Assembly (NCBI RefSeq): GCF_022750545.1
Contig: NZ_PUIC01000014.1
Span: 62,001-126,000 of the forward strand
Source of the DNA: Caulobacter sp. CCUG 60055
GTDB taxonomy: Bacteria; Pseudomonadota; Alphaproteobacteria; Caulobacterales; Caulobacteraceae
Direction of reading: 5' to 3'
Length of the DNA: 64,000 bases
The notes beneath the pieces are model-generated. The model did no database searches and was not told the DNA's origin. It was given only the letters and a program-made list of their open reading frames with translations. Below are positions 1 to 64,000 of this stretch, one piece after another. The translations under genes were made by a program, and so were the position numbers. Position 1 is the first letter of the stretch; every line of letters begins with the position of its first letter.

Positions 1-221
1 GGGAATGAAGCGCCCGATCATCAGACCACGCACTTATGGCGCCGACGTGTGGCGCCCCGGTGACGAGATCGCCAGTCCCAACCGCGCCGAAGAACATTGT
101 GCTGTGAGTTTCTCTAAAGCCTCAGAAATACAATCTCTATGGTTCTAATCGATTTTGTCGACTTCACTGACGCTGTCGCCCGACGGACCGCCGCCGGCGC
201 GACGCCAGGGGGGAGACTTCA

Positions 222-1778
222 TTGACCAAGGCCGAGACACACCGAACTCTATTCGCCGGCGCCCTGTCGGCGCTCTTGCTGTCCACGGTCTCGACCGCGG
301 CCCTGGCCGAAGCCGCGCCGGGCCGCGACGCTCCGATCAGGACCGCGCCGGCCACGCCCGCCGCCGGCCCGGCCGACGAGCGCGACGCCCGCATCGCCGC
401 CCTCAACGCCCAGGTCGAGGCGCTGCGGGCGCAGATCGCGACCCTGGCCGAGCAGATCGGCGACCTCAAGGTCTCGACCGCCGCCAACATCAAGGACGTG
501 CGCGCCGCCCAGGCCGTCACCACCGTCAGCATCGCCGCGGGCAAGCCGACCATCGCCTCGGGCGACGGCGCCTTCTCGGCCACCCTGCACGGCGTCATGC
601 AGCTCGACGCCGCCAACTACTACCAGGACGACCACCCGCCGCCGAGCGTGACGGCGCGCGACCTCAACAGCGGCACCAACTTCCGCCGCGCCCGCATCGG
701 CATAGACGGCAAGGTGTTCGGCGACTGGGACTACAACCTGCTGTTCGATTTCGGCGGGTCGGGCGCCGAGGACGCCGGCCGCATCCACGAGCTGTGGGTG
801 CAGTATTCCGGCTTCAAGCCGCTGAAGGTCCGCGTCGGGGCGTTTCCGCCGTCCCTGGGCCTGGAGGACGCGGCCTCGACCAACGGCCAGCTGTTCCTCG
901 AGCGGCCGTCCATCGCCGAGATCGCCCGGGTGCTGGCCGGCGGCGACACCCGGGTCGGCGCCCAGCTGTTCGGCTATGGCGACCGCTGGTTCGCCGCCGC
1001 CGCAGTGACCGGCAACACCATCTCGACCCTGAACACCCAGGCCACCAGCTTCACCGCGCCCACCTTCGACGAGCAGCTCGGCTTCACCGCCCGCGTCGCC
1101 GGCACGCCGCTGCGGGGCTACGACTGGCTGGTGCACGTCGGCGTCAACGCCAGCTACGTGGCCACGCCGGCCGACCTGGGATCGGCCGCGGCGGTGCGCT
1201 ACGCCCTGCAGCTGCGCGACCGGCCCGAGCTGCGCGTCGACGGGACGCGGCTGATCGACACCGGTCAGATCGACACCAAGAGCGCCCGTCACTGGGGCCT
1301 GGAGCTGGCCGCCCAGAAACAGAATTTCTACGCCGAGGCCGAATACTTCGACATCGCGTTGGACCGGCGCAACGCCGCCGCCGGCGTCAGCAACCCGCAG
1401 TTCAGCGGCTGGTACGTCGAGGGCGGCTGGGTGCTGACCGGCGAGGCGCGCAAGTACAACACCGCCACCGCCGCCTTCGACGCGCCCTCGGTGACCAACG
1501 TCTTCGATCCCAGGAAGCGCCATTGGGGGGCCGTCGAACTGGCCGCCCGCTATTCGACCGCCGACCTCAACTATCATGGCGACGCCGCCCTGGCGGCCGA
1601 CCGCGTGCGCGGCGGTCAGCAGGACATCTGGTCGGTCGGCGTGAACTGGTTCCCCAACTCGGCCGTTAAGTTCATGCTGGAATACCTGGACGTCAGCATC
1701 GACCGGAAGAACAGCGCCGGTCTGACGTTGGGCCAGGATTACCAAGCGATCGCGGCGCGTTCCCAAGTGGCTTTCTGA
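222..1778 (+). CDS. OprO/OprP-type outer membrane porin
   Basis: A 518-residue outer-membrane porin of the phosphate-selective porin O/P type, expected to let anions into the periplasm. It opens with a signal peptide (basic start, hydrophobic stretch to about residue 30), then a Pro/Ala linker and a short coiled coil at about residues 52-86 (heptad pattern [20 protein letters not shown]) that would trimerise the periplasmic end. The rest has alternating aromatic/polar strands of a beta barrel and ends in the typical terminal Phe (SQVAF). The start is TTG, chosen because a G-rich Shine-Dalgarno run lies just upstream and the signal peptide begins there. It is 29 bp before a sulfate-binding protein gene, so sulfate or another oxyanion is a likely substrate (inference). 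The 221 bases before it carry no gene that I can see. Confidence 0.82.
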
Positions 1779-1807
1779 TCCGGCCCGCTCATCCAGGACC
1801 CTTTCCC

Positions 1808-2860
1808 ATGACACAAGATGCCAACCTTCATTCCCGCCGCCGCCTGCTCGGCATCGCCGCCGCCGGCGCCGGCGCGGCGGCCGTCCCGACCCTGATCGGC
1901 GGGCGGGCCCTGGCCCAGGCGCCCAAGGCCGTGACCCTGCTCAACGTCAGCTACGACCCGACGCGCGAGCTCTACAAGGACATCAACGCCGCCTACGCCA
2001 AGTACTGGAAGGAGAAGGTCGGCCAGGACATCGTCATCAACCAGAGCCACGGCGGCTCGGGCAAGCAGGCCCGCTCGGTGATCGACGGCCTGCAGGCCGA
2101 CGTCGTCACCCTGGCCCTGGCCTACGACATCGACGAGATCGCCGCCAAGGCCAAGCTGCTGCCGGCCGACTGGCAGTCGCGCCTGCCCGTCAACTCCACG
2201 CCCTACACCTCGACCATCGTGTTCCTGGTCAAGAAGGGCAATCCCTGGAAGATCCGCGACTGGGGCGACCTGATCAAGCCGGGGATCGAGGTCATCACGC
2301 CGAACCCCAAGACCTCGGGCGGCGCGCGCTGGAACTACCTGGCCGCCTGGGCCTGGGCGCTGAAGCAGCCCGGCGGCTCCGAGGCCACGGCCCGCGCCTA
2401 CATCCAGAAGCTCTACAAGCAGGTGCCGGTGCTCGACACCGGCGCGCGCGGGGCCACCGTCACCTTCGCCCAGCGCGGCCTGGGCGACGTGCTGCTGGCC
2501 TGGGAGAACGAGGCCCACCTGGCGCTGGAGGAGTTCGGTCCCAAGTTCGACATCGTCACGCCGTCGCGCTCGATCCTGGCCGAACCGCCGGTGGCCTTGC
2601 TGGACAAGAACGTCGACCGCCACGGCACCCGCACGGTGGCGAGCGGCTATCTGAAGTTCCTCTACAGCCCGCTGGCCCAGGACCTTATCGGCAAGAACCA
2701 CTACCGCCCGCGCGACCCCAAGGCCGCGGCCAAGTACGCCGCCAAGTTCCCGAACATCCCGCTGGCCACCATCAACGACACCTTCGGCGGCTGGCAAAAG
2801 GCCCAGAAGACCCACTTCGCCGACGGCGGCGTGTTCGACCAGATCTACAAGCCGACCTAG
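1808..2860 (+). CDS. Sulfate ABC transporter periplasmic substrate-binding protein (Sbp/CysP family)
   Basis: A 350-residue periplasmic binding protein for sulfate, possibly thiosulfate. The N-terminus has a twin-arginine-like signal (SRRRLLG followed by an Ala-rich hydrophobic segment, cleavage near ALA-QA). The mature part has the family patterns [26 protein letters not shown] and [12 protein letters not shown], which place it in the Sbp group rather than among phosphate or molybdate binders. Length is normal for the family. It probably shares a transcript with the porin upstream (29 bp gap) and is followed by a strong terminator. The permease and ATPase genes (cysT, cysW, cysA) are not in this window, so the partner transporter must be encoded elsewhere or to the left. 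Confidence 0.9.
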
Positions 2861-2903
2861 CGCATCCCTCGCGCATTTCCTCCCCGAAACGGCTTGTTGC
2901 TTG

Positions 2904-2941
2904 GGCCCCGGCGTCTCTCCTCCGCCGGGGCCTCTTTTTTG
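2904..2941 (+). terminator. Rho-independent terminator after the sulfate-binding protein gene
   Basis: A perfect 10-bp stem (GGCCCCGGCG with CGCCGGGGCC, 9-base loop) is followed by CTCTTTTTTG. It closes the porin/Sbp transcription unit and lies between two convergent genes. Confidence 0.9.
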
Positions 2942-2949
2942 TCCCGAGG

Positions 2950-4203
2950 CTAGTCCTTGATCTCCTGCCCGGCCGGGACGGGGGGACCGAACTGGCCCTC
3001 CCACTTGCCGACCAGGGTGGCGGCCACCGAGTTGCCGACGACGTTGGTGGCCGAACGGCCCATGTCGAGGATGTGGTCGACGGCCAGGATCAGCAGCAGC
3101 CCCGCCTCCGGCAGCTTGAAGTAGGCCAGGGTGGCGGCGATCACCACCAGCGAGGCCCGCGGCACGCCGGCCATGCCCTTGGAGGTGATCATCAGCAGGG
3201 CCAGCATGGTGATCTGCTGGCCGAGCGTCAGGTTGATGCCGTAGGCCTGGGCGATGAACAGGGTCGCGAAGGTGCAGTACATCATCGACCCGTCCAGATT
3301 GAACGAGTAGCCGAGCGGCAGCACGAACGAGACGATGCGGCGCGAGACGCCGAAGCGTTGCAGGCCGTCGAGGATGCGCGGATAGGCCGCCTCGGAGCTG
3401 GCGGTCGAGAAGGCCAGCAGGGCCGGTTCGCGGATGACGTTGACCAGGCCGCCGACGCGCTTGCCGATGAACAGGGCGGCGACGCCGATCAGCAGCGCCC
3501 AAAGGATGCCGAGCGACAGGTAGAAGCCGCCGATGAACTTGGCGTAGGTGGCCAGGATGCCCAGCCCCTCGGTGGCGACGGTGGAGGCCAGCGCCGCGAA
3601 GATGGCGACCGGCGCGGTGGCCATCACGTAGCCGGTGATCTTGAGCATGACCTGGGCGATCTGCTCGGCCAGCGCCAGGATGGCCGGCGCGCGGTCCGAC
3701 GTGGCGGCGATGGCCGTGCCGACGAAGATCGAGAACACCACGATCTGCAGGATCTCGTTGTCGGCCAGGGCCTTGACGATCGAGGTCGGCACCAGGTGGG
3801 CGACGAAGTCCTTGAGGGTCAGGCTGGCGGCCTTGACCGAGGCGGACGCCGCCTCCGGATTGGGCAGGGCGAGCCCGACGCCGGGCTTGAGCAGGTGCAC
3901 CATCAGCAGGCCGATGGTCAGCGACACGATCGAGGCGGCGATGAACCAGCCCATGGTCTTGGCGCCGACCCGGCCGATGGAGGCGCTGTCCTCCATGTGG
4001 GCGATGCCGACCACCAGGGTCGAGAACACCAGCGGCCCGATGATCATCTTGATCAGCCGCAGGAACACCTCGGTGAGAATGCCCAGGCCGCCGGTGATGG
4101 ATTTTATGTGGGCGGGGTCCGTCACGGTCTTGTTCAGGATGAAGCCGACGACGACGCCGGCGATCATGGCGAACAGGACCAGAAGGGTGAAACGGCGATT
4201 CAT
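2950..4203 (-). CDS. Dicarboxylate/amino-acid:cation symporter (DctA/GltP family)
   Basis: A 417-residue inner-membrane secondary transporter that imports C4-dicarboxylates or glutamate/aspartate with H+ or Na+. The sequence shows the family hallmarks: a serine-rich re-entrant motif (AFSTASSEAAYPRIL), the NLDGSMMY motif in TM7 (NxDG), and the TM8 substrate site DMGRSATNVVGN. About eight membrane segments are visible. A longer frame exists upstream, but the ATG at 4203 gives the usual N-terminus (MNRRFTLLVLFAMIAG); the extra upstream residues are basic and unlike the family. The serine motif is STASSE rather than the SSSSE seen in DctA, and substrate choice between dicarboxylate and amino acid cannot be read from sequence alone. 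Confidence 0.9.
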   Translation of the reverse strand: MNRRFTLLVLFAMIAGVVVGFILNKTVTDPAHIKSITGGLGILTEVFLRLIKMIIGPLVFSTLVVGIAHMEDSASIGRVGAKTMGWFIAASIVSLTIGLLMVHLLKPGVGLALPNPEAASASVKAASLTLKDFVAHLVPTSIVKALADNEILQIVVFSIFVGTAIAATSDRAPAILALAEQIAQVMLKITGYVMATAPVAIFAALASTVATEGLGILATYAKFIGGFYLSLGILWALLIGVAALFIGKRVGGLVNVIREPALLAFSTASSEAAYPRILDGLQRFGVSRRIVSFVLPLGYSFNLDGSMMYCTFATLFIAQAYGINLTLGQQITMLALLMITSKGMAGVPRASLVVIAATLAYFKLPEAGLLLILAVDHILDMGRSATNVVGNSVAATLVGKWEGQFGPPVPAGQEIKD

Positions 4204-4389
4204 GCGGGGCCTTTTTGAGGTCGCGCGGCGGAATCGCCGGCGTTTTGACGGTGAAACCGGCAGTCTAGACACCGCCTTGCATGCGGGATCAACCGTTCGG
4301 CTGTGCCTCTCAAGACGCGCGAAGGGCTGGACACCTCACCCCGTTCGTGTTCGATCCCTGTCAAACAATCGTTCGATCGGGAGACGCCC

Positions 4390-6468
<2,079 letters not shown>

Positions 6469-6475
6469 AGACCAG

Positions 6476-6606
6476 TCCTCCCCCGCTCAGCGGGGGAGGG
6501 GGACCATGCGCAGCATGGTGGCGGGGGCGCGACCGGGCTCAGAGCTGGCGGACGCCCCCTCCACCGCAAGCGGTCCCCCTCCCCCATACGCTTTGCTATG
6601 GGGGAG
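6476..6606. repeat. Palindrome-rich intergenic repeat element
   Basis: About 130 bp made of nested inverted repeats: CTCCCCCGCT with AGCGGGGGAG, then ACCATGC-GCA-GCATGGT, then a middle segment, then CTCCCCCATA with TATGGGGGAG. The two outer hairpins both show CTCCCCC/GGGGGAG ends. It holds no ORF with coding character. It looks like a dispersed repeat of the type found between genes in Caulobacter-like genomes; only one copy is in this window, so the repeat status is inferred from structure and from memory of such elements. Confidence 0.6.
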
Positions 6607-6615
6607 GACGCGTCG

Positions 6616-7023
6616 TCACCGCACCTTGCGCGCCCAGGCGTCCAGGCTCCACGGCCCAGCGCCGGCCGCCGCGAGGAACAGGAACAGGAAGCAATAGAGG
6701 ATCGCCGGCTCGCCGCCGTTGAGGGCCGGATAGAAACCCTTCGGATAGTGGGCGATGAAATAGGCGAAGGCCATCTGGCCCGACAGGATGAACGCCGCCG
6801 GCCGCGTGAACAGGCCGACCGCGATCAGCGCGCCGCCGACCAGCTCCAGCACCCCGGCCGCGCCGATCATCGAGGCCAGCCGCACGTGGCCGAACATGTC
6901 GGACGGCGGGAAGTTCAGCAGCTTCATCGTGCCGTGTTCGAGATAGAGCAGCCCGGCGACCAGCCGCAGCACGCTCATCAGGCGCGGCGCCCAGGCGCCG
7001 AGAATTCCGGATCTGGCGGCCAT
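6616..7023 (-). CDS. DoxX family integral membrane protein
   Basis: A 135-residue inner-membrane protein of the DoxX family. Four hydrophobic helices are visible, with the family pattern LMSVLRLVAGLLYLEHGTMKLLNFPP in the first helix and loop, GVLELVGGALIAVGLFTRPAA in the middle and AYFIAHYPKGFYPALNGGEPA near the end. DoxX relatives are linked to quinone or thiol redox chemistry, but no precise reaction is established for this subgroup. The start ATG at 7023 was chosen over an upstream one because the added N-terminus is not membrane-like. It is divergent from the amidase gene, with 128 bp between them. Confidence 0.82.
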   Translation of the reverse strand: MAARSGILGAWAPRLMSVLRLVAGLLYLEHGTMKLLNFPPSDMFGHVRLASMIGAAGVLELVGGALIAVGLFTRPAAFILSGQMAFAYFIAHYPKGFYPALNGGEPAILYCFLFLFLAAAGAGPWSLDAWARKVR

Positions 7024-7151
7024 GACCGCTCCTTTGGCTGTGACTCGCCCGCCCAGGCTGCCCCGGAAACACGGCCCTTGCCAGAGGCGAGGTCGGCGCC
7101 CGACGATGCCTGCGCGAGCGTTCGACAGAAACGCCGGCATGGGAGGACATC

Positions 7152-8582
7152 GTGGCTTTCAAGGAGTACGCGCAGTACGACGGCCTGGGTCTGGCCGCTT
7201 TGGTGAAGAAGAAGCAGGTGTCGCCGGCCGAGCTGGTCGAGGCGGCGATCGAACGGATCGAGGCCCACAACGGCAAGCTGAACGCCGTCGTCCACAAGGC
7301 CTATGACGAGGCGCGCAGGACCGCCGCCGCCGCCCTGCCCGACGGGCCGTTCAAGGGCGTGCCGTTCCTGATCAAGGACCTGGGCCAGCAGGTGGCCGGC
7401 TGGCCGCGCACCTCCGGCAGCCGCTTCGTCGGCGACGTGGTCGATGCGGCCGACACCGAGCTGGTCCGCCGCTACCGCGACGCCGGCGTGGTGCTGCTGG
7501 GCAAGACCAACACACCCGAGTTCGGCATCACCGGCGTCACCGAGGGCGCCTTCCTCGGCCCCTGCCGCAATCCGTGGAACCCCGACCATGTCTCCGGCGG
7601 CTCGTCCGGCGGGGCGGCGTCGGCCACCGCCTCGGGCATGGTGCCCCTGGCCCACGCCAGCGACGGCCTGGGCTCGATCCGCATCCCCGCCGCCTGCTGC
7701 GGCCTGTTCGGCATGAAGACCACCCGCGACCGCAACCCCAACGGCGCCGACGACTATGAGCGGGCGATCGGCTTCTCGGTCGACCACGTGGTCAGCCGCA
7801 CCGTGCGCGACTCGGCCGCCATGCTCGACGCCACCGGCTATCCGGAGGCGGCCAGCCCCTACGCCCCGCCCCCCAAGACCGGCCCCTATCTGGAAGAGAT
7901 CAAGTGGAGCCCGCGCCGGCTGAAGATCGCCTGGAGCGGCGAGACGCCCAGCGGCCGGCCGGTCGACCCCGAGGTCCAGGCGGCGCTGGAGGCGACCGTC
8001 GACCTGCTGAGGTCGCTGGGCCACGAGGTGGTCCCCAAGGGTCTGGGGGTCGACTACCGCACGCTCTACCGGGCCCAGGCCTATGTTTCGGGCGCCAACT
8101 TCGCCGCCAGCATGCGCCGGATGGTCGAGGCCAAGGGCCGCGAGCCGGCCCCCGACGAGCTTGAGGCCCTGACCTGGGCCAATCTGGAGGCCGGCCGGCG
8201 CGCCACCGGCGAGCAGGCCATGTGGGGCTGGCAGCAGCTTCGCCTGATGAACCGCCAGATCCTGGCTTTGTTCGAGACCTACGACGTGTTCCTGAGCCCG
8301 GTGCTGGGGACCCTGGTCCCCGCCGTCGGCCACATCGACCCGGCCAATGTCGAGCCCAAGGAGGTCGGCAAGCGCCAGGGCGCGGCCTTCCCGTTCACGC
8401 CGCCGTTCAACTTCACCGGCCAGCCGTCGATGTCGGTCCCGCTTCACATGTCGCAATCGGGCCTGCCCATCGGCATGATGTTCACCGGCCGCTACGCCGA
8501 CGAGGCCACCCTGTTCCGCCTGGCCGCCCAGCTCGAGGCCGAAACGCCTTGGGCCGGCCGCCATCCCCCCGTCTGGGGCTAG
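7152..8582 (+). CDS. Amidase (amidase signature family)
   Basis: A 476-residue cytoplasmic hydrolase of amide bonds. The Ser-cisSer-Lys triad is readable: Lys75 in PFLIKDLG, Ser151 in GGSSGG and the nucleophile Ser175 in DGLGSIRIPA. The usual signature there is DxGGSIRxPA, so one glycine is replaced by leucine (G-L-G-S); this is a tolerated variant in a subgroup and the triad itself is intact. The start is GTG with GGGAGGA upstream. It is 11 bp before the next gene, a beta-lactamase-fold hydrolase, and the two probably form an operon. Substrate unknown; this is not GatA, because there are no gatC/gatB neighbours. Confidence 0.9.
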   Translation: MAFKEYAQYDGLGLAALVKKKQVSPAELVEAAIERIEAHNGKLNAVVHKAYDEARRTAAAALPDGPFKGVPFLIKDLGQQVAGWPRTSGSRFVGDVVDAADTELVRRYRDAGVVLLGKTNTPEFGITGVTEGAFLGPCRNPWNPDHVSGGSSGGAASATASGMVPLAHASDGLGSIRIPAACCGLFGMKTTRDRNPNGADDYERAIGFSVDHVVSRTVRDSAAMLDATGYPEAASPYAPPPKTGPYLEEIKWSPRRLKIAWSGETPSGRPVDPEVQAALEATVDLLRSLGHEVVPKGLGVDYRTLYRAQAYVSGANFAASMRRMVEAKGREPAPDELEALTWANLEAGRRATGEQAMWGWQQLRLMNRQILALFETYDVFLSPVLGTLVPAVGHIDPANVEPKEVGKRQGAAFPFTPPFNFTGQPSMSVPLHMSQSGLPIGMMFTGRYADEATLFRLAAQLEAETPWAGRHPPVWG

Positions 8583-8593
8583 TTCTGGAGTTG

Positions 8594-9850
8594 ATGATGT
8601 CGCATCGCAGTCGCGCCCCCGCCGCCGCCCCGCCCGAGACCGTGGGCCTCTCCGCCGAGCGCCTAGGGCGCCTCGATGACCTGCTGCAGACCCGCTATAT
8701 CGACCCGGGCCGGTTCCCCGGGACCCAGACCCTGGTCTATCGCCGCGGCAAGATCGCCCACCACAGCGTGCAGGGCCTGGCCGACGTCGAGCGCAAGACG
8801 CCGCTGAAGGAAGACACGATCTTCCGCATCTATTCGATGACCAAGCCGATCACCTCGGTGGCGTTCATGATGCTGGTCGAGCAGGGGCTGGTGGCGCTGG
8901 ACGATCCGGTCCACCGCTTCATCCCCGAATGGAAAAACCTGGGCGTCTACAACGGCGGCTTCATGGAGACCTTCCAGACCCGGCCGACCAATCGGCCGAT
9001 GCAGATGGTCGACCTTTTGCGCCACACCGCCGGCCTCACCTACGGCTTCCAGCAGCGGACCAATGTCGACGCCGCCTATCGCAAGCTGAAGATCGGCGAA
9101 ATCGAGAAGGCCGGCACCATGGACAGCATGATCGAGGGGCTGTCCAAGCTGCCGCTGGAATTCTCGCCGGGCGAGGCGTGGAACTATTCGGTCGCCACCG
9201 ACGTGCTCGGCTATCTGGTGCAGAAGATCAGCGGCCAGAAGTTCGAGGACTTCCTCAAGCAGCACATCTTCGCGCCCCTCGGCATGGACGACACCGCCTT
9301 CTTCGTGCCGCCGGAAAAGGCCCATCGCTTCGCCGCCTGCTATGCGGCCACGCCCAAGGGCGGCCTGGCGCTGCAGGACGACCCGGCCAAGAGCCCCTAT
9401 CTCGAACCGCCCAGCTTCATTTCCGGCGGCGGCGGCCTGGTCTCGACCACGGCCGACTACCTGGCCTTCTGCCGCATGCTGCTGAACGGCGGCGAGCTGG
9501 ACGGCGCGCGCCTGCTCAGCCCCAAGACCATCGCCCTGATGACCGCCAACCACCTGCCGGGAAACGCCGACCTGACCGAGATGTCGATGTCGCTGTTCAG
9601 CGAAGCGGCCTACCAGGGCGTCGGCTTCGGCCTGGGCTTCTCGACCACCATGCACCCGGCCAGGACCCTGATCCCCGGCACGGCCGGCGACTATTCCTGG
9701 GGCGGGGCGGCGACCACCTCGTTCTGGATCGACCCGAAGGAGGAGCTGATCGTCATCTTCATGACCCAGGTCCTGCCGTCGTCGGCCTATCCGGTGCGGC
9801 GCGAGCTGCGCACCCTGGTCTATTCGGCGTTCACCGAGAGCGACGCTTAA
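8594..9850 (+). CDS. Serine hydrolase, beta-lactamase/EstB-like esterase family
   Basis: A 418-residue hydrolase with the penicillin-binding/beta-lactamase fold. The nucleophile motif S-x-x-K is SMTK (Ser81, Lys84), the second motif is YSV in WNYSVATDVLG, and the third is WGGAATT near the C-terminus, which is the esterase (EstB) form rather than the KTG of true beta-lactamases. There is no clear signal peptide, so it is probably cytoplasmic. Two consecutive ATG codons (8594 and 8597) follow TCTGGAG and either may be the start. It follows the amidase closely and ends before a hairpin. Most likely an ester or amide hydrolase; antibiotic resistance should not be assumed. Confidence 0.87.
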   Translation: MMSHRSRAPAAAPPETVGLSAERLGRLDDLLQTRYIDPGRFPGTQTLVYRRGKIAHHSVQGLADVERKTPLKEDTIFRIYSMTKPITSVAFMMLVEQGLVALDDPVHRFIPEWKNLGVYNGGFMETFQTRPTNRPMQMVDLLRHTAGLTYGFQQRTNVDAAYRKLKIGEIEKAGTMDSMIEGLSKLPLEFSPGEAWNYSVATDVLGYLVQKISGQKFEDFLKQHIFAPLGMDDTAFFVPPEKAHRFAACYAATPKGGLALQDDPAKSPYLEPPSFISGGGGLVSTTADYLAFCRMLLNGGELDGARLLSPKTIALMTANHLPGNADLTEMSMSLFSEAAYQGVGFGLGFSTTMHPARTLIPGTAGDYSWGGAATTSFWIDPKEELIVIFMTQVLPSSAYPVRRELRTLVYSAFTESDA

Positions 9851-9856
9851 GCTGGA

Positions 9857-9888
9857 GCGCCCCTCCCCGCCATCACGGGAGGGGCGCC
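9857..9888 (+). terminator. Hairpin after the amidase/esterase pair
   Basis: Perfect 11-bp arms GCGCCCCTCCC and GGGAGGGGCGC around a 9-base loop, placed 6 bp after the stop codon. The T-run after it is weak, so termination strength is uncertain. Confidence 0.6.
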
Positions 9889-9991
9889 TACGCTCTTCTA
9901 AAAGTGCGCCGGTTTGCCGGCTTCGAGATTGATGCTGAGGGCGATTTGCGACCTGTCGGCCATTGGTCAGGAGAGCTACGAAGACGCTCAG

Positions 9992-10345
9992 ATGAAAATG
10001 TTGCTGCTGATCGCCGCTGCGAGCCTATTCGCTTTCGTCGAAATGGGTGAAGCGAGCGCTTCGATTACCTGTCCTCGCACCGAAGGCTACGTACAGGGGC
10101 CGTTCGCCGGCACTCAAAGCGCCGCTCGGCGGCTATTCTCCACCTATCGGTCCAACATTGGACGATCGCCGAAGAGGTCCGACGAGTTTATTGTTCGCGT
10201 CGATGATGCTGGAGACCATTGGGAAGTCTGCGAGAGCCGCGCATTGCCGGGCGGGCGCGGCGGCACGGTCAACATCTGCATGGGCTTAGGTATGTCGATA
10301 GACAAATGCACTGGCGCGGTGCGGGGGGCGACGAACGTCCGCTAA
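9992..10345 (+). CDS. Small secreted protein of unknown function
   Basis: A 117-residue protein with a clear signal peptide (MKMLLLIAAASLFAFVEMGEASA) and a mature part of about 95 residues with three or four cysteines. The mature pattern, an AARRLFSTYR helix followed by DHWEVCES and GGRGGTVNICMG, loosely recalls small alpha/beta proteins of the NTF2-fold immunity type, but I cannot assign it. Base composition is visibly lower in GC, and codons such as TTA, CTA and ATT appear, unlike the neighbours, which suggests transfer. It stands alone between a hairpin and a convergent acetyltransferase gene. Confidence 0.6.
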   Translation: MKMLLLIAAASLFAFVEMGEASASITCPRTEGYVQGPFAGTQSAARRLFSTYRSNIGRSPKRSDEFIVRVDDAGDHWEVCESRALPGGRGGTVNICMGLGMSIDKCTGAVRGATNVR

Positions 10346-10420
10346 CCACCTGCACCGCTCTCCAGCTGGGGCGCGATCGGAAATCGCACCCTGAACGGTC
10401 CGCGGAGCGCCTCCGCTCTC

Positions 10421-11023
10421 CTAAACGAAGTCTTCGGTCAGGCGGTAATCCAGCCGCTGCTGCACGCCCGGCCAGTCGAGGTCGGTGATCGAGAACACCG
10501 CCGTGTCGCGGACATAGCCGGTCCAGGTGATCTTGTGCCGGCGCAGCACGCCTTCCTTCTCGCCGCCCAGCTTCTCGACGGCGGCCTGGCTGCGGGCGTT
10601 GCGCAGGTCGATCTGGAACTCCACGCGGATGGCGCCGGAGCCGAAGGCATGGGCCAGCAGCAGGCGCTTGGATTCCGGATTGACCGGCCCGGAGCGTACG
10701 TCCGGGTGCAGGAAGGTCGCCCCCACCTCGACGCCGCGATGCAGGCGGCGGATGTTGAGCAGGCTGGTGGTGCCGACCACCCGCCCGTCCGACAGGCGGC
10801 GGACGGCGTAGACGATGCGCTCGCCCCGGCGGCTCTCGCCCACGGCTGCGCCCCACCAGTCCTCGAAGCCCTCGCCGCAGCCGTTGATCGACATGATCTC
10901 CCAGGCCTCGGGATCGCAGTTCAGGGCCGCCTGCAGCTCGGGCCGCAGGGCGTCCTGGCTCTCGGGGATGACGGGTTCGAGCCGCACGTGGCGGCCGACA
11001 AGGGGGCGAATCTCGATGTTCAT
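10421..11023 (-). CDS. GNAT family N-acetyltransferase (RimJ/RimL-like)
   Basis: A 200-residue acetyltransferase that would use acetyl-CoA to modify a protein N-terminus or a small molecule. The fold is shown by the N-terminal GRHVRLEPV strand, [13 protein letters not shown], the central [18 protein letters not shown] and the acetyl-CoA-binding region [13 protein letters not shown], then [28 protein letters not shown], which is typical of the RimJ/RimL group. The start ATG at 11023 is chosen because the upstream residues do not fit the fold. Divergent from the acyl-CoA dehydrogenase gene. Substrate unknown. Confidence 0.87.
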
Positions 11024-11166
11024 GCACTCACTCTCGCTCGGCGGCGCCGAGGCCGACAAGACCGCTTGCCCTAAACGGATGCTCAGGCCAATATCAGGCC
11101 AGTCAAACAACTGTTCGAATTTTGCCGCCCGGTCGCGGGCCGCAACAGGAAACGCCGGAGCGCGCC

Positions 11167-12471
<1,305 letters not shown>

Positions 12472-12495
12472 GGCTGATGATCGCCTCCGCCCGGT

Positions 12496-13848
12496 TCAGG
12501 CCGGGACGGGGGCGTCGGGCCTGAAAGTGCGGCGGGTCAGGCGCGGCGTCAGCCAGGCCTGGCCCGCCGTTCTTGCGAGGAAGAACAGCGAGAAGGCCAG
12601 CCATACGCCGTGATTGCCCAGCGGCCGAGCGGCGAACAGGGCGACGACGAACGCCGCCAGCGCGGCGGCCATGCTGAGCAGCATGGCCCGCGTCCAGCTG
12701 GAGCCGATGAACACCCCGTCATAGACGAACGAGGCCACCCCGAGCAGCGGCAACAGCACGGCCCAGCCGACATAGGCCCGCGCGGCCGCCGTCACCGCCG
12801 GGTCGGTGCTGAAGCTGGCCGCCAGGCGCGGGCCGCCTAACAGGTAGCCCGCCGCGATGACCGCCGCCGCCAGGCCCGACCAGACCAGCACCGCCCGCAC
12901 CGTGCGCCCGAACCGCGCCCTGTCGCCGGCGCCCAGGGCTTCGCCGCACAACACCTGGGCCGCGCTCTCGAAGCCGTCGAGCAGCAGGGCCGACAGCATG
13001 AACAGCTGATAGAGGATGGCGTTGGCGGCCAGGATCGTCGCCCCCTGCTCGGCCCCGGCCCGGGTCAGCAGCACCGTGGCGCTCATCAGCAGCAGGGTGC
13101 GGCCGAACAGGTCGCGGTTCAGCCGGAACAGAGCCGCCAGCGCCGGCGCCCGCCAGGTCGCCGGCTCGCGGACCAGCGCGAGCGCCCGGCGTGCCGGGCC
13201 TTCCCGCGCGGCCATGGCGGCCAGGGCCAGCAGCTTCAGCGCCTCGGACAGCAAGGTCGCCGCCGCCACCCCGGCGACGCCCAGTCCCAACCCCAGCACC
13301 AGGGCGAGGTCCAGGGCGATATGGACAAGATTGGCGCCGACCTCGACCGCCAGCACCGCCCGCACGCTGCGCCGGCCGATCAGCCAGCCGGTCAGCACGC
13401 AGTTGGCCAGCCAGGCGAGCGCGCTCCAATAGCGGATATCGACATAGAGGCGGGCGAGCTCGGCCACCTTGCCGCCGGCGCCCAGCAGGTGCAGGCCCAG
13501 CGGGACCAGCAGCGGACGCGCCAGCAGCAGCAGCGCGCCGACCGCCAGCGCCGCCGCCAACCCGCGCGTCAAGGCGGCGGCCTGGGCGTCCGGATCGTCG
13601 CGCCCGGCCGCCTGGGCGGTGAGCGCCACCGTGCCCGAACGCAGGAAGTTGAACACGATCAGCAGGGTCATCAAAAGCTTGGCGCCGACCTCGACGCCGC
13701 CCTGGGCCGCCGCATCGCCCAAGCGGCCGATCACCCACATGTCGGCCAGGCCGAACAGGGCGGTGGCGACATTGGTCAACATGGAGGGCAGGGCGATGGC
13801 CAGGATCGACCGGCGCAACGCGGCCGCCGTTTCGGGCCCTTGGCTCAT
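12496..13848 (-). CDS. MATE family efflux transporter (DinF-like)
   Basis: A 450-residue inner-membrane exporter of the multidrug and toxin extrusion family, driven by H+ or Na+. About twelve membrane segments are visible in two similar halves; the N-terminus SILAIALPSMLTNVATALFGLADMWVIGRLGD is the characteristic first helix pair. The sequence resembles the DinF branch. Convergent with the acyl-CoA dehydrogenase gene (24 bp between stops) and divergent from a small VOC gene. Substrates cannot be read from sequence. Confidence 0.88.
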   Translation of the reverse strand: MSQGPETAAALRRSILAIALPSMLTNVATALFGLADMWVIGRLGDAAAQGGVEVGAKLLMTLLIVFNFLRSGTVALTAQAAGRDDPDAQAAALTRGLAAALAVGALLLLARPLLVPLGLHLLGAGGKVAELARLYVDIRYWSALAWLANCVLTGWLIGRRSVRAVLAVEVGANLVHIALDLALVLGLGLGVAGVAAATLLSEALKLLALAAMAAREGPARRALALVREPATWRAPALAALFRLNRDLFGRTLLLMSATVLLTRAGAEQGATILAANAILYQLFMLSALLLDGFESAAQVLCGEALGAGDRARFGRTVRAVLVWSGLAAAVIAAGYLLGGPRLAASFSTDPAVTAAARAYVGWAVLLPLLGVASFVYDGVFIGSSWTRAMLLSMAAALAAFVVALFAARPLGNHGVWLAFSLFFLARTAGQAWLTPRLTRRTFRPDAPVPA

Positions 13849-13962
13849 GGTCCCGCACTGGCCGCGCCGGCCGCGGCGGTCAAGCCGGATTCGACGGATC
13901 GATCCGGTCGACGACGGCGCGGGGCGGGCCTAGAGTGGCCGCGCCCCAGCCCGGAGGCGGCG

Positions 13963-14328
13963 ATGATCCGCACGCGCGGCCTGACCCATATCGCCCTCGC
14001 CGTCCGCGACCCGGAACGGTCGTTGCGCTTCTACGAGGCCCTGCTCGGCGTGCGCGAATATTATCGCGACGACACCACCATCCAGGCCCTGGGGCCCGGG
14101 CCGTTCGACGTGCTGGCCTTCGAGCGGGCCCCCGCCCTGGTCGGCCGCGAAGGGGCGATCCGGCATTTCGGCTTTCGTCTGGTCGATCCGGCCGATATCG
14201 ACCGCGCGGTCGACGAGGCGACAGCCGCCGGCGGCGCGCTCGACCGTCGCGGCGAGTTCGCCCCGGGCTTTCCCTACGCCTTCATCCGCGATCCCGACGG
14301 CCACGAGATCGAGATCTGGTTCGAATAG
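13963..14328 (+). CDS. VOC family protein (glyoxalase/fosfomycin-resistance-type fold)
   Basis: A 121-residue vicinal-oxygen-chelate protein. Likely metal ligands are visible: His in LTHIALAV near residue 8, His in IRHFGFRL near residue 66, and the C-terminal Glu in DGHEIEIWF. The length and the RDPDGHEIE ending match single-domain glyoxalase-like enzymes that work as dimers. Substrate unknown; resistance to fosfomycin is possible but not shown. Its stop codon directly abuts the stop of the convergent membrane protein gene. Confidence 0.85.
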   Translation: MIRTRGLTHIALAVRDPERSLRFYEALLGVREYYRDDTTIQALGPGPFDVLAFERAPALVGREGAIRHFGFRLVDPADIDRAVDEATAAGGALDRRGEFAPGFPYAFIRDPDGHEIEIWFE

Positions 14329-14781
14329 TCAGGTCACGGCCGACGCCATGTCGGCGCGGATGATCTCCAGATAGAGCCAGAGCGGCGCGGCCAGAACCAC
14401 GCCCATGGCGGCCTCCAGGACCAGCGCCCCGCCCTGACGCCTGTCGCGCGCGCCGGTCGCCATGGCGAAGGCCCGCACCGCGGCGGCGCCGAACCAGGCC
14501 AGGGCCAGGGCCGCGGCCATGCAGGCGCCGATGCGCGGCGACACCGCCAGGACGACGCCGGTCACGCCGTGCGGCGCCAGGATCAGGCCGCCCAGGCGCG
14601 AGCGCGCCTCGACCGTCCCGGCCGGCGCCTGGTCGGCGGCCGGCTGCAGCCCCATCAGCGCCAGGGCTCGGAACGGGCGGACGAGGGCGTAGGCGCCGAC
14701 CGTCGCGCCGGCGACGCAGGCGACCACCCCGCCCATCAGGGCCAGGTGCAGCATCGCCCGCAGGACATGGGCCTCGTTCAT
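14329..14781 (-). CDS. Small four-helix membrane protein of unknown function
   Basis: A 150-residue protein with about four hydrophobic helices (around residues 8-33, 65-82, 85-105 and 122-143). It resembles DUF4345-type proteins in size and layout, but I am not certain of the family. The start overlaps the upstream VOC gene by 4 bp (ATGA), which indicates translational coupling and a two-gene operon. No catalytic motif is visible. Confidence 0.7.
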   Translation of the reverse strand: MNEAHVLRAMLHLALMGGVVACVAGATVGAYALVRPFRALALMGLQPAADQAPAGTVEARSRLGGLILAPHGVTGVVLAVSPRIGACMAAALALAWFGAAAVRAFAMATGARDRRQGGALVLEAAMGVVLAAPLWLYLEIIRADMASAVT

Positions 14782-15161
14782 CCCGGCGTGCGGCAGACGG
14801 CCTCGATATTGGCGCCGTCAGGATCGAACACGAAGGCGCCGTAGTAGTCGGGGTGATAGTGCGGGCGCGGTCCCGGCGCGCCGTTGTCGCGGCCGCCGGC
14901 GGCCAGGGCGGCGGCGTGGAAGGCGTCGACCGCGGCCCGGTCCGGCGCGGCCAGGGCCAGGTGCAGCTTGCCGCGCACGCCGTCCGCGCCGGCGATCCAG
15001 AAGAACGGCCGATCGACGCCGTAGCCGGCCACCTCGACCCCGCCGGTGTGCTCGAGCGGGACCATGAACAGCCGCTTGATCCCCAGGGGCGCCAGGGCGC
15101 GGTCGTAGAAGGCCGCCGATCGCGCGAAATCGGCGACGCCGAAGGTGACATGGTCGAGCAC
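14778..15161 (-). CDS. VOC family protein
   Basis: A 127-residue glyoxalase/bleomycin-resistance-fold protein, with the opening strand VLDHVTFGVADFARSAAFY, the middle GKLHLALAAPDRAAVDAF and the closing FVFDPDGANIEAVC, the usual single-domain layout. The start is GTG at 15161; the longer upstream frame would add residues that fall across the terminator of the TonB receptor gene. It overlaps the next gene by 4 bp. Enzymatic role unknown. Confidence 0.82.
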   Translation of the reverse strand: MLDHVTFGVADFARSAAFYDRALAPLGIKRLFMVPLEHTGGVEVAGYGVDRPFFWIAGADGVRGKLHLALAAPDRAAVDAFHAAALAAGGRDNGAPGPRPHYHPDYYGAFVFDPDGANIEAVCRTPG

Positions 15162-15227
15162 GGGGGCATCCCTCGTCGCGGTTCCGGAACGAGGCGACTT
15201 GGCCCCACGCCCATCGCCGAGGCAAAC

Positions 15228-15260
15228 AAAAAAGAACGGCGGACCTTGCGGCCCGCCGTC
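15228..15260 (-). terminator. Rho-independent terminator of the TonB receptor gene
   Basis: Reading the minus strand, arms ACGGCGG and CCGCCGT enclose a G/C loop and are followed by TCTTTTTTG. It lies 27 bp after the receptor stop codon. Confidence 0.85.
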
Positions 15261-15286
15261 CAATCAACTTCGTCGAAGCTCGGTTC

Positions 15287-18253
15287 TTATTGGAACTTCA
15301 GCTTCACGCCCATGAAGATCTGGCGGCCGAAGACGTCGTAGTAGTTCGGAATGGTGTCCAGCGCCTGGGTGCCCGAGGCGCCCGAGACGAAGAACGGCGG
15401 GGCCTTGTCGCCGATATTGTTGACGCCGCCGTACACCGAAGCCCAGTCGTTGATCTGGTACCGCGCCGAAATGTCGTTGTACCAGTAGTCCGGAACCTTC
15501 GGCCCGTCGACGAAGGGCGACATGCCCGTCTCGCCGATGTAGCGGGCGGTCCACGACACGTCGAACTTCTTGTAGAACCACTTGGTGGTGAAGTTGCCCT
15601 GGCGCTTCAGCCAGCCCTGGTCCGAGGTCGAGCCGCCGGCGAAGCCGAGCAGGTCGATCTTGGGCTGGCCCTTCAGCGGCACTTCGTCGGCCTTGTCGTA
15701 GAAGGTCATGATGCCGTTGAAGCTGACCTTGCCCAGATCGGGAGCGTTCTGGAACAGGTCGTTCAGGGCGACGCTGTAGCTGACTTCGAGATCGACGCCG
15801 CTGATGTTGTACTCAGCCAGGTTCTGCACCTGGTTGTTGACGGCCAGCAGGGCGTAGGGGCCCTGCGGGACCAGCGGGTTGGCCCCGCGCTGGACCTGCG
15901 AGCAGAACTGCGCACGGCCGGCGCCGGCGGTGTCGTAGCAGAGGTTGGTCGTCAGCTGACGGCCGACCGAAGCGATTGCGCCGTTCAGGTCGATCTCGAA
16001 CCGGTCGAGCGTGACCGTGAGGCCGCGGAACCACACCGGCGCGTTCTCCAGGCCGGCGGCCTGGAAGACCAGACCATAGGTCAGGGTTTCGCTCTCTTCG
16101 GGCTTCAGCGCCGGGTTGCCGCCGTCGAAGCCGCCGACGCTCTGCTGGACCTGCAGGACCGGGCTGTAGTTGGCCGGAATGCCGTCGGCGAGACAGTTGG
16201 CCGCGCGCGTGGCGTTGGCGTTGCGGTTGGCCGCGGTGCAGGGGTCGACGACGACGCCGAAGGTCTGGCTGAGGCCGGCGACGTCCTCCAGGGTCGGCGC
16301 GCGGACCGACTTGGCCTTCATGACCCGGAAGCGCAGGCTCTGGATGGGCGACCAGTCGCCGCCGATCTTCCAGGTGTCATAGCTGCCGACGGTGCTGCCG
16401 TCCGACCAGCGATAGGCGCCCTCGACATTGATCGACTTGGCGAAGGGCAGGTCCTTGACGACCGGCACGTTGGTTTCGACGTAGGCTTCGTTGGTGCGGA
16501 AGGTCGTCGACTTCAGGTCCTGGATCTGGTTGCCGGTGACGATGCCCCGGTTGATCTGGTCGTCGTAGTCGACAAAGGCGGTGGTGCGACGGGATTCGAC
16601 GCCGACCGCGACCTGCAGCGGCCCGGCCGGCAACTCGTAGATCGACCCCGAGAGGAACGCCTGGGCGTCTTCCAGGGTGTGCTCGCCGCGCTGGCCCGCA
16701 TTGACGGTCAGATAGTTCTTCATCGCGTCGGTGTAGGGCGCGAACGGATTGACGGGGACGCAGCCCTGAGCCCGGGCCACGGGATCGGCGCAGCGATAGC
16801 CGCCGGGCTTGGCCGGATCGGCTTCGACGCGGAGGCCGTTATAGAGATTGACCTTGGAGACCAGGCCGTTGGAGATCGAATCGAGCTTGGTCTGACCGTA
16901 GGTGTAGGACGCCTCCCACTTCCAGTCCCGGCCCAGGCCGAACAGGGTGTCGAGATTGCCCTTCAGGCCGCCGGAGAAGCGGATGGTGTCCCGCTCGTTG
17001 ATGGCGCTGCGCAGGCCGAACTGGTCGAAGCGCTGCGACCAGGTGATCGGCGTGGTCTGGCCGGCCGCCAGATACTGCGCGCGCAGGTTGGCGGGGATGA
17101 ACGGGTTGTCGCCCGGGATGCTGGCCTCGACGGCGTTGCCGATCAGGTCGCTGGACGACTGGAACGGGTGGCCTTCGAACGGCGCGCGGGTCTTCGACAG
17201 GCCGTAGTTGACTTCGAGGAACGCGTTGATGTTCGAGGTCAGCGCGTAATCGACGTCGAACGCGCCCATGATCCGCTCGGTGGGGATCGCCAGGGTGCGG
17301 CTGCCGTTGCGGTTATAGCCGTCGATCGAGGGCACGAACCCGATCACGCCATTGGGATTGTCCGCGGTCGGCGTGGTCGAGAAGCTGCCGTCGCGCCGGG
17401 TGAAGCTGCCGTTGAACGCTTTGTTGGGGCCGTTGATGAAGAAGCGGCCTTGCGGCGCCACGCCGGAGAAGGCGGCCGGGCCGCGCACCGGATCGCCCGG
17501 ATAGTTCCAGGCGAAGTCCTGGGCGCACAGGTAGCGGTCGGCGCAACGGACGAGGCCCTGGTAGTCGTACTGGACCGTGGCCAGGAAGTGGCCCTTCGAG
17601 CCGATGTCGTGGCCGACCATGACATAGGCGTTGGGGTTGATGTTGTCTTCGTTCTTGATGGCGAAGCCGTGGCCGAAGCCCAGTTCGAGGCCGTTGAAGT
17701 GCTTCTTGGTGATGATGTTCACCACGCCGGCCACCGCGTCGGCGCCGTAGACGGCCGAGGCGCCGCCGGTGATGACTTCGATGCGCTCGATGTTGGCGGA
17801 CGGCAGGGTGTTGAAGTCGACCGCGGTCGATTGGACGTTGCCGGCCGGCACGCGGCGGCCGTTGATCAGCACCAGCGAGCGCTGGGTGCCGAGATTGCGC
17901 AGGTTGACCAGGTTGAGGCCCGAGCTCGTCGCGCCGGAGAAGGTCGACTGGGTGCGGGACGCGCCGAACGCGGCCGAGAACTGCGGCAAGGTCGTCAGGA
18001 CGTCGACGATGTTGTTGTGGCCTTGCTGCGACAGCTTGTCGCCGCCGATGACCTGGACCGGGGTGGCGGCCACGACATTGGTGCGGGCGATGCGCGAACC
18101 GGTGACGACCAGTTCGTCGACTGCTTCACCCTCGCCCTTGGCGGCGGCCGGCTGGCCTTGGGCATGAGCCGCCGAGGCCGCCGACACGGCGATCAGGGCG
18201 CTGCAGAACAGCGTAGAGGCGAGCAGATGCTCGCGCCTGGACAGAATGCGCAC
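15287..18253 (-). CDS. TonB-dependent receptor
   Basis: A 988-residue outer-membrane active transporter. After a signal peptide (RREHLLASTLFCSALIAVSAASAAHAQ) comes the TonB box region EAVDELVVTGSRI, a plug domain (about residues 50-190: GGDKLSQQG, LRNLGTQRSLVLINGRRV, IERIEVITGGASAVYGADAVAGVVNIITKK), and a 22-strand barrel ending KLKFQ. The size and the LNLVNLRNLG plug variant match the large receptor subfamily that is expanded in Caulobacterales, often for oligosaccharides or peptides. I prefer the GTG at 18253 as start because GGAGGA sits just before it; two ATGs lie 12-18 bp upstream. No transport or hydrolase neighbour indicates the substrate. Confidence 0.92.
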   Translation of the reverse strand: MRILSRREHLLASTLFCSALIAVSAASAAHAQGQPAAAKGEGEAVDELVVTGSRIARTNVVAATPVQVIGGDKLSQQGHNNIVDVLTTLPQFSAAFGASRTQSTFSGATSSGLNLVNLRNLGTQRSLVLINGRRVPAGNVQSTAVDFNTLPSANIERIEVITGGASAVYGADAVAGVVNIITKKHFNGLELGFGHGFAIKNEDNINPNAYVMVGHDIGSKGHFLATVQYDYQGLVRCADRYLCAQDFAWNYPGDPVRGPAAFSGVAPQGRFFINGPNKAFNGSFTRRDGSFSTTPTADNPNGVIGFVPSIDGYNRNGSRTLAIPTERIMGAFDVDYALTSNINAFLEVNYGLSKTRAPFEGHPFQSSSDLIGNAVEASIPGDNPFIPANLRAQYLAAGQTTPITWSQRFDQFGLRSAINERDTIRFSGGLKGNLDTLFGLGRDWKWEASYTYGQTKLDSISNGLVSKVNLYNGLRVEADPAKPGGYRCADPVARAQGCVPVNPFAPYTDAMKNYLTVNAGQRGEHTLEDAQAFLSGSIYELPAGPLQVAVGVESRRTTAFVDYDDQINRGIVTGNQIQDLKSTTFRTNEAYVETNVPVVKDLPFAKSINVEGAYRWSDGSTVGSYDTWKIGGDWSPIQSLRFRVMKAKSVRAPTLEDVAGLSQTFGVVVDPCTAANRNANATRAANCLADGIPANYSPVLQVQQSVGGFDGGNPALKPEESETLTYGLVFQAAGLENAPVWFRGLTVTLDRFEIDLNGAIASVGRQLTTNLCYDTAGAGRAQFCSQVQRGANPLVPQGPYALLAVNNQVQNLAEYNISGVDLEVSYSVALNDLFQNAPDLGKVSFNGIMTFYDKADEVPLKGQPKIDLLGFAGGSTSDQGWLKRQGNFTTKWFYKKFDVSWTARYIGETGMSPFVDGPKVPDYWYNDISARYQINDWASVYGGVNNIGDKAPPFFVSGASGTQALDTIPNYYDVFGRQIFMGVKLKFQ

Positions 18254-18619
18254 GTAATCCTCCATTCGCACGCGCCTTCGCGCACGAAGTCCCTAGTGAT
18301 TGAGTTGTAGTGGTCAGGAGCCCCCCAACCATTGGGGTCATCACGCCCCATCAGGCAGGCTTAGGTCAATCCGAAGGTTACAATAGCGAAATAATTTTGA
18401 GCTCAATGCGCCATATAAGACACATATATTTCTTCGATTTTCCAGATCAAAACGAACGTTAAATAGAATCTACTTTTCATTATACTTTGAAATAAGAAAA
18501 TTTTCTCTATGCCGCGCTCAAAAAGGAAAATCCATTCCTATAGATCGACCGCCAAGCGACAGCACGTCGCCGACGCCTCGAAAAGCGATCCGAATGTCGC
18601 GGCGATTTTTGCGGCGATC
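18254..18619. other. AT-rich intergenic region between TonB receptor and groES promoter
   Basis: About 365 bp without a convincing gene. Bases roughly 18361-18545 are strikingly AT-rich for this genome, with several TTTT/AAAA runs, and probably carry the receptor promoter and upstream regulatory sites. A 50-codon frame at 18509-18661 lacks a ribosome site and is not called. Confidence 0.6.
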
Positions 18620-18646
18620 CTTGACTCCCGGCCGCCCCGCCCATAC
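18620..18646 (+). promoter_or_regulatory. Probable sigma-32 heat-shock promoter of groESL
   Basis: CTTGAC at 18620-18625 and GCCCATAC at 18639-18646 are separated by 13 bases, matching the sigma-32 form CTTGAA-N(11-16)-CCCCATNT closely. The predicted start point falls at the edge of the CIRCE element just downstream, as in known alphaproteobacterial groESL operons. Confidence 0.75.
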
Positions 18647-18657
18647 CTCCGGCGGCG

Positions 18658-18684
18658 TTAGCACTCAGGGGGAGCGGCTGCTAA
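18658..18684 (+). promoter_or_regulatory. CIRCE operator (HrcA site) of groESL
   Basis: The left arm TTAGCACTC is perfect, the spacer is 9 bases, and the right arm GGCTGCTAA matches GAGTGCTAA at 7 of 9 positions. This is the HrcA repressor site expected ahead of groES; the right arm is imperfect. Confidence 0.82.
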
Positions 18685-18743
18685 ACGCACGTCCCCTCCT
18701 GAGCGCCCGGCTATCGCAACCGATCCCTAAGGGAGAGCACATC

Positions 18744-19031
18744 ATGGCGTTTCGTCCTCTTGGCGACCGCGTCCTCGTGAAGCGCGTCGAGGAAGAACAG
18801 AAGACCAAGGGCGGGATCATCATCCCCGACACCGCCAAGGAAAAGCCGCAGGAAGGCGAAGTCATCGCCGTCGGCCCCGGCGCCCGCGACGACAGCGGCA
18901 AGATCCAGCCCCTCGACGTCAAGAAGGGCGACCGCATCCTGTTCGGCAAGTGGTCCGGCACGGAAGTGAAGATCGACGGCGAAGATCTCCTGATCATGAA
19001 GGAGAGCGACGTCCTGGGCGTCGTCGAGTAA
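18744..19031 (+). CDS. groES: Co-chaperonin GroES
   Basis: The 95-residue co-chaperonin that caps the GroEL cage. The sequence [19 protein letters not shown], the mobile-loop region [19 protein letters not shown] and [26 protein letters not shown] are all standard, and the length is normal. The start follows AAGGGAGAGC. First gene of groESL, driven by the sigma-32 promoter and CIRCE site about 100 bp upstream; 63 bp separate it from groEL. Confidence 0.98.
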
Positions 19032-19076
19032 GCGCCCGCTTCGCCTGACCACCTGAATTCCAAACCTTATTCATAA

Positions 19077-20732
<1,656 letters not shown>

Positions 20733-20742
20733 GTCCAGCCGT

Positions 20743-22326
20743 TCAAACGTCGATGGAGGGCGGAGCCGCAAGGCTCCGCCCTTTTTCTTTGGCTAGATGA
20801 GGCGGCATCGTCGAGATCGTGCGAGCCGCCGCGCCATAGGTCGAACACCAGATCAGCACCTCCGTGGCCCCTGCGATCAAGGCGTTCAACCATGCTAGGC
20901 CCCCAGATGAACGGCGCGAGACGGCGAAGGCGAGATGCGTCTGCTCCTCGGCGTCCACCGCGGCGATCGCCGCAGCGAGCGCCTCGTCGCGACCAGCCAG
21001 CCACGCGACCTGTCCCGTCAAATGCCCATGCACCGTTCGCTCGACCGCCTCGGTGCACACCAAAATGGCGTCACGTCCCAAGGCCGCCGCGAACAGGCCC
21101 AGCGCCAGGCCGCCGGCGGCCCAGAAGCCGAGGGTGCGACATGGCCTGACGTCGCGTTCCTTCATCAGGCGCGCGAATGTCGAACGGTGCTCTTGTTCGT
21201 GGGCTAGGGTCTCCGTCAGGAAGTCCGCCAGGTCCGGCGCTCGAAAGCGAGCGAGCCAGAGTTGCCCCCGATAGATCCGGATGGCCCCGACCTCCCCCGC
21301 GTGATTGACGCGGAGCAGACGAGCGATCTCTCGCCGGTGATCGCCGCCATGCGCCTGCGATGCCGGGACCGGCCCCATCTCAAGCTCTCGCGCGCGTACA
21401 GCGGGGCCGGCCGGTCTCAGCGCGCCCCGTAGCGGCAGCGTCGCCGGCGTGCGGATGTTCCAGGCCAGGCCAAGCAACGCCAGAAGCTGGATGAACCGAA
21501 ATCCCGGATCGAACTGGCCGGGATAGAGCCCCATTCGCGCCGAGCCGGGGAAGGCGTGATGATTGTTGTGCCAGGCCTCGCCCATGGTCGGGATCGCCGC
21601 CCAGGGCACGTCGTGAGCCTGGACGCCGGCGCCGTCGACCAGCCACGACTGCGGCCCCTGGCGATGGGCGAGGCGGCCGACCAGCCAATGGCCGTTGACC
21701 GAGACGGCGACACGCACGCACACGCCCCACACGACCCAGGACCACCCCCCCAGCGCGTAGAGCGCCAGGGCGACCGGCGCCTGCTGAAGCACCCAAGTCC
21801 GCTCAAGCAAGCGATAGAACCGATCGTCGCCGACGCCAGGTCCTGGGGCGAAGATCGGCGGCCGGGCCAGGACCAGCCTGCAATGCAAGCACCACCACCA
21901 GTCACGCCAGACCGGCGCGGCGTGGGCCAGCGCCGGGTGGCAGCGCGGCTGGCGCTGGGCCCAATCGCGCGTGTCGTGGACCCGCATCATCCACAATGGC
22001 CCGCTCATTCCGACCGCCGTCCCGATCCAGACCAGGACGTATTCGAGCCAGCGCGGACAGTCGAAACTGCGGTGGATCAACCGGCGATGAAAGCCGACGG
22101 AGTGACCGAGCAGCAAGACCGCGCCCGTGGCGGCGAGGAAGACCGTCAAGGCGCTCCAACTGAACGTCAGCGCCCCGAGGACCAGGGCCGCCGCGACCAC
22201 CGCGCCGTTCCATGAAGAATGGACGGGGTCCCATCGCATCACCCCCTCAAGCGGATCGGCGTCGGGACCAATCCGCAGCGAATTTACCGCGTGGGGATCT
22301 TCGACGTGGCGGACCAACGGCTCCAT
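20743..22326 (-). CDS. Fatty-acid desaturase fused to COQ7-type di-iron hydroxylase
   Basis: A single 527-residue frame with two di-iron modules. Residues about 40-300 are a membrane acyl-lipid/acyl-CoA desaturase: hydrophobic helices, first His box HSVGFHRRLIH (75-85), a modified second box MMRVHDTRDWAQRQPRCH (113-130) and third box EAWHNNHHAFP (250-260). Residues about 330-500 are a COQ7/demethoxyubiquinone hydroxylase-like ferritin fold with all likely ligands: LLRVNHAGEVGAI (Glu345), LAHEQEH (Glu377, His380), TEAVERTVHGH (Glu426 or Glu429) and AEEQTHLAF (Glu461, His464). The linker (about 300-330) is Pro/Ala-rich. The join has no stop codon or obvious frameshift. Divergent from an ArsR-type gene, with a dyad between them. 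The first module should desaturate fatty acyl chains; the second hydroxylates quinones in known relatives, but here its role is unknown. Its last codons overlap the groEL terminator. Confidence 0.85.
   Translation of the reverse strand: MEPLVRHVEDPHAVNSLRIGPDADPLEGVMRWDPVHSSWNGAVVAAALVLGALTFSWSALTVFLAATGAVLLLGHSVGFHRRLIHRSFDCPRWLEYVLVWIGTAVGMSGPLWMMRVHDTRDWAQRQPRCHPALAHAAPVWRDWWWCLHCRLVLARPPIFAPGPGVGDDRFYRLLERTWVLQQAPVALALYALGGWSWVVWGVCVRVAVSVNGHWLVGRLAHRQGPQSWLVDGAGVQAHDVPWAAIPTMGEAWHNNHHAFPGSARMGLYPGQFDPGFRFIQLLALLGLAWNIRTPATLPLRGALRPAGPAVRARELEMGPVPASQAHGGDHRREIARLLRVNHAGEVGAIRIYRGQLWLARFRAPDLADFLTETLAHEQEHRSTFARLMKERDVRPCRTLGFWAAGGLALGLFAAALGRDAILVCTEAVERTVHGHLTGQVAWLAGRDEALAAAIAAVDAEEQTHLAFAVSRRSSGGLAWLNALIAGATEVLIWCSTYGAAARTISTMPPHLAKEKGRSLAAPPSIDV
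20758..20790 (+). terminator. Rho-independent terminator of groESL
   Basis: A 10-bp stem GGGCGGAGCC/GGCTCCGCCC with a GCAA tetraloop, then CTTTTTCTTT. It lies inside the 3' coding end of the convergent desaturase-COQ7 gene. Confidence 0.9.
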
Positions 22327-22357
22327 CGACGGCTCCTCATGAGGCGATGTCGTAATT

Positions 22358-22389
22358 TCGCAATTAATTTATTTCTTAAATTCTTGCGA
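22358..22389. promoter_or_regulatory. Candidate operator between desaturase-COQ7 and ArsR-type regulator
   Basis: An AT-rich imperfect dyad: TCGCAATTAATTT at 22358-22370 and AAATTCTTGCGA at 22378-22389, 7 bases apart. It sits in the 82-bp gap between the divergent starts, where a winged-helix regulator would control both promoters. Confidence 0.5.
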
Positions 22390-22408
22390 GAGCGGAGGCA
22401 AGAAATTA

Positions 22409-22801
22409 ATGAAATCCTTAAGCGTGCGCGCTCAACAAGTCCCGGAAAGCCTTTTCATGCAACGCGTCTTCGAAGCCCTCGCCTCCGTGGTTCGACGCAA
22501 GATCCTGGCCTATCTGGCCCATGCCGAACTGACGGCGGGCGAGATCGCCGCCCGCTTCGAAATCTCCAAGCCGGCGGTGTCGCAGCATCTGGGCGTGCTG
22601 GAGGCGGCCGGGCTGGTGCGCAGCGAAAAGCGCGGCCAGTACGTCTATTACAGCCTGACGCCGGACAACCTGATCAACACCCTCAACGACTTCGCCCAGG
22701 AGGTCTGCCCGGTCAGCAAGGTCCTCAAGGCCGAAAGCGCGACCATCGCCGCGGATCAGGTCGAACCGGATTCGAAACGGGGTTCCTCCAGCCGAACGTG
22801 A
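22409..22801 (+). CDS. ArsR/SmtB-family winged-helix transcriptional regulator
   Basis: A 130-residue repressor-type DNA-binding protein. The winged helix spans about residues 17-90: MQRVFEALASVVRRKILAYL, recognition helix ISKPAVSQHLGVLEAAGLV, and wing SEKRGQYVYYSL. It lacks the ELCVCDL metal site of ArsR/SmtB sensors, so it resembles the SdpR-like non-metal branch; two cysteines are not in a known metal motif. The start at 22409 has GGAGG upstream, though the later ATG at 22457 is possible. It is divergent from the desaturase-COQ7 gene and probably controls it and itself. Confidence 0.85.
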   Translation: MKSLSVRAQQVPESLFMQRVFEALASVVRRKILAYLAHAELTAGEIAARFEISKPAVSQHLGVLEAAGLVRSEKRGQYVYYSLTPDNLINTLNDFAQEVCPVSKVLKAESATIAADQVEPDSKRGSSSRT

Positions 22802-22813
22802 GCCAGAGACGTA

Positions 22814-22841
22814 ACGCCGCCCGGCCTTCGCCGGGCGGCGT
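22814..22841. terminator. Bidirectional hairpin between arsR-type gene and rtcB
   Basis: Perfect 11-bp arms ACGCCGCCCGG and CCGGGCGGCGT with loop CCTTCG, between convergent stop codons. No T-run on either side. Confidence 0.65.
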
Positions 22842-22847
22842 CCGCAT

Positions 22848-24065
22848 TCAGCCCTTCACGCACACCACCTGGCGCAGGGTGTGGACGATATCCACCAGGT
22901 CCGCCTGGGCGGCCATCACGGCGTCGATGTCCTTGTAGGCCATCGGCGTTTCGTCGATCACCTCGGCGTCCTTGCGGCATTCGACGCCCTCGGTGGCGCG
23001 GACGTGGTCCTCCACCGTGAAGCGCCGCTTGGCCTCGTTGCGGCTCATCGCCCGGCCGGCGCCGTGCGAGCAGGTGCAGAACGAGTCCGCGTTCCCCTTG
23101 CCGCGCACGATGAACGAGCGGGCGCCCATCGAGCCGGGGATGATGCCCAGTTCGCCCTCGCCGGCCCGCACCGCCCCCTTGCGGGTGACGAACACCGTCT
23201 TGCCGAAGTGATGCTCCCGCGCGACGTAGTTGTGGTGGCAGTTCACCGCGGTCTCCGTCGTCGCCAGGTCCGGGAACGCCTGACGCAGCACGCCCAGCAC
23301 CTGGTCCATCATCACCTCGCGGTTGGCGAGGGCGTAGGTCTGCGCCCAGTTCACCGCCTCGATGTAGTCGGTGAAGCCCTCGCTGCCCTGCGGCAGGTAG
23401 GCGAGGTCTTGGTCCGGCAGGTTGATGAACCAGCGCCGCATGTCGCGCTTGGCCAGTTCGACGAAGTAGGAGCCGAACCGGTTGCCCACCCCGCGCGAGC
23501 CGGAGTGCAGCATCACCCAAAGGCGGCCTTCTTCATCCAGGCAAAGCTCGATGAAGTGGTTGCCGGTCCCCAGGGTGCCCAGGTGGCCGAAGCCGCGCTG
23601 GTGCGCCGCCTTGGGGTGCTTGGCGATCACCGCTTCATAGCCCGGCTTCAGCACGGCCCACTTGTCGGCCGCCAGGGCCGGCGGCTCGGCCGCCCAGGCG
23701 CCCTTGTCGTTGCGCCCGCCGTTGTCGGTCCGGCCATGCGGCACCGCCGCCTCGATGGCGGACCGCAGCCCCGCCAGCGAATCCGGCAGATGCTCGGCCC
23801 GGATCGAGGTCCGCACCGCCATCATGCCGCAGCCGATGTCGACGCCGACCGCCGCCGGGATGATCGCCCCGACGGTCGGGATGACCGAGCCGACGGTGGC
23901 GCCCATGCCCCAGTGCACGTCGGGCATCACCGCCACGTGCTTGTGGATGAACGGCAGGCTGGCGACGTTGCGCAGCTGCTTCATGGCCGACTCTTCGATC
24001 GGCACGCCCCGGGTCCAGGCCTTGATCGGCGCGCCCGGGCTTTCGATGATTTCGAACCCGCCCAT
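22848..24065 (-). CDS. rtcB: RNA-splicing ligase RtcB
   Basis: A 405-residue GTP- and Mn2+-dependent RNA ligase that joins 2',3'-cyclic phosphate or 3'-phosphate ends to 5'-OH ends. Metal-site and active-site segments are present: VMPDVHWGMGATVG, VGVDIGCGMMAV (Asp and Cys ligands), TGNHFIEL, MLHSGSRGVG, and the guanylated His in CSHGAGRAMSRNEAKRRF. The start ATG at 24065 follows AAGGAGAACC; in-frame upstream codons run through two hairpins and look like leader RNA. No rtcA or RtcR (sigma-54 activator) is nearby, so control differs from the E. coli type. Confidence 0.95.
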   Translation of the reverse strand: MGGFEIIESPGAPIKAWTRGVPIEESAMKQLRNVASLPFIHKHVAVMPDVHWGMGATVGSVIPTVGAIIPAAVGVDIGCGMMAVRTSIRAEHLPDSLAGLRSAIEAAVPHGRTDNGGRNDKGAWAAEPPALAADKWAVLKPGYEAVIAKHPKAAHQRGFGHLGTLGTGNHFIELCLDEEGRLWVMLHSGSRGVGNRFGSYFVELAKRDMRRWFINLPDQDLAYLPQGSEGFTDYIEAVNWAQTYALANREVMMDQVLGVLRQAFPDLATTETAVNCHHNYVAREHHFGKTVFVTRKGAVRAGEGELGIIPGSMGARSFIVRGKGNADSFCTCSHGAGRAMSRNEAKRRFTVEDHVRATEGVECRKDAEVIDETPMAYKDIDAVMAAQADLVDIVHTLRQVVCVKG

Positions 24066-24079
24066 ACGGGTTCTCCTTT

Positions 24080-24160
24080 CCTTGCCGCCCCTCCTGGCGT
24101 CGCGGTCGGCAAGGTCTTCGCACAAATGAAGAACCCCTCCGGCCGGGCCAGGAGGGGTTC
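24080..24160 (-). promoter_or_regulatory. Structured 5' leader of rtcB (two hairpins)
   Basis: Read along the minus strand, a perfect 10-bp hairpin (arms GAACCCCTCC/GGAGGGGTTC, 24131-24160) is followed by a second (CCTTGCCG/CGGCAAGG, 24080-24114) ending just before the rtcB ribosome site. The CCTCC and GGAGG arms could mask ribosome-binding sequences. It may be an attenuator or a structured target of RNA processing; no known riboswitch was recognised. Confidence 0.5.
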
Positions 24161-24186
24161 CTTCGTACATCCCAAGTCCTAGGACT

Positions 24187-24282
24187 TCAGGCCGTTCCCC
24201 CTCCCATGCGCGCGCGCTCACCGACGACCGGGCGGCCGAAGGTGTTGAACGCGGGCATATTGGGCTGGGCTTTGTGCGCCAT
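24187..24282 (-). CDS. Possible 31-residue small protein upstream of rtcB
   Basis: A short frame with ATG at 24282 preceded by AAGGATGAGGACC, a good ribosome site. The product begins MAHKAQPNMPAFNTFGRP and ends in Gly-Gly-Gly-Thr-Ala; it is basic, with no membrane segment. Its stop overlaps a perfect 14-bp palindrome (AAGTCCTAGGACTT, 24174-24187), after which the rtcB leader begins. It could be a leader peptide or an independent small protein; no family recognised. Confidence 0.35.
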   Translation of the reverse strand: MAHKAQPNMPAFNTFGRPVVGERARMGGGTA

Positions 24283-24397
24283 GGTCCTCATCCTTGGGAG
24301 CGTCGCGGATAACACGGGTCGCCGCGCGAGCGCCATCCCGCCACGCGGAAAAGTCGCAAGCGCCGACCCAGAAGCCACGGAGAGTGGCGAAAAAGCC

Positions 24398-25009
24398 TCA
24401 GTAGCCGACCGTGAACCGCCGGCGGCGGCGCTGGGGCGTCTCCAGTTCGTCGACCAGGGCGACGGCGTAGTCCTCGAACGAGATCGAGCTCTTGCCGTCC
24501 GCCGCGGTCAGCAGCTGGTCGTCGCCGAGGCGGAAGACGCCGGTGCGCTCGCCGGGAACGAACAGGGCCGAGGGCGACAGGAAGGTCCAGTCGAGATCCG
24601 GCTCGGCGCGCAGGGCTTCCAGGAAAGCCGCCCCGCCCAGGGCCTCCGGCTTCCATTCGGCGTGGAAGAACGGCTGGTCGACCAGCCGCTGGCCGGGCGC
24701 GACCTCCAGGCTGCCGGCGCCGCCGACCACCAGATAGCGAGGAACGCCGGCGTCCTTGACCGCGCCGATCAGCACCGCCGGATCGCTCTGCAGGAACTTC
24801 ACGGCGCTGACCGCCGCGTCGACGCCCTCGAGCGCCCGCGCCAGGGCGGCGCGGTCGCCGGCGTCGGCGCGGACGACGTCGAGGTCGGGCCGGGCGGCGA
24901 GCGCGCCGTCGCGCCGCACCACGGCGCGCACGCGATGGCCGCGCCGCAACAGTTCCTCGACGATGCGCGAGCCGACGTTTCCGGTCGCGCCGATCACGGC
25001 GACGTACAT
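24398..25009 (-). CDS. NAD(P)H-binding oxidoreductase (NmrA/YwnB-like)
   Basis: A 203-residue Rossmann-fold protein of the atypical short-chain dehydrogenase group. The dinucleotide motif is VIGATGNVGSRIVEEL at the N-terminus, then DAAVSAV, YLVVGGAGSLEV and the family's closing SISFEDYAVALVDELE. The Tyr-x3-Lys catalytic pair of classical SDRs is absent, as expected for NmrA/YwnB relatives. It is divergent from an HxlR-type regulator about 150 bp away, an arrangement common for redox-responsive oxidoreductase/HxlR pairs, so that regulator may control it. Substrate unknown. Confidence 0.88.
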   Translation of the reverse strand: MYVAVIGATGNVGSRIVEELLRRGHRVRAVVRRDGALAARPDLDVVRADAGDRAALARALEGVDAAVSAVKFLQSDPAVLIGAVKDAGVPRYLVVGGAGSLEVAPGQRLVDQPFFHAEWKPEALGGAAFLEALRAEPDLDWTFLSPSALFVPGERTGVFRLGDDQLLTAADGKSSISFEDYAVALVDELETPQRRRRRFTVGY

Positions 25010-25162
25010 GGCGGGGTCCTTTCCCGTTGGTCTCGGTTTGAGAGCCGGTATAGATCAGGAACCGATGTGAAGCCTCGGCGGCCTCGCCGCAAGACGGGTT
25101 TTCGGCGTCACCAGGTGACGCCGGGGTAACCGGCCGCCGTCCGATCGCGCCGAAGGACCGTC

Positions 25163-25531
25163 ATGCCGACCACTCGCCCGCCCGCCCCGTCCCCCTGCCC
25201 GATCCGCGACGTACTGGACCGCATCGGCGACCAGTGGAGCTTCCTGATCCTGCAGAACCTCGACGGCGGCGCGCTGCGGTTCACCCAGCTCAAGCGGGCC
25301 GTCGGCGACATCTCGCAGCGCATGCTGGCCCAGACCCTGCGGCGGCTGGAGCAGGACGGCCTGGTCTCGCGCACGGTGTTCCCCACCGCCCCGCCGCGGG
25401 TCGACTACGCCCTGCCCCCGCTCGGCCGCTCGCTGATGCAGCCGCTGGGGGCGCTGGTCGCCTGGGCCGAGGCCAGCCAGGCGCAGGTGCGCGCCGCGCG
25501 GGCGGCCTATCAGCGGCCCGAGGCGGCCTGA
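25163..25531 (+). CDS. HxlR-family winged-helix regulator
   Basis: A 122-residue MarR-like regulator of the HxlR family. The signature [19 protein letters not shown] is at residues 12-30; the conserved Cys12 is the residue that senses electrophiles or oxidants in characterised relatives (HypR, YodB). The helix-turn-helix includes [30 protein letters not shown] and the wing follows. It lies opposite the NAD(P)-binding oxidoreductase, probably its target (inference). Confidence 0.9.
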
Positions 25532-25640
25532 AGCCGCCTCGTCCCGTTTCGGGAAACCCTTCTGAAAGAACCATGATCTACCGAAGGCAGGCGGACGAGT
25601 CGCATCGCCCGCGCCGACGCGCCTTCGAGGGACCCTTGCG

Positions 25641-26045
25641 ATGCAGCCTGACGTCCAGGCTTTCCTTCACGCCGAGACCGGCGTGACCACCTGGGTGGTC
25701 GCCGACCCGGCCACCGGCCTGTGCGCCATCATCGACCCGGTGCTCGACGCCGGCGGGGCCACGGCCTCGGCCGACGCCCTGATCGCCGCCATCCGCGAGC
25801 GCGACTTCGGGCCGACCTGGATCCTGGAGACCCGCGCCGACGGCCCCTCGGCCGCCGCCCACGTCAAGTACGAGACCGGCGCCTCGGTGGCCGGCGCGGC
25901 CGGACCGGGCCGCGAACCGGATTCGACGCTGTCCGGCGGCGAGACCCTGCCGCTGGGCGCCCTGGCCATCGCCGTGGTCAACGTGCCGGGCCGCGGCCTG
26001 GCCTACGCCATCGGCGAGCGGACCTTCGCGCCGCCCGAGGCCTGA
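25641..26045 (+). CDS. Truncated MBL-fold (ETHE1-like) protein lacking the metal motif
   Basis: A 134-residue protein that matches the N-terminal half of ETHE1/persulfide-dioxygenase-like metallo-beta-lactamase-fold proteins: TTWVVADPATGLCAIIDPVLD, ASADALIAAIRERDFGPTWILET and then SAAAHVKYETGAS. At the place where the family has THAHADHLSAA, this protein reads TRADGPSAAA, so the metal ligands His-x-His-x-Asp-His are lost. It also stops at about half the usual length (roughly 280). The start ATG follows GAGGGACCC. It is either a decaying gene or a non-enzymatic domain; the clean reading frame and normal codon use favour a kept, repurposed fold. Confidence 0.6.
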   Translation: MQPDVQAFLHAETGVTTWVVADPATGLCAIIDPVLDAGGATASADALIAAIRERDFGPTWILETRADGPSAAAHVKYETGASVAGAAGPGREPDSTLSGGETLPLGALAIAVVNVPGRGLAYAIGERTFAPPEA

Positions 26046-26057
26046 GCCGTCGCCGCC

Positions 26058-27857
26058 TCAGCGCCCGCCGGCCATGCGGTCGCGCGCGCGGCGGACGCGG
26101 CCGCCCAGGGCGTCGGGACGGTTGAAGTCCTTGCGGAACTCGTCGCGCTTCTCGTGGATCGAGGCGATCACCAGCCCCATCGGGATGCCGATGTCGACCA
26201 GCACCGCCTCGGAAAGCTGCAGCGAGGCCTCGATGGTCTCGGGCACGGCGTCGGTGGCCCCAAGTTCGTACAACGCCTTGGCGTGACGGGCGTCACGCGC
26301 GCGGGCGACGATGGTCAGGTCCGGCCGCTCGGCCCGCGCCGTGGCCACCACCGCCTCGACGCCCTCGGGCGAATCCATGGTCACCACCAGGGCCGGCGCG
26401 TCGCCCAGGCCGCAGCGGCGCAGGAACTCGGTCCGCGAGGCGTCGCCGTAGAAGATGACGGTCCCGGCCCGGCGCCCCTGGTCCACCAGCCTGGGGTCGC
26501 GCTCGGCCGCCACCCACGGGATGTCGTGCCGCGACAGCATCTCGCCGACCAGGCGGCCGACGCGGCCATAGCCGACCACCAGCACCTTGGGCCGCTCCCC
26601 CTCGATCGCGGACGCCCTCGGGTCGGTCGCCGGCGCCGGCGCGGCCTCGGGCGGCCCGGCCTTCTTCGACAGCCGCTTGCCGGCGGCCGCCAGGATCGGG
26701 ATGGCGAACATGGTCAGGGTGGCCGAGACCAGCAGCGGCTCGCCCAGGCGGCGGGGCACCACGCCCTCGCCCATGGCCGCGTCGAGGATGACGAAGGCGA
26801 ACTCGCCGCCGGCGGCCAGCACCAGGGCCGTCTCCAGGGCGCGGCCGCTCTTCATGCCGAACAGGCGGCCAAGGCCGAACACCACCACGGCCTTCAGCGC
26901 CAGCAGACCGACCGCCGTCCCCAGCACCAGCACCGGGTGGCGGGCCAGGATCGACAGGTCGAGCCCGATGCCCACCGACAGGAACAGCAGGCCGAGCAGC
27001 AGCCCCTTGAACGGCTCGATGGTCACTTCCACCTCGTGCCGGTACTCGGTCTCGGCCAGCAGCAGGCCGGCGACGAAGGCGCCCAGCGCCATCGACAGGC
27101 CGATGACCGCGCTGACCAGGCCGGCGCCGATGACCACCAGCAGGCAGGCGGCCAGGAACAGCTCCTCGCTCTTGGCCCGCGCCACCGACTTCAGCATCGG
27201 CCGCAGGACCAGCCGGCCCAGCACGACGATGGCCAAAAGGCCAAGGGCGGCGGGCGCGAAGGTCAGCAGCAGCTTGGGGTCGAACCCCTCGCCCTGACGG
27301 CCCAGCACCGCCACGGTGATCAGGATCGGGGCGACGGCGAGGTCCTGGAACAGCAGCACCGAGAAGGCGGCCCGGCCGGCCTCGGAATGCAGCCGCTTCT
27401 GTTCGGCCAGCACCGGCATGACGATGGCGGTCGACGACAGGGACAGGGCCGCGCCCACCGCCAGGGCCGCCGCCAGCGGCTGGCCCAGCAGGCCGGCGGC
27501 CACGGCGATCACCGCCGCGCACAGGCTGACCTGCAGCGCGCCCAGGCCGAACACCATCCGGCGCATCAGGCGCAGCCGCTCCCATGACAGCTCCAGCCCG
27601 ATCATGAACAGCAGGAAGACCACGCCGAACTCGGCGATCTGGCCGATCTCGGCCGGGTTGTCGACGGTGAAGGCGCCCAGCCAGGGCGCGACGCCGGTGA
27701 AGCTGCCCAGGCCGTAGGGTCCCAGCGCCACGCCGGCGCCCAGGAAACCGAGAATGGGATTGACCTTCAGCCGCTGGAACAGCGGCACCACCACGCCGGC
27801 GGTGGCGAGGAACAGCACGAGGTCCTTGTAGTCGCCTGCGCCGACGCCGTGCTCCAT
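26058..27857 (-). CDS. Kef-type K+/H+ antiporter with RCK domain
   Basis: A 599-residue inner-membrane protein of the CPA2 family. The first about 385 residues hold 11-13 membrane helices (NPILGFLGAGVALGPYGLG, AEFGVVFLLFMIGLELS, SLSSTAIVMPVLAE and the ion-site region SVLLFQDLAVAPIL). Residues about 425-545 are the cytoplasmic RCK/TrkA-N regulatory domain (KVLVVGYGRVGRLVGEML, then GDASRTEFLRRCG). It resembles KefB/KefC; glutathione gating is possible but no KefF/KefG ancillary subunit is adjacent. Convergent with the MBL remnant (12 bp) and downstream of a small XRE regulator. Confidence 0.92.
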   Translation of the reverse strand: MEHGVGAGDYKDLVLFLATAGVVVPLFQRLKVNPILGFLGAGVALGPYGLGSFTGVAPWLGAFTVDNPAEIGQIAEFGVVFLLFMIGLELSWERLRLMRRMVFGLGALQVSLCAAVIAVAAGLLGQPLAAALAVGAALSLSSTAIVMPVLAEQKRLHSEAGRAAFSVLLFQDLAVAPILITVAVLGRQGEGFDPKLLLTFAPAALGLLAIVVLGRLVLRPMLKSVARAKSEELFLAACLLVVIGAGLVSAVIGLSMALGAFVAGLLLAETEYRHEVEVTIEPFKGLLLGLLFLSVGIGLDLSILARHPVLVLGTAVGLLALKAVVVFGLGRLFGMKSGRALETALVLAAGGEFAFVILDAAMGEGVVPRRLGEPLLVSATLTMFAIPILAAAGKRLSKKAGPPEAAPAPATDPRASAIEGERPKVLVVGYGRVGRLVGEMLSRHDIPWVAAERDPRLVDQGRRAGTVIFYGDASRTEFLRRCGLGDAPALVVTMDSPEGVEAVVATARAERPDLTIVARARDARHAKALYELGATDAVPETIEASLQLSEAVLVDIGIPMGLVIASIHEKRDEFRKDFNRPDALGGRVRRARDRMAGGR

Positions 27858-27905
27858 CGATCCCCTCTTCCTCCGCCGCTCGCCCCGGGGCCCTTGCGTC
27901 GCGGC

Positions 27906-28160
27906 TCAGTCCGCTCCCGCCGGCTGGCGCAACCGCACGCCCGCGCCACTATCCCGGTCGGCGGCGATCAGTTCGACCCCCGCCCCCTCCAGCGCCTCGA
28001 CCAGCAGGCGCTCGGTGGCGCGATGCAGGTCGTGGCGTTCCGTCTCGAAGTCGCGCACGGTGCTGCGCGAGACGCTGGCGCGGTCCGCCAGAGCCTCCTG
28101 CGTCCAGGCCAGCAGGCCGCGCGCCGCCCGGCATTGCGCCGGTGACAAGATCTTGATCAT
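27906..28160 (-). CDS. Small XRE-family helix-turn-helix regulator
   Basis: An 84-residue protein with a Cro/C1-type helix-turn-helix at about residues 6-60 (LSPAQCRAARGLLAWTQEALADRASVSRSTVRDFE). The tail is short with no ligand domain. The ATG at 28160 fits the family N-terminus; an earlier ATG at 28193 is also in frame. It lies between two Kef-type antiporter genes, on the same strand as one and divergent from the other, so it may control both. Confidence 0.8.
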   Translation of the reverse strand: MIKILSPAQCRAARGLLAWTQEALADRASVSRSTVRDFETERHDLHRATERLLVEALEGAGVELIAADRDSGAGVRLRQPAGAD

Positions 28161-28285
28161 GCCGGGATGGCCTTTTTGATCAATATCACCCATATTGGTT
28201 GAAGTATCGACCGAAATGCGCCGAGGTCAAGCGAACCCCGCCCCATCCAACCCATTATTCCTGGAAAGGCTCCCAGAAGGCCGGC

Positions 28286-29950
28286 ATGCCCCACGAAACC
28301 CCGCTGATCGCCACCATCGTCGCCGGCCTGTGCCTGGCATTCGTCTTCGGGGCCGTGGCCAACCGGTTCAAGGCCCCGCCCTTGGTCGGCTATCTGCTGG
28401 CGGGCATCCTGGTCGGGCCGTTCACGCCGGGCTACGTCGCCGACCAGAAGCTGGCGCCCGAGCTGGCCGAGATCGGCGTCATCCTGCTGATGTTCGGGGT
28501 CGGCCTGCACTTCTCGCTCAAGGACCTGTTGTCGGTGCGCAAGATCGCCGTGCCGGGGGCGGTGGTGCAGATGGCGGCGGCCACGGTGATGGGCATGGGT
28601 CTGGGCTGGCTGCTGGGCTGGCCGCCCGGCGCGGGGCTGGTGTTCGGCCTGGCCCTGTCGGTGGCCTCCACCGTGGTGCTGCTCAAGGCCCTGCAGGAGC
28701 GACGGCTGGTCGAGACCCAGCAGGGCAAGATCGCCGTCGGCTGGCTGATCGTCGAGGACCTGGCCATGGTGCTGGCCCTGGTGCTGCTGCCGGCGCTTTC
28801 GGGCCTTCTCGGCGGCAAGGGGCCGAACGGCGAGGCCGCCGCCGGCATGAGCGGCGGCCAGATCGCCGCCGCCCTGGGCCTGACCCTCGGCAAGGTCGCC
28901 GCCTTCGTCGCCCTGATGCTGGTGGTCGGCCGGCGGGTGATCCCCTGGGTGCTGCACCGCATCGCCCACACCGGCTCGCGCGAGCTGTTCCGCCTGGCGG
29001 TGCTGGCCATCGCCCTGGGCGTGGCCTTCGGCTCGGCGTCGCTGTTCGGCGTCTCCTTCGCCCTGGGCGCCTTCTTCGCCGGCATGATGCTGGGCGAGTC
29101 CGAGCTCAGCCATCAGGCGGCCCAGGACACCCTGCCGCTGCGCGACGCCTTCGCCGTGCTGTTCTTCGTCTCCATCGGCATGCTGTTCGACCCGACCATC
29201 CTGGTCCGCGCGCCGCTGGCGGTGCTGGGGACGGTGCTGATCATCACCCTGGGCAAGTCGCTGGCGGCCATGGCCATCGTGCTGGCCTTCCGACGGCCGA
29301 CCTCGGTGGCCCTGACCATCTCGGCCAGCCTGGCCCAGATCGGCGAGTTCTCGTTCATCCTGGCCAGCCTCGGCGTGGCGCTGGGCCTGCTGCCGACCGA
29401 GGGCCGCGACCTGATCCTGGCTGGGGCGATCCTGTCGATCCTGCTCAACCCGCTGATGTTCGCCGCCCTGGGGCGGGTGCATAGCCGGGTGCAGGCCAAG
29501 CGGGGCGTCGCCGAGCCCAAGGCGGAGGCCGCCCACGTGGTGCTGGTCGGCTTCGGCCGCGTCGGCCGGCTGGTCGGCGAGGCCCTGCACGGCCGCCGGC
29601 CGCTGACGGTGGTGGAAGAGCGGGACGGCGAGGCCGAGGCGCTGCGCGAGCAGGGCTACGACGCCGTGGCGGGCAACGCCGCCCAGCCCGAGACCCTGGC
29701 CCTGGCCCGGCTGGACCGCGCCGACCGGCTGCTGGTGGCCATCCCCAACGCCTTCGAGGCCGGGCAGATCATCGAGCAGGCGCGCGCCGCCAATCCCGGG
29801 CTCGACATCGTCGCCCGCGCCCACAGCGACGCCGAGGTCGAGCACCTCACCGCCATGGGCGCGAACTGCATCATCATGGGCGAGCGCGAGATCGCCAACG
29901 GCATGATCCGCCGGGCGCTGGAAGGCCCCAAGGGCGCCGCCGGCCACTAG
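28286..29950 (+). CDS. YbaL-type cation:proton antiporter with RCK domain
   Basis: A 554-residue inner-membrane CPA2 antiporter. The membrane half (residues about 1-395) includes PPLVGYLLAGILVGPFTPG, EIGVILLMFGVGLHFS, ALSVASTVVLLKAL and the ion-site region GWLIVEDLAMVLAL, which match YbaL (RosB) more than KefC. The C-terminal RCK_N domain (about 415-540: VVLVGFGRVGRLVGEAL, then GNAAQPETL) would bind a nucleotide. The ATG at 28286 is chosen because the membrane domain begins there. Divergent from the XRE regulator. Confidence 0.9.
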   Translation: MPHETPLIATIVAGLCLAFVFGAVANRFKAPPLVGYLLAGILVGPFTPGYVADQKLAPELAEIGVILLMFGVGLHFSLKDLLSVRKIAVPGAVVQMAAATVMGMGLGWLLGWPPGAGLVFGLALSVASTVVLLKALQERRLVETQQGKIAVGWLIVEDLAMVLALVLLPALSGLLGGKGPNGEAAAGMSGGQIAAALGLTLGKVAAFVALMLVVGRRVIPWVLHRIAHTGSRELFRLAVLAIALGVAFGSASLFGVSFALGAFFAGMMLGESELSHQAAQDTLPLRDAFAVLFFVSIGMLFDPTILVRAPLAVLGTVLIITLGKSLAAMAIVLAFRRPTSVALTISASLAQIGEFSFILASLGVALGLLPTEGRDLILAGAILSILLNPLMFAALGRVHSRVQAKRGVAEPKAEAAHVVLVGFGRVGRLVGEALHGRRPLTVVEERDGEAEALREQGYDAVAGNAAQPETLALARLDRADRLLVAIPNAFEAGQIIEQARAANPGLDIVARAHSDAEVEHLTAMGANCIIMGEREIANGMIRRALEGPKGAAGH

Positions 29951-30014
29951 CCGGCGGGCCCTGGACGTAACGTCCACTTGCGCTCGGCCCCTTTCGACGC
30001 CTATTGACGCGCCC

Positions 30015-30437
30015 ATGACCGCGGGGGCGACAGCGACGAGACGACGGGGACGGGCCTGGCCCGCCTGGCTGGCCGTCGTCGCCCTGCTGGTCCAGGCGCT
30101 GATTCCCGCCGCGGCCATGGCCCACGCCCGGGCCGGCGATCCGTTTCAGATCACCCTGTGCACCCGCGAGGGACTGAAGGTGGTCACGGTCGACGCCGGC
30201 GCCGGCAAGTCCGCCGCCGCGTCGCCGATCTCCAAGCCGAAGGGCTTCGCCGGCCTGCCGTGCCTGGAATGCGTCATGGCCTGCTGTGCGGCCGTGGAGA
30301 CGACGGCGCCCGACGCCGCGGCCCCGGTGCGCTACGCCGCGCCGGCCTTCGTGCTGACGCCCTTCGCCCTGGTCGGAACCCCCGGGGCCCGCGCCCCGCC
30401 ACGCCCGCCTTCGCAAGGCCCCCCGACCCTCGTCTGA
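30015..30437 (+). CDS. DUF2946-like secreted protein, first gene of a copper cluster
   Basis: A 140-residue protein with an N-terminal signal/anchor (WPAWLAVVALLVQALIPAAAMAH) and a Cys-rich centre, LCTREG followed by LPCLECVMACCAAV. The CxxC plus CC pattern and the Pro-rich tail match DUF2946, a family often located beside copper-linked receptors. The Cys cluster may bind Cu(I) (inference). It is about 100 bp before a TonB receptor and probably begins the operon that continues through the SCO gene. Confidence 0.7.
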   Translation: MTAGATATRRRGRAWPAWLAVVALLVQALIPAAAMAHARAGDPFQITLCTREGLKVVTVDAGAGKSAAASPISKPKGFAGLPCLECVMACCAAVETTAPDAAAPVRYAAPAFVLTPFALVGTPGARAPPRPPSQGPPTLV

Positions 30438-30536
30438 CCGCATCCGCCGCGCGGCGGGGCGCCCTTACGCGCCCGCCGCGCGAACCCATGCCCAAGGCCG
30501 GCGCCGCGCGCCGGCCCGTCGAACGAGTGCAACGTC

Positions 30537-32645
30537 TTGTCCAATCGCCACCTGAACCGCGCCAGCGCCCTCGCCCTGGCCGCCGCCTTCCTCGCCGTCT
30601 CGACCGCCCGCGCCGAGGAGGCCGCCGACCAGCCCCATCCGGTCTCCGGCGTCACCGTCACCGCCGGCGGCGGCTCGCTCACCCAGCCCGACCTCGCCCA
30701 GCAGAAATCCGAACTGATACGCACCGCCGGCTCGGTCGGCTTCATCGACGCCGACGATCTCAAGGGCCGCTACGCCAACACCCTGCACGACATGCTGAAG
30801 GACGCCCCTGGCGTGTTCGCCCAGAACCGCTATGGCCAGGAAGTCCGCCTGTCGATCCGCGGCTCGGGCGTCGCCCGCGGCTATCACCTGCGCGGCGTCG
30901 AGATCGCCCAGGACGGCGTGCCCTGGAACCTCGCCGACGGTTCGGGCGACTTCTACACCATCGATCCGCTGTCGCTGCGCTCGATCGAAGTCTACAAGGG
31001 CGGCAACGGCTTAGCCCTGGGCTCGTCGACCCTGGGCGGGGCGATCAACTTCGTCACCCCCACCGCCTACACCGCCACGACGCCGAACGTGCTGCGCCTG
31101 GAGGGCGGCTCGTTCTCGACCATGCGGGCCTCGGCCACCGCCTCGCGCGTGTTCGGCGACTGGGACGCCCTGGCCACCGTCACCGGCCTCGCCTCGGCCG
31201 GCGCCCGGCAGCATTCGCGCAGCACCGACCTCTATTTCAACGGCAATATCGGCCATCGCTTCAACGACCGCGTCGAGACCCGCGTCTACGTCGCCATCGA
31301 CGACACCCGCCAGCAGCTGCCGGGCTCCCTGCCCCTGGCCCAGGCCCTGGCCCATCCCGACCAGGCCGCGCCGGGCGCGGCCAACATGGTCGTCGGCGGC
31401 AACCAGCAGCGCAACGACGCGGTGCAGCGCATCGCCGACCGCACCACCGTCAAGCTCGACGAGGGGCGCATCGACGTCACGGTGTGGGCCGCCCACAAGC
31501 ACCTCGACCACCCGATCTTCCAGGTGCTGAACCAGGACGGCTGGACCTGGGGCGGCGACGCCCGCTATTCCGCCGACCTCGACATCGGCGGCCTGCGCAA
31601 CGAGGTGATCGCCGGCATGCGGGTGATCGCCGGCTTCAACCAGGCCAAGCAGTACGTCAACCTGGCCGGATCGCGCGGGGCCATGACCGGCAACGCCCAC
31701 CAGAAGGCCTTCAACGTCGAGGCCTACGCCGAGGACCGCATCCACCTGACCCAGACCGTCGCCCTGACCGTCGGTGGCAAGTACCTGGCCGACGAGCGCG
31801 AACTCGACAACCTGACGACCCCGGCCAAGAGCGGCGAGCGCACCTTCCACGGCTTCAGCCCCAAGGCCGGGCTGCTGTGGCAGGCGACGCCCTCGGTGCA
31901 GGTGTTCGCCAACCTGACGCGCTCGCGCGACGTGCCGGACTTCACCGATCTCGCCCAGGCCAACACCGCCGGGCCGTCGTTCGCGCCCCTCGACGCCCAG
32001 CGGGCCTGGACCTACGAGATCGGCGCGCGCGGCGACCACGGGCCGGTGCATTTCGACCTGACCGCCTATCGCGCCGAGATCAACGGCGAACTGCTGCAGT
32101 ACACCGTCGATCCCAACGTTCCGGCGACCACCTTCAACGCCGGCCGCACGGTTCACCAGGGGATCGAGGCGCTGGTGCGGGTCGACCTCGCCGAGGGCCT
32201 CAGCGCGCCCGACGCCGGCGACCGCCTGAGCGTGACCGGGGTCTGGAACTTCAACGACTTCCGCTTCCGCGGCGACCGCCAGTACGGAAACAACGCCATC
32301 GCCGGCGCGCCGCGCAACGTGCTGCGCGCCGAGATCCGCTACACGCGGCCGGACCTTCTGGGCCTCGGCGGCTTCTACATCGCCCCGAACGTCGACTGGG
32401 TTCCCCAGGGCGCCTGGGCCGACCAGGCCAACACCCTGCGCGCGCCGGGCTACACTCTGGTCGGTCTGGAGACCGGCCTCGACCTGCGCAACGGGCTCTC
32501 TCTCTACGTCGAGGGTCGCAATCTGACCGACGAGGCCTATGTCAGCGACGTCTCGACCATCACCGCCGCCCGCAAGGCCGGGACCTCGGTCTTCTATCCG
32601 GGCGAGGGCCGCTCGGTGTTCGCGGGGCTGCGTTATGCGTTCTAG
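30537..32645 (+). CDS. TonB-dependent receptor (putative copper receptor)
   Basis: A 702-residue outer-membrane transporter: signal peptide (RASALALAAAFLAVSTARA), TonB box region HPVSGVTVTAGGG, plug domain (about residues 60-180: LHDMLKDAPGVFAQNRYGQEVRLSIRGSG, IDPLSLRSIEVYKGGNGLALGSSTLGGAINFVTP) and barrel ending GEGRSVFAGLRYAF. Its length and its position before YcnI, PCuAC and SCO genes point to metal import, probably copper (as in OprC/NosA), rather than siderophore uptake. The start is TTG with no strong ribosome site, so coupling to the upstream gene is possible. The stop overlaps the next start. Confidence 0.87.
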   Translation: MSNRHLNRASALALAAAFLAVSTARAEEAADQPHPVSGVTVTAGGGSLTQPDLAQQKSELIRTAGSVGFIDADDLKGRYANTLHDMLKDAPGVFAQNRYGQEVRLSIRGSGVARGYHLRGVEIAQDGVPWNLADGSGDFYTIDPLSLRSIEVYKGGNGLALGSSTLGGAINFVTPTAYTATTPNVLRLEGGSFSTMRASATASRVFGDWDALATVTGLASAGARQHSRSTDLYFNGNIGHRFNDRVETRVYVAIDDTRQQLPGSLPLAQALAHPDQAAPGAANMVVGGNQQRNDAVQRIADRTTVKLDEGRIDVTVWAAHKHLDHPIFQVLNQDGWTWGGDARYSADLDIGGLRNEVIAGMRVIAGFNQAKQYVNLAGSRGAMTGNAHQKAFNVEAYAEDRIHLTQTVALTVGGKYLADERELDNLTTPAKSGERTFHGFSPKAGLLWQATPSVQVFANLTRSRDVPDFTDLAQANTAGPSFAPLDAQRAWTYEIGARGDHGPVHFDLTAYRAEINGELLQYTVDPNVPATTFNAGRTVHQGIEALVRVDLAEGLSAPDAGDRLSVTGVWNFNDFRFRGDRQYGNNAIAGAPRNVLRAEIRYTRPDLLGLGGFYIAPNVDWVPQGAWADQANTLRAPGYTLVGLETGLDLRNGLSLYVEGRNLTDEAYVSDVSTITAARKAGTSVFYPGEGRSVFAGLRYAF

Positions 32646-33171
32646 GAAGATGTCCGTCGTGAAAGCCGCCGCCCTCCCGCTCGCCGCCGCCGCCCTGGCC
32701 TTCGCCGACGCCGCCTCGGCGCACGTGGTCATGGCGCAGAACCAGGCCAAGGCGGGAAGCTACTTCGCCGCCCGCTTCCAGGTCGGCCACGGCTGCTCGG
32801 GCTCGGCCACCACCGCCCTGCGGGTCGAGATCCCCGCGGGGGTGGCCTCGGCCCGGCCGCAGCCCAAGCCCGGCTGGACGCTGGAGGTGGTCAAGGCCGA
32901 CGCCGCCACCGCCGCCAAGCCGGGAGAAGGGGTCGCCACCGTGATCTGGCGCGGGCGCCTGCCCGACGACCAGTTCGACGACTTCGGCCTGCTGATGAAG
33001 CTGCCCGAGCAGGTGGGGACGCTGTACTTCCCGGTGATCCAGACCTGCGAGACCGGCCAGTCCCAGTGGACCGAGACCCCCGGCCCCGGCGAGGACGCCC
33101 ACGGCCTCGCCCGGCCGGCTCCCGCCCTGACCCTCACGCCCGGCGACGCCGTCGCCCATCACCATATGTGA
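32635..33171 (+). CDS. YcnI-type DUF1775 copper-binding protein
   Basis: A 178-residue secreted or anchored protein. After a signal peptide ([29 protein letters not shown]) the mature chain begins with His (HVVM), the residue that with a later Trp/Glu site binds Cu(II) in the YcnI/DUF1775 family. The domain shows VGHGCSGSATTALRVEIPAGV, PKPGWTLEVV and LYFPVIQTCETGQSQWTE, all typical. No C-terminal membrane anchor is seen, unlike Bacillus YcnI; the end is AHHHM. I chose the ATG at 32635, which overlaps the receptor stop; ATG 32650 is the alternative. Confidence 0.87.
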   Translation: MRSRKMSVVKAAALPLAAAALAFADAASAHVVMAQNQAKAGSYFAARFQVGHGCSGSATTALRVEIPAGVASARPQPKPGWTLEVVKADAATAAKPGEGVATVIWRGRLPDDQFDDFGLLMKLPEQVGTLYFPVIQTCETGQSQWTETPGPGEDAHGLARPAPALTLTPGDAVAHHHM

Positions 33172-33193
33172 CCCCCGGCAAGGAGTTCTTCCC

Positions 33194-33682
33194 ATGCGCA
33201 TCCTGACCCTCTCCCTGGCGGCGCTGGCCGTCGCCGCCGCCGCGCCGGCCCTGGCCCACGACTACCGGATCGGCGGCCTGCAGGTCGGTCATCCCTGGAG
33301 CCGGGCCACGCCGCCCGGCGCCAAGACCGGCGCCGGCTATCTTTCGGTGACCAACGCCGGCAAGACGCCCGACGTCCTGCTGGGCGGTTCGACCCCCGTC
33401 GCCGACAAGCTGGAGATCCACCAGATGTCCACCGCCGGCGGGGTGATGACCATGCGGCCGGTGTCGGGCGGCGTGCCCCTCGCCCCCGGCGCGACGGTCG
33501 AGCTGAAGCCCGGCGGCTACCACATCATGCTGATCGGCCTGAAACAGCCGCTGAAGGCCGGCGACCGGGTTCCCGCCACGCTCGATTTCGCCAAGGCCGG
33601 CAAGGTCCAGATCGAGTTCGCCGTCGAGGCCATGGGCGCGCCCAAGCCCGAGGCCGGCCACGACCACAAGGGCATGCGATGA
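33194..33682 (+). CDS. PCu(A)C periplasmic copper chaperone
   Basis: A 162-residue periplasmic Cu(I) chaperone of the DUF461/PCuAC family, which delivers copper to cytochrome oxidase assembly with SCO. Signal peptide ends at ALA-HDY. The Cu ligand pattern H(M)x10M...HxM is visible: HQMSTAGGVMTM and, downstream, YHIMLIGLKQPL. The C-terminus carries an extra His-rich tail (GHDHKGMR) that may also bind metal. It overlaps the SCO gene by 4 bp (ATGA), so the two are translationally coupled. Confidence 0.93.
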   Translation: MRILTLSLAALAVAAAAPALAHDYRIGGLQVGHPWSRATPPGAKTGAGYLSVTNAGKTPDVLLGGSTPVADKLEIHQMSTAGGVMTMRPVSGGVPLAPGATVELKPGGYHIMLIGLKQPLKAGDRVPATLDFAKAGKVQIEFAVEAMGAPKPEAGHDHKGMR

Positions 33683-34317
33683 GCGACCGAGGCAACCGCA
33701 TGCTGCTCGCCGTCGCGTTCGCGACGGCGGCGGCGCTGGCCGTCGGGGTGATGGGCTACACCTTCTGGCGCGGGCACCAGGGCGACAAGGCCGCCGAGGC
33801 CCGCTCCGTCGCCGCCCCGGCCCTGGCCGGGCCCAAGGTGGGCGGCCCCTTCCAGCTGGTCGACCAGGACGGCCGCAAGGTCACCGAGGCCGACCTGCGC
33901 GGCAAGCCGACCCTGATGTTCTTCGGCTTCACCTTCTGTCCGGAGGTCTGCCCCACCACCCTGACCGAGCTGACCGGCTGGCTGAAGGCGCTCGGCCCCG
34001 ACGCCGACCGGCTGAACGTGGTGTTCGTCTCGGTCGATCCCGAACGGGACACCCCGGCGCAGCTCAAGACCTATCTGTCGAACTTCGACCCGCGCATCCG
34101 CGGCCTGACGGGAACGCCCGAGCAGGTGGCCCAGGCGGCCAAGGCCTACCGGGTCTATTACCGCAAGGTGCCGGTCGAGGGCGGCGAATACACCATGGAC
34201 CACTCGTCGATGATCTACCTGTTCGACAAGGACGGCGGCTTCATCGAGCCGATCGGCTACGGCGAGGCCGGCGACCGGGCCATGGCCAAGGTCCGCAAGC
34301 TGCTGCAGACGCCCTGA
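33679..34317 (+). CDS. SCO1/SenC family copper chaperone/thiol reductase
   Basis: A 212-residue membrane-anchored periplasmic thioredoxin-fold protein. One N-terminal helix (residues about 8-28) anchors it; the Cu-binding CxxxC is CPEVCP in FFGFTFCPEVCPTT and the third ligand His is in YTMDHSSMIYLFD. It would insert Cu into the CuA site of cytochrome oxidase or reduce its cysteines. It closes the copper cluster, immediately after PCuAC with a 4-bp overlap, and is followed by a hairpin. Confidence 0.94.
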   Translation: MSDRGNRMLLAVAFATAAALAVGVMGYTFWRGHQGDKAAEARSVAAPALAGPKVGGPFQLVDQDGRKVTEADLRGKPTLMFFGFTFCPEVCPTTLTELTGWLKALGPDADRLNVVFVSVDPERDTPAQLKTYLSNFDPRIRGLTGTPEQVAQAAKAYRVYYRKVPVEGGEYTMDHSSMIYLFDKDGGFIEPIGYGEAGDRAMAKVRKLLQTP

Positions 34318-34351
34318 GGCCCCGACGGGCTGACGCTAAATTCCCCGCGAA

Positions 34352-34378
34352 GCCGGCCGCCGTGCAAGGACGGCCGGC
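34352..34378 (+). terminator. Hairpin after the SCO gene
   Basis: Arms GCCGGCCG and CGGCCGGC (8 bp) with an 11-base loop, 35 bp after the SCO stop. No T-run, so a weak or Rho-assisted terminator. Confidence 0.5.
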
Positions 34379-34504
34379 GTTCGTCCCGAAATGAGGGCGT
34401 TTGTCCTCAGCTCGGCCGCCAGATGAAAATTTTGTAACGGACTCGGCCAGGTTCCCGGGTGCATGTTTGGCGTCATCTGCCAACCTGGGGAAGATCGCCT
34501 CGTG

Positions 34505-36565
34505 ATGAAACGCCTATGGCTTTGCGCGGCCGCCGCCGCCGCGCTCACCGCCTCCTCCGCCGCCACGCCGTCCTTCGCGGCCGACGCCGCTCCCGCCGCC
34601 GACGTCGCCAAGGCCCAGCACTTCGGCGCCTGGGGCTTCGACCTGAGCGGCCAGGACAAGACGGTCGCGCCGGGGCAGGACTTCTACAAGTTCGCCAGCG
34701 GCGGCTGGGAGGCCAAGACCCAGATCCCGTCCGACCGCACCCGCTGGGGCGCCTTCGACGAACTGCGCGAGCTTTCCGACGCCCGCGCGCGGGCCGTCAT
34801 CGACCGCGCCGCCGCCAACAAGGCCGCGACCGGCGAGGAAGCCAAGATCGGCGCCCTCTACAACGCCTTCATGAACGAGGCGCTGATCGAGAAGCTGGAC
34901 GCCGCCCCCCTGGCCCCCGCCCTGGCCGAGATCAAGGCCGCGACCACCCGCGAACAGCTGGCCGCGATCATGGGCCGGGCGATGTACGACTACTCGTCCA
35001 GCTTCTTCGGCTCGGCCATCCAGCAGGACGCCAAGAACCCCAGCCGCTACGCCCTCTATGTCGGCCAGGACGGCCTGGGCCTGCCCGACCGCGACTACTA
35101 TCTGACCGACCAGTTCAAGACCCAGAAGGCCAAGTACGAGGCCTATGTCGCCCAGATGCTGGGCATGGCCGGCTGGCCCGACGCCCAGGCCAAGGCCCAG
35201 GCCATCGTCGCCCTGGAGACCAGGATCGCCGAGGCGAGCTGGTCCAAGGTCGAGCAGCGCGACCCGGTCAAGACCTACAACCCGACCACGGTCGAGCAGC
35301 TGGCCAAGGACGCCCCGAGCTTCCCCTGGCGGACCTATTTCAAGGCCGCCGGCGTCAGCGACGTCGAGACGGTGATCGTCGGCGAGAAGAGCGCCTTCCC
35401 CAAGATCGCGGCGATCTTCGCCGACACGCCGATCGACGTGCTGCAGGCCTGGCAGGCCTTCCACGTCGTCGACGCCGCCTCGCCCTACCTCTCCAAGCGT
35501 TTCGTCGACGCCCGCTTCGACTTCCGCGGCAAGGTGCTCTCGGGCCAGCCCGAGAACCGGCCGCGCTGGAAGCGCGCGGTGACCACCGTCGGCTCCAGCC
35601 TGGGCGAGGCGGTCGGCAAGCTCTACGTCGCCGCCTATTTCCCGCCCGAGTCCAAGGCGGCCATGGAGCAGCTGGTCGGCAACCTGCGCGCCGCGCTCAA
35701 GGTCCGCATCGAGAAGCTCGACTGGATGGGCCCCGACACCAAGGCCAAGGCCCTCAACAAGCTGGCCCATTTCAACGTCAAGATCGGCTATCCCGACCAT
35801 TGGCGCGACTATTCGGGCCTGGAGATCAAGGCCGACGACCTCTACGGCGACATCCGCCGCTCGAGCGCGTTCGAGTGGAACTTCTGGGTCGAAAAGCTGC
35901 GCGGCCCGGTCGACCGGTCGCTGTGGGGCATGACCCCGCAGACCGTGAACGCCTATTACGACCCGACCATGAACGAGATCGTGTTCCCGGCGGCGATCCT
36001 GCAGCCGCCGTTCTTCGATCCCAAGGCCGACCCGGCGGTGAACTACGGCGGCATCGGCGCGGTGATCGGCCACGAGATCAGCCACGGCTTCGACGACCAG
36101 GGCCGGCAGTTCGACGCCGACGGGACCCTGCGCGACTGGTGGACGGCCCAGGACGCCGACAAGTTCGTCGTCCAGACCAAGCGCCTGAGCGGCCAGTACT
36201 CGGCGTTCAGTCCGCTGCCCGGCGCCCACGTCAACGGCGACCTGACCATGGGCGAGAACATCGGCGACCTCGGCGGCGTCCTGACGGCGCTCGACGCCTA
36301 TCACATGTCGCTGGGCGGCAAGCCGGCGGCCAAGATCGACGGCCTGACCGGCGACCAGCGCTTCTTCCTCGGCTTCGCCCAGATCTGGCGCGGCAAGATC
36401 CGCGACGACGCCCTGCGCCAGCAGCTCGTCACCGATCCGCACTCGCCCAGCTACTACCGGGCCAACGGCACGGTGCGGAACGTCGACGCCTGGTACGAGG
36501 CGTTCGGGGTCAAGGCGGGCGATCCGCTGTACGTCGCGCCCGACCAGCGGGTCCGCATCTGGTGA
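34505..36565 (+). CDS. M13 family zinc metallopeptidase (neprilysin/PepO type)
   Basis: A 686-residue secreted oligopeptidase. The signal peptide MKRLWLCAAAAAALTASSAATPSFA leads to the M13 N-terminal domain (PGQDFYKFASGGWEAKTQIP) and the catalytic C-terminal domain: zinc motif HExxH as GHEISHGFDDQG, third ligand Glu in GENIGDLGG, NAYY in the substrate region (TVNAYYDP), and the closing RVRIW where the family ends CRVW-like. It lacks the disulfide cysteines of eukaryotic members. It degrades small peptides in the periplasm. The start at 34505 is chosen for the signal peptide. Confidence 0.93.
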   Translation: MKRLWLCAAAAAALTASSAATPSFAADAAPAADVAKAQHFGAWGFDLSGQDKTVAPGQDFYKFASGGWEAKTQIPSDRTRWGAFDELRELSDARARAVIDRAAANKAATGEEAKIGALYNAFMNEALIEKLDAAPLAPALAEIKAATTREQLAAIMGRAMYDYSSSFFGSAIQQDAKNPSRYALYVGQDGLGLPDRDYYLTDQFKTQKAKYEAYVAQMLGMAGWPDAQAKAQAIVALETRIAEASWSKVEQRDPVKTYNPTTVEQLAKDAPSFPWRTYFKAAGVSDVETVIVGEKSAFPKIAAIFADTPIDVLQAWQAFHVVDAASPYLSKRFVDARFDFRGKVLSGQPENRPRWKRAVTTVGSSLGEAVGKLYVAAYFPPESKAAMEQLVGNLRAALKVRIEKLDWMGPDTKAKALNKLAHFNVKIGYPDHWRDYSGLEIKADDLYGDIRRSSAFEWNFWVEKLRGPVDRSLWGMTPQTVNAYYDPTMNEIVFPAAILQPPFFDPKADPAVNYGGIGAVIGHEISHGFDDQGRQFDADGTLRDWWTAQDADKFVVQTKRLSGQYSAFSPLPGAHVNGDLTMGENIGDLGGVLTALDAYHMSLGGKPAAKIDGLTGDQRFFLGFAQIWRGKIRDDALRQQLVTDPHSPSYYRANGTVRNVDAWYEAFGVKAGDPLYVAPDQRVRIW

Positions 36566-36572
36566 TCCGCCA

Positions 36573-36603
36573 TCCGCCCCGCGCGCCAGGCGCGCGGGGC
36601 GGA
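36573..36603. terminator. Bidirectional hairpin between M13 peptidase and oxygenase genes
   Basis: Perfect 13-bp arms TCCGCCCCGCGCG and CGCGCGGGGCGGA with loop CCAGG, located between the two convergent stops. Confidence 0.7.
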
Positions 36604-36611
36604 GCCCTCGG

Positions 36612-37319
36612 TCACGCGGCGTCGTGGAAGATGACGCCCAGGGTGTGGCGACGCCCCGAGCGCAGGCGGCTGACCCCGTGGCGCAGGGCCAGGCGGTACA
36701 TGCCCCGCGCGCCCTGGGCCGGCCGCTGGTTGACCGCGAAGATCACCGCCTCGCCCCGCCGCAGCGGCGCGACCATCGGCCGCGACTGCTGACGCGGCCT
36801 CTGCTCGACCAGCACGAACTCGCCGCCCTCGAAATCGACCCCCGGCTCGTCGAGCAGCACGGCCGCCTGCAGGGGGAACACCAGCTCGCCATAGAGGTCC
36901 TGGTGCAGGCAGTTGTAGTCGCCCGGACCGTAGCGCAGCAGCAGGGGCGTCGGCCGCGTCTGGCCGGCGTCGCGGCAGCGGGCGGTGAAGGCCTCCAGCG
37001 TCTCCGGATAGGTCCGCGCCTCGCCCAGGGCTCGGGCCCAGCGGCCGGCGATCGGGGCCAGCCGCGGATAGAAGACCCGCCGCAGCCCGGCCACCGGGTC
37101 GGGCAAGGGGTAGGCGAAGTACTGGTACTCGCCCTGGCCGAAGCCGTGCCGGGCCATGACCACGCGGCTGCGAAACAGCCCGGTCCGGTCGTAGAGCGCG
37201 GCCAGGTCCGCGCACTCGTCCGCCGACAGCAGCGCCCCGGTGGTCGCCCAGCCCTGGGCGGCGAGTTCGCCTTCGATGCGCGGCCAGTCGAGGGCGGCGA
37301 CCCGAGCCTCCAGGCTCAA
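36612..37319 (-). CDS. 2OG-Fe(II) oxygenase, PF09859 (Oxygenase-NA) type
   Basis: A 235-residue dioxygenase of the family predicted to act on nucleic acids (COG3826). The iron triad is visible: His-x-Asp in NCLHQDLYGELVFPLQ and a distal His in ALRHGVSRLRSGRRHTLGVIFHD; an Arg-rich 2-oxoglutarate region lies beside it, and GGEFVLVEQRPRQQSR is the family's conserved core. The start is taken as TTG at 37319, which overlaps the stop of the upstream Ada-like gene, so the two are translationally coupled. The pairing with Ada supports a role in alkylation damage repair (inference). Confidence 0.85.
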   Translation of the reverse strand: MSLEARVAALDWPRIEGELAAQGWATTGALLSADECADLAALYDRTGLFRSRVVMARHGFGQGEYQYFAYPLPDPVAGLRRVFYPRLAPIAGRWARALGEARTYPETLEAFTARCRDAGQTRPTPLLLRYGPGDYNCLHQDLYGELVFPLQAAVLLDEPGVDFEGGEFVLVEQRPRQQSRPMVAPLRRGEAVIFAVNQRPAQGARGMYRLALRHGVSRLRSGRRHTLGVIFHDAA

Positions 37320-38044
37320 GCCGCCCGCTCCCGCGCCAGCAGGGCCCGCTTGCGCTCCACGCCCCAGCGGTAGCCCGAGAGGCTCCCGTCGGCGCGCACC
37401 ACCCGGTGGCAGGGCGTGATCACGGCCAGGGGATTGGCGCCGCAGGCCTGGGCCGCCGCCCGGGTCGCCTCCGGCCGCCCGGCCCGCCGCGCCAGCTCGG
37501 CGTAGCTGACCGTCGTCCCGGCCGGCAGCTGGCGCAGGGCCCGCCAGACCGCCTGCTGGAACGGCGTGCCGCGCGCGTCGAGCGCCGGGGCGAACCCGGC
37601 GGCGGGCGAGGAGATCAGCGCCCGCGCCTGCTCCAGCTCGGTCGACAGTTCGGCCCCGGCCTCGATCAGCCGGGCGCGGGGGAACCGCCGGCGAAGGTCG
37701 GCCGCCAGCCCCGCGCGATCCTCGCCCAGCGTCACCACGCACACCCCGGCCCCGGACGCGGCCAGCAGCGCCGTTCCAAGGTCGGTCTCGACGAAGCCGT
37801 AACGCAGCGTCTCGCGCTGCTCGTCCGGCTTGCAGCGCTTGCAGGGGCGCAGGCCGGACGCGCGCGCGGCCTCGGCCGTGCCGTAGAAGCGCACGTTCTC
37901 GCGCTTCGGCCGGCCGGCGCAGGTGGGCAGGCAATAGACGCCGGTGGTCAGCACCCCCATCAGGAAGGCGCCTTCGGCGGCGGGGTCGCGCCGCTGGGCC
38001 GCGGCCCAGCGGTCGTCGTCGTTAGAAAAAGCGGAGGAAGTCAT
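37316..38044 (-). CDS. Ada-type methyltransferase lacking the AraC domain
   Basis: A 242-residue protein with two DNA-alkylation repair modules. Residues about 8-75 are the Ada zinc/methyl-acceptor domain: Cys38 and Cys42 (GVYCLPTCAGRPKRENVRFY) and Cys68/Cys71 (LRPCKRCKP), matching E. coli Ada Cys38/42/69/72. Residues about 80-242 are O6-methylguanine-DNA methyltransferase with the acceptor Cys212 in ITPCHRVVRADG. The AraC-type helix-turn-helix (about 100 residues) that separates the two domains in Ada is missing; the modules are joined directly. It can repair methylphosphotriester and O6-methylguanine lesions, but how it could activate transcription is unclear. First gene of a pair with the oxygenase. 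Confidence 0.9.
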   Translation of the reverse strand: MTSSAFSNDDDRWAAAQRRDPAAEGAFLMGVLTTGVYCLPTCAGRPKRENVRFYGTAEAARASGLRPCKRCKPDEQRETLRYGFVETDLGTALLAASGAGVCVVTLGEDRAGLAADLRRRFPRARLIEAGAELSTELEQARALISSPAAGFAPALDARGTPFQQAVWRALRQLPAGTTVSYAELARRAGRPEATRAAAQACGANPLAVITPCHRVVRADGSLSGYRWGVERKRALLARERAA

Positions 38045-38145
38045 GTCCGCGCTCCGTGTTCATCCATGCGGCCAATCTGCGCCGCGATGAACCAGCCCGC
38101 ATTCCGATGCTTGCTATCCGCCAGATTTAATCCGCCCCGCGCCGC

Positions 38146-39888
38146 TCAGACCCGGTCCGGCCGGCGCAGATAGTCGACGCCCGAGAAATTCATCCGCTGC
38201 GGCCGGCCGGCGACCACGGCGTCGAAGCGCACCCGCTCGGCCCCGTGCGGATCGGCGCCCACCCGCCAGACGCCGCCGCCCAGGTCGATCAGCGGCTGGG
38301 CACCGTCGAGCCACAGGCCCTCGCCTCGCGCCACCACCCGGATCGCGCCGCGCCAGGGATCGTCGTTGTCGTAGCGGCCGGCCAGGGCGGCCAGGGCCGG
38401 CGACGGCGCGGCGCGGACGGCCGAGGCCCCGCCGGCGGCATAGAACACCGATCCCAGCCAGGCGCCGGCCACCTTGCCGCCGGCGCGCTCGAAAGCCAGG
38501 GGATAGCGGGCGAAGGCCGGATCGTGCGCCAGCAGCAGGTCGTCGCCGATCGCCTCCAGGACGACCTCGCGACCGTCCACGGACAGCCGCGTCTCGTCGC
38601 CCGACCGCCGGATCTCGAACGCCGCGCCGGAGGCGGCGCGATAGGCGCCCAGATAGGCGGCCTCGACCGCCGGCCGTTGCGGCTCGGGCGGGGCCGGCGG
38701 CTCGCGGCCCTCGCGGACGGCGCGCAGAGCCTCGCAGGCGTAGGCCGTCACCGCGCGGGGCCGATAGACGATCAGCCCGACATTGGTGCTGGCGAACGCC
38801 CCCACCCCGGCCGCGCCGTCGACGTGCAGCGACGAATTGAAGGCGATCATGCCGCCGGTGTGGTGCAGATAGGTGCGCCCGCCCGCCTGGACCACGGCCA
38901 GGCCGTGCGCGTAGCGCGCGCCAGGCATGCCCCAGCCGGGCGCGTCGACGCCCGGAGCGCAGAACCGCGCCGCATGGGCGTCGTCGAGCAGGGCGCCGCC
39001 ATGCCCCCGCGCCGCGCCGATCAGCCAGCGGACATAGGCGGTCATCGCCGCCGAGGTCGCCGCGACGCATCCCGCCCCGTCGGCGGAATCGACCCAGGCC
39101 GCCTGTCCCAGCCGCCCCGGCGTCGGCGCCGGCAGGTCCTGGACGTAGGGGCTGCGCCCGACCGCGTAGCGATGACGGTCCTCGGCCCGCAACGCCCCCA
39201 CGGCCTGGCCGGCCATGCCCAGCGGCGCCAGGGCCTCGCCCTCGATCACCTCGGGCAGGCTGCGGCCGTGCAGCCGTTCCAGCGTCCAGCCTAGGAGGTG
39301 GTAGCCGGTGTTGCTGTAGCTCCACGACGATCCGGGCTCGTATCCGCGCCACAGCCGGCCGTCGCCGCCGCGCGGAAACACCGGGGCGTCGTCCGGCAGG
39401 CCGGAACTGTGGTTGAGCAGGTGGCCGAGCGTGATCGGCGTTCCGTCCGGCCACGGAACATCCGGCAGGATGTCGCGCATCGGCGTCGCCAGGGCGACCC
39501 GGCCGGCCTGGATCTGGCGGAAGATGCAGAGCCCGACCAGCGACTTGCTGATCGAGCCGATCTGCACCAGCCGGTCCGAGGTGAAGGCCTCCTTGCGGTC
39601 GGCGTCCGCCCAGCCGGCGTTGATCACCGCCGCGAAACCGTCGGCGTCGGCGACGCTCACAGTCATCCCCGGCAGGCCGAACGCCTGGCGGTGACGTTCG
39701 ACCAGCCGGCCGATGGCGGCCAGCGCCGGGCCGTACTCCGGACGGCCGCCCGACAGCACCTGCACGGCCGGCTCCGGACCGCCCCCGGCGTCCTGGCCGT
39801 CCCGACCCTGGGCGCCGGCGGCCCCCGCCGCTCCGGCCGCCAGCCCCAACGACACGGCCCCAAGGCCGAGCACCGCCCGCCGATCCAT
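38146..39888 (-). CDS. Serine hydrolase of the beta-lactamase/PBP-like family, exported
   Basis: A 580-residue hydrolase with a Tat-like signal peptide (MDRRAVLGLGAVSLGLAAGAAGAAG). The catalytic Ser-x-x-Lys is SISK in IGSISKSLVG, the second motif is YSN in SWSYSNTGYHLLG, and a later HTGG motif (LHHTGGMIAF) is in the third position. After about residue 375 there is an extra C-terminal beta-rich domain, as in many peptidase/esterase-like members (D-aminopeptidase type). Start ATG at 39888 follows GGGGGAGATGC. Divergent from the NIPSNAP gene. Substrate unknown. Confidence 0.87.
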   Translation of the reverse strand: MDRRAVLGLGAVSLGLAAGAAGAAGAQGRDGQDAGGGPEPAVQVLSGGRPEYGPALAAIGRLVERHRQAFGLPGMTVSVADADGFAAVINAGWADADRKEAFTSDRLVQIGSISKSLVGLCIFRQIQAGRVALATPMRDILPDVPWPDGTPITLGHLLNHSSGLPDDAPVFPRGGDGRLWRGYEPGSSWSYSNTGYHLLGWTLERLHGRSLPEVIEGEALAPLGMAGQAVGALRAEDRHRYAVGRSPYVQDLPAPTPGRLGQAAWVDSADGAGCVAATSAAMTAYVRWLIGAARGHGGALLDDAHAARFCAPGVDAPGWGMPGARYAHGLAVVQAGGRTYLHHTGGMIAFNSSLHVDGAAGVGAFASTNVGLIVYRPRAVTAYACEALRAVREGREPPAPPEPQRPAVEAAYLGAYRAASGAAFEIRRSGDETRLSVDGREVVLEAIGDDLLLAHDPAFARYPLAFERAGGKVAGAWLGSVFYAAGGASAVRAAPSPALAALAGRYDNDDPWRGAIRVVARGEGLWLDGAQPLIDLGGGVWRVGADPHGAERVRFDAVVAGRPQRMNFSGVDYLRRPDRV

Positions 39889-40030
39889 GCATCTCCCCCT
39901 TCGTATTGTCCCGGCAGTTGGGACGCGACGGCGGCCCGGCGCAAGCCCGATCATTTGCGGGGTCGCCGAAATTCCTGCCACAGGATGTCAGCCATGCGGG
40001 CGATCCTCTCCCCCAAATGGAGACCACCGC

Positions 40031-40885
40031 ATGACCCGGGCGCCCGAGACCCCAACGCAGCATTCCTCGCCGGCCGGTCGCGACCGCCGCCGCGTCCTCA
40101 AGGCCCTGGCGGCGGCGGGCGCGGCGGCGGCGGGCCCCGTCGCCGGCTCGCCCCGTCGAGACGGCCCGGGCGGGCGATGCTGCCCGATCGTCGAACTGCG
40201 GCAATACACTCTGCACGCCGGGCGGCGCGACACGTTGATCGACCTGTTCGACCGCGAGTTCATCTTGGGCCAGGAGGCGGCGGGCGTGCGGGTGATCGGC
40301 CAGTTCCGCGACCTCGACGACCCCGACCGGTTCGTCTGGATGCGCGGCTTCGCGGACCTGGAAAGCCGGGGCCGCGCCCTGGCCGCGTTCTATGGCGGTC
40401 CCGACTGGCGGCGGAGCCGGGCGGCGGCCAACGCCACCATGCTCGATTCCGACAACGTGCTGCTGCTGCGGCCGGCCGAAGACGGCGGCGGCTTCGCCCT
40501 GGACGGGATGCGGCGCGGCGGCGCCCGCGGCTTGCTGGCCGCCAATCTGCACTATCTCGACGCCGACGCCGTCCAGCCCTTCGCCGCCTTCTTCGAACAG
40601 GCGATGAAACCGGCGATCGCCGCCGCCGGGGGACGGGTGGCGGCGGCCTTCGTCACCCACGACGGCCCCAACAGCTTCCCGGCGCTGCCGATCCGCGCGG
40701 GCGAGCACGTGCTGGTCTGGTTCGCCGGCTTTGCCGACGCCGCCGCCCACGCCCGCTTCGCCGAGCGCCTGCGCGCGGGCCAGACCTGGCGGGAGAAGGC
40801 CGCGCCGCAGATCTTCCGGCAACTGGCGCGCAAGCCCGAGGTGCTGCGGCTGGTTCCGACCTCCGGGTCGCTGCTGGGCGCCTAG
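40031..40885 (+). CDS. NIPSNAP family protein with export signal
   Basis: A 284-residue protein. The N-terminus has a twin-arginine-like signal (GRDRRRVLKALAAAGAAAAG). The mature part has two NIPSNAP-type dimeric alpha/beta-barrel repeats: the first begins CPIVELRQYTLHAGRRDTLIDLFDREFI and contains GFADLESRGRALAAFYGGPDWR; the second contains THDGPNSFPALPIRAGEHVLVWFAGFAD. The biochemical function of NIPSNAP proteins in bacteria is not established. It shares 4 bp at its 3' end with the convergent TipF-like gene. Confidence 0.83.
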   Translation: MTRAPETPTQHSSPAGRDRRRVLKALAAAGAAAAGPVAGSPRRDGPGGRCCPIVELRQYTLHAGRRDTLIDLFDREFILGQEAAGVRVIGQFRDLDDPDRFVWMRGFADLESRGRALAAFYGGPDWRRSRAAANATMLDSDNVLLLRPAEDGGGFALDGMRRGGARGLLAANLHYLDADAVQPFAAFFEQAMKPAIAAAGGRVAAAFVTHDGPNSFPALPIRAGEHVLVWFAGFADAAAHARFAERLRAGQTWREKAAPQIFRQLARKPEVLRLVPTSGSLLGA

Positions 40886-42135
40886 CGCCCGGCGCCGCGG
40901 CGGCGCAGCGCGCCGCGCATGAAATCGGCCGGCGGGTCGGTCTCGGCCAGGACGGCGTCGCGGATGGCGCGGGGCTCGCCGAACAGGTGGCCCTGGCCGT
41001 AGGCGACATTGAGTTCGAGGACGTCGATGGCCTGGCGCTCGCTCTCGATCTTCTCGGCCACCAGCTCGACGCCGTAGCGGCGGGTGAGGTCGGCGAAATC
41101 GGCGGCGTTGAGGTCCTTGAGCGAGCGCAGCGCCGGCCGGCCGTCGGCCTCCAGCAACTGGTCGACCAGCACGTCGGCGGACACCTTGACGAACTTGACG
41201 TCGGCGCGGCTGAGATCGGGGAAGTCGAGGTCGAGGTCGGAGACCTTGTCCAGCGAGAAGCGGAAGCCGAGATCGGCCAGCTTGGCCATGTTGCGGGCCT
41301 CGACGGCGCCGCGCGACCCGAACGCGGCCTGGCCCAGCTCGAAGATCAGCGCCCCGGCCAGGTCCTTGTTCTGGGACAGGAACTCCAGGAACTGCGGGAA
41401 GAACACCTCGTCGGCCAGCGACCCCAGGGCGATGTTGCAGAAGATGCCGACCTTGCGGTCCTGCTTGGCCAGCCGCCGCACGATCTGCACGCAACGGAAC
41501 AGCAGCAGGTTGTCGATGGCCGAGACCAGCCCCTCGGGCTCAGCGACGCTGAGATATTCGGCCGGCATCATCACCCGGCCGCTGGGGTCGCGCAGGCGCG
41601 AGAAGCTCTCGTAGAACACCGTGCGGCGCTGCGGCAGGCTGACCACCGGCTGCAGGTAGAGGTCGACCCGGTTGTCGGCCAGCGCCTCGCGCACGGTCTC
41701 GAGCAGGGCCGAGGACTGCCGCTCGGCGTGCGAGGGCGAGAAGGCCCCGCGGGTGGACTGCCGCTGCTCCAGGCTCTCGCTCATGCGCTGGACCAGCGCC
41801 TCGAGCATGCGCATCTCGCCGGTCAGCTCCTCGGAGCGGCGCACGGCGTCCTCGCGGACGGTGTCGTTGAGCTCGCCCAGCCGGGCGTTCATCTTCTCAA
41901 GCTGGTCGGCGAGGATGACATGGGCCTCGCGCACCGCGCCGATCTCGCCGCGCAGGGCGGCCAGGTCGAACGCCCGCGCCGCCAGCCCGTGCAGGGCGAA
42001 AGCGAGGCCGAGGCCGCCGACCAGCGCCGCCACGGCCGCGCCCCAGCCGCCGCCGGCCCGCCAGACATAGAGGGCCAGGGTCAGAACCAGACAGATATAG
42101 GCTGCGGAAAGCAGCGCTACGGTCACCTTGCGCAT
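40882..42135 (-). CDS. tipF: TipF-like degenerate EAL-domain flagellar positioning protein
   Basis: A 417-residue inner-membrane protein: two N-terminal helices (about residues 5-26 and 30-50), a coiled coil (about 56-125, RGEIGAVREAHVILADQLEK and following) and a C-terminal EAL-like domain (about 140-405). The domain is degenerate: the EAL signature reads ESF in FYESFSRLRD, and the DDFG catalytic loop reads LDKVSDLD, so it should bind rather than cleave cyclic di-GMP. This layout matches Caulobacter TipF, the cyclic di-GMP effector that positions the flagellum at the cell pole. The name is by architecture and motif similarity, not alignment. Confidence 0.8.
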   Translation of the reverse strand: MRKVTVALLSAAYICLVLTLALYVWRAGGGWGAAVAALVGGLGLAFALHGLAARAFDLAALRGEIGAVREAHVILADQLEKMNARLGELNDTVREDAVRRSEELTGEMRMLEALVQRMSESLEQRQSTRGAFSPSHAERQSSALLETVREALADNRVDLYLQPVVSLPQRRTVFYESFSRLRDPSGRVMMPAEYLSVAEPEGLVSAIDNLLLFRCVQIVRRLAKQDRKVGIFCNIALGSLADEVFFPQFLEFLSQNKDLAGALIFELGQAAFGSRGAVEARNMAKLADLGFRFSLDKVSDLDLDFPDLSRADVKFVKVSADVLVDQLLEADGRPALRSLKDLNAADFADLTRRYGVELVAEKIESERQAIDVLELNVAYGQGHLFGEPRAIRDAVLAETDPPADFMRGALRRRGAGR

Positions 42136-42229
42136 GGAGTCCCGCCCGCTCGAATCAAAGGGATTATCGAACGGTTAACCCGGTCAAGTCGAATGGAATG
42201 AATGGTTAACGTTTCGCGCGGCCGCGAAT

Positions 42230-43432
42230 CTATTCGGCCGGCGCCCCCAGGGCCGCGCCGCGCGGCCGCAGGGTCAGCCGGGTGAACACGAAGGCCAGGG
42301 CCGCGCAGACGGCGACGCCCACGGCCATCGGCAGCGGACCGCCGTCGGCGAAGGCGCCGGCCGCCGCCATCGCCGCCGCCCCGACGATCATCTGGACCGC
42401 GCCCATCAGGGCCGAGGCGGCGCCGGCGATGTCGCCGTGCTCCTCCAGCGACAGCACCGCCGCCGTCGGCACCACCAGCCCGAGGAAGCCGTAGCCGACG
42501 AACAGGAAGGCGGCCAGGACGCCGAGGCCGGTCGCGCCCGCCGCCATCGTCGCCGGCAGGGCGATCATGGCCAGGGCGAAGCCGGCCACCGCGCCCCGCA
42601 TCACCGCGGCCAGGCCGAAACGGCGGATCAGGCCGCTGCTGAGCTGGGCCACGCCGAAGAACGACACGGCGTTCAGCGCGAAGAACAGGCTGTAGAGCGT
42701 CGGGGACAGGCCATAGTGGTTGATCAGCACGAAGGACGAGTTGGCCAGGTAGACGAAGAAGGCGGAAATGCCGAAGGCCCCCGCCAAGGTCAGGCCCATG
42801 AACGTGCGGTCGGCGAGCAGCTTGCGATAGGCTGCGAACGCCCCGGCCCACGAGCTGCCGGCCCGCGCGGCCGGAAGCCGCGTCTCGCGCAGGGTGGCGA
42901 TCAGGACGAGGCCGATCAAGGCCGCGCCGGTGACGGTCCAGAACACGCCGCGCCAGCCGGCGACGGCGATCACCAGGCTGCCCGTCAGCGGGGCCAGGAT
43001 CGGCGAGACGCTGAACACCAGCATCAGCAACGACATCAGCCTCGCCGCCTCCGGCCCGGTGTGCAGGTCGCGCACCACCGCGCGCGGCACCACCATGCCC
43101 GCACAGGCCCCCACCGCCTCGACCACGCGGAAGGCGATCAGCGTCTGGACGTCCGGCGCCAGCGCGCAGCCGATGCTGCCGGCCGCGAACAGCGCCAGCC
43201 CGAAATAGAGCGGCGCCTTGCGCCCCAGCATGTCGGACAGCGGGCCGTAGGCGAGCTGGCAGACGCCGAGGGTGATGAAGAAGGCCATCAGGCTCATCTG
43301 CACCGCGTCGGGACCGGCCTTCAGGCTCTGGCCGATGGACGGCAGGGCCGGCAGGTACATGTCGATGGCGAACGGCCCGACGGCCGAGACGAGGCCGAGG
43401 ATCAGGGCGGTGCGGAGGAAGCCGGTCTTCAT
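42230..43432 (-). CDS. Bcr/CflA-family drug exporter (MFS)
   Basis: A 400-residue inner-membrane antiporter of the major facilitator superfamily, drug:H+ 12-helix type. The Bcr/CflA pattern is visible: ALILGLVSAVGPFAIDMYLPALP at the first helix, QLAYGPLSDMLGRKAPLYFGL in the loop after helix 2 and RVVEAVGACAGMVVPRAVVRDL in helices 4-5. Exports bicyclomycin, chloramphenicol or other compounds in relatives; the actual substrate is unknown. The ATG at 43432 gives the canonical N-terminus. Confidence 0.92.
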   Translation of the reverse strand: MKTGFLRTALILGLVSAVGPFAIDMYLPALPSIGQSLKAGPDAVQMSLMAFFITLGVCQLAYGPLSDMLGRKAPLYFGLALFAAGSIGCALAPDVQTLIAFRVVEAVGACAGMVVPRAVVRDLHTGPEAARLMSLLMLVFSVSPILAPLTGSLVIAVAGWRGVFWTVTGAALIGLVLIATLRETRLPAARAGSSWAGAFAAYRKLLADRTFMGLTLAGAFGISAFFVYLANSSFVLINHYGLSPTLYSLFFALNAVSFFGVAQLSSGLIRRFGLAAVMRGAVAGFALAMIALPATMAAGATGLGVLAAFLFVGYGFLGLVVPTAAVLSLEEHGDIAGAASALMGAVQMIVGAAAMAAAGAFADGGPLPMAVGVAVCAALAFVFTRLTLRPRGAALGAPAE

Positions 43433-43613
43433 GGTCGCCGTCCCTGAACTGGCGGAATACGCGCCCGGACGGGAGCGGCGCGCCGGCGCCCGCAAGGCGT
43501 CGGCCCGGCCTGCTATGTGGCGATGCGTCGTGGCGGCTCAAGGCCCAAATCCACGGCCGCCGCGATTTCCCGGGGTCGGCGATCCCGGCGCAAGGCCGGG
43601 CCGCCTACGGGCG

Positions 43614-44492
43614 TCAGCGAGTGGGAACCGGGTGCTCGCCGCGATAGTCGTAGAATCCACGGCCGCTCTTCTTGCCCAGCCAGCCGGCCTCGACGTACTT
43701 CACCAGCAGCGGGCACGGCCGGTACTTGGAGTCCGCCAGCCCGTCATAGAGCACGTTCATGATCGACAGCACGGTGTCGAGGCCGATGAAGTCGCCCAGC
43801 TCCAGCGGCCCCATCGGGTGGTTGGCGCCCAGCTTCATGGCGGTGTCGATCGCCTCGACGGTGCCGACGCCCTCGTACAGGGTGTAGATCGCCTCGTTGA
43901 TCATCGGCACCAGCACGCGGTTGACGATGAAGGCGGGGAAGTCCTCGGCGTTGGTGGTGGTCTTGCCCAGCGAGCGGGCGAACTTGACCGCGGTCTCGTA
44001 GGTGCCGACGTCGGTGGCGATGCCGCGGATCACCTCGACCAGCTTCATCAGCGGCACGGGGTTCATGAAGTGCAGGCCGATGAACCGCTCGGGCCGGTCG
44101 GTGGTCGAGGCCAGGCGGGTGATCGAGATCGACGAGGTGTTCGAGGCCAGGAGGGTGCCCGCGGCCAGGTGCGGCTGCAGCGCCTTGAAGATCGCCTTCT
44201 TGACGTCCTCGTCCTCGGTCGCCGCCTCGATGGCCAGGTCGGTCTTGCCGACGCGGTCGAGGTCCTCGGCAGGCTTGATCCGGCCGAGCGCGGCGTCCAT
44301 GGCCGCCTGGTCGATGACGCCGCGATGCACCTGCCGGGCGAGGTTGTGCTCGACCGTGGCCAGGCCCGCGTCGATCTTCTCGCGCGTCAGGTCGTTGAGC
44401 AGGACCTCGTAGCCCGCGAGCGCGCACACATGCGCGATGCCCGAACCCATCTGGCCCGCGCCGATGACGCCGACCCTCTTGATATCAACCAT
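43614..44492 (-). CDS. hbd: 3-hydroxybutyryl-CoA dehydrogenase
   Basis: A 292-residue NAD(P)-dependent dehydrogenase that interconverts 3-hydroxybutyryl-CoA and acetoacetyl-CoA. The dinucleotide motif is VGVIGAGQMGSGIAHVCALAG; the substrate-binding and catalytic segments are SNTSSISITRLA, GLHFMNPVPLMKLVEVI (catalytic His) and VNRVLVPMINEAI with the Asn. The C-terminal helical domain ends GRGFYDYRGEHPVP. It normally follows etfB-etfA in related bacteria; here about 3.8 kb of unrelated genes lie between it and etfA. Confidence 0.93.
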   Translation of the reverse strand: MVDIKRVGVIGAGQMGSGIAHVCALAGYEVLLNDLTREKIDAGLATVEHNLARQVHRGVIDQAAMDAALGRIKPAEDLDRVGKTDLAIEAATEDEDVKKAIFKALQPHLAAGTLLASNTSSISITRLASTTDRPERFIGLHFMNPVPLMKLVEVIRGIATDVGTYETAVKFARSLGKTTTNAEDFPAFIVNRVLVPMINEAIYTLYEGVGTVEAIDTAMKLGANHPMGPLELGDFIGLDTVLSIMNVLYDGLADSKYRPCPLLVKYVEAGWLGKKSGRGFYDYRGEHPVPTR

Positions 44493-44709
44493 TCAGCCCA
44501 AACCCTTGGCGGTTCCCGACCAGGCTATTTGCCCCGGGAAAGGTGACAGCTTTCTAACACGACTATCCCCGGGCTCGGAAAGTCTTTGCTGCGATGCAAC
44601 GACCACGCGCGACGAGACGGCGCCGCACACGGCCTGATTGTTTGCGCTGGCGCTCTGGGCCGATCGGCGATTCGCTGTAGGCTTTACCGTCTTCGATGCA
44701 GGGTGGGGC

Positions 44710-47007
44710 ATGCATCACGCGCACCAGCCGGTTTTCACCGTCCTTTCCGTGGTCATCGCCGTCGCAGGCTCGTGGACCGCGCTGGACCTGGCGCGCCGGG
44801 TCGACGCCAACGCCGGCCGCGCCCGGCTGGCCTGGCTGGCCGGCGCCGCCCTGGGCCTCGGCCTGAGCATCTGGTCGATGCATTTCGTGGCGATGCTCGG
44901 CTACGACCCGGGAGCGCCGGTCAGCTACGCCCCGGGCCCGACGCTGCTGTCCCTGGCCCTGGCCATCGTCGCCACCGGCGGCGCCTTCCTGGCCGCCCCG
45001 CCGGCGGACTTCAAGCTTCAGTGGCGCTTCGCCCCGCCGCCGCAGGCGCGCCTGGTCGGCGCCGGCGTGTTCATGGGCGTGGGCATCTGCGCCATGCACT
45101 ATGTCGGCATGTCGGCCATGCGCATGGACGGGGTGCTGCGCTACGACCCCTGGCTGGTGGCCCTGTCGCTGGTCATCGCCGTCGGCGCCTCGATCAGCGC
45201 CCTGGCGGCGGCGCGCGGCGAACAGAGCCTGCCCCGGAAGATCGGCGCGGCGGTGATCCTCGGCTTCGCCATCGTCGGCATGCACTACACCGGCATGGCC
45301 GCCGTGCGGTTCATCCCCGCCGGAATGGAGACGCACGTCTACAGCGCGACCACGCCGCTGATCATCGCCCTGGGCGTGGCGGGCGCCACCTTGATGGTGC
45401 TGTGCCTCAGCCTGGCGGCGGCCGTCTTCGACCGGCGCTTCGCCGAACTGACCGTGCTGGAGACCGCCGCCCTGCGCCGCTCGGAAGAGCGCATGCGCGC
45501 GGTGCTCGAACAGATGCCGCTGGGCGTGATCATCGCCGAGGCCCCCAACGGCCGCCTGGCCTTCTCCAACGCCGAGGCCGCCCGGCTGATGGGCCACACG
45601 CCGCCGCCGGCCGAAAGCTGGCGCGACTACACCGCCCATCATGGCTTCCACACCGACGGCCGCCCGCTCAGCGCCCACGAATACCCGCTCAGCCGGGTGG
45701 TGCTGCAGGGCGAGCACGTCAGCCGCGAGCTGCACCTCTATCGCCAGCCCGGCGGCCGCATCGCCTCGCTGGAGGTCAGCGCCGCGCCGGTACGCGATTC
45801 CGACGGCCGGCTGGTGCTGGGCGTGCTGGCCATGCAGGACGTCACCGACAAGCTGGAGGCCGAGGCGGCCCTGCGCCAGGCCCAGCGCCTGGAGGGCGTC
45901 GGCCAGTTGACCGGCGGCGTGGCGCACGACTTCAACAACCTGCTCACCGCCGTGATCGGCGGCCTGGACCTGGCCCTCAAGCGCATCGAGGACGAGCGCG
46001 CCCGCCGGCTGGTCACCAACGCCCTGCACGCCGCCCAGCGCGGCGCCAAGCTGACCGCCCAGCTCCTGGCCTTCTCGCGCCGGCAGCGCCTGGAGACCCG
46101 CGCCGTCGACCTCAACGCCCTGATCGCCGGCATGAGCGACCTGCTGACCAGCACCCTGGGCGGGGCGATCAAGGTCGAGCACGCCCTGGCGGCCGACCTG
46201 CCGCTGGCCGTGGTCGACCCGGCCCAGGTCGAGCTGGCGCTGCTGAACCTGGCGATCAACGCCCGCGACGCCATGGGCGGCGACGGGGTGATCACCCTGG
46301 CCACCCGCGCGGTGTCGCTGGGCGAGCCGGGCGGCCTGCACGAGCCCGAGCCCGGCGACTACGTCATGGTCTCGGTGCGCGACGAGGGCTCGGGCATGAC
46401 GCCGGACGTGCTGGCCCGCGCGGTGGAGCCGTTCTTCACCACCAAGCCGGTGGGCAAGGGCTCGGGCCTGGGCCTCAGCCAGGTCGCGGGCCTGGCCAAG
46501 CAGCTCGGCGGCGGCCTGCGCATCGACAGCGCTCTGGGCTTCGGCACCGAGGTGATGCTGTTCGCCCCGCGCGCGGCGGCGGGCGTGGCCGAGCCCAGCG
46601 GGCTGGCCGAAGGCCCGGCCGTCTTCGCCCGGCCGGCGCCGCCGATGAACGTGCTGGTGGTCGAGGACGACCACGCCGTCCGCGCCTATGTCTGCGAGCT
46701 GCTGCGCGAGGCCGGCCACGGCGTCGTCGGCGCGGCCGGCGGCGCCGAGGCCCTGGCCCGCCTGCAGGGCGGCCTCAGGCCCGACGTGCTGCTGGCCGAT
46801 TTCGCCATGCCGGGCATGACCGGCGCCGAGCTGTTGCGGCAGGCGCGCGCCCTGCTGCCCGGGCTGCCAGGACTGATCATGACCGGCTATCTCGACCGCG
46901 AGGCCCTGCCGGTCGAGCTCCAGGCCGAGGACCTGCTGCAAAAGCCGTTCGAGCCGCGCGAGCTGTTCGACCGCCTGGTCCGCGCCGCCGAGGCCGCCCG
47001 GGTCTAG
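44710..47007 (+). CDS. MHYT-PAS hybrid histidine kinase
   Basis: A 765-residue membrane sensor kinase. An MHYT domain (about residues 1-225) has seven helices with the three motifs SMHFVAML, AMHYVGMSAMRM and GMHYTGMAAVRF, thought to coordinate copper and sense a gas or redox state. A PAS domain follows (about 255-370), then the phosphoacceptor region GVAHDFNNLLTAVIGG, the ATPase domain with NLAINARDAMGG and GKGSGLGLSQVAG, and a C-terminal receiver (about 640-760; Asp in VLLADFAMPGMTG). The start ATG 44710 fits GGGTGGGG. It is an orphan; no separate DNA-binding regulator is adjacent, so signalling is probably by phosphorelay. Its stop overlaps that of a convergent LysR gene. Confidence 0.9.
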   Translation: MHHAHQPVFTVLSVVIAVAGSWTALDLARRVDANAGRARLAWLAGAALGLGLSIWSMHFVAMLGYDPGAPVSYAPGPTLLSLALAIVATGGAFLAAPPADFKLQWRFAPPPQARLVGAGVFMGVGICAMHYVGMSAMRMDGVLRYDPWLVALSLVIAVGASISALAAARGEQSLPRKIGAAVILGFAIVGMHYTGMAAVRFIPAGMETHVYSATTPLIIALGVAGATLMVLCLSLAAAVFDRRFAELTVLETAALRRSEERMRAVLEQMPLGVIIAEAPNGRLAFSNAEAARLMGHTPPPAESWRDYTAHHGFHTDGRPLSAHEYPLSRVVLQGEHVSRELHLYRQPGGRIASLEVSAAPVRDSDGRLVLGVLAMQDVTDKLEAEAALRQAQRLEGVGQLTGGVAHDFNNLLTAVIGGLDLALKRIEDERARRLVTNALHAAQRGAKLTAQLLAFSRRQRLETRAVDLNALIAGMSDLLTSTLGGAIKVEHALAADLPLAVVDPAQVELALLNLAINARDAMGGDGVITLATRAVSLGEPGGLHEPEPGDYVMVSVRDEGSGMTPDVLARAVEPFFTTKPVGKGSGLGLSQVAGLAKQLGGGLRIDSALGFGTEVMLFAPRAAAGVAEPSGLAEGPAVFARPAPPMNVLVVEDDHAVRAYVCELLREAGHGVVGAAGGAEALARLQGGLRPDVLLADFAMPGMTGAELLRQARALLPGLPGLIMTGYLDREALPVELQAEDLLQKPFEPRELFDRLVRAAEAARV

Positions 47008-47894
47008 GCCGCCGCGCGGGGGATCTGCGCCTCGGCCACCAGCCAGTCGCGCAGCTTGAGGATGCGCGGCAGCTTGGGATTGTCGCCCCGCCACACCACG
47101 AAATAGCCGGCGCGGGCGTCCACCGATTCCGGGAAGGGACGGACGAGGCGGCCCGTGCGCAGGTCCTCCTCGACCAGGCCGCTGCGGGCCAGGGCCACGC
47201 CGACGCCGTGCAGGGCGGCGTCGACCAGCAGGGCGGAATCCTCGAAGATCAGGCCGCCCTGGGCCGGCGGGGCCTCGACGCCGACGCAGCGCATCCAGAG
47301 GCTCCACGGCCGGCCGTTCTGGCGCAGCAGCGGCGCCTTGAGCAGATCGGCCGGCTCGCGCAGCGGATAGCGGGCGAGGAACTCGGGGCTGCACACCGGA
47401 AACAGGCTGTCCATGAGCAGGGGCGTCGCCTCCAGCCCGGGCCAGTCGCCCGAGCCATGGCGCAGGCCGACGTCGACCCGCTCGGAGAAGAAGTCGACCA
47501 TGCGGTCCTCGACGCGCAGGGTCAGGCGCTCGCCGCCGAGGTCGTCGGTCAACCGGGCCAGGCGGCGCGCCAGCCAGCGGGTGGCGAAATGCGACACCAC
47601 GGTCAGGACCAGGGGGCCGCAGTCGGCGTCCGAACGCAGCTCGTCGACGCCCCGCTCCAGCACGGCCAGGGCCTCGCTCACCCGCGAGGCCAGCGCCGCG
47701 GCGACCGGGGTCGGGGCCATGGCGTTGCCCTGGCGATGGAACAGCCGCAGGCCGAACTCGGCCTCCAGCCGCCGGATCTGCTGGCTGACGGCGCCGTGGG
47801 TGACGTTGAGCTCGGCGGCGGCGCGGCTGTAGCTGCGGTGGCGGGCGGCGCTTTCCAAGGCTCTCAGCGCCAGGAACGGGGGCAGACGGCTCAT
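47004..47894 (-). CDS. LysR-family transcriptional regulator (GcvA/AmpR type)
   Basis: A 296-residue LysR-type regulator. The N-terminal winged helix reads PFLALRALESAARHRSYSRAAAELNVTHGAVSQQIRRLE; the rest (about residues 90-290) is the substrate-binding domain (VDVGLRHGSGDWPGLEATPLL, SLFPVCSPEFL). The ending and motifs (ALRALESAARH) resemble the GcvA/AmpR group. The ATG at 47894 was chosen for the usual N-terminus. It is divergent from a small secreted-protein gene 128 bp away, which is the expected LysR target arrangement. Confidence 0.9.
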   Translation of the reverse strand: MSRLPPFLALRALESAARHRSYSRAAAELNVTHGAVSQQIRRLEAEFGLRLFHRQGNAMAPTPVAAALASRVSEALAVLERGVDELRSDADCGPLVLTVVSHFATRWLARRLARLTDDLGGERLTLRVEDRMVDFFSERVDVGLRHGSGDWPGLEATPLLMDSLFPVCSPEFLARYPLREPADLLKAPLLRQNGRPWSLWMRCVGVEAPPAQGGLIFEDSALLVDAALHGVGVALARSGLVEEDLRTGRLVRPFPESVDARAGYFVVWRGDNPKLPRILKLRDWLVAEAQIPRAAA

Positions 47895-48021
47895 GCGCGG
47901 GTTGTTAGCGCCATTCACAACCCGAGGCAAAAACTATCGTTCGCGGAACAGGCCCCTCGGAGGCATTGTCGACATGCGGCGCCGCTCGTTCTTTTCACCC
48001 TGCATCCGAAAGACCCGACCG

Positions 48022-48210
48022 ATGAAGATCCTGATCTTCGCGGGCGCTGCGACCGTGCTCGCGCTGGGGCTGGTCCTCGCCTCGCCGCCCCCGCCGCCGG
48101 CCTCCGCCTCGCAAACCGCCGCCCTGCACGACGAGCTGCGCTGGACCGAACGCAACGCCCCCTATGTCGTCGCCAAGGTCGGCGCGCCGATCACCCTGGC
48201 CAGCCGGTGA
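48022..48210 (+). CDS. Small secreted protein divergent from LysR gene
   Basis: A 62-residue protein with a signal peptide ([20 protein letters not shown]) and a Pro-rich stretch ([10 protein letters not shown]), leaving about 30 mature residues ([25 protein letters not shown]). A longer start (47893, in frame) would prevent the signal from being N-terminal. It lies divergent from the LysR gene. No family recognised; possible LysR target. Confidence 0.5.
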
Positions 48211-48243
48211 CGCCGCGCCGAGGCGCGCATGGCCTGAACGCAC

Positions 48244-48275
48244 AAAGGCCCGGAGCTCGCGCTCCGGGCCTTTTT
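48244..48275. terminator. Bidirectional terminator between small secreted protein and etfA
   Basis: Arms AAAGGCCCGGAGC and GCTCCGGGCCTTT (13 bp) around a TCGC tetraloop, followed by TT on the plus strand; the A-run on the left gives a T-run for the minus strand. Confidence 0.85.
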
Positions 48276-48298
48276 CGCGAACGGCGGCGTTCGGAGGC

Positions 48299-49243
48299 TT
48301 ACTTGCCCGCGGCGGCCAGGGCGTCCATCAGCTCCGGCACGGCGGTCTTGTAGTCCTGGACCAGGCCGTAGTCGGCGACCTGGAAGATCGGCGCGTCGGC
48401 GTCCTTGTTGATCGCCACGATCACCTTGGAGTCCTTCATGCCGGCCAGGTGCTGGATGGCCCCGGAGATGCCCACGGCGACATAGAGCTGCGGGGCGACG
48501 ACCTTGCCGGTTTGGCCGACCTGGTAGTCGTTGGGCGCATAGCCGGCGTCGACCGCGGCGCGGCTGGCGCCGACGGCGGCGCCCAGCTTGTCGGCCAGGG
48601 GCTCGATCACCTTCTGGAACTCGTCGGCCGAGCCCAGGGCGCGGCCGCCGGAGACGACGATCTTGGCGGCGGCCAGCTCGGGACGGTCGGACTTGACGAT
48701 CTCGTCGGAGACGAAGCGGGTCTTGGCCGCGCCGGCGCCGGCGTCGACCTTCTCGATCGTGGCCGAGCCGCCCTGGCCCGCCGCCTTGAAGGCGGTGGCG
48801 CGGACGGTGACCACCTTCTTGGCGTCGGACGACTGCACCGTCTCCAGCGCGTTGCCGGCGTAGATCGGGCGCACGAAGGTGTCGGCCGAAACCACTTCGA
48901 CGATGTCGCTGATCAGGGCCACGTCGAGCTTGGCGGCGATGCGCGGGGCGACGTTCTTGCCGCCGGCGGTGGCCGGGATCAGGATGGCGTCGTAGCCGGC
49001 GGCCAGCGGCAGCGCCGCGGCGGTGACCGCCTCGGCGATCTGCTTGCCCAGCGCGTCGCTCTCGGCGACCAGCACCTTGCGCACGCCGGCGATCTTGGCC
49101 GCTTCGGCCGCGACCGCGTCGACGCCCTGGCCGGCGACCAGCACGTCGACGTCGGCCGACAACGCCTTGGCGGCGGTGACGGTCTTTTCGGTGGAGTCCT
49201 TCAGCGACGCGTTGTCGTGATCGGCGATGACGAGAACGGCCAT
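48299..49243 (-). CDS. etfA: Electron transfer flavoprotein alpha subunit
   Basis: A 314-residue subunit that carries FAD and takes electrons from acyl-CoA dehydrogenases to ETF-quinone oxidoreductase. The C-terminal FAD-binding signature is present: [22 protein letters not shown] followed by [23 protein letters not shown], and the N-terminal region [12 protein letters not shown] is standard. Its start overlaps the stop of etfB by one base, which couples their translation. It serves the two acyl-CoA dehydrogenases seen in this window. Confidence 0.97.
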
Positions 49244-49989
49244 TACAGCACCCCCGCTTCTTTGAGCTTGCCGACCAGATCGGCGGCGGTTTCGACCTTG
49301 ACGCCGGCCGAGCGCTTCGGCGGTTCCGACACCTTGAGCACCTTGAGATGGCCCTTGACGTCGACGCCGTAGTCGCCGGTCGACTTGACGTCGATCGGCT
49401 TCTTCTTGGCCTTCATGATGTTGGGCAGGCTGGCGTAGCGCGGCTCGTTGAGGCGCAGGTCGGCGGTGACGACGGCGGGAAGGTCGACTTCCAGCGTCTG
49501 CAGGCCGCCGTCGACTTCGCGGGTGACCTTGGCCTTGCCGGCTTCGATCTCGACCTTCGAGGCGAAGGTGGCCTGCGGCCAGTCGAGCAGGGCCGCCAGC
49601 ATCTGGCCGACGGCGTTGTTGTCGCCGTCGATGGCCTGCTTGCCCATCAGCACCAGTTCCGGCGCTTCCTGGCCGATCACGGCCTGCAGCAGCTTGGCCA
49701 CCTCCAGCGGCTCGACGTCGTCGTCGGTCTGGATCAGCACGCCGCGGTCGGCGCCCATGGCCAGGGCGGTGCGGATGGTCTCCTGCGCCTGGGCCGGGCC
49801 GATCGAGACCACGACGATCTCGGCGGCCGCGCCCTTTTCCTTGAGACGCACGGCTTCCTCGACCGCGATCTCGCAGAAGGGGTTCATCGACATCTTGACG
49901 TTGGAAAGGTCGACGCCGGACTGATCGGGCTTCACCCGGACCTTGACGTTGGCGTCGATGACCCGTTTCACCGGGACGAGAATTTTCAT
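49243..49989 (-). CDS. etfB: Electron transfer flavoprotein beta subunit
   Basis: A 248-residue partner of EtfA that binds AMP and forms the docking surface for dehydrogenases. The segments [38 protein letters not shown], the recognition-loop region [23 protein letters not shown] and the helix/AMP site [22 protein letters not shown] are all standard. The ATG at 49989 is preceded by AGGTCTGAGGGCG. Upstream of it on the minus strand is a divergent 92-residue gene; downstream etfA. Confidence 0.97.
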
Positions 49990-50219
49990 GGTCTTTTCGC
50001 CCTCAGACCTGGAATTGGCGGCCGCGCGATTTTTCGCTGCGCCGCAAAATGCGCGGCAAACTGACAAGCGGGCCGCCCCCTGTCAACGCACGGAAAACAT
50101 TCGTTCAAATTGACGTATGGGGAAGTTTGTGCGAGTTCGCCGCTCGAACCGACAAGAAATCCGCGACGCTTTCGGGGCGAAGCCCGGCTTCGCGCAAAAA
50201 GCGTCCCCGCAGAGCCCGC

Positions 50220-50498
50220 ATGAACCGCACGATCAATCGCCTGAAGCTGATTTTCCTCGGCCTCTTCGTCATCGGCAACGTGGCGATCTGGAGCTACCAG
50301 GTGTTCTGGAAATGGCCCGAGCAGCGGTGCGAGGCCCAGGGCAGCTGGTGGGACTGGCGCGACCGCATCTGCGCCACGCCCATGCCGCTGTCGACCATCA
50401 CCGGGCGCTTCCCGGGCCGGCCCGACCTGCCGTCGGTGGCCGGGATCGCCAGAACGCCGGCCGCGACGCCCGCCGCCCAGGCCCCGGCCAAGCCCTGA
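50220..50498 (+). CDS. Small membrane protein of unknown function
   Basis: A 92-residue protein with one N-terminal membrane helix (about residues 9-27, LKLIFLGLFVIGNVAIWSY), a short Cys-x-Trp-Trp-Asp-Trp segment (CEAQGSWWDWRDRIC) that could form a disulfide loop in the periplasm, and a Pro/Ala-rich tail. No family is recognised. It is convergent with the adenosyltransferase gene and divergent from etfB. The ATG at 50220 is chosen because the hydrophobic helix starts just after it. Confidence 0.65.
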   Translation: MNRTINRLKLIFLGLFVIGNVAIWSYQVFWKWPEQRCEAQGSWWDWRDRICATPMPLSTITGRFPGRPDLPSVAGIARTPAATPAAQAPAKP

Positions 50499-50563
50499 TT
50501 CTCGTTTGATCGTCCCGGGACCTCGGCGCGCGCCCCGCCACCAGGTCCCGGCTCTGCGCCGGA

Positions 50564-51142
50564 CTAGCGCGTCGCCCCCGGGACCCACAGCACGTCGGCG
50601 CGCCCCTTGTCGTTGGCCTGCCGCGCGGCGACGAACAGCAGGTCCGACAGGCGGTTGAGGTACTTGATCGCCGCCGGCCCGACCGTCTCGCCCTCGACGT
50701 CGGCCAGCTCGACCGCCGCCCGTTCGGCGCGACGGCAGACCGTGCGCGCCAGGTGCAGATAGGACGCCGCCGGCGACCCCGCCGGCAAGATGAACGAGGT
50801 CAGCGGCTCGAGCTCGGCGTTGATCTGGTCGATCTCGCGCTCCAGCCGTTCGACCTGCCCGTCGAGGATGCGCAGCGGCTCCCAGGCCAGCTTCTCGCCG
50901 CGATCGGGGGTGGCCAGGTCGGCCCCCAGGTCGAACAGGTCGTTCTGGATGCGCGACAGCATCGGGTCGAGCAGGGCGTCGCCCGCCGTGTGCAGGCGCA
51001 CCAGGCCGATGCAGGCGTTGGTCTCGTCCACCGCGCCGTAGGCGGCCACGCGCAGGTCGTACTTCTTGACCGGCTCGCCGGTGGACAGCCGCGTCCGCCC
51101 CTTGTCGCCCGTCCGCGTGTAGATCTTGTTAAGCGTGACCAT
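50564..51142 (-). CDS. Cob(I)alamin adenosyltransferase (PduO type)
   Basis: A 192-residue enzyme that makes adenosylcobalamin from ATP and cob(I)alamin, needed for methylmalonyl-CoA mutase. The PduO ATP-binding signature is at the N-terminus (KIYTRTGDKGRTRLSTGEPVKK), then AYGAVDETNACIGL, FDLGADLATP, and the conserved helix RTVCRRAERAAVEL with YLNRLSDLLFVAAR. Located between a HIG1 protein and the etf genes, as in many alphaproteobacteria. PduO and CobO are unrelated; this is the PduO fold. Confidence 0.94.
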   Translation of the reverse strand: MVTLNKIYTRTGDKGRTRLSTGEPVKKYDLRVAAYGAVDETNACIGLVRLHTAGDALLDPMLSRIQNDLFDLGADLATPDRGEKLAWEPLRILDGQVERLEREIDQINAELEPLTSFILPAGSPAASYLHLARTVCRRAERAAVELADVEGETVGPAAIKYLNRLSDLLFVAARQANDKGRADVLWVPGATR

Positions 51143-51153
51143 GCGGCGGGGGC

Positions 51154-51354
51154 TCAGCCGAGCTTGCCGCGCCACCAGAAGGCGGCGACCAGGATCAGGA
51201 CGGCGACGAACTGCAGCACCACGCGCAGGCGCATCAGCTTGTTGGAATAGGTGCGGCCGAAATCCCCGCCGCGGAACAGGGCGTAGATTCCGAAGCCCAG
51301 GGTGACCGCCACCGCGAGCAACGCGGCGGGGATCAGATAGTCGAACAGGTTCAT
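51154..51354 (-). CDS. Twin-transmembrane HIG1-domain small protein
   Basis: A 66-residue inner-membrane protein with two helices (LIPAALLAVAVTLGFGIYALF and LQFVAVLILVAAFWW) separated by a conserved basic loop (SNKLMRLRVV), which is the HIG1 (hypoxia-induced) domain. In other bacteria HIG1 proteins are linked to cytochrome oxidase; in this position it heads the gene order adenosyltransferase-etfB-etfA. The ATG at 51354 fits the family length. Confidence 0.85.
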   Translation of the reverse strand: MNLFDYLIPAALLAVAVTLGFGIYALFRGGDFGRTYSNKLMRLRVVLQFVAVLILVAAFWWRGKLG

Positions 51355-51638
51355 GCCCCGATTGTACGCGCGGGGGCCCCGCCGAGGCGAGCGCAAAGGC
51401 GCGGCGGCCCTCAGATCGCCTCAAGCCGAGCGCAATTTCGAGAAAAAGTGGCTTGCTGAACGATGGTCACCGACCTATATCGACCATGCTCGACGAACAC
51501 GGTCACCGATCGGGCGCGTTGAATCCGGCACAAAATCCGGAAACGACGACAAAAAACGCTACTTTTCGCGTCCGCCAAGGCGAATTCGCGGATAAGTAGT
51601 GTCAGCCGTTTACATGACGCACTTGGGGCTGGGCTGTT

Positions 51639-51658
51639 TGAGTGAGCGCGCTCACTCA
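51639..51658. promoter_or_regulatory. Perfect 20-bp palindrome, candidate TetR operator
   Basis: TGAGTGAGCGCGCTCACTCA is its own reverse complement across all 20 bases. The TGAGTGA...TCACTCA form is typical of TetR-family operators, and two TetR genes follow. It lies 230 bp before the first. Confidence 0.65.
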
Positions 51659-51728
51659 TTGTCGCCGCCTCGCCGGAAGGCGAGGCGACAAACCGGCGCG
51701 CCGTCCGCGGCGCCCAGGAGACCAGACG

Positions 51729-51809
51729 ATGGTTCGCTTCGGTTCGACACGAGACGCCGCGTTCCCGCGGCCGATCACGTCCCTGACCGCCGCGCGCCTT
51801 CGTCGCTGA
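51729..51809 (+). CDS. Possible 26-residue leader peptide
   Basis: ATG at 51729 follows CAGGAGACCAGACG, a strong ribosome site very like the one used by the TetR gene 60 bp downstream (CAGGAGACCATCCG). The product begins MVRFGSTRDAAFPRPI and is basic and Arg-rich at the end. It could be a leader peptide or a duplicated initiation region; no homologue recognised. Confidence 0.35.
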   Translation: MVRFGSTRDAAFPRPITSLTAARLRR

Positions 51810-51869
51810 CTATCGCACTGACCTGAAGACAGGCGGCGGGCTCCCCCTCGCACGCCAGGAGACCATCCG

Positions 51870-52517
51870 ATGAACCATATACCCGCCCGCATTCTCGCTG
51901 CGCCGGGCCGTCCCCTCACCCGCCGCGCCCTCGCCAAGCTGCAGACCCGCCAGCGCGTGCTGAACGCGGCCAAGGCGCTGTTCACCGAGCGCGGCTACGA
52001 AGGCGCGACGATCCGCGACATCGCGGCGGCGGCGGGCATGTCGACCGGAGCGGTGTTCGCCAGCTTCAGCGACAAGTCCGACCTGTTCAACGAAGTCATC
52101 ATCGCCGACTACGAGGCGACGCTCGACGCCATGCGCGAGGCGGCCGCCCGCGAGGCCGGGACGGCCGGCGCGCTCAGCGCCCTGTTCACGGTGGCCTACG
52201 AGTTCCACCTGGCCCAGTTGCCGCTGGCCCAGGCCGGCATCAGCGTGTCGTGGTCGCGCAGCCCGGCCGCCGAGCAGCGCAACCGCGAAGGCCTGCGCCC
52301 GATGATCGGCCTGGTCAGCGACGTGCTGAGCCGGGGCGTCGAGCGTGGCGAACTGCCGCACGACCTGGACGTCCGGCTGATCGGCGAAATGATCTGGGAC
52401 AGCTATCTGTCGAACTATCGGCGCGCGGCCTACGACGGCTGGGCGCTGGAGGCGCTGGTCGATCGGTTGAACGACCAGATCGGCGTCATCCTGGCGGGAA
52501 GCCGCAAGGCCGCCTGA
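51870..52517 (+). CDS. TetR-family transcriptional regulator (first of two)
   Basis: A 215-residue regulator. The helix-turn-helix (about residues 26-72) reads RQRVLNAAKALFTERGYEGATIRDIAAAAGMSTGAVFASFSDKSDLF. The C-terminal ligand domain is typical in size. Two TetR genes lie in tandem 118 bp apart and this one has the candidate 20-bp operator upstream, so autoregulation is likely (inference). It starts after CAGGAGACC. Ligand unknown; nearby acyl-CoA dehydrogenase suggests a fatty acid or acyl-CoA effector. Confidence 0.9.
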   Translation: MNHIPARILAAPGRPLTRRALAKLQTRQRVLNAAKALFTERGYEGATIRDIAAAAGMSTGAVFASFSDKSDLFNEVIIADYEATLDAMREAAAREAGTAGALSALFTVAYEFHLAQLPLAQAGISVSWSRSPAAEQRNREGLRPMIGLVSDVLSRGVERGELPHDLDVRLIGEMIWDSYLSNYRRAAYDGWALEALVDRLNDQIGVILAGSRKAA

Positions 52518-52574
52518 GGGGCGCGGCCTTTGGGGGATTGAACGATCGAGGGGGCCGCCAAGAGCCCCTCGCGG

Positions 52575-52603
52575 ACCGTTCCGGGCCCACCGCCCGGAAC
52601 GGT
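52575..52603. terminator. Perfect hairpin between the two TetR genes
   Basis: Arms ACCGTTCCGGG and CCCGGAACGGT (11 bp, exact) around a 7-base loop, 57 bp after the first TetR stop and 32 bp before the second start. No T-run; it may be a terminator or a protein-binding dyad. Confidence 0.5.
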
Positions 52604-52635
52604 TCGGCGTTTGGAAATGAAGGGGAGCGGGGCGT

Positions 52636-53241
52636 TTGGGCGTAAGAGACACACAGAAGCAGGCGACGCGGGGCCGGGTGCTGGCCGCAGCGCGGGACCT
52701 GTTCGACGCGGCGGGGTTCGAGGCGACGACCACGCGGCAGATCGCCGATCGTGCCGGGGTGGCCGTCGGCAGCGTGTTCACCACCTTCGCCAGCAAGGCC
52801 GAGATCCTCAGCCAGGTCATGGTCGACCGGCTGGAGGCGCTCTACGCCGAACTCGAGCGCGTCGCGCCGCACCTGCGCGGCCCGACGGTCGACCGGCTGC
52901 GCAGCCTGATGGCCATCCACTACAGCTTCGAGATGCGCCGCGCCCGGCTGTTCGTCGCCTATATCGCCGCCTCCTACGGCTGGCCGCTCGACGGCGCCGT
53001 GACGCCGCTCGGCCAGAACAAGCGGCTGCAGGAGATGCTGGGCGAACAGCTGCGCAGGGGGATCGAGGCCGGCGACGTGCGGCCCGACGCCGACGTGCCG
53101 CTGTTCATCGAGGCCCTGCTGGCCGCCTATTTCTGGAACTATCGCCGGGTGGTGCAGGAAGGCGCCGACGCCGCCGCCCTGACCGCGATCATGGACCGCC
53201 AGCTCGGCCTGCTGTTCGAGGGGGTGGCGGCCCGGCCCTAG
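52636..53241 (+). CDS. TetR-family transcriptional regulator (second of two)
   Basis: A 201-residue TetR-type regulator: helix-turn-helix at about residues 12-55 (RVLAAARDLFDAAGFEATTTRQIADRAGVAVGSVFTTFASKAEIL), then a C-terminal ligand domain. The start is TTG after GGGGAGCGGGGC. It is about 30% alike to its neighbour by eye and so is probably an old duplicate or an independent member. Its stop overlaps by 4 bp that of the convergent acyl-CoA dehydrogenase gene, a likely target. Confidence 0.88.
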   Translation: MGVRDTQKQATRGRVLAAARDLFDAAGFEATTTRQIADRAGVAVGSVFTTFASKAEILSQVMVDRLEALYAELERVAPHLRGPTVDRLRSLMAIHYSFEMRRARLFVAYIAASYGWPLDGAVTPLGQNKRLQEMLGEQLRRGIEAGDVRPDADVPLFIEALLAAYFWNYRRVVQEGADAAALTAIMDRQLGLLFEGVAARP

Positions 53242-54926
53242 TTCGCCCCCTCCTCCAGCAGACGGCGGGCGATGACCTGGGCCTGGATCTCGCCGGCCCC
53301 CTCGAAGATGTTGAGGATGCGGGCGTCGGCCAGCACGCGGCTGATCGCGTACTCCATGGCGAAGCCGTTGCCGCCGTGGATCTGCAGGGCGTTGTCGGCC
53401 GCCGCCCAGGCGACCCGGGCGCTCAGAAGCTTGGCCATGCCGGCCTCCAGGTCGCAACGCTTGCCCTCGTCCTTGCGGCGGGCGGCGAAATAGGTGAGCT
53501 GGCGCACGCCCATGATCTCGGCCGCCATCATCGCCAACTTGTTGTGCACGCGGGGGAACTCGAAGATCGGGCCGCCGAACTGCCGGCGGTCGAGGGCGTA
53601 GCGAAGGCCGGTCTCCATGGCGCACTGGGCCACGCCGATGGCCCGGGCCGCCGTCTGGATGCGGGCGCTCTCGAAGGTGGCCATCAGCTGCTTGAAGCCC
53701 TGGCCCTCGACCCCGCCGAGCAGGTTTTCCGCCGGAACCCTGAAGCCGTCGAAGCCGAGCTCGTACTCCTTCATGCCGCGATAGCCGATCACCCCGATCT
53801 CGCCGCCGCTCATGCCCGGCGTCGGGAAGTCGCCGGCCTCGTTCATCCGGGTCTTGGGCGCCAGCAGCATGGAAAGGCCGCGATAGTCCGTGGTCTGCGG
53901 ATCGGTGCGGACCAGCAGGGTCATCATGTCGGCGCGGGCGGCGTGGGTGATCCAGGTCTTGTTCCCCGTCACCACATAGTCGTCGCCGTCGCGCGCGGCG
54001 CGGGCGCGCAGCGATCCCAGGTCCGAGCCGGTGTTCGGCTCGGTGAACACCGCCGTCGGCAGGACCTCGGCCGAGGCGATCCTGGGCAGCCAGCGCTGTT
54101 TCTGCGCCTCGGTGCCGCCGGTCAGGATCAGCTCGGCGGCGATCTCGGAGCGGGTGCCCAGCGAGCCGACGCCGATATAGCCGCGGCTCAGCTCCTCGGA
54201 GACCACGCACATGGCGGTCTTGCCCAGCCCCGCGCCGCCGAATTCCTCGGGGATGGTCAGGCCGAACACGCCGAGCGCGCCCAGCTCGCCGATCAACGCG
54301 ATCGGGATGAGCTGGTCCTCCAGGTGCCATTGATGGGCGAAGGGGACGACCTTTTCCTCGGCGAAGGCGTGGAACTGGTCGCGGATCATCTCGAAGGTCT
54401 CGTCGAGACCGGTGCGCTCCAGGGTCGGCCGTCCGCGCGCCTCGGACAGCAGCTCGGCGACGCGGGTCTTGACCGCCTGGCCGCCGGCCGCCTGCATCAG
54501 CCGCGCCAGCGGCGGGGCGAACAGCAGGTCCATGGTCTGGCGATCGACGCCGAGGTCGGCCGGGCGCACGACCTCGCCCTGGTTCATCGGCACGCCGCCG
54601 ACCAGCTGGCAGGCGTATTCGGCCAGCAGCAGCTGGGCCAGCAGGGCCTCGACCTCGCCGAACGCGCCCTCGGCCGCCAGGCCGTCGGCCCAGGCCGAGA
54701 CCTGGGTCATCAGCTCGGCGTAGGTGGCGTACCAGCCGAAGCCATGCACGGCGTGCTGTTCGCGGTCGGCCGCCTTGCGGTCGATCTTGCCGTCCGCCGA
54801 GACCTTGGCCCGCACCGCCGCCCGCGCCTCGGCGACAAAGGCCTGCGCGGCCCGCGCCGCCTCGCGCATCGTCTCGCGCAGGTCGGGAAGGACCAGATCG
54901 GCGGTTCCGGCGTCGGCTTGGCTCAT
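53238..54926 (-). CDS. Acyl-CoA dehydrogenase with long N-terminal domain
   Basis: A 562-residue flavoenzyme. The catalytic core (about residues 170-560) shows PTAVFTEPNTGSDLGSLRARA, VTGNKTWITHAARADM, the FAD region ARAIGVAQCAMETGLRYALDRRQFGGPI and a C-terminal QIHGGNGFAMEYAISRVLADARILNIFEGAGEIQ. An unusual extra N-terminal region of about 150 residues (helical, Ala-rich, EARAAVRAKVSADGKIDRKAADREQHAVHGFGWYATYAELM) precedes it and shows no motif I know. The start is ATG 54926 (GGGGAG upstream). It is opposite to the TetR pair. Confidence 0.9.
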   Translation of the reverse strand: MSQADAGTADLVLPDLRETMREAARAAQAFVAEARAAVRAKVSADGKIDRKAADREQHAVHGFGWYATYAELMTQVSAWADGLAAEGAFGEVEALLAQLLLAEYACQLVGGVPMNQGEVVRPADLGVDRQTMDLLFAPPLARLMQAAGGQAVKTRVAELLSEARGRPTLERTGLDETFEMIRDQFHAFAEEKVVPFAHQWHLEDQLIPIALIGELGALGVFGLTIPEEFGGAGLGKTAMCVVSEELSRGYIGVGSLGTRSEIAAELILTGGTEAQKQRWLPRIASAEVLPTAVFTEPNTGSDLGSLRARAARDGDDYVVTGNKTWITHAARADMMTLLVRTDPQTTDYRGLSMLLAPKTRMNEAGDFPTPGMSGGEIGVIGYRGMKEYELGFDGFRVPAENLLGGVEGQGFKQLMATFESARIQTAARAIGVAQCAMETGLRYALDRRQFGGPIFEFPRVHNKLAMMAAEIMGVRQLTYFAARRKDEGKRCDLEAGMAKLLSARVAWAAADNALQIHGGNGFAMEYAISRVLADARILNIFEGAGEIQAQVIARRLLEEGAN

Positions 54927-55033
54927 GTCGGACGAAGCTCCCCTGGTCCTGGCGCCCGGTGTTCCGGGTCGCTCATGTCGCAAATGCGAGATGGACCTTA
55001 CAGGTCCTTCCGCACCCGCGAAAAGCCCGACGT

Positions 55034-56398
55034 TCAGCCCCGCCGCTTCGGACCCGGTCCTGGCTTGCCCGGCCTGAGTCCGCCGGGCCCGGGCCGGGCC
55101 GATCCGCCCCGGCCCGGTTTGACCTGGCCGGACGCGCCGTGGCCAGGCTTGCTCGGGGCAGGCTTGTTCGGGCCTGACTTACTCTGGCCAGGCTTGCCCT
55201 GGCCCAGCGCGCCCGAACCGGACCGGCTCGAACCAGCCGGGGCCTTGGACCGGCCGCCGGCCTCGCCGGCCGGCCGGCCGGCGCCCTTGACCGAGGTCGC
55301 GCCGCCGGAGCGGGCGGGGCGCTTGCCGGGCGGGCCGCCGAGATCGACGCCGCGCACCGGCGGCCGGGCGGCGTCGGCCTTGGCCGACTTGGGCGGCCCC
55401 TTGGGCTTGCGCGCCGGCCCCGGCTTCTTCTTCGGCTTGGCCCAACCGGCCTTGTAGACCGGCTTGCGCGGCGTCTCGACGGCCGGCGACGGTTCGACCG
55501 CCACGACCGCGGCGACGGCGCCCGGCGCGGTGCGGCCGCGACGACGGCCGTCGCCGGCGGCGACGCCGCTGGCCGCCCGCGGCGCGGCGGCGCGCACCGT
55601 GCGGTCGCCCGTGGGCAGGTTCTCGGCCGGCACATAGGCGGCGAGCTGTTCGCGGATGACGCGCGGCCCGACCTCCTCGACCGCGCCCACCGGCAGGGGC
55701 CCGAGCTGGAAGGGGCCGTAGGACAGGCGGATCAACCGGTTCACGGTCAGGCCGAGGGATTCCAGCACCTTGCGGACCTCGCGGTTCTTGCCCTCGGTCA
55801 GGGTGACCGTGATCCACAGATTGGCGCCGGCCGCCCCCTCCTTGGCCTTGTCGAGCGTCGCCTCGATCGGGCCGTAGTGGACGCCCTCGATGGTGACGCC
55901 GTCCTTCAGGCGGTCGAGCTTGGCCTGGGTGGCGTGGCCGCGCGCGCGGGCCCGATAGCGCCGCACCCAGGCGTTGGCCGGCAGCTCCAGCGCCCGCGCC
56001 AGCGCCCCGTCGTTGGTCAGGATCAGCAGCCCCTCGGAATTGAGGTCGAGACGGCCGACCGAGATCACCCGCGGCAGGCCGTCGGGCAGGTTCTCGAACA
56101 CGGTCGGACGCCCCTGGGGATCGCTGTGCGAGGTCAAGAGGCCGACCGGCTTGTGATAGCGCCAGACCCGCGTCGGCTCCGGCTCGGACACCACTTCGCC
56201 GTCGACGGTGAGGATGTCGCCCGGCGCGACCTTGACCGCCGGCGTGGTCAGCACCTGGCCGTTCAGGCTGACCCGGCCGGCCTCGATCAGGCGCTCGACC
56301 TCGCGCCGCGAGGCCACGCCCGCCCGCGCCAGCGCCTTGGCGACGCGCTCGCCGTCCCGGGTCTCTTCGGTGTCGGTTTGTGGGGAATAGGAATTCAT
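55034..56398 (-). CDS. rluB: Pseudouridine synthase RluB/RsuA type with long basic tail
   Basis: A 454-residue protein that would form pseudouridine in 23S rRNA. An S4 RNA-binding domain is at residues about 18-65 (GERVAKALARAGVASRREVERLIEAGRVSLNG); the catalytic domain follows (about 75-265) with the Asp motif GRLDLNSEGLLILTNDG and the conserved KLD/GKNREVRKVLESLGLTVNRLIRLSYGPF. The last about 185 residues are low-complexity, Lys/Pro/Gly/Ser-rich with repeats such as KPGxxKPG, and are probably disordered RNA-binding tail. Start ATG 56398 gives the family N-terminus; ATG 56428 is possible. Confidence 0.88.
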   Translation of the reverse strand: MNSYSPQTDTEETRDGERVAKALARAGVASRREVERLIEAGRVSLNGQVLTTPAVKVAPGDILTVDGEVVSEPEPTRVWRYHKPVGLLTSHSDPQGRPTVFENLPDGLPRVISVGRLDLNSEGLLILTNDGALARALELPANAWVRRYRARARGHATQAKLDRLKDGVTIEGVHYGPIEATLDKAKEGAAGANLWITVTLTEGKNREVRKVLESLGLTVNRLIRLSYGPFQLGPLPVGAVEEVGPRVIREQLAAYVPAENLPTGDRTVRAAAPRAASGVAAGDGRRRGRTAPGAVAAVVAVEPSPAVETPRKPVYKAGWAKPKKKPGPARKPKGPPKSAKADAARPPVRGVDLGGPPGKRPARSGGATSVKGAGRPAGEAGGRSKAPAGSSRSGSGALGQGKPGQSKSGPNKPAPSKPGHGASGQVKPGRGGSARPGPGGLRPGKPGPGPKRRG

Positions 56399-56487
56399 CT
56401 TAAAGGGTTCCGTCGAAGGCTGCGCCATCTCTCGATGGGGCGGCCAGGATAGGCCGCCCGCGGCCAAACGCAAAACGGCGTCCCTGC

Positions 56488-56994
56488 TTGAGCGACCAGC
56501 CCGCCCCCATCGACGACCACGACCTCGCCGCCATGCGCGCGGCCCTCGCCCTCGCCCGCGAGGCGGCGGCGGCCGGCGAGACGCCCGTGGGCGCGGTGGT
56601 GATCGACCCGGCCACCGGCGAGATCCTGGGCGCGGCCGGCAACGGCCCCATCGCCGCCCACGATCCCACCGCCCACGCCGAGATCCTGGCCCTGCGGCGG
56701 GCCGCCGAACGCCTTGGCAACTATCGCCTCACCGGCCTGACGCTGGTGGCGACGCTGGAGCCCTGCGCCATGTGCGCCGGCGCCATCAGCCACGCCCGCA
56801 TCGGCCGGGTGGTGTTCGGGGCGGACGACCCCAAGGGCGGCGCGGTGATCCACGGTCCCCGGTTCTTCGCCCAGCCGACCTGCCATTGGCGGCCCGAGGT
56901 TCGGGGCGGACTGCTGGCCGAGGCATGCGCCGGCCTGCTCAAGGACTTCTTCAAGGCCAGGCGCAAGCCGCGCCGGCCGCCGGCCGACGCCTAG
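56488..56994 (+). CDS. tadA: tRNA-specific adenosine deaminase
   Basis: A 168-residue zinc deaminase that converts the wobble adenosine of tRNA-Arg(ACG) to inosine. The zinc ligands are visible: His and catalytic Glu in TAHAEILALR, and PCAMC in LEPCAMCAGAISHARIGRVVFG; the C-terminal region ends with FFKARRKPRRPP. Length is normal. The start is TTG at 56488; it is divergent from rluB with an 89-bp gap. Other cytidine deaminase types are unlikely given the TadA core. Confidence 0.93.
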   Translation: MSDQPAPIDDHDLAAMRAALALAREAAAAGETPVGAVVIDPATGEILGAAGNGPIAAHDPTAHAEILALRRAAERLGNYRLTGLTLVATLEPCAMCAGAISHARIGRVVFGADDPKGGAVIHGPRFFAQPTCHWRPEVRGGLLAEACAGLLKDFFKARRKPRRPPADA

Positions 56995-57015
56995 CCCGCG
57001 CCGGCGGCCGGAACG

Positions 57016-57048
57016 AAAAAGGGGCGGCGGGGTCTCCCCCGCCGCCCC
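57016..57048 (-). terminator. Rho-independent terminator of the large TonB receptor gene
   Basis: On the minus strand, a stem of at least 12 bp (GGGGCGGCGGGG paired with CCCCGCCGCCCC) is followed by CTTTTTCG. It lies 28 bp beyond the receptor stop. Confidence 0.85.
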
Positions 57049-57075
57049 CTTCGAGCTCGCGCTCGAGGCGTCAGC

Positions 57076-60000
57076 CTACCAGCGCTTGTTGATCTCGAAG
57101 AACGCGCGACGGCCGATCAGGTCGTACTGCGACGCCAGGCGCATGTTCGAGATGCGGTTCAGCGACGAGGTCGAATAGAACGGCGGCGGGTTGTCGAAGA
57201 CGTTCTGCACACCGACCGTGACCGAGAAGGTGTCGAACTTCTTGCGCACCGACAGGTCGTGATAGGCCACGAACTCCAGGTGACGCTTCAGGTACGCCGT
57301 CTGGTCGCGATAGGGCACGGTGTCGGTGCCGTAGCCGCTGTAGGCGTCGTCGACATCGGAGGTCTTGCCGTACATCTGGGTGGCCCAGGCGAACGTCCAG
57401 TCCTCGTGGTCGAACCGGGCGTTGATGGTCCCGGTGAAGTCCGGATAGCCGGTGAAGCCCTGGTTCTTGGTCGGCCGCATCGTGCTCTGCAGCTGGGTGT
57501 ACCAGTCGAGAACCCAGGTGAACTGGCTGGTGATCGACAGGCGGCCGAGCGGGAAGTCGTGCCGGTACTGCGCCTCCAGGTCGATGTTGTGGCTCCACTG
57601 CTTGGCCACGTTCAGGTAGTTGTTGGTGATCCCCGTGATCATGCCGAAGGTCGGCGACCCGGCCGTGGTGTCCCGCTGGATCAGCGAGCAGTAGAGGTTG
57701 TTGGGGAAGCTGCCCGAGTCGAAGCACTGGCTGACGATGTTGGCCGCGCCGAACTGCTGAACCTGGTTGTTGATGGTGATCTCGGAATAGTCCAAGGCCA
57801 CGCGCAGGTCGGTGAACGACGGCGTCCACACGGCTCCGACCGTCCAGGCGTCGGAATCCTCGGCCTTCAGATAGCCCTTGCCGCCGCCCGCCGTGATCGT
57901 CGCTCCGCTGGCGTTCGCCGCGTTGTAGGTCGGCGCGAGGCCGATGGCGGCGCAGTTGGCGGCCTGACGCGAGGTGACCTGCGGGTTGGTGCCGTATTGG
58001 TAGCAGATGTCCACCGCGGCCTGGCTGAGGAAGCCGGTCTGGTTGGCCAGGTACAGCTCGTACAGCGCCGGGGCGCGGAACGAGGTGCCCTTGGTGGCGC
58101 GCAGGCGGAAGGCCGGCACGATCTGCCAGTTGACGCCGACCTTGTAGGTATTGCTGCCGCCGTAGCTGTCATAGTCGCTGTAGCGGTCGGACAGGTTGAT
58201 CGTCAGACTGTCGGCGAAGCGCATGCCCTTCAGGACCGGCACTTCGACTTCCCCGAACACCTCGGTGATGGTGTCCGACCCGCGGGTGATGCCCGAGGTG
58301 GTCGCGCCCCAGTAGTTGCTGTTGCGGGCGTTGTAGCCGGGGGTGTCGTTCAGCTCTTCCTTGCGCAGCTGGACGCCGACCGCGGCCGCCACCTTGCCGG
58401 CCGGCAGGGTGAACAGGTCGCCGCTCAGCGAGGCCTCGACGTACTGGTGGGTGTAGTCGGTGTGGCCCTTTTCGTTGCCGAACAGGAAGGCGGCTTCGTC
58501 AGAGGTGAACTGGCCGCTGTTGAGCGTCGCGGCCTTGAAGTAGTTCACCGGCGTGCAGGCCAGGCCCGGCGTGTTCGAGATGGTGATCAGGGCCGGGTTG
58601 CAGGCCGAGGCGCCGATCGTGGCGTTGACCCGGTCGTTGTAGATGAACTGCTGCTCGTAGTCGGCCGACGACTTGGCGTACTGGCCGTATATGTCCCACG
58701 ACCAGTTCGACAGGAAGCCGAAGGTGTCGGGCAGGTCGCCGCGCAGGCCGATCACCACGCGGGCGTAGTCGACGGTCTGCTTCTTGTCGGACGGCAGCAG
58801 GATCACCGGCTGGGCGTTGGACGCCGGGCCGGTGTAGTTCGGGTTGGCGGCCGGGTTGAAGGGGTTGGATGGGTTGGCCGCGTTGACCGTCGGGAACAGC
58901 TGGCGGACGGTGTCCTGGGCCGAGTCGCGACGGTTCAGCAGCAGGTCGCCATAGACCTGGACGGTCGGGGTCAGGTCGAAGGCGCCGTTGCCGAAGAAGG
59001 TGTAGCGGTCGACCGGCGACACCGCGTGACGGCGGCGCATGAACGGCGAGTCGGTCGGCTGGGCGGCCTGGGTCGAGCGGGCGAAGGCCAGGATGCCGGC
59101 CGTGCACGAGGCGGTCAGGGCGGTCTGGTTGGTCTGGCCGGCGCAGGCGGGCACGAAGCTCAGATACTGCGCCTGGTTGGTGACGACGTTGCGGCCGTAG
59201 AGGCCGGTGCCGTAGGCGCCGGTCGAGCCGTTGAAGGCGCCGGGGGTCCCGGTGCCGCGGTTGACGGCCCGGTAGCCGTTGAGGTTGAAGCCGTCGGCCG
59301 TGGCGGTCGGGTCGATGATGAACCGGCCGGAGGGCGAGGCGCCCGTGCCCGAGGTGGTCGTGGACGACTTGGTGACCACCGCGTTGGCGGTGTTGACGCA
59401 GGCGAAGGTCCCGGTCTTCGGATCGATCAGGTCCAGGCGCGCGCCGGTCTGCGGGTCGAAGGCGTAGTCGACCGGGCAGGCCAGGTAGTCGCGGTCCGAA
59501 TAGCGCAGGCCGCGCATGGTGAAGTAGTCAAGCCCGACCTGGACGTGGCCGCGGCTCCAGGTCCAGCCCTTGCTGCCGCTGACGCGGTAGACCTGGCCGC
59601 CGCTTTCGAACGGCACGTTGCCGTAGACGTTCAGCTCGGCGTTGTCGTTGTTCTTCTTGGTGATGACGTTGACCACGCCGGCCACGGCGTCGGAGCCGTA
59701 GATCGACGAGGCGCCGTCCTTCAGGATCTCGAAGCGGTCGACCATCGAGGCCGGCACGGTGTTGAGGTCGAACGGACCGACCTGACCGCCGACGCCGGCC
59801 GGGCCGGCGCGCTTGCCGTCGATCACGAACAGCGTGCGCTGGGCGCCCAGGCCGCGCAGCGACAGCGAGTTGACGCCGGCGCCGCCGACCGTGTTGAAAC
59901 CGGTGAAGTTGTTGTCGATCTGCACCGCGGTGCTGGCGATCGTCGAGCCTTGCAGGATCGCCCCGGTGTCGACCAGGCCCTGCAGGGCGCTGTTCTCGGT

Positions 60001-60210
60001 GGTGATCACCGTGATCGGCGCCGGGCTGTTGAAGTTGCTGCGCTTCAGGCGCGAGCCGGTGACCACCAGCTCTTCGATCTCGGCCGACTTGGCGGTTTCG
60101 CCCTTGGTCTCGGCGGCGGTCTGGGCGAGAGCGGGAACGCTCATGGCCGCAAGAGCAATCGATCCTGCAATGATCGTTGAATTAAGCAAAAGCTTCCTGG
60201 CGTTAGCCAT
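57076..60210 (-). CDS. TonB-dependent receptor, large (1044 residues)
   Basis: A 1044-residue outer-membrane transporter. Signal peptide LLLNSTIIAGSIALAAMSVPALAQ, TonB box region SAEIEELVVTGSRLKR, plug (about residues 45-190: LSLRGLGAQRTLFVIDGKRAGP, VDRFEILKDGASSIYGSDAVAGVVNVITKK) and a long barrel with Tyr/Asn-rich loops, ending RRAFFEINKRW. Its size and the SIYGSDAVAGVVN plug match the large receptor group in Caulobacterales. It is divergent from an S9 oligopeptidase and near an ECF sigma/FecR pair, so peptide uptake under anti-sigma control is likely. Confidence 0.93.
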   Translation of the reverse strand: MANARKLLLNSTIIAGSIALAAMSVPALAQTAAETKGETAKSAEIEELVVTGSRLKRSNFNSPAPITVITTENSALQGLVDTGAILQGSTIASTAVQIDNNFTGFNTVGGAGVNSLSLRGLGAQRTLFVIDGKRAGPAGVGGQVGPFDLNTVPASMVDRFEILKDGASSIYGSDAVAGVVNVITKKNNDNAELNVYGNVPFESGGQVYRVSGSKGWTWSRGHVQVGLDYFTMRGLRYSDRDYLACPVDYAFDPQTGARLDLIDPKTGTFACVNTANAVVTKSSTTTSGTGASPSGRFIIDPTATADGFNLNGYRAVNRGTGTPGAFNGSTGAYGTGLYGRNVVTNQAQYLSFVPACAGQTNQTALTASCTAGILAFARSTQAAQPTDSPFMRRRHAVSPVDRYTFFGNGAFDLTPTVQVYGDLLLNRRDSAQDTVRQLFPTVNAANPSNPFNPAANPNYTGPASNAQPVILLPSDKKQTVDYARVVIGLRGDLPDTFGFLSNWSWDIYGQYAKSSADYEQQFIYNDRVNATIGASACNPALITISNTPGLACTPVNYFKAATLNSGQFTSDEAAFLFGNEKGHTDYTHQYVEASLSGDLFTLPAGKVAAAVGVQLRKEELNDTPGYNARNSNYWGATTSGITRGSDTITEVFGEVEVPVLKGMRFADSLTINLSDRYSDYDSYGGSNTYKVGVNWQIVPAFRLRATKGTSFRAPALYELYLANQTGFLSQAAVDICYQYGTNPQVTSRQAANCAAIGLAPTYNAANASGATITAGGGKGYLKAEDSDAWTVGAVWTPSFTDLRVALDYSEITINNQVQQFGAANIVSQCFDSGSFPNNLYCSLIQRDTTAGSPTFGMITGITNNYLNVAKQWSHNIDLEAQYRHDFPLGRLSITSQFTWVLDWYTQLQSTMRPTKNQGFTGYPDFTGTINARFDHEDWTFAWATQMYGKTSDVDDAYSGYGTDTVPYRDQTAYLKRHLEFVAYHDLSVRKKFDTFSVTVGVQNVFDNPPPFYSTSSLNRISNMRLASQYDLIGRRAFFEINKRW

Positions 60211-60474
60211 TTACAGGAGTCCCCCTTAATCGAAAAAGCGAGAAGTTCGTGATTTTTTTGCGAACCCACTCGCAGATTGCCGGGACCGTAACAGTTCCGA
60301 CACATGCCTCAACCCGCGTCGCAATCGCGAAACAATTATGGCGACGAGGCGTCGCAATCTCGCCACACTGCAAAGCAGGGAAACTCCAACCCATCCGTGT
60401 AGGAGAGGATGATTTCCTCTAATTTTGCACACCAGCGATATTCACTGGCGTGAAATTCCACTCTGGGAGGAAAA
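60211..60474. promoter_or_regulatory. Divergent promoter region with 11-bp direct repeat
   Basis: Between divergent TonB receptor and S9 peptidase starts. GCGTCGCAATC occurs at 60316-60326 and 60349-60359 (33 bp start to start, about three helical turns), as expected for a regulator binding one face of DNA. The region is AT-richer than the neighbours. Confidence 0.45.
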
Positions 60475-62574
60475 ATGCGAGATAGATCGAAGCCGCGCCG
60501 ATCGAAGCGGAATTTGGGCGAAATTTGGGCTAACGCCGTTCCACGCATCACCCTCTCCGCCGTCTTGATCGTGGCCGCAGCGGCCTCGCCCCCGCCCGCC
60601 GGCGCCCGCGCCGAAACCCCCGTCCCGGCCGCCAGGGAGTTCGCCCGCGCTCCGGCGATCAGCGACGTGTCGATCTCCCGCGACGGCAAACACATCGTCG
60701 CCCTCACCTCGGCGGACGGCGATCAGGCGACCATCTCGGTCTGGCGGACCGATGCGCCCGAACAGAAGCCGACGATCATCGGCTCGACCCACATGCGCTT
60801 CCTGAAGGTGGCGTTCCTCAAGGACGACCGGCTGCTGGTCACCGCCATCCAGACGCTGACCATCGGCACCATGCGCGGGCACCTCAGCAAGCAGTACATC
60901 ACCGACCTGCGCGGCGAGAAGTGGAGCACCCTGCTGCCGGAATCAGGCGGCTCGAACAGCGACCAGGACTATTACGACAGCCTGACCAGCGCCTCGATCA
61001 TCAGCGAGTTGCCGCTCGACAAGGAGAACGTCCTGGTCGAGGACAACCGCGCCGCCGGGCGCGGCGACATCTACCGCGTCAACGTCTACACCGGCCGCGC
61101 CGAGCGCGTGGACCACGGCTCCAGCAAGTTCGGCGACGTCCAGGCCGACCTCAAGGGCGAGGTCCGGGCCCGGGTGGAGGTCGGCTTCCAGGACGGCAAG
61201 GCCTATTTCGCCCAGTGGATCAAGAACCCCGCCACCGGCGCCTGGGAGGAGCATTTCCGCTCCTACGCCAAGGACCGCACCGCGCCCTCGGTGGCGGCGT
61301 TCACCAAGGACCCCAACATCATCTACATCGTCGCCCGCCAGAACGGCGACAAGTCCGGCTTCTACGAATACGACATCGCCCAGCGGAAGATCCTGGAGCC
61401 GGTGTTCGCCCACAAGCTGTTCGACGTCGGCTACAGCTTCGCCCCCCCGACCGTCCGCCAGTCCGACGACGGCGACCTGCAGGGCTTCAGCTACCTGGCC
61501 GACAAGCCGCGCGACTACTGGCTCGACGACAAGCTCAAGAGCCTGGCCGACGGCGTGAAGAAGGCCCTGGGCGTCAAGACCGGCCAGGTCGCCTGGACCG
61601 ATCCCGCCACCGGCGACAAGACCCGCCTGACCCTCAGCGAGGGCGCCGACGCCACGCTGGAGAGCTGGTCCAAGGACCTCAGATACGCCATTGTCGAAAA
61701 ATCCGGCCCGCAGTTCCCGGCCGAATATTACCTGCTGTCCGACCAGGGCAAGCTGACCCTGCTCGGTCGCGCGCGCCCCTGGCTGCGGCCCGAATCGCTG
61801 GGCCACACCCGCCTGGTGCAGTACGCCGCCCGCGACGGCCTGATGATCCCGGCCTTCCTGACCACCCCGCCCGAGGCGCGGTACGGCGCCGGGCCGCACC
61901 CGGCGATCATCCTGCCGCACGGCGGCCCCTGGGCCCGGGACGTGATGGACTGGGACCCCAGCGGCTGGCCGCAATACCTGGCCGCCCACGGCTATGTGGT
62001 GCTGCAGCCCGAATTCCGCGGATCGCAGGGCTGGGGCGAGAAGCTCTGGCGGGCCGGCGACCGCGAATGGGGCGGCAAGATGCAGGACGACAACGACGAC
62101 GGCGCCCGGTGGCTGGTCGACCAGAAGCTCGCCGACCCCAAGCGCATGGCCCTGTTCGGCTATTCGTACGGCGGCTACGCCGCCCTCGTCGCCGCCATCC
62201 GGCCCAACGGCCTCTATCAGTGCAGCATCTCCGGGGCCGGCGGCTCGATCGCCAGCTTCAAGCGCGGCACGTCGGAGAATCGCATCCTGCGCGAACTGCA
62301 ACGGCCCAGCGTCGACGGGCTCGACGCCATCCAGCAGGCCGGCGAAGTGAAGATTCCGGTGTTCCTCTATCACGGCGACCGCGACCGCACCGTCGACATC
62401 AAGGACTCGCGCGCCTTCGCCGATCGGCTGAAGACGGCCGGCAAGCCCTACAAGTACCTGGAGATCAAGGACATGGGGCACCCCTATGTGACGTGGACGC
62501 CGGCCATGGCCGAACAGCAGCTCACCGAGATCGACGGGTTCCTGCGCAACGACTGCCGGCCGGGCGGCCTTTGA
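60475..62574 (+). CDS. S9 family peptidase (prolyl oligopeptidase/dipeptidyl peptidase fold), exported
   Basis: A 699-residue secreted serine peptidase. A signal-like start (RITLSAVLIVAAAASPPPAGARA) precedes a seven-bladed propeller region (about residues 60-420) and the alpha/beta-hydrolase domain (about 430-690). The triad is visible: Ser in GYSYGGYAALVAA, Asp in HGDRDRTVDIKDS and His in DMGHPYVTW. It probably digests peptides entering through the divergent TonB receptor. The start follows CTGGGAGGAAAA. Normal length for the family. Confidence 0.92.
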   Translation: MRDRSKPRRSKRNLGEIWANAVPRITLSAVLIVAAAASPPPAGARAETPVPAAREFARAPAISDVSISRDGKHIVALTSADGDQATISVWRTDAPEQKPTIIGSTHMRFLKVAFLKDDRLLVTAIQTLTIGTMRGHLSKQYITDLRGEKWSTLLPESGGSNSDQDYYDSLTSASIISELPLDKENVLVEDNRAAGRGDIYRVNVYTGRAERVDHGSSKFGDVQADLKGEVRARVEVGFQDGKAYFAQWIKNPATGAWEEHFRSYAKDRTAPSVAAFTKDPNIIYIVARQNGDKSGFYEYDIAQRKILEPVFAHKLFDVGYSFAPPTVRQSDDGDLQGFSYLADKPRDYWLDDKLKSLADGVKKALGVKTGQVAWTDPATGDKTRLTLSEGADATLESWSKDLRYAIVEKSGPQFPAEYYLLSDQGKLTLLGRARPWLRPESLGHTRLVQYAARDGLMIPAFLTTPPEARYGAGPHPAIILPHGGPWARDVMDWDPSGWPQYLAAHGYVVLQPEFRGSQGWGEKLWRAGDREWGGKMQDDNDDGARWLVDQKLADPKRMALFGYSYGGYAALVAAIRPNGLYQCSISGAGGSIASFKRGTSENRILRELQRPSVDGLDAIQQAGEVKIPVFLYHGDRDRTVDIKDSRAFADRLKTAGKPYKYLEIKDMGHPYVTWTPAMAEQQLTEIDGFLRNDCRPGGL

Positions 62575-62584
62575 TCGGGACCGG

Positions 62585-63235
62585 TTGCAACATTTTCCCA
62601 GCCACATAAAAGGGGGCGGTCGATGGTGGTCGGCCGCCCTGCCTGCGCCAGGAGCCGCCCGTCGCGTCAAGTGGAGACCCCGCCTGTCCGAGGGCGAACA
62701 TCATCCGCATCCCGCGCCGGCCGGCGTCGAGGCGCTGCTCCGGCTCTATACGGAGCGGCGCGACAATCTCGTGCGCTTCTTCACCGGCCGCCTGCGCTCG
62801 GCCGCCGAGGCCGAGGACCTGATCCAGGACCTATACCTGAAGATCGCCGGCCTCGACGCCGAGACGATGTCCGGCGAGGTCAGCTCGGCCCTGCTCTTCC
62901 GCATCGCCAACAACCTGATGATCGACCGGCTGCGCAGCCGTCAGCGATCGGCCGTGCGCGACCAGGCCTGGCAGCGCGGACAGGTGATGGAGGTGGCCGG
63001 CGCGCCGGTGGTCGACGCGCCGGGGGCGGACGAGGTGGTGGCCAGCCGCCAGCGGCTGAACGCCCTGGTCGAAGCCGTGTCGTCGCTGCCGCCGCAGACC
63101 GCCCGCGCCTTCCGGATGCACAAGCTGGAAGGCCTGAGCCACGCCGAGACGGCGGCGGCCATGGGGGTCAGCAAGAGCGCCGTCGAAAAGCACATCAGCG
63201 CAGCGATGAAGCTGCTGATTAAAAAAATGCAATGA
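62585..63235 (+). CDS. ECF-type RNA polymerase sigma factor (FecI-like)
   Basis: A sigma-70 family member with region 2 (about residues 50-115: VEALLRLYTERRDNLVRFFTGRL, EAEDLIQDLYLKIAGL, SALLFRIANNLMIDRLRSRQR) and region 4 (about 155-215: AVSSLPPQTARAFRMHKLEGLSHAETAAAMGVSKSAVEKHISAAMKLL). No ATG or GTG lies in frame before region 2: the frame begins TTG 62585, which would run through a hairpin (62614-62639), while CTG 62684 has GTGGAG at the right distance. The true start is therefore uncertain. It is followed by a FecR-type gene, so it probably directs transcription with that partner. Confidence 0.85.
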   Translation: MQHFPSHIKGGGRWWSAALPAPGAARRVKWRPRLSEGEHHPHPAPAGVEALLRLYTERRDNLVRFFTGRLRSAAEAEDLIQDLYLKIAGLDAETMSGEVSSALLFRIANNLMIDRLRSRQRSAVRDQAWQRGQVMEVAGAPVVDAPGADEVVASRQRLNALVEAVSSLPPQTARAFRMHKLEGLSHAETAAAMGVSKSAVEKHISAAMKLLIKKMQ

Positions 63236-63332
63236 CGACCTCGATTATCGATAAAAACATCTGTGGTTGCAGGGCGACGGCGCCGTTTATGGGGCAATAT
63301 GGCGGCGTGGGCCGTCGAGTCGGGACGTCAGA

Positions 63333-64000
63333 ATGACCCAGGCCGAACAGATTTTGGAGGCGGCTGTCGACTGGCTGACGAAACTGCGCGAGCAGGACGT
63401 CGGCGAGGCGGATTGGCGCGCCTTCGACGCCTGGTTGGATGGGCACCCCGCCAACAAGGCCGCCTACGACGCGGCCGTGATGCTCTACGCCGAGGTCGAC
63501 CATCTGGCCCCGCGCCTGCGCGACGCCCTCGACGAGGGCGGGGTGGTGGTGCCGTTCCCCAACCGCGCCGCCCGAACGGCCCCCGGCCGGTCCCGGACGC
63601 GGCGCTGGCTGCCCGCCGCCGGCTCGGCCATGGCGGCCGCCGCGGCCGTGGCGGCGGCGGTGGTCATCGCGCCCTGGAACGTGGCGACGCCCTACCAGAC
63701 CTACGCCACCGGCAAGGGCGAGCACAAAACGATCACCCTGGCCGACGGCAGCCGCATCGACCTCAACGCCGCCTCGCACATCTCGGTGCGGATGGAGAAA
63801 TCGGCCCGGCGGGTGGTCATGGACGACGCCCAGGCGATCTTCGACGTCGCCAAGGACGAGAAGCGGCCGTTCCTGATCACGGTCGGCGACGAGACCGTCC
63901 GCGTGGTCGGCACCCAGTTCGACGTCCGCCATCGCGACGGCCGGGTGGCGGTGACCGTCAGCCGCGGCCTGGTCGAGGTCTCGCCCAAGTCCGGCGGGGC
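63333..64000 (+). CDS. FecR-type anti-sigma/regulator (partial, runs off the end)
   Basis: A 222-residue partial frame starting ATG 63333. It begins with the FecR N-terminal domain (about residues 5-55: EAAVDWLTKLREQDVGEADWRAFDAWLDGHPANKAAYDAA), has a membrane segment at about residues 95-115 (AAGSAMAAAAAVAAAVVIAP), then the periplasmic FecR domain (YATGKGEHKTITLADGSRIDLNAASHISV, IFDVAKDEKRPFLITVGDETVRVVGTQFDV). The window ends before the C-terminal STN-like part. It follows the ECF sigma factor by 97 bp and would receive a signal from a TonB receptor, perhaps the next gene beyond the window. Confidence 0.9.
   Translation, partial: MTQAEQILEAAVDWLTKLREQDVGEADWRAFDAWLDGHPANKAAYDAAVMLYAEVDHLAPRLRDALDEGGVVVPFPNRAARTAPGRSRTRRWLPAAGSAMAAAAAVAAAVVIAPWNVATPYQTYATGKGEHKTITLADGSRIDLNAASHISVRMEKSARRVVMDDAQAIFDVAKDEKRPFLITVGDETVRVVGTQFDVRHRDGRVAVTVSRGLVEVSPKSGG

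Follow-up and report, generated by a model that had tools for sequence, protein, structure and literature searches.

A probable ribosome-mediated transcription attenuator in the leader of rtcB from Caulobacter sp. CCUG 60055, predicted by computation

We know of no account of RtcB induction in bacteria outside the RtcR-bearing species, and, judged by titles and the beginnings of abstracts, none of the open-licence papers listed for rtcB, PA5471.1 or Hen1 describes the rtcB leader treated here. In E. coli, rtcBA is controlled by RtcR and sigma-54 such that RNA damage turns on RNA repair, as stated in the accessible part of PMC12606134. What, then, controls the rtcB gene of Caulobacter sp. CCUG 60055, which is located in the 64,000-nucleotide stretch of DNA analyzed here (the window)? 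A preliminary description of this stretch had pointed out that no RtcR gene is near. This holds for the whole genome, in which RtcR (PF06956) was not found while the E. coli control was detected. On computational grounds, we consider it likely that the region preceding the gene functions as a ribosome-mediated transcription attenuator that turns rtcB on when translation stalls.

Parts of the rtcB leader

The features of the locus are compiled in Table 1. Relatives of the encoded RNA ligase are present in the PDB, and the protein scores below the curated cut-off of the model for release-factor-linked RtcB (TIGR03073; 137.8 vs. 271.8 bits). Matches to rtcB occur in 48 of 149 genomes of the family (E<=0.001), three of which (G032, G098, G100) contain a distant relative only, and the gene is sporadic in the class (25/385 genomes at 1e-60).

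Table 1. Features of the rtcB locus, given as window positions
Feature	Position	Strand	Basis
rtcB, RNA ligase of 405 aa	22848..24065	-	PF01139 RtcB, E 2e-134
Start-codon hairpin GAACCCG-TATGGG-CGGGTTC, 7-bp stem, rtcB ATG in loop	24054..24073	-	shuffled flanks, covariation
rtcB leader, ~250 bases	24066-24314	-	promoter-like site, uORF, alternative hairpins
Shine-Dalgarno sequence of rtcB, AAGGAG	24073..24078	-	sequence
Second hairpin CCTTGCCG..CGGCAAGG, loop with AGGAGGGG	24080..24114	-	fold, sequence
GCCAGGAGGGG in second hairpin, complementary to terminator 5' arm	24088-24098	-	
T-rich tail of terminator-like hairpin	24122-24133	-	sequence
Terminator-like hairpin (hairpin 1)	24128..24161	-	fold, ~ -25 kcal/mol
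Terminator 5' arm CCCCTCCTGGC, including CCCCTCC	24147-24157	-	sequence
P2 hairpin, palindrome AAGTCCTAGGACTT, just past uORF stop, within antiterminator stem	24174..24187	-	
31-codon uORF MAHKAQPNMPAFNTFGRPVVGERARMGGGTA, preceded by ribosome site GAGGA	24187..24282	-	reading frame, sequence
Antiterminator block GGGAGGGG, 3' end of uORF	24198..24205	-	pairs with terminator 5' arm in masked folds
P1 hairpin inside uORF, CGGCC gccc GGTCG plus flanks	24220..24243	-	codon-order shuffles, f2 covariation
-10-like TGTTAT upstream of uORF	24309..24314	-	inferred promoter

The 31-codon frame with its ribosome site, which the preliminary description had read from the DNA, was recovered as such, and so was the perfect 14-bp palindrome at its stop, which has one base in common with the stop codon. 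The two consecutive hairpins that had been described are likewise present, but CCTCC, claimed for the arms of both, is found on the sense strand in hairpin 1 only, hairpin 2 carrying its complement. The leader thus contains a short ORF with a ribosome site ahead of a terminator, behind a putative promoter. TGTTATCC, TGTAATCG or TGCTATCC stand, by eye, at the place equivalent to the -10-like hexamer in many relatives, and one relative of family f2 (L128) has TTGACG-17-CATACG at the promoter position, also by eye; a sigma-70 consensus scan gave no site at the leader. The intrinsic terminator preceding the structural gene is a predicted hairpin with a weak tail, a trait of the Caulobacteraceae leaders, the U run being TTCTTCATTTGT in the window and, weaker still, TTTCTTGTATCC in leaders of the Brevundimonas type.

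Distribution of the leader and its exchange with RtcR

Leader DNA matches were obtained in 28 of the 149 family genomes, that of CCUG 60055 included, several of them short and not located before rtcB. We therefore worked from the rtcB genes themselves. Upstream regions gathered by searches in the family, the class and the order amounted to 123 after removal of duplicates. In 86 of these, a script recognized a terminator closely preceded by the end of a uORF. Four were judged spurious, such that 82 leaders were kept, all of them with an ORF by way of selection. They are related and not independent, and comprise 33 leaders from Caulobacteraceae, seven from the Caulobacteraceae genus numbered g14, 17, 11, five and five from the numbered families f2, f174, f175 and f176, respectively, and four from three distant families (f124 and f155 are further labels of this kind). 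The open uORF has 21-52, mostly 28-32, codons in these 82 of the 123 distinct upstream regions. In the figures given below for P1, P2, the third element and glutamine, the uORF stops of two of the 82 leaders (L068, L072) are set 8 bases early. Terminator and uORF were present in all 12 records from Caulobacter and Brevundimonas (L206-L217), some named records being the same genomes as others in the sample.

The preliminary description had named a lack of conservation or covariation in relatives as grounds for refutation, and this outcome did not materialize: conservation was evident, and covariation of the attenuator stems above shuffles was found in f2 but not in Caulobacteraceae. The arm pairs of the terminator are kept in 99.7% of cells in the 33 Caulobacteraceae leaders. 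In the f2 alignment (A3), nine of 25 pairs have changed on both sides, the score exceeds that of all 500 shuffles, and P1 covaries. In the Caulobacteraceae alignment (A2), pairing as good as that observed was attained by 203 of 500 shuffles and as good a score by 235 of 500; with so little variation in CCCCTCC of the 5' arm, covariation is uninformative there. RNAalifold applied to the whole alignment (A1) yielded mainly the terminator because the hairpins are misaligned. In divergent leaders, uORF block and 5' arm change together (g14, L148, L092, L074), the matching blocks being AGGGCTG/CAGCCCT and GGCTGCG/CGCAGCC in g14, GGAAGG/CCTTCC in L148 and GGGAGGGTG/CACCCTCCC in L092. uORF tails pair modestly better with their own arms than with those of other leaders (z -2.06, 111/5000 permutations as good), the modesty of the effect being due to GGAGGG:CCCTCC being common to the leaders.

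P1 folds more stably than codon-order shuffles on average (mean z -1.92 in 82 leaders; p<=0.05 in 42/82), with a p of 0.47 for the window's own leader. For P2 the mean z is -1.63, with z<-1 in 59 of 82 leaders and -1.4 in the window. The third element, AGGAGGGG of the second hairpin, shows complementarity above shuffles to the 5' arm in 17/17 f2 and 16/33 Caulobacteraceae leaders, and to the 3' arm in five of ten f174 leaders. Taken overall, a protector pairing between 5'UTR and uORF tail was no stronger than in shuffles, with mean z values of 0.11 (Caulobacteraceae), -0.78 (f2) and -1.29 (f175).

Conservation of the uORF peptide is weak: among 181 codons differing by a single base, 129 encode another residue (pN/pS 0.76), the median NG86 dN/dS is 0.67, and the conserved GGAGG is read in a different frame in two f174 leaders (L107, L113) compared to most Caulobacteraceae. 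It would thus seem that pairing and the act of translation are conserved here, more than the peptide. Attenuators of the trp and his type consist of a leader ORF, a pause-like hairpin, an antiterminator and a terminator. The rtcB leader has the same parts, but neither a single-amino-acid run nor a cluster of cognate codons was apparent in the composition of 60 deduplicated uORF starts, and there is a mild excess of glutamine only, which is raised in codons 2-13 (54/720 vs. 22/820, i.e., 7.5% vs. 2.7%, p 1.6e-5) relative to a background of the window's genes only.

RtcR and the leader exclude each other across the order. RtcR was detected in 11 of 298 genomes, a sample assumed to contain all of the rtcB genomes. 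The rtcB sample includes ten of the 11, each with RtcR situated within ~3 kb of an rtcB. The leader is missing from all ten RtcR-linked loci (L099, L100, L101, L102, L105, L115, L116, L121, L124, L131), L099 featuring a chance terminator plus an ORF that does not switch. On the other hand, terminator and uORF precede rtcB at 60 of 61 sampled loci without adjacent RtcR (16/16 in Caulobacteraceae and 44/45 in others, the exception being L112), a count that includes four leaders lying beyond an extra ORF and two initially cut short and excludes the unreadable L151. Counted without regard to kinship, the exclusion yields a Fisher p of 2.4e-11. In genome G603, which has rtcB twice, copy L105 is accompanied by RtcR and lacks the leader, and copy L144 carries the leader. 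Such a clean exchange suggests two regulators for one problem. As far as the accessible part of the E. coli work describes it, the RtcR/sigma-54 system resembles the proposed leader function in that RNA repair comes on upon RNA damage; it differs in that the genome of CCUG 60055 lacks a detectable RtcR and that RtcR-linked loci lack the leader.

Apart from this, halves resembling tRNAs, or tRNA genes, were seen by eye upstream of a number of rtcB genes from Alphaproteobacteria, both RtcR-linked and other (L084, L085, L086, L087, L097, L100, L105, L115, L116, L121, L124). Many of them carry inserts ending in GGCGAATGCC..GGGACTACAT, and one YrlA (Y RNA-like) match is present in L097. These are probably Y-RNA/tRNA-mimic arrays near rtc operons.

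Predicted folds and the position of the ribosome

CCCCTCC in the 5' arm has two possible partners, namely the 3' arm of the terminator and block GGGAGGGG at the end of the uORF, the latter pairing giving the antiterminator. In minimum-energy folds computed with the ribosome footprint masked, antiterminator and terminator are mutually exclusive, and a ribosome at the end of the uORF blocks the antiterminator. The antiterminator formed in 74 of the 82 leaders when a stalled ribosome was placed at codon 6, in 64 at codon 9 and in 67 at codon 12. It appeared in 34/82 without a ribosome, and the difference to the 74/82 at codon 6 speaks for a dependence on stalling. With the ribosome at the stop codon, 9/82 leaders had the antiterminator and 82/82 the terminator, a control less telling than it seems as this mask covers the block itself. 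With codon-shuffled uORFs, the fractions forming the antiterminator were 0.31 (stall at codon 6), 0.28 (codon 9) and 0.25 (codon 12), which shows just that the block is placed within the uORF because shuffling destroys it too; the terminator forms in 0.99 of codon-shuffled leaders as well. According to these counts, the predicted signal is a stall, the absence of translation being ambiguous.

For the window's own leader, a stall at codon 10 before synthesis of the 3' arm resulted in an antiterminator of eight pairs enclosing P2 (-23.4 kcal/mol, local), and a ribosome at the stop codon resulted in the terminator (-25.4 kcal/mol). The antiterminator was present with stalls at codons 6, 9 and 10 and absent, in the masked folds, when the stall was at codon 12 or no ribosome was placed, so that rtcB might not be induced by blocking initiation. 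As the terminator still prevails when the whole leader is folded with the ribosome stalled, the switch must be kinetic. A strict switch test was passed by one of 40 upstream regions of genes in the window, that of rtcB, and by 68/123 rtcB upstream regions vs. 2/246 block-shuffled leaders. Of 79 named upstream regions, 16 passed, 11 of them within records L206-L217, and none came from records titled Myxococc-, Acidobacteri- or Lysobacter.

On the attenuator model, transcription would start just before the uORF, and P1 might serve as a pause site. A ribosome completing the uORF would cover GGGAGGGG and bases past the stop, CCCCTCC would pair with GGAGGGG, and the resulting terminator would keep rtcB off. 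A stall early in the uORF, be it caused by a cleaved or uncharged tRNA, by damaged rRNA or by a ribosome-targeting drug or toxin, would leave GGGAGGGG free for pairing with CCCCTCC around P2, the terminator would be blocked and rtcB transcribed. If true, breaks in tRNA and rRNA would, by way of the ribosomes they stall, switch on the very ligase that mends them, and the leader would be a concrete circuit for RtcB induction without RtcR.

An RNA of the riboswitch type that binds a ligand or senses temperature independently of uORF translation appears very unlikely to us. Several conserved hairpins, including one at the start codon of rtcB, would be in line with such an element. Against it, the alternative pairing shifts with the position of the ribosome in the folds, and an ORF accompanies all 82 leaders (by script selection) despite diverged sequence; conservation across clades lies, by eye, on the pairing blocks and not on an unpaired core. 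Furthermore, the leader has no match in Rfam, a scan of positions 20000-30000 at E<=1 returning a single sub-threshold hit at 20679-20790.

The attenuator finds a counterpart in Pseudomonas aeruginosa, in which, according to the accessible parts of two reports, leader peptide PA5471.1 attenuates armZ (PA5471), the product of which is termed RtcB-like: full translation leads to the terminator, early stop codons or deletion lead to armZ expression, and armZ is induced by drugs that target the ribosome and also when the CCA enzyme is lost (PMC12057347, PMC13041342). Gln-3 and Phe-4 of the peptide matter in the sensing of tRNA defects, as stated in the accessible part of PMC13041342. As far as described there, both systems combine a short ORF, a terminator competing with an antiterminator and an RtcB-like gene downstream. 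They differ in bacterial class, sequence and effector, ArmZ being an anti-repressor of MexZ. We take ArmZ to be of the release-factor-linked type (TIGR03073). The two systems are likened by their described logic. By this analogy, the rtcB leader is predicted to work like PA5471.1-armZ, with the same logic in a different sequence, clade and effector.

The rtcB start codon and related leaders elsewhere

A further hairpin encloses the rtcB start codon. It is stronger than shuffled flanks (p<=0.05) in 21/33 Caulobacteraceae, 10/14 f174 and 4/7 g14 leaders (35/54 together) and absent from attenuator-bearing f2 (0/17), f175 (0/5), f124 (0/2) and f155 (0/1). Among 69 rtcB genes grouped as attenuator-free it occurs in two (RtcR-linked, 0/5; named other, 1/41; other, 1/23), the latter two groups including some leader carriers, e.g., L120, L130 and L219. 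Stem changes are compensating (GAACCC/GGGTTC, GAAGCC/GGCTTC, ATCCGC/GCGGAT, AACCGG/CCGGTT), and the wobble base of Gly-3 and base -4 are Watson-Crick partners in 18 of the 32 distinct sequences, compared to a mean of 10.0 after shuffling (3/5000 as high). As most of the Caulobacteraceae sampled have the start codon of rtcB within this covarying hairpin, there may be a translational layer in addition, and the hairpin may represent a second, translational lock.

The preliminary description had envisaged a control loop in the form of a translational switch or of a leader cut and sealed by RtcB. The structured leader with a genuine small ORF as a control element has good support from conservation, f2 covariation and its mutual exclusion with RtcR. 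The main level of switching, though, is most likely that of transcription, through the position of a ribosome on the uORF, and not that of translation. That translation of rtcB is gated without premature termination, by Shine-Dalgarno-like and anti-Shine-Dalgarno-like segments together with the start-codon hairpin, is hardly probable: the 35/54 leaders with this hairpin, its Gly-3 wobble covariation and the complementarity of the AGGAGGGG loop to the terminator 5' arm would fit such gating, yet the families without the hairpin (f2, f175, f124, f155) retain the attenuator, the best-kept part is the terminator arms, and the start-codon hairpin can be an additional layer. As to cutting and sealing of the leader by RtcB, we found nothing pointing to it. 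It is conceivable, at long odds, that the two elements form a two-level monitor of RNA damage, in which the attenuator senses stalls and the start-codon hairpin is a nuclease bait resealed by RtcB. Equally speculative is the idea that AUG in a loop of ~4-8 bases would mimic an anticodon stem-loop, the rtcB mRNA being translated only while repair keeps up.

Covariance model R1 was run on the 149 family genomes. With E<=2.7e-11 defined as strong, it gave 34 strong matches, 33 of which precede rtcB and match by construction, being the loci from which the model was built. The single new one (G012, L019) precedes an ORF of 61 aa without Pfam match. Nine of many weaker matches were examined. At L183, L185 and L188, a leader-like plan (uORF with ..VWEG.., antiterminator, terminator) stands before a gene for a LysE-type translocator (PF01810, E 1.4e-22, tested in L183), with the antiterminator forming at three of three stall positions in L185 and L188 and at two of three in L183. 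At L184, a leader precedes hen1 (PF12623, E 1e-100), which belongs to the second RNA-repair operon of bacteria. The occurrence of similar leaders at genes for a LysE-type exporter, and possibly at hen1, hints at a regulon for translation distress that extends beyond rtcB. As an independent test hen1 was discarded, given that the leader is present at one of 14 hen1 loci only (L200 being seen over ~150 bases) and the switch fails the strict test, and L186, L187, L189, L190 and L191 were dismissed as they look like ordinary terminators.

Could uORF and hairpin 1 be a separate short gene or small RNA with a terminator of its own, rtcB being regulated separately? The uORF, the terminator and the promoter-like site would suffice for a complete small transcript, the G012 match and three weaker ones are not located before rtcB, and another ORF intervenes between terminator and rtcB in L103, L104, L108 and L109. 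We regard this as improbable in view of the plan preceding 60/61 RtcR-free and 0/10 RtcR-linked rtcB loci of the order; in addition, the peptide is weakly kept, and CCCCTCC is paired in the terminated RNA.

Two minor observations concern neighboring genes. The extra ORF in the four f174 loci just named has ~80 codons (by eye), and its position between attenuator and rtcB means that a second product may be co-controlled. Lastly, a gene for a small HTH-like protein (..ERGWMSRLAE..VDRSSVSRWFAGLPVPGP.., named by eye) is situated directly upstream of rtcB in L063-L065 and L067 and of hen1 in L194, L197 and L199, and its product is a possible third regulator of RNA-repair genes.
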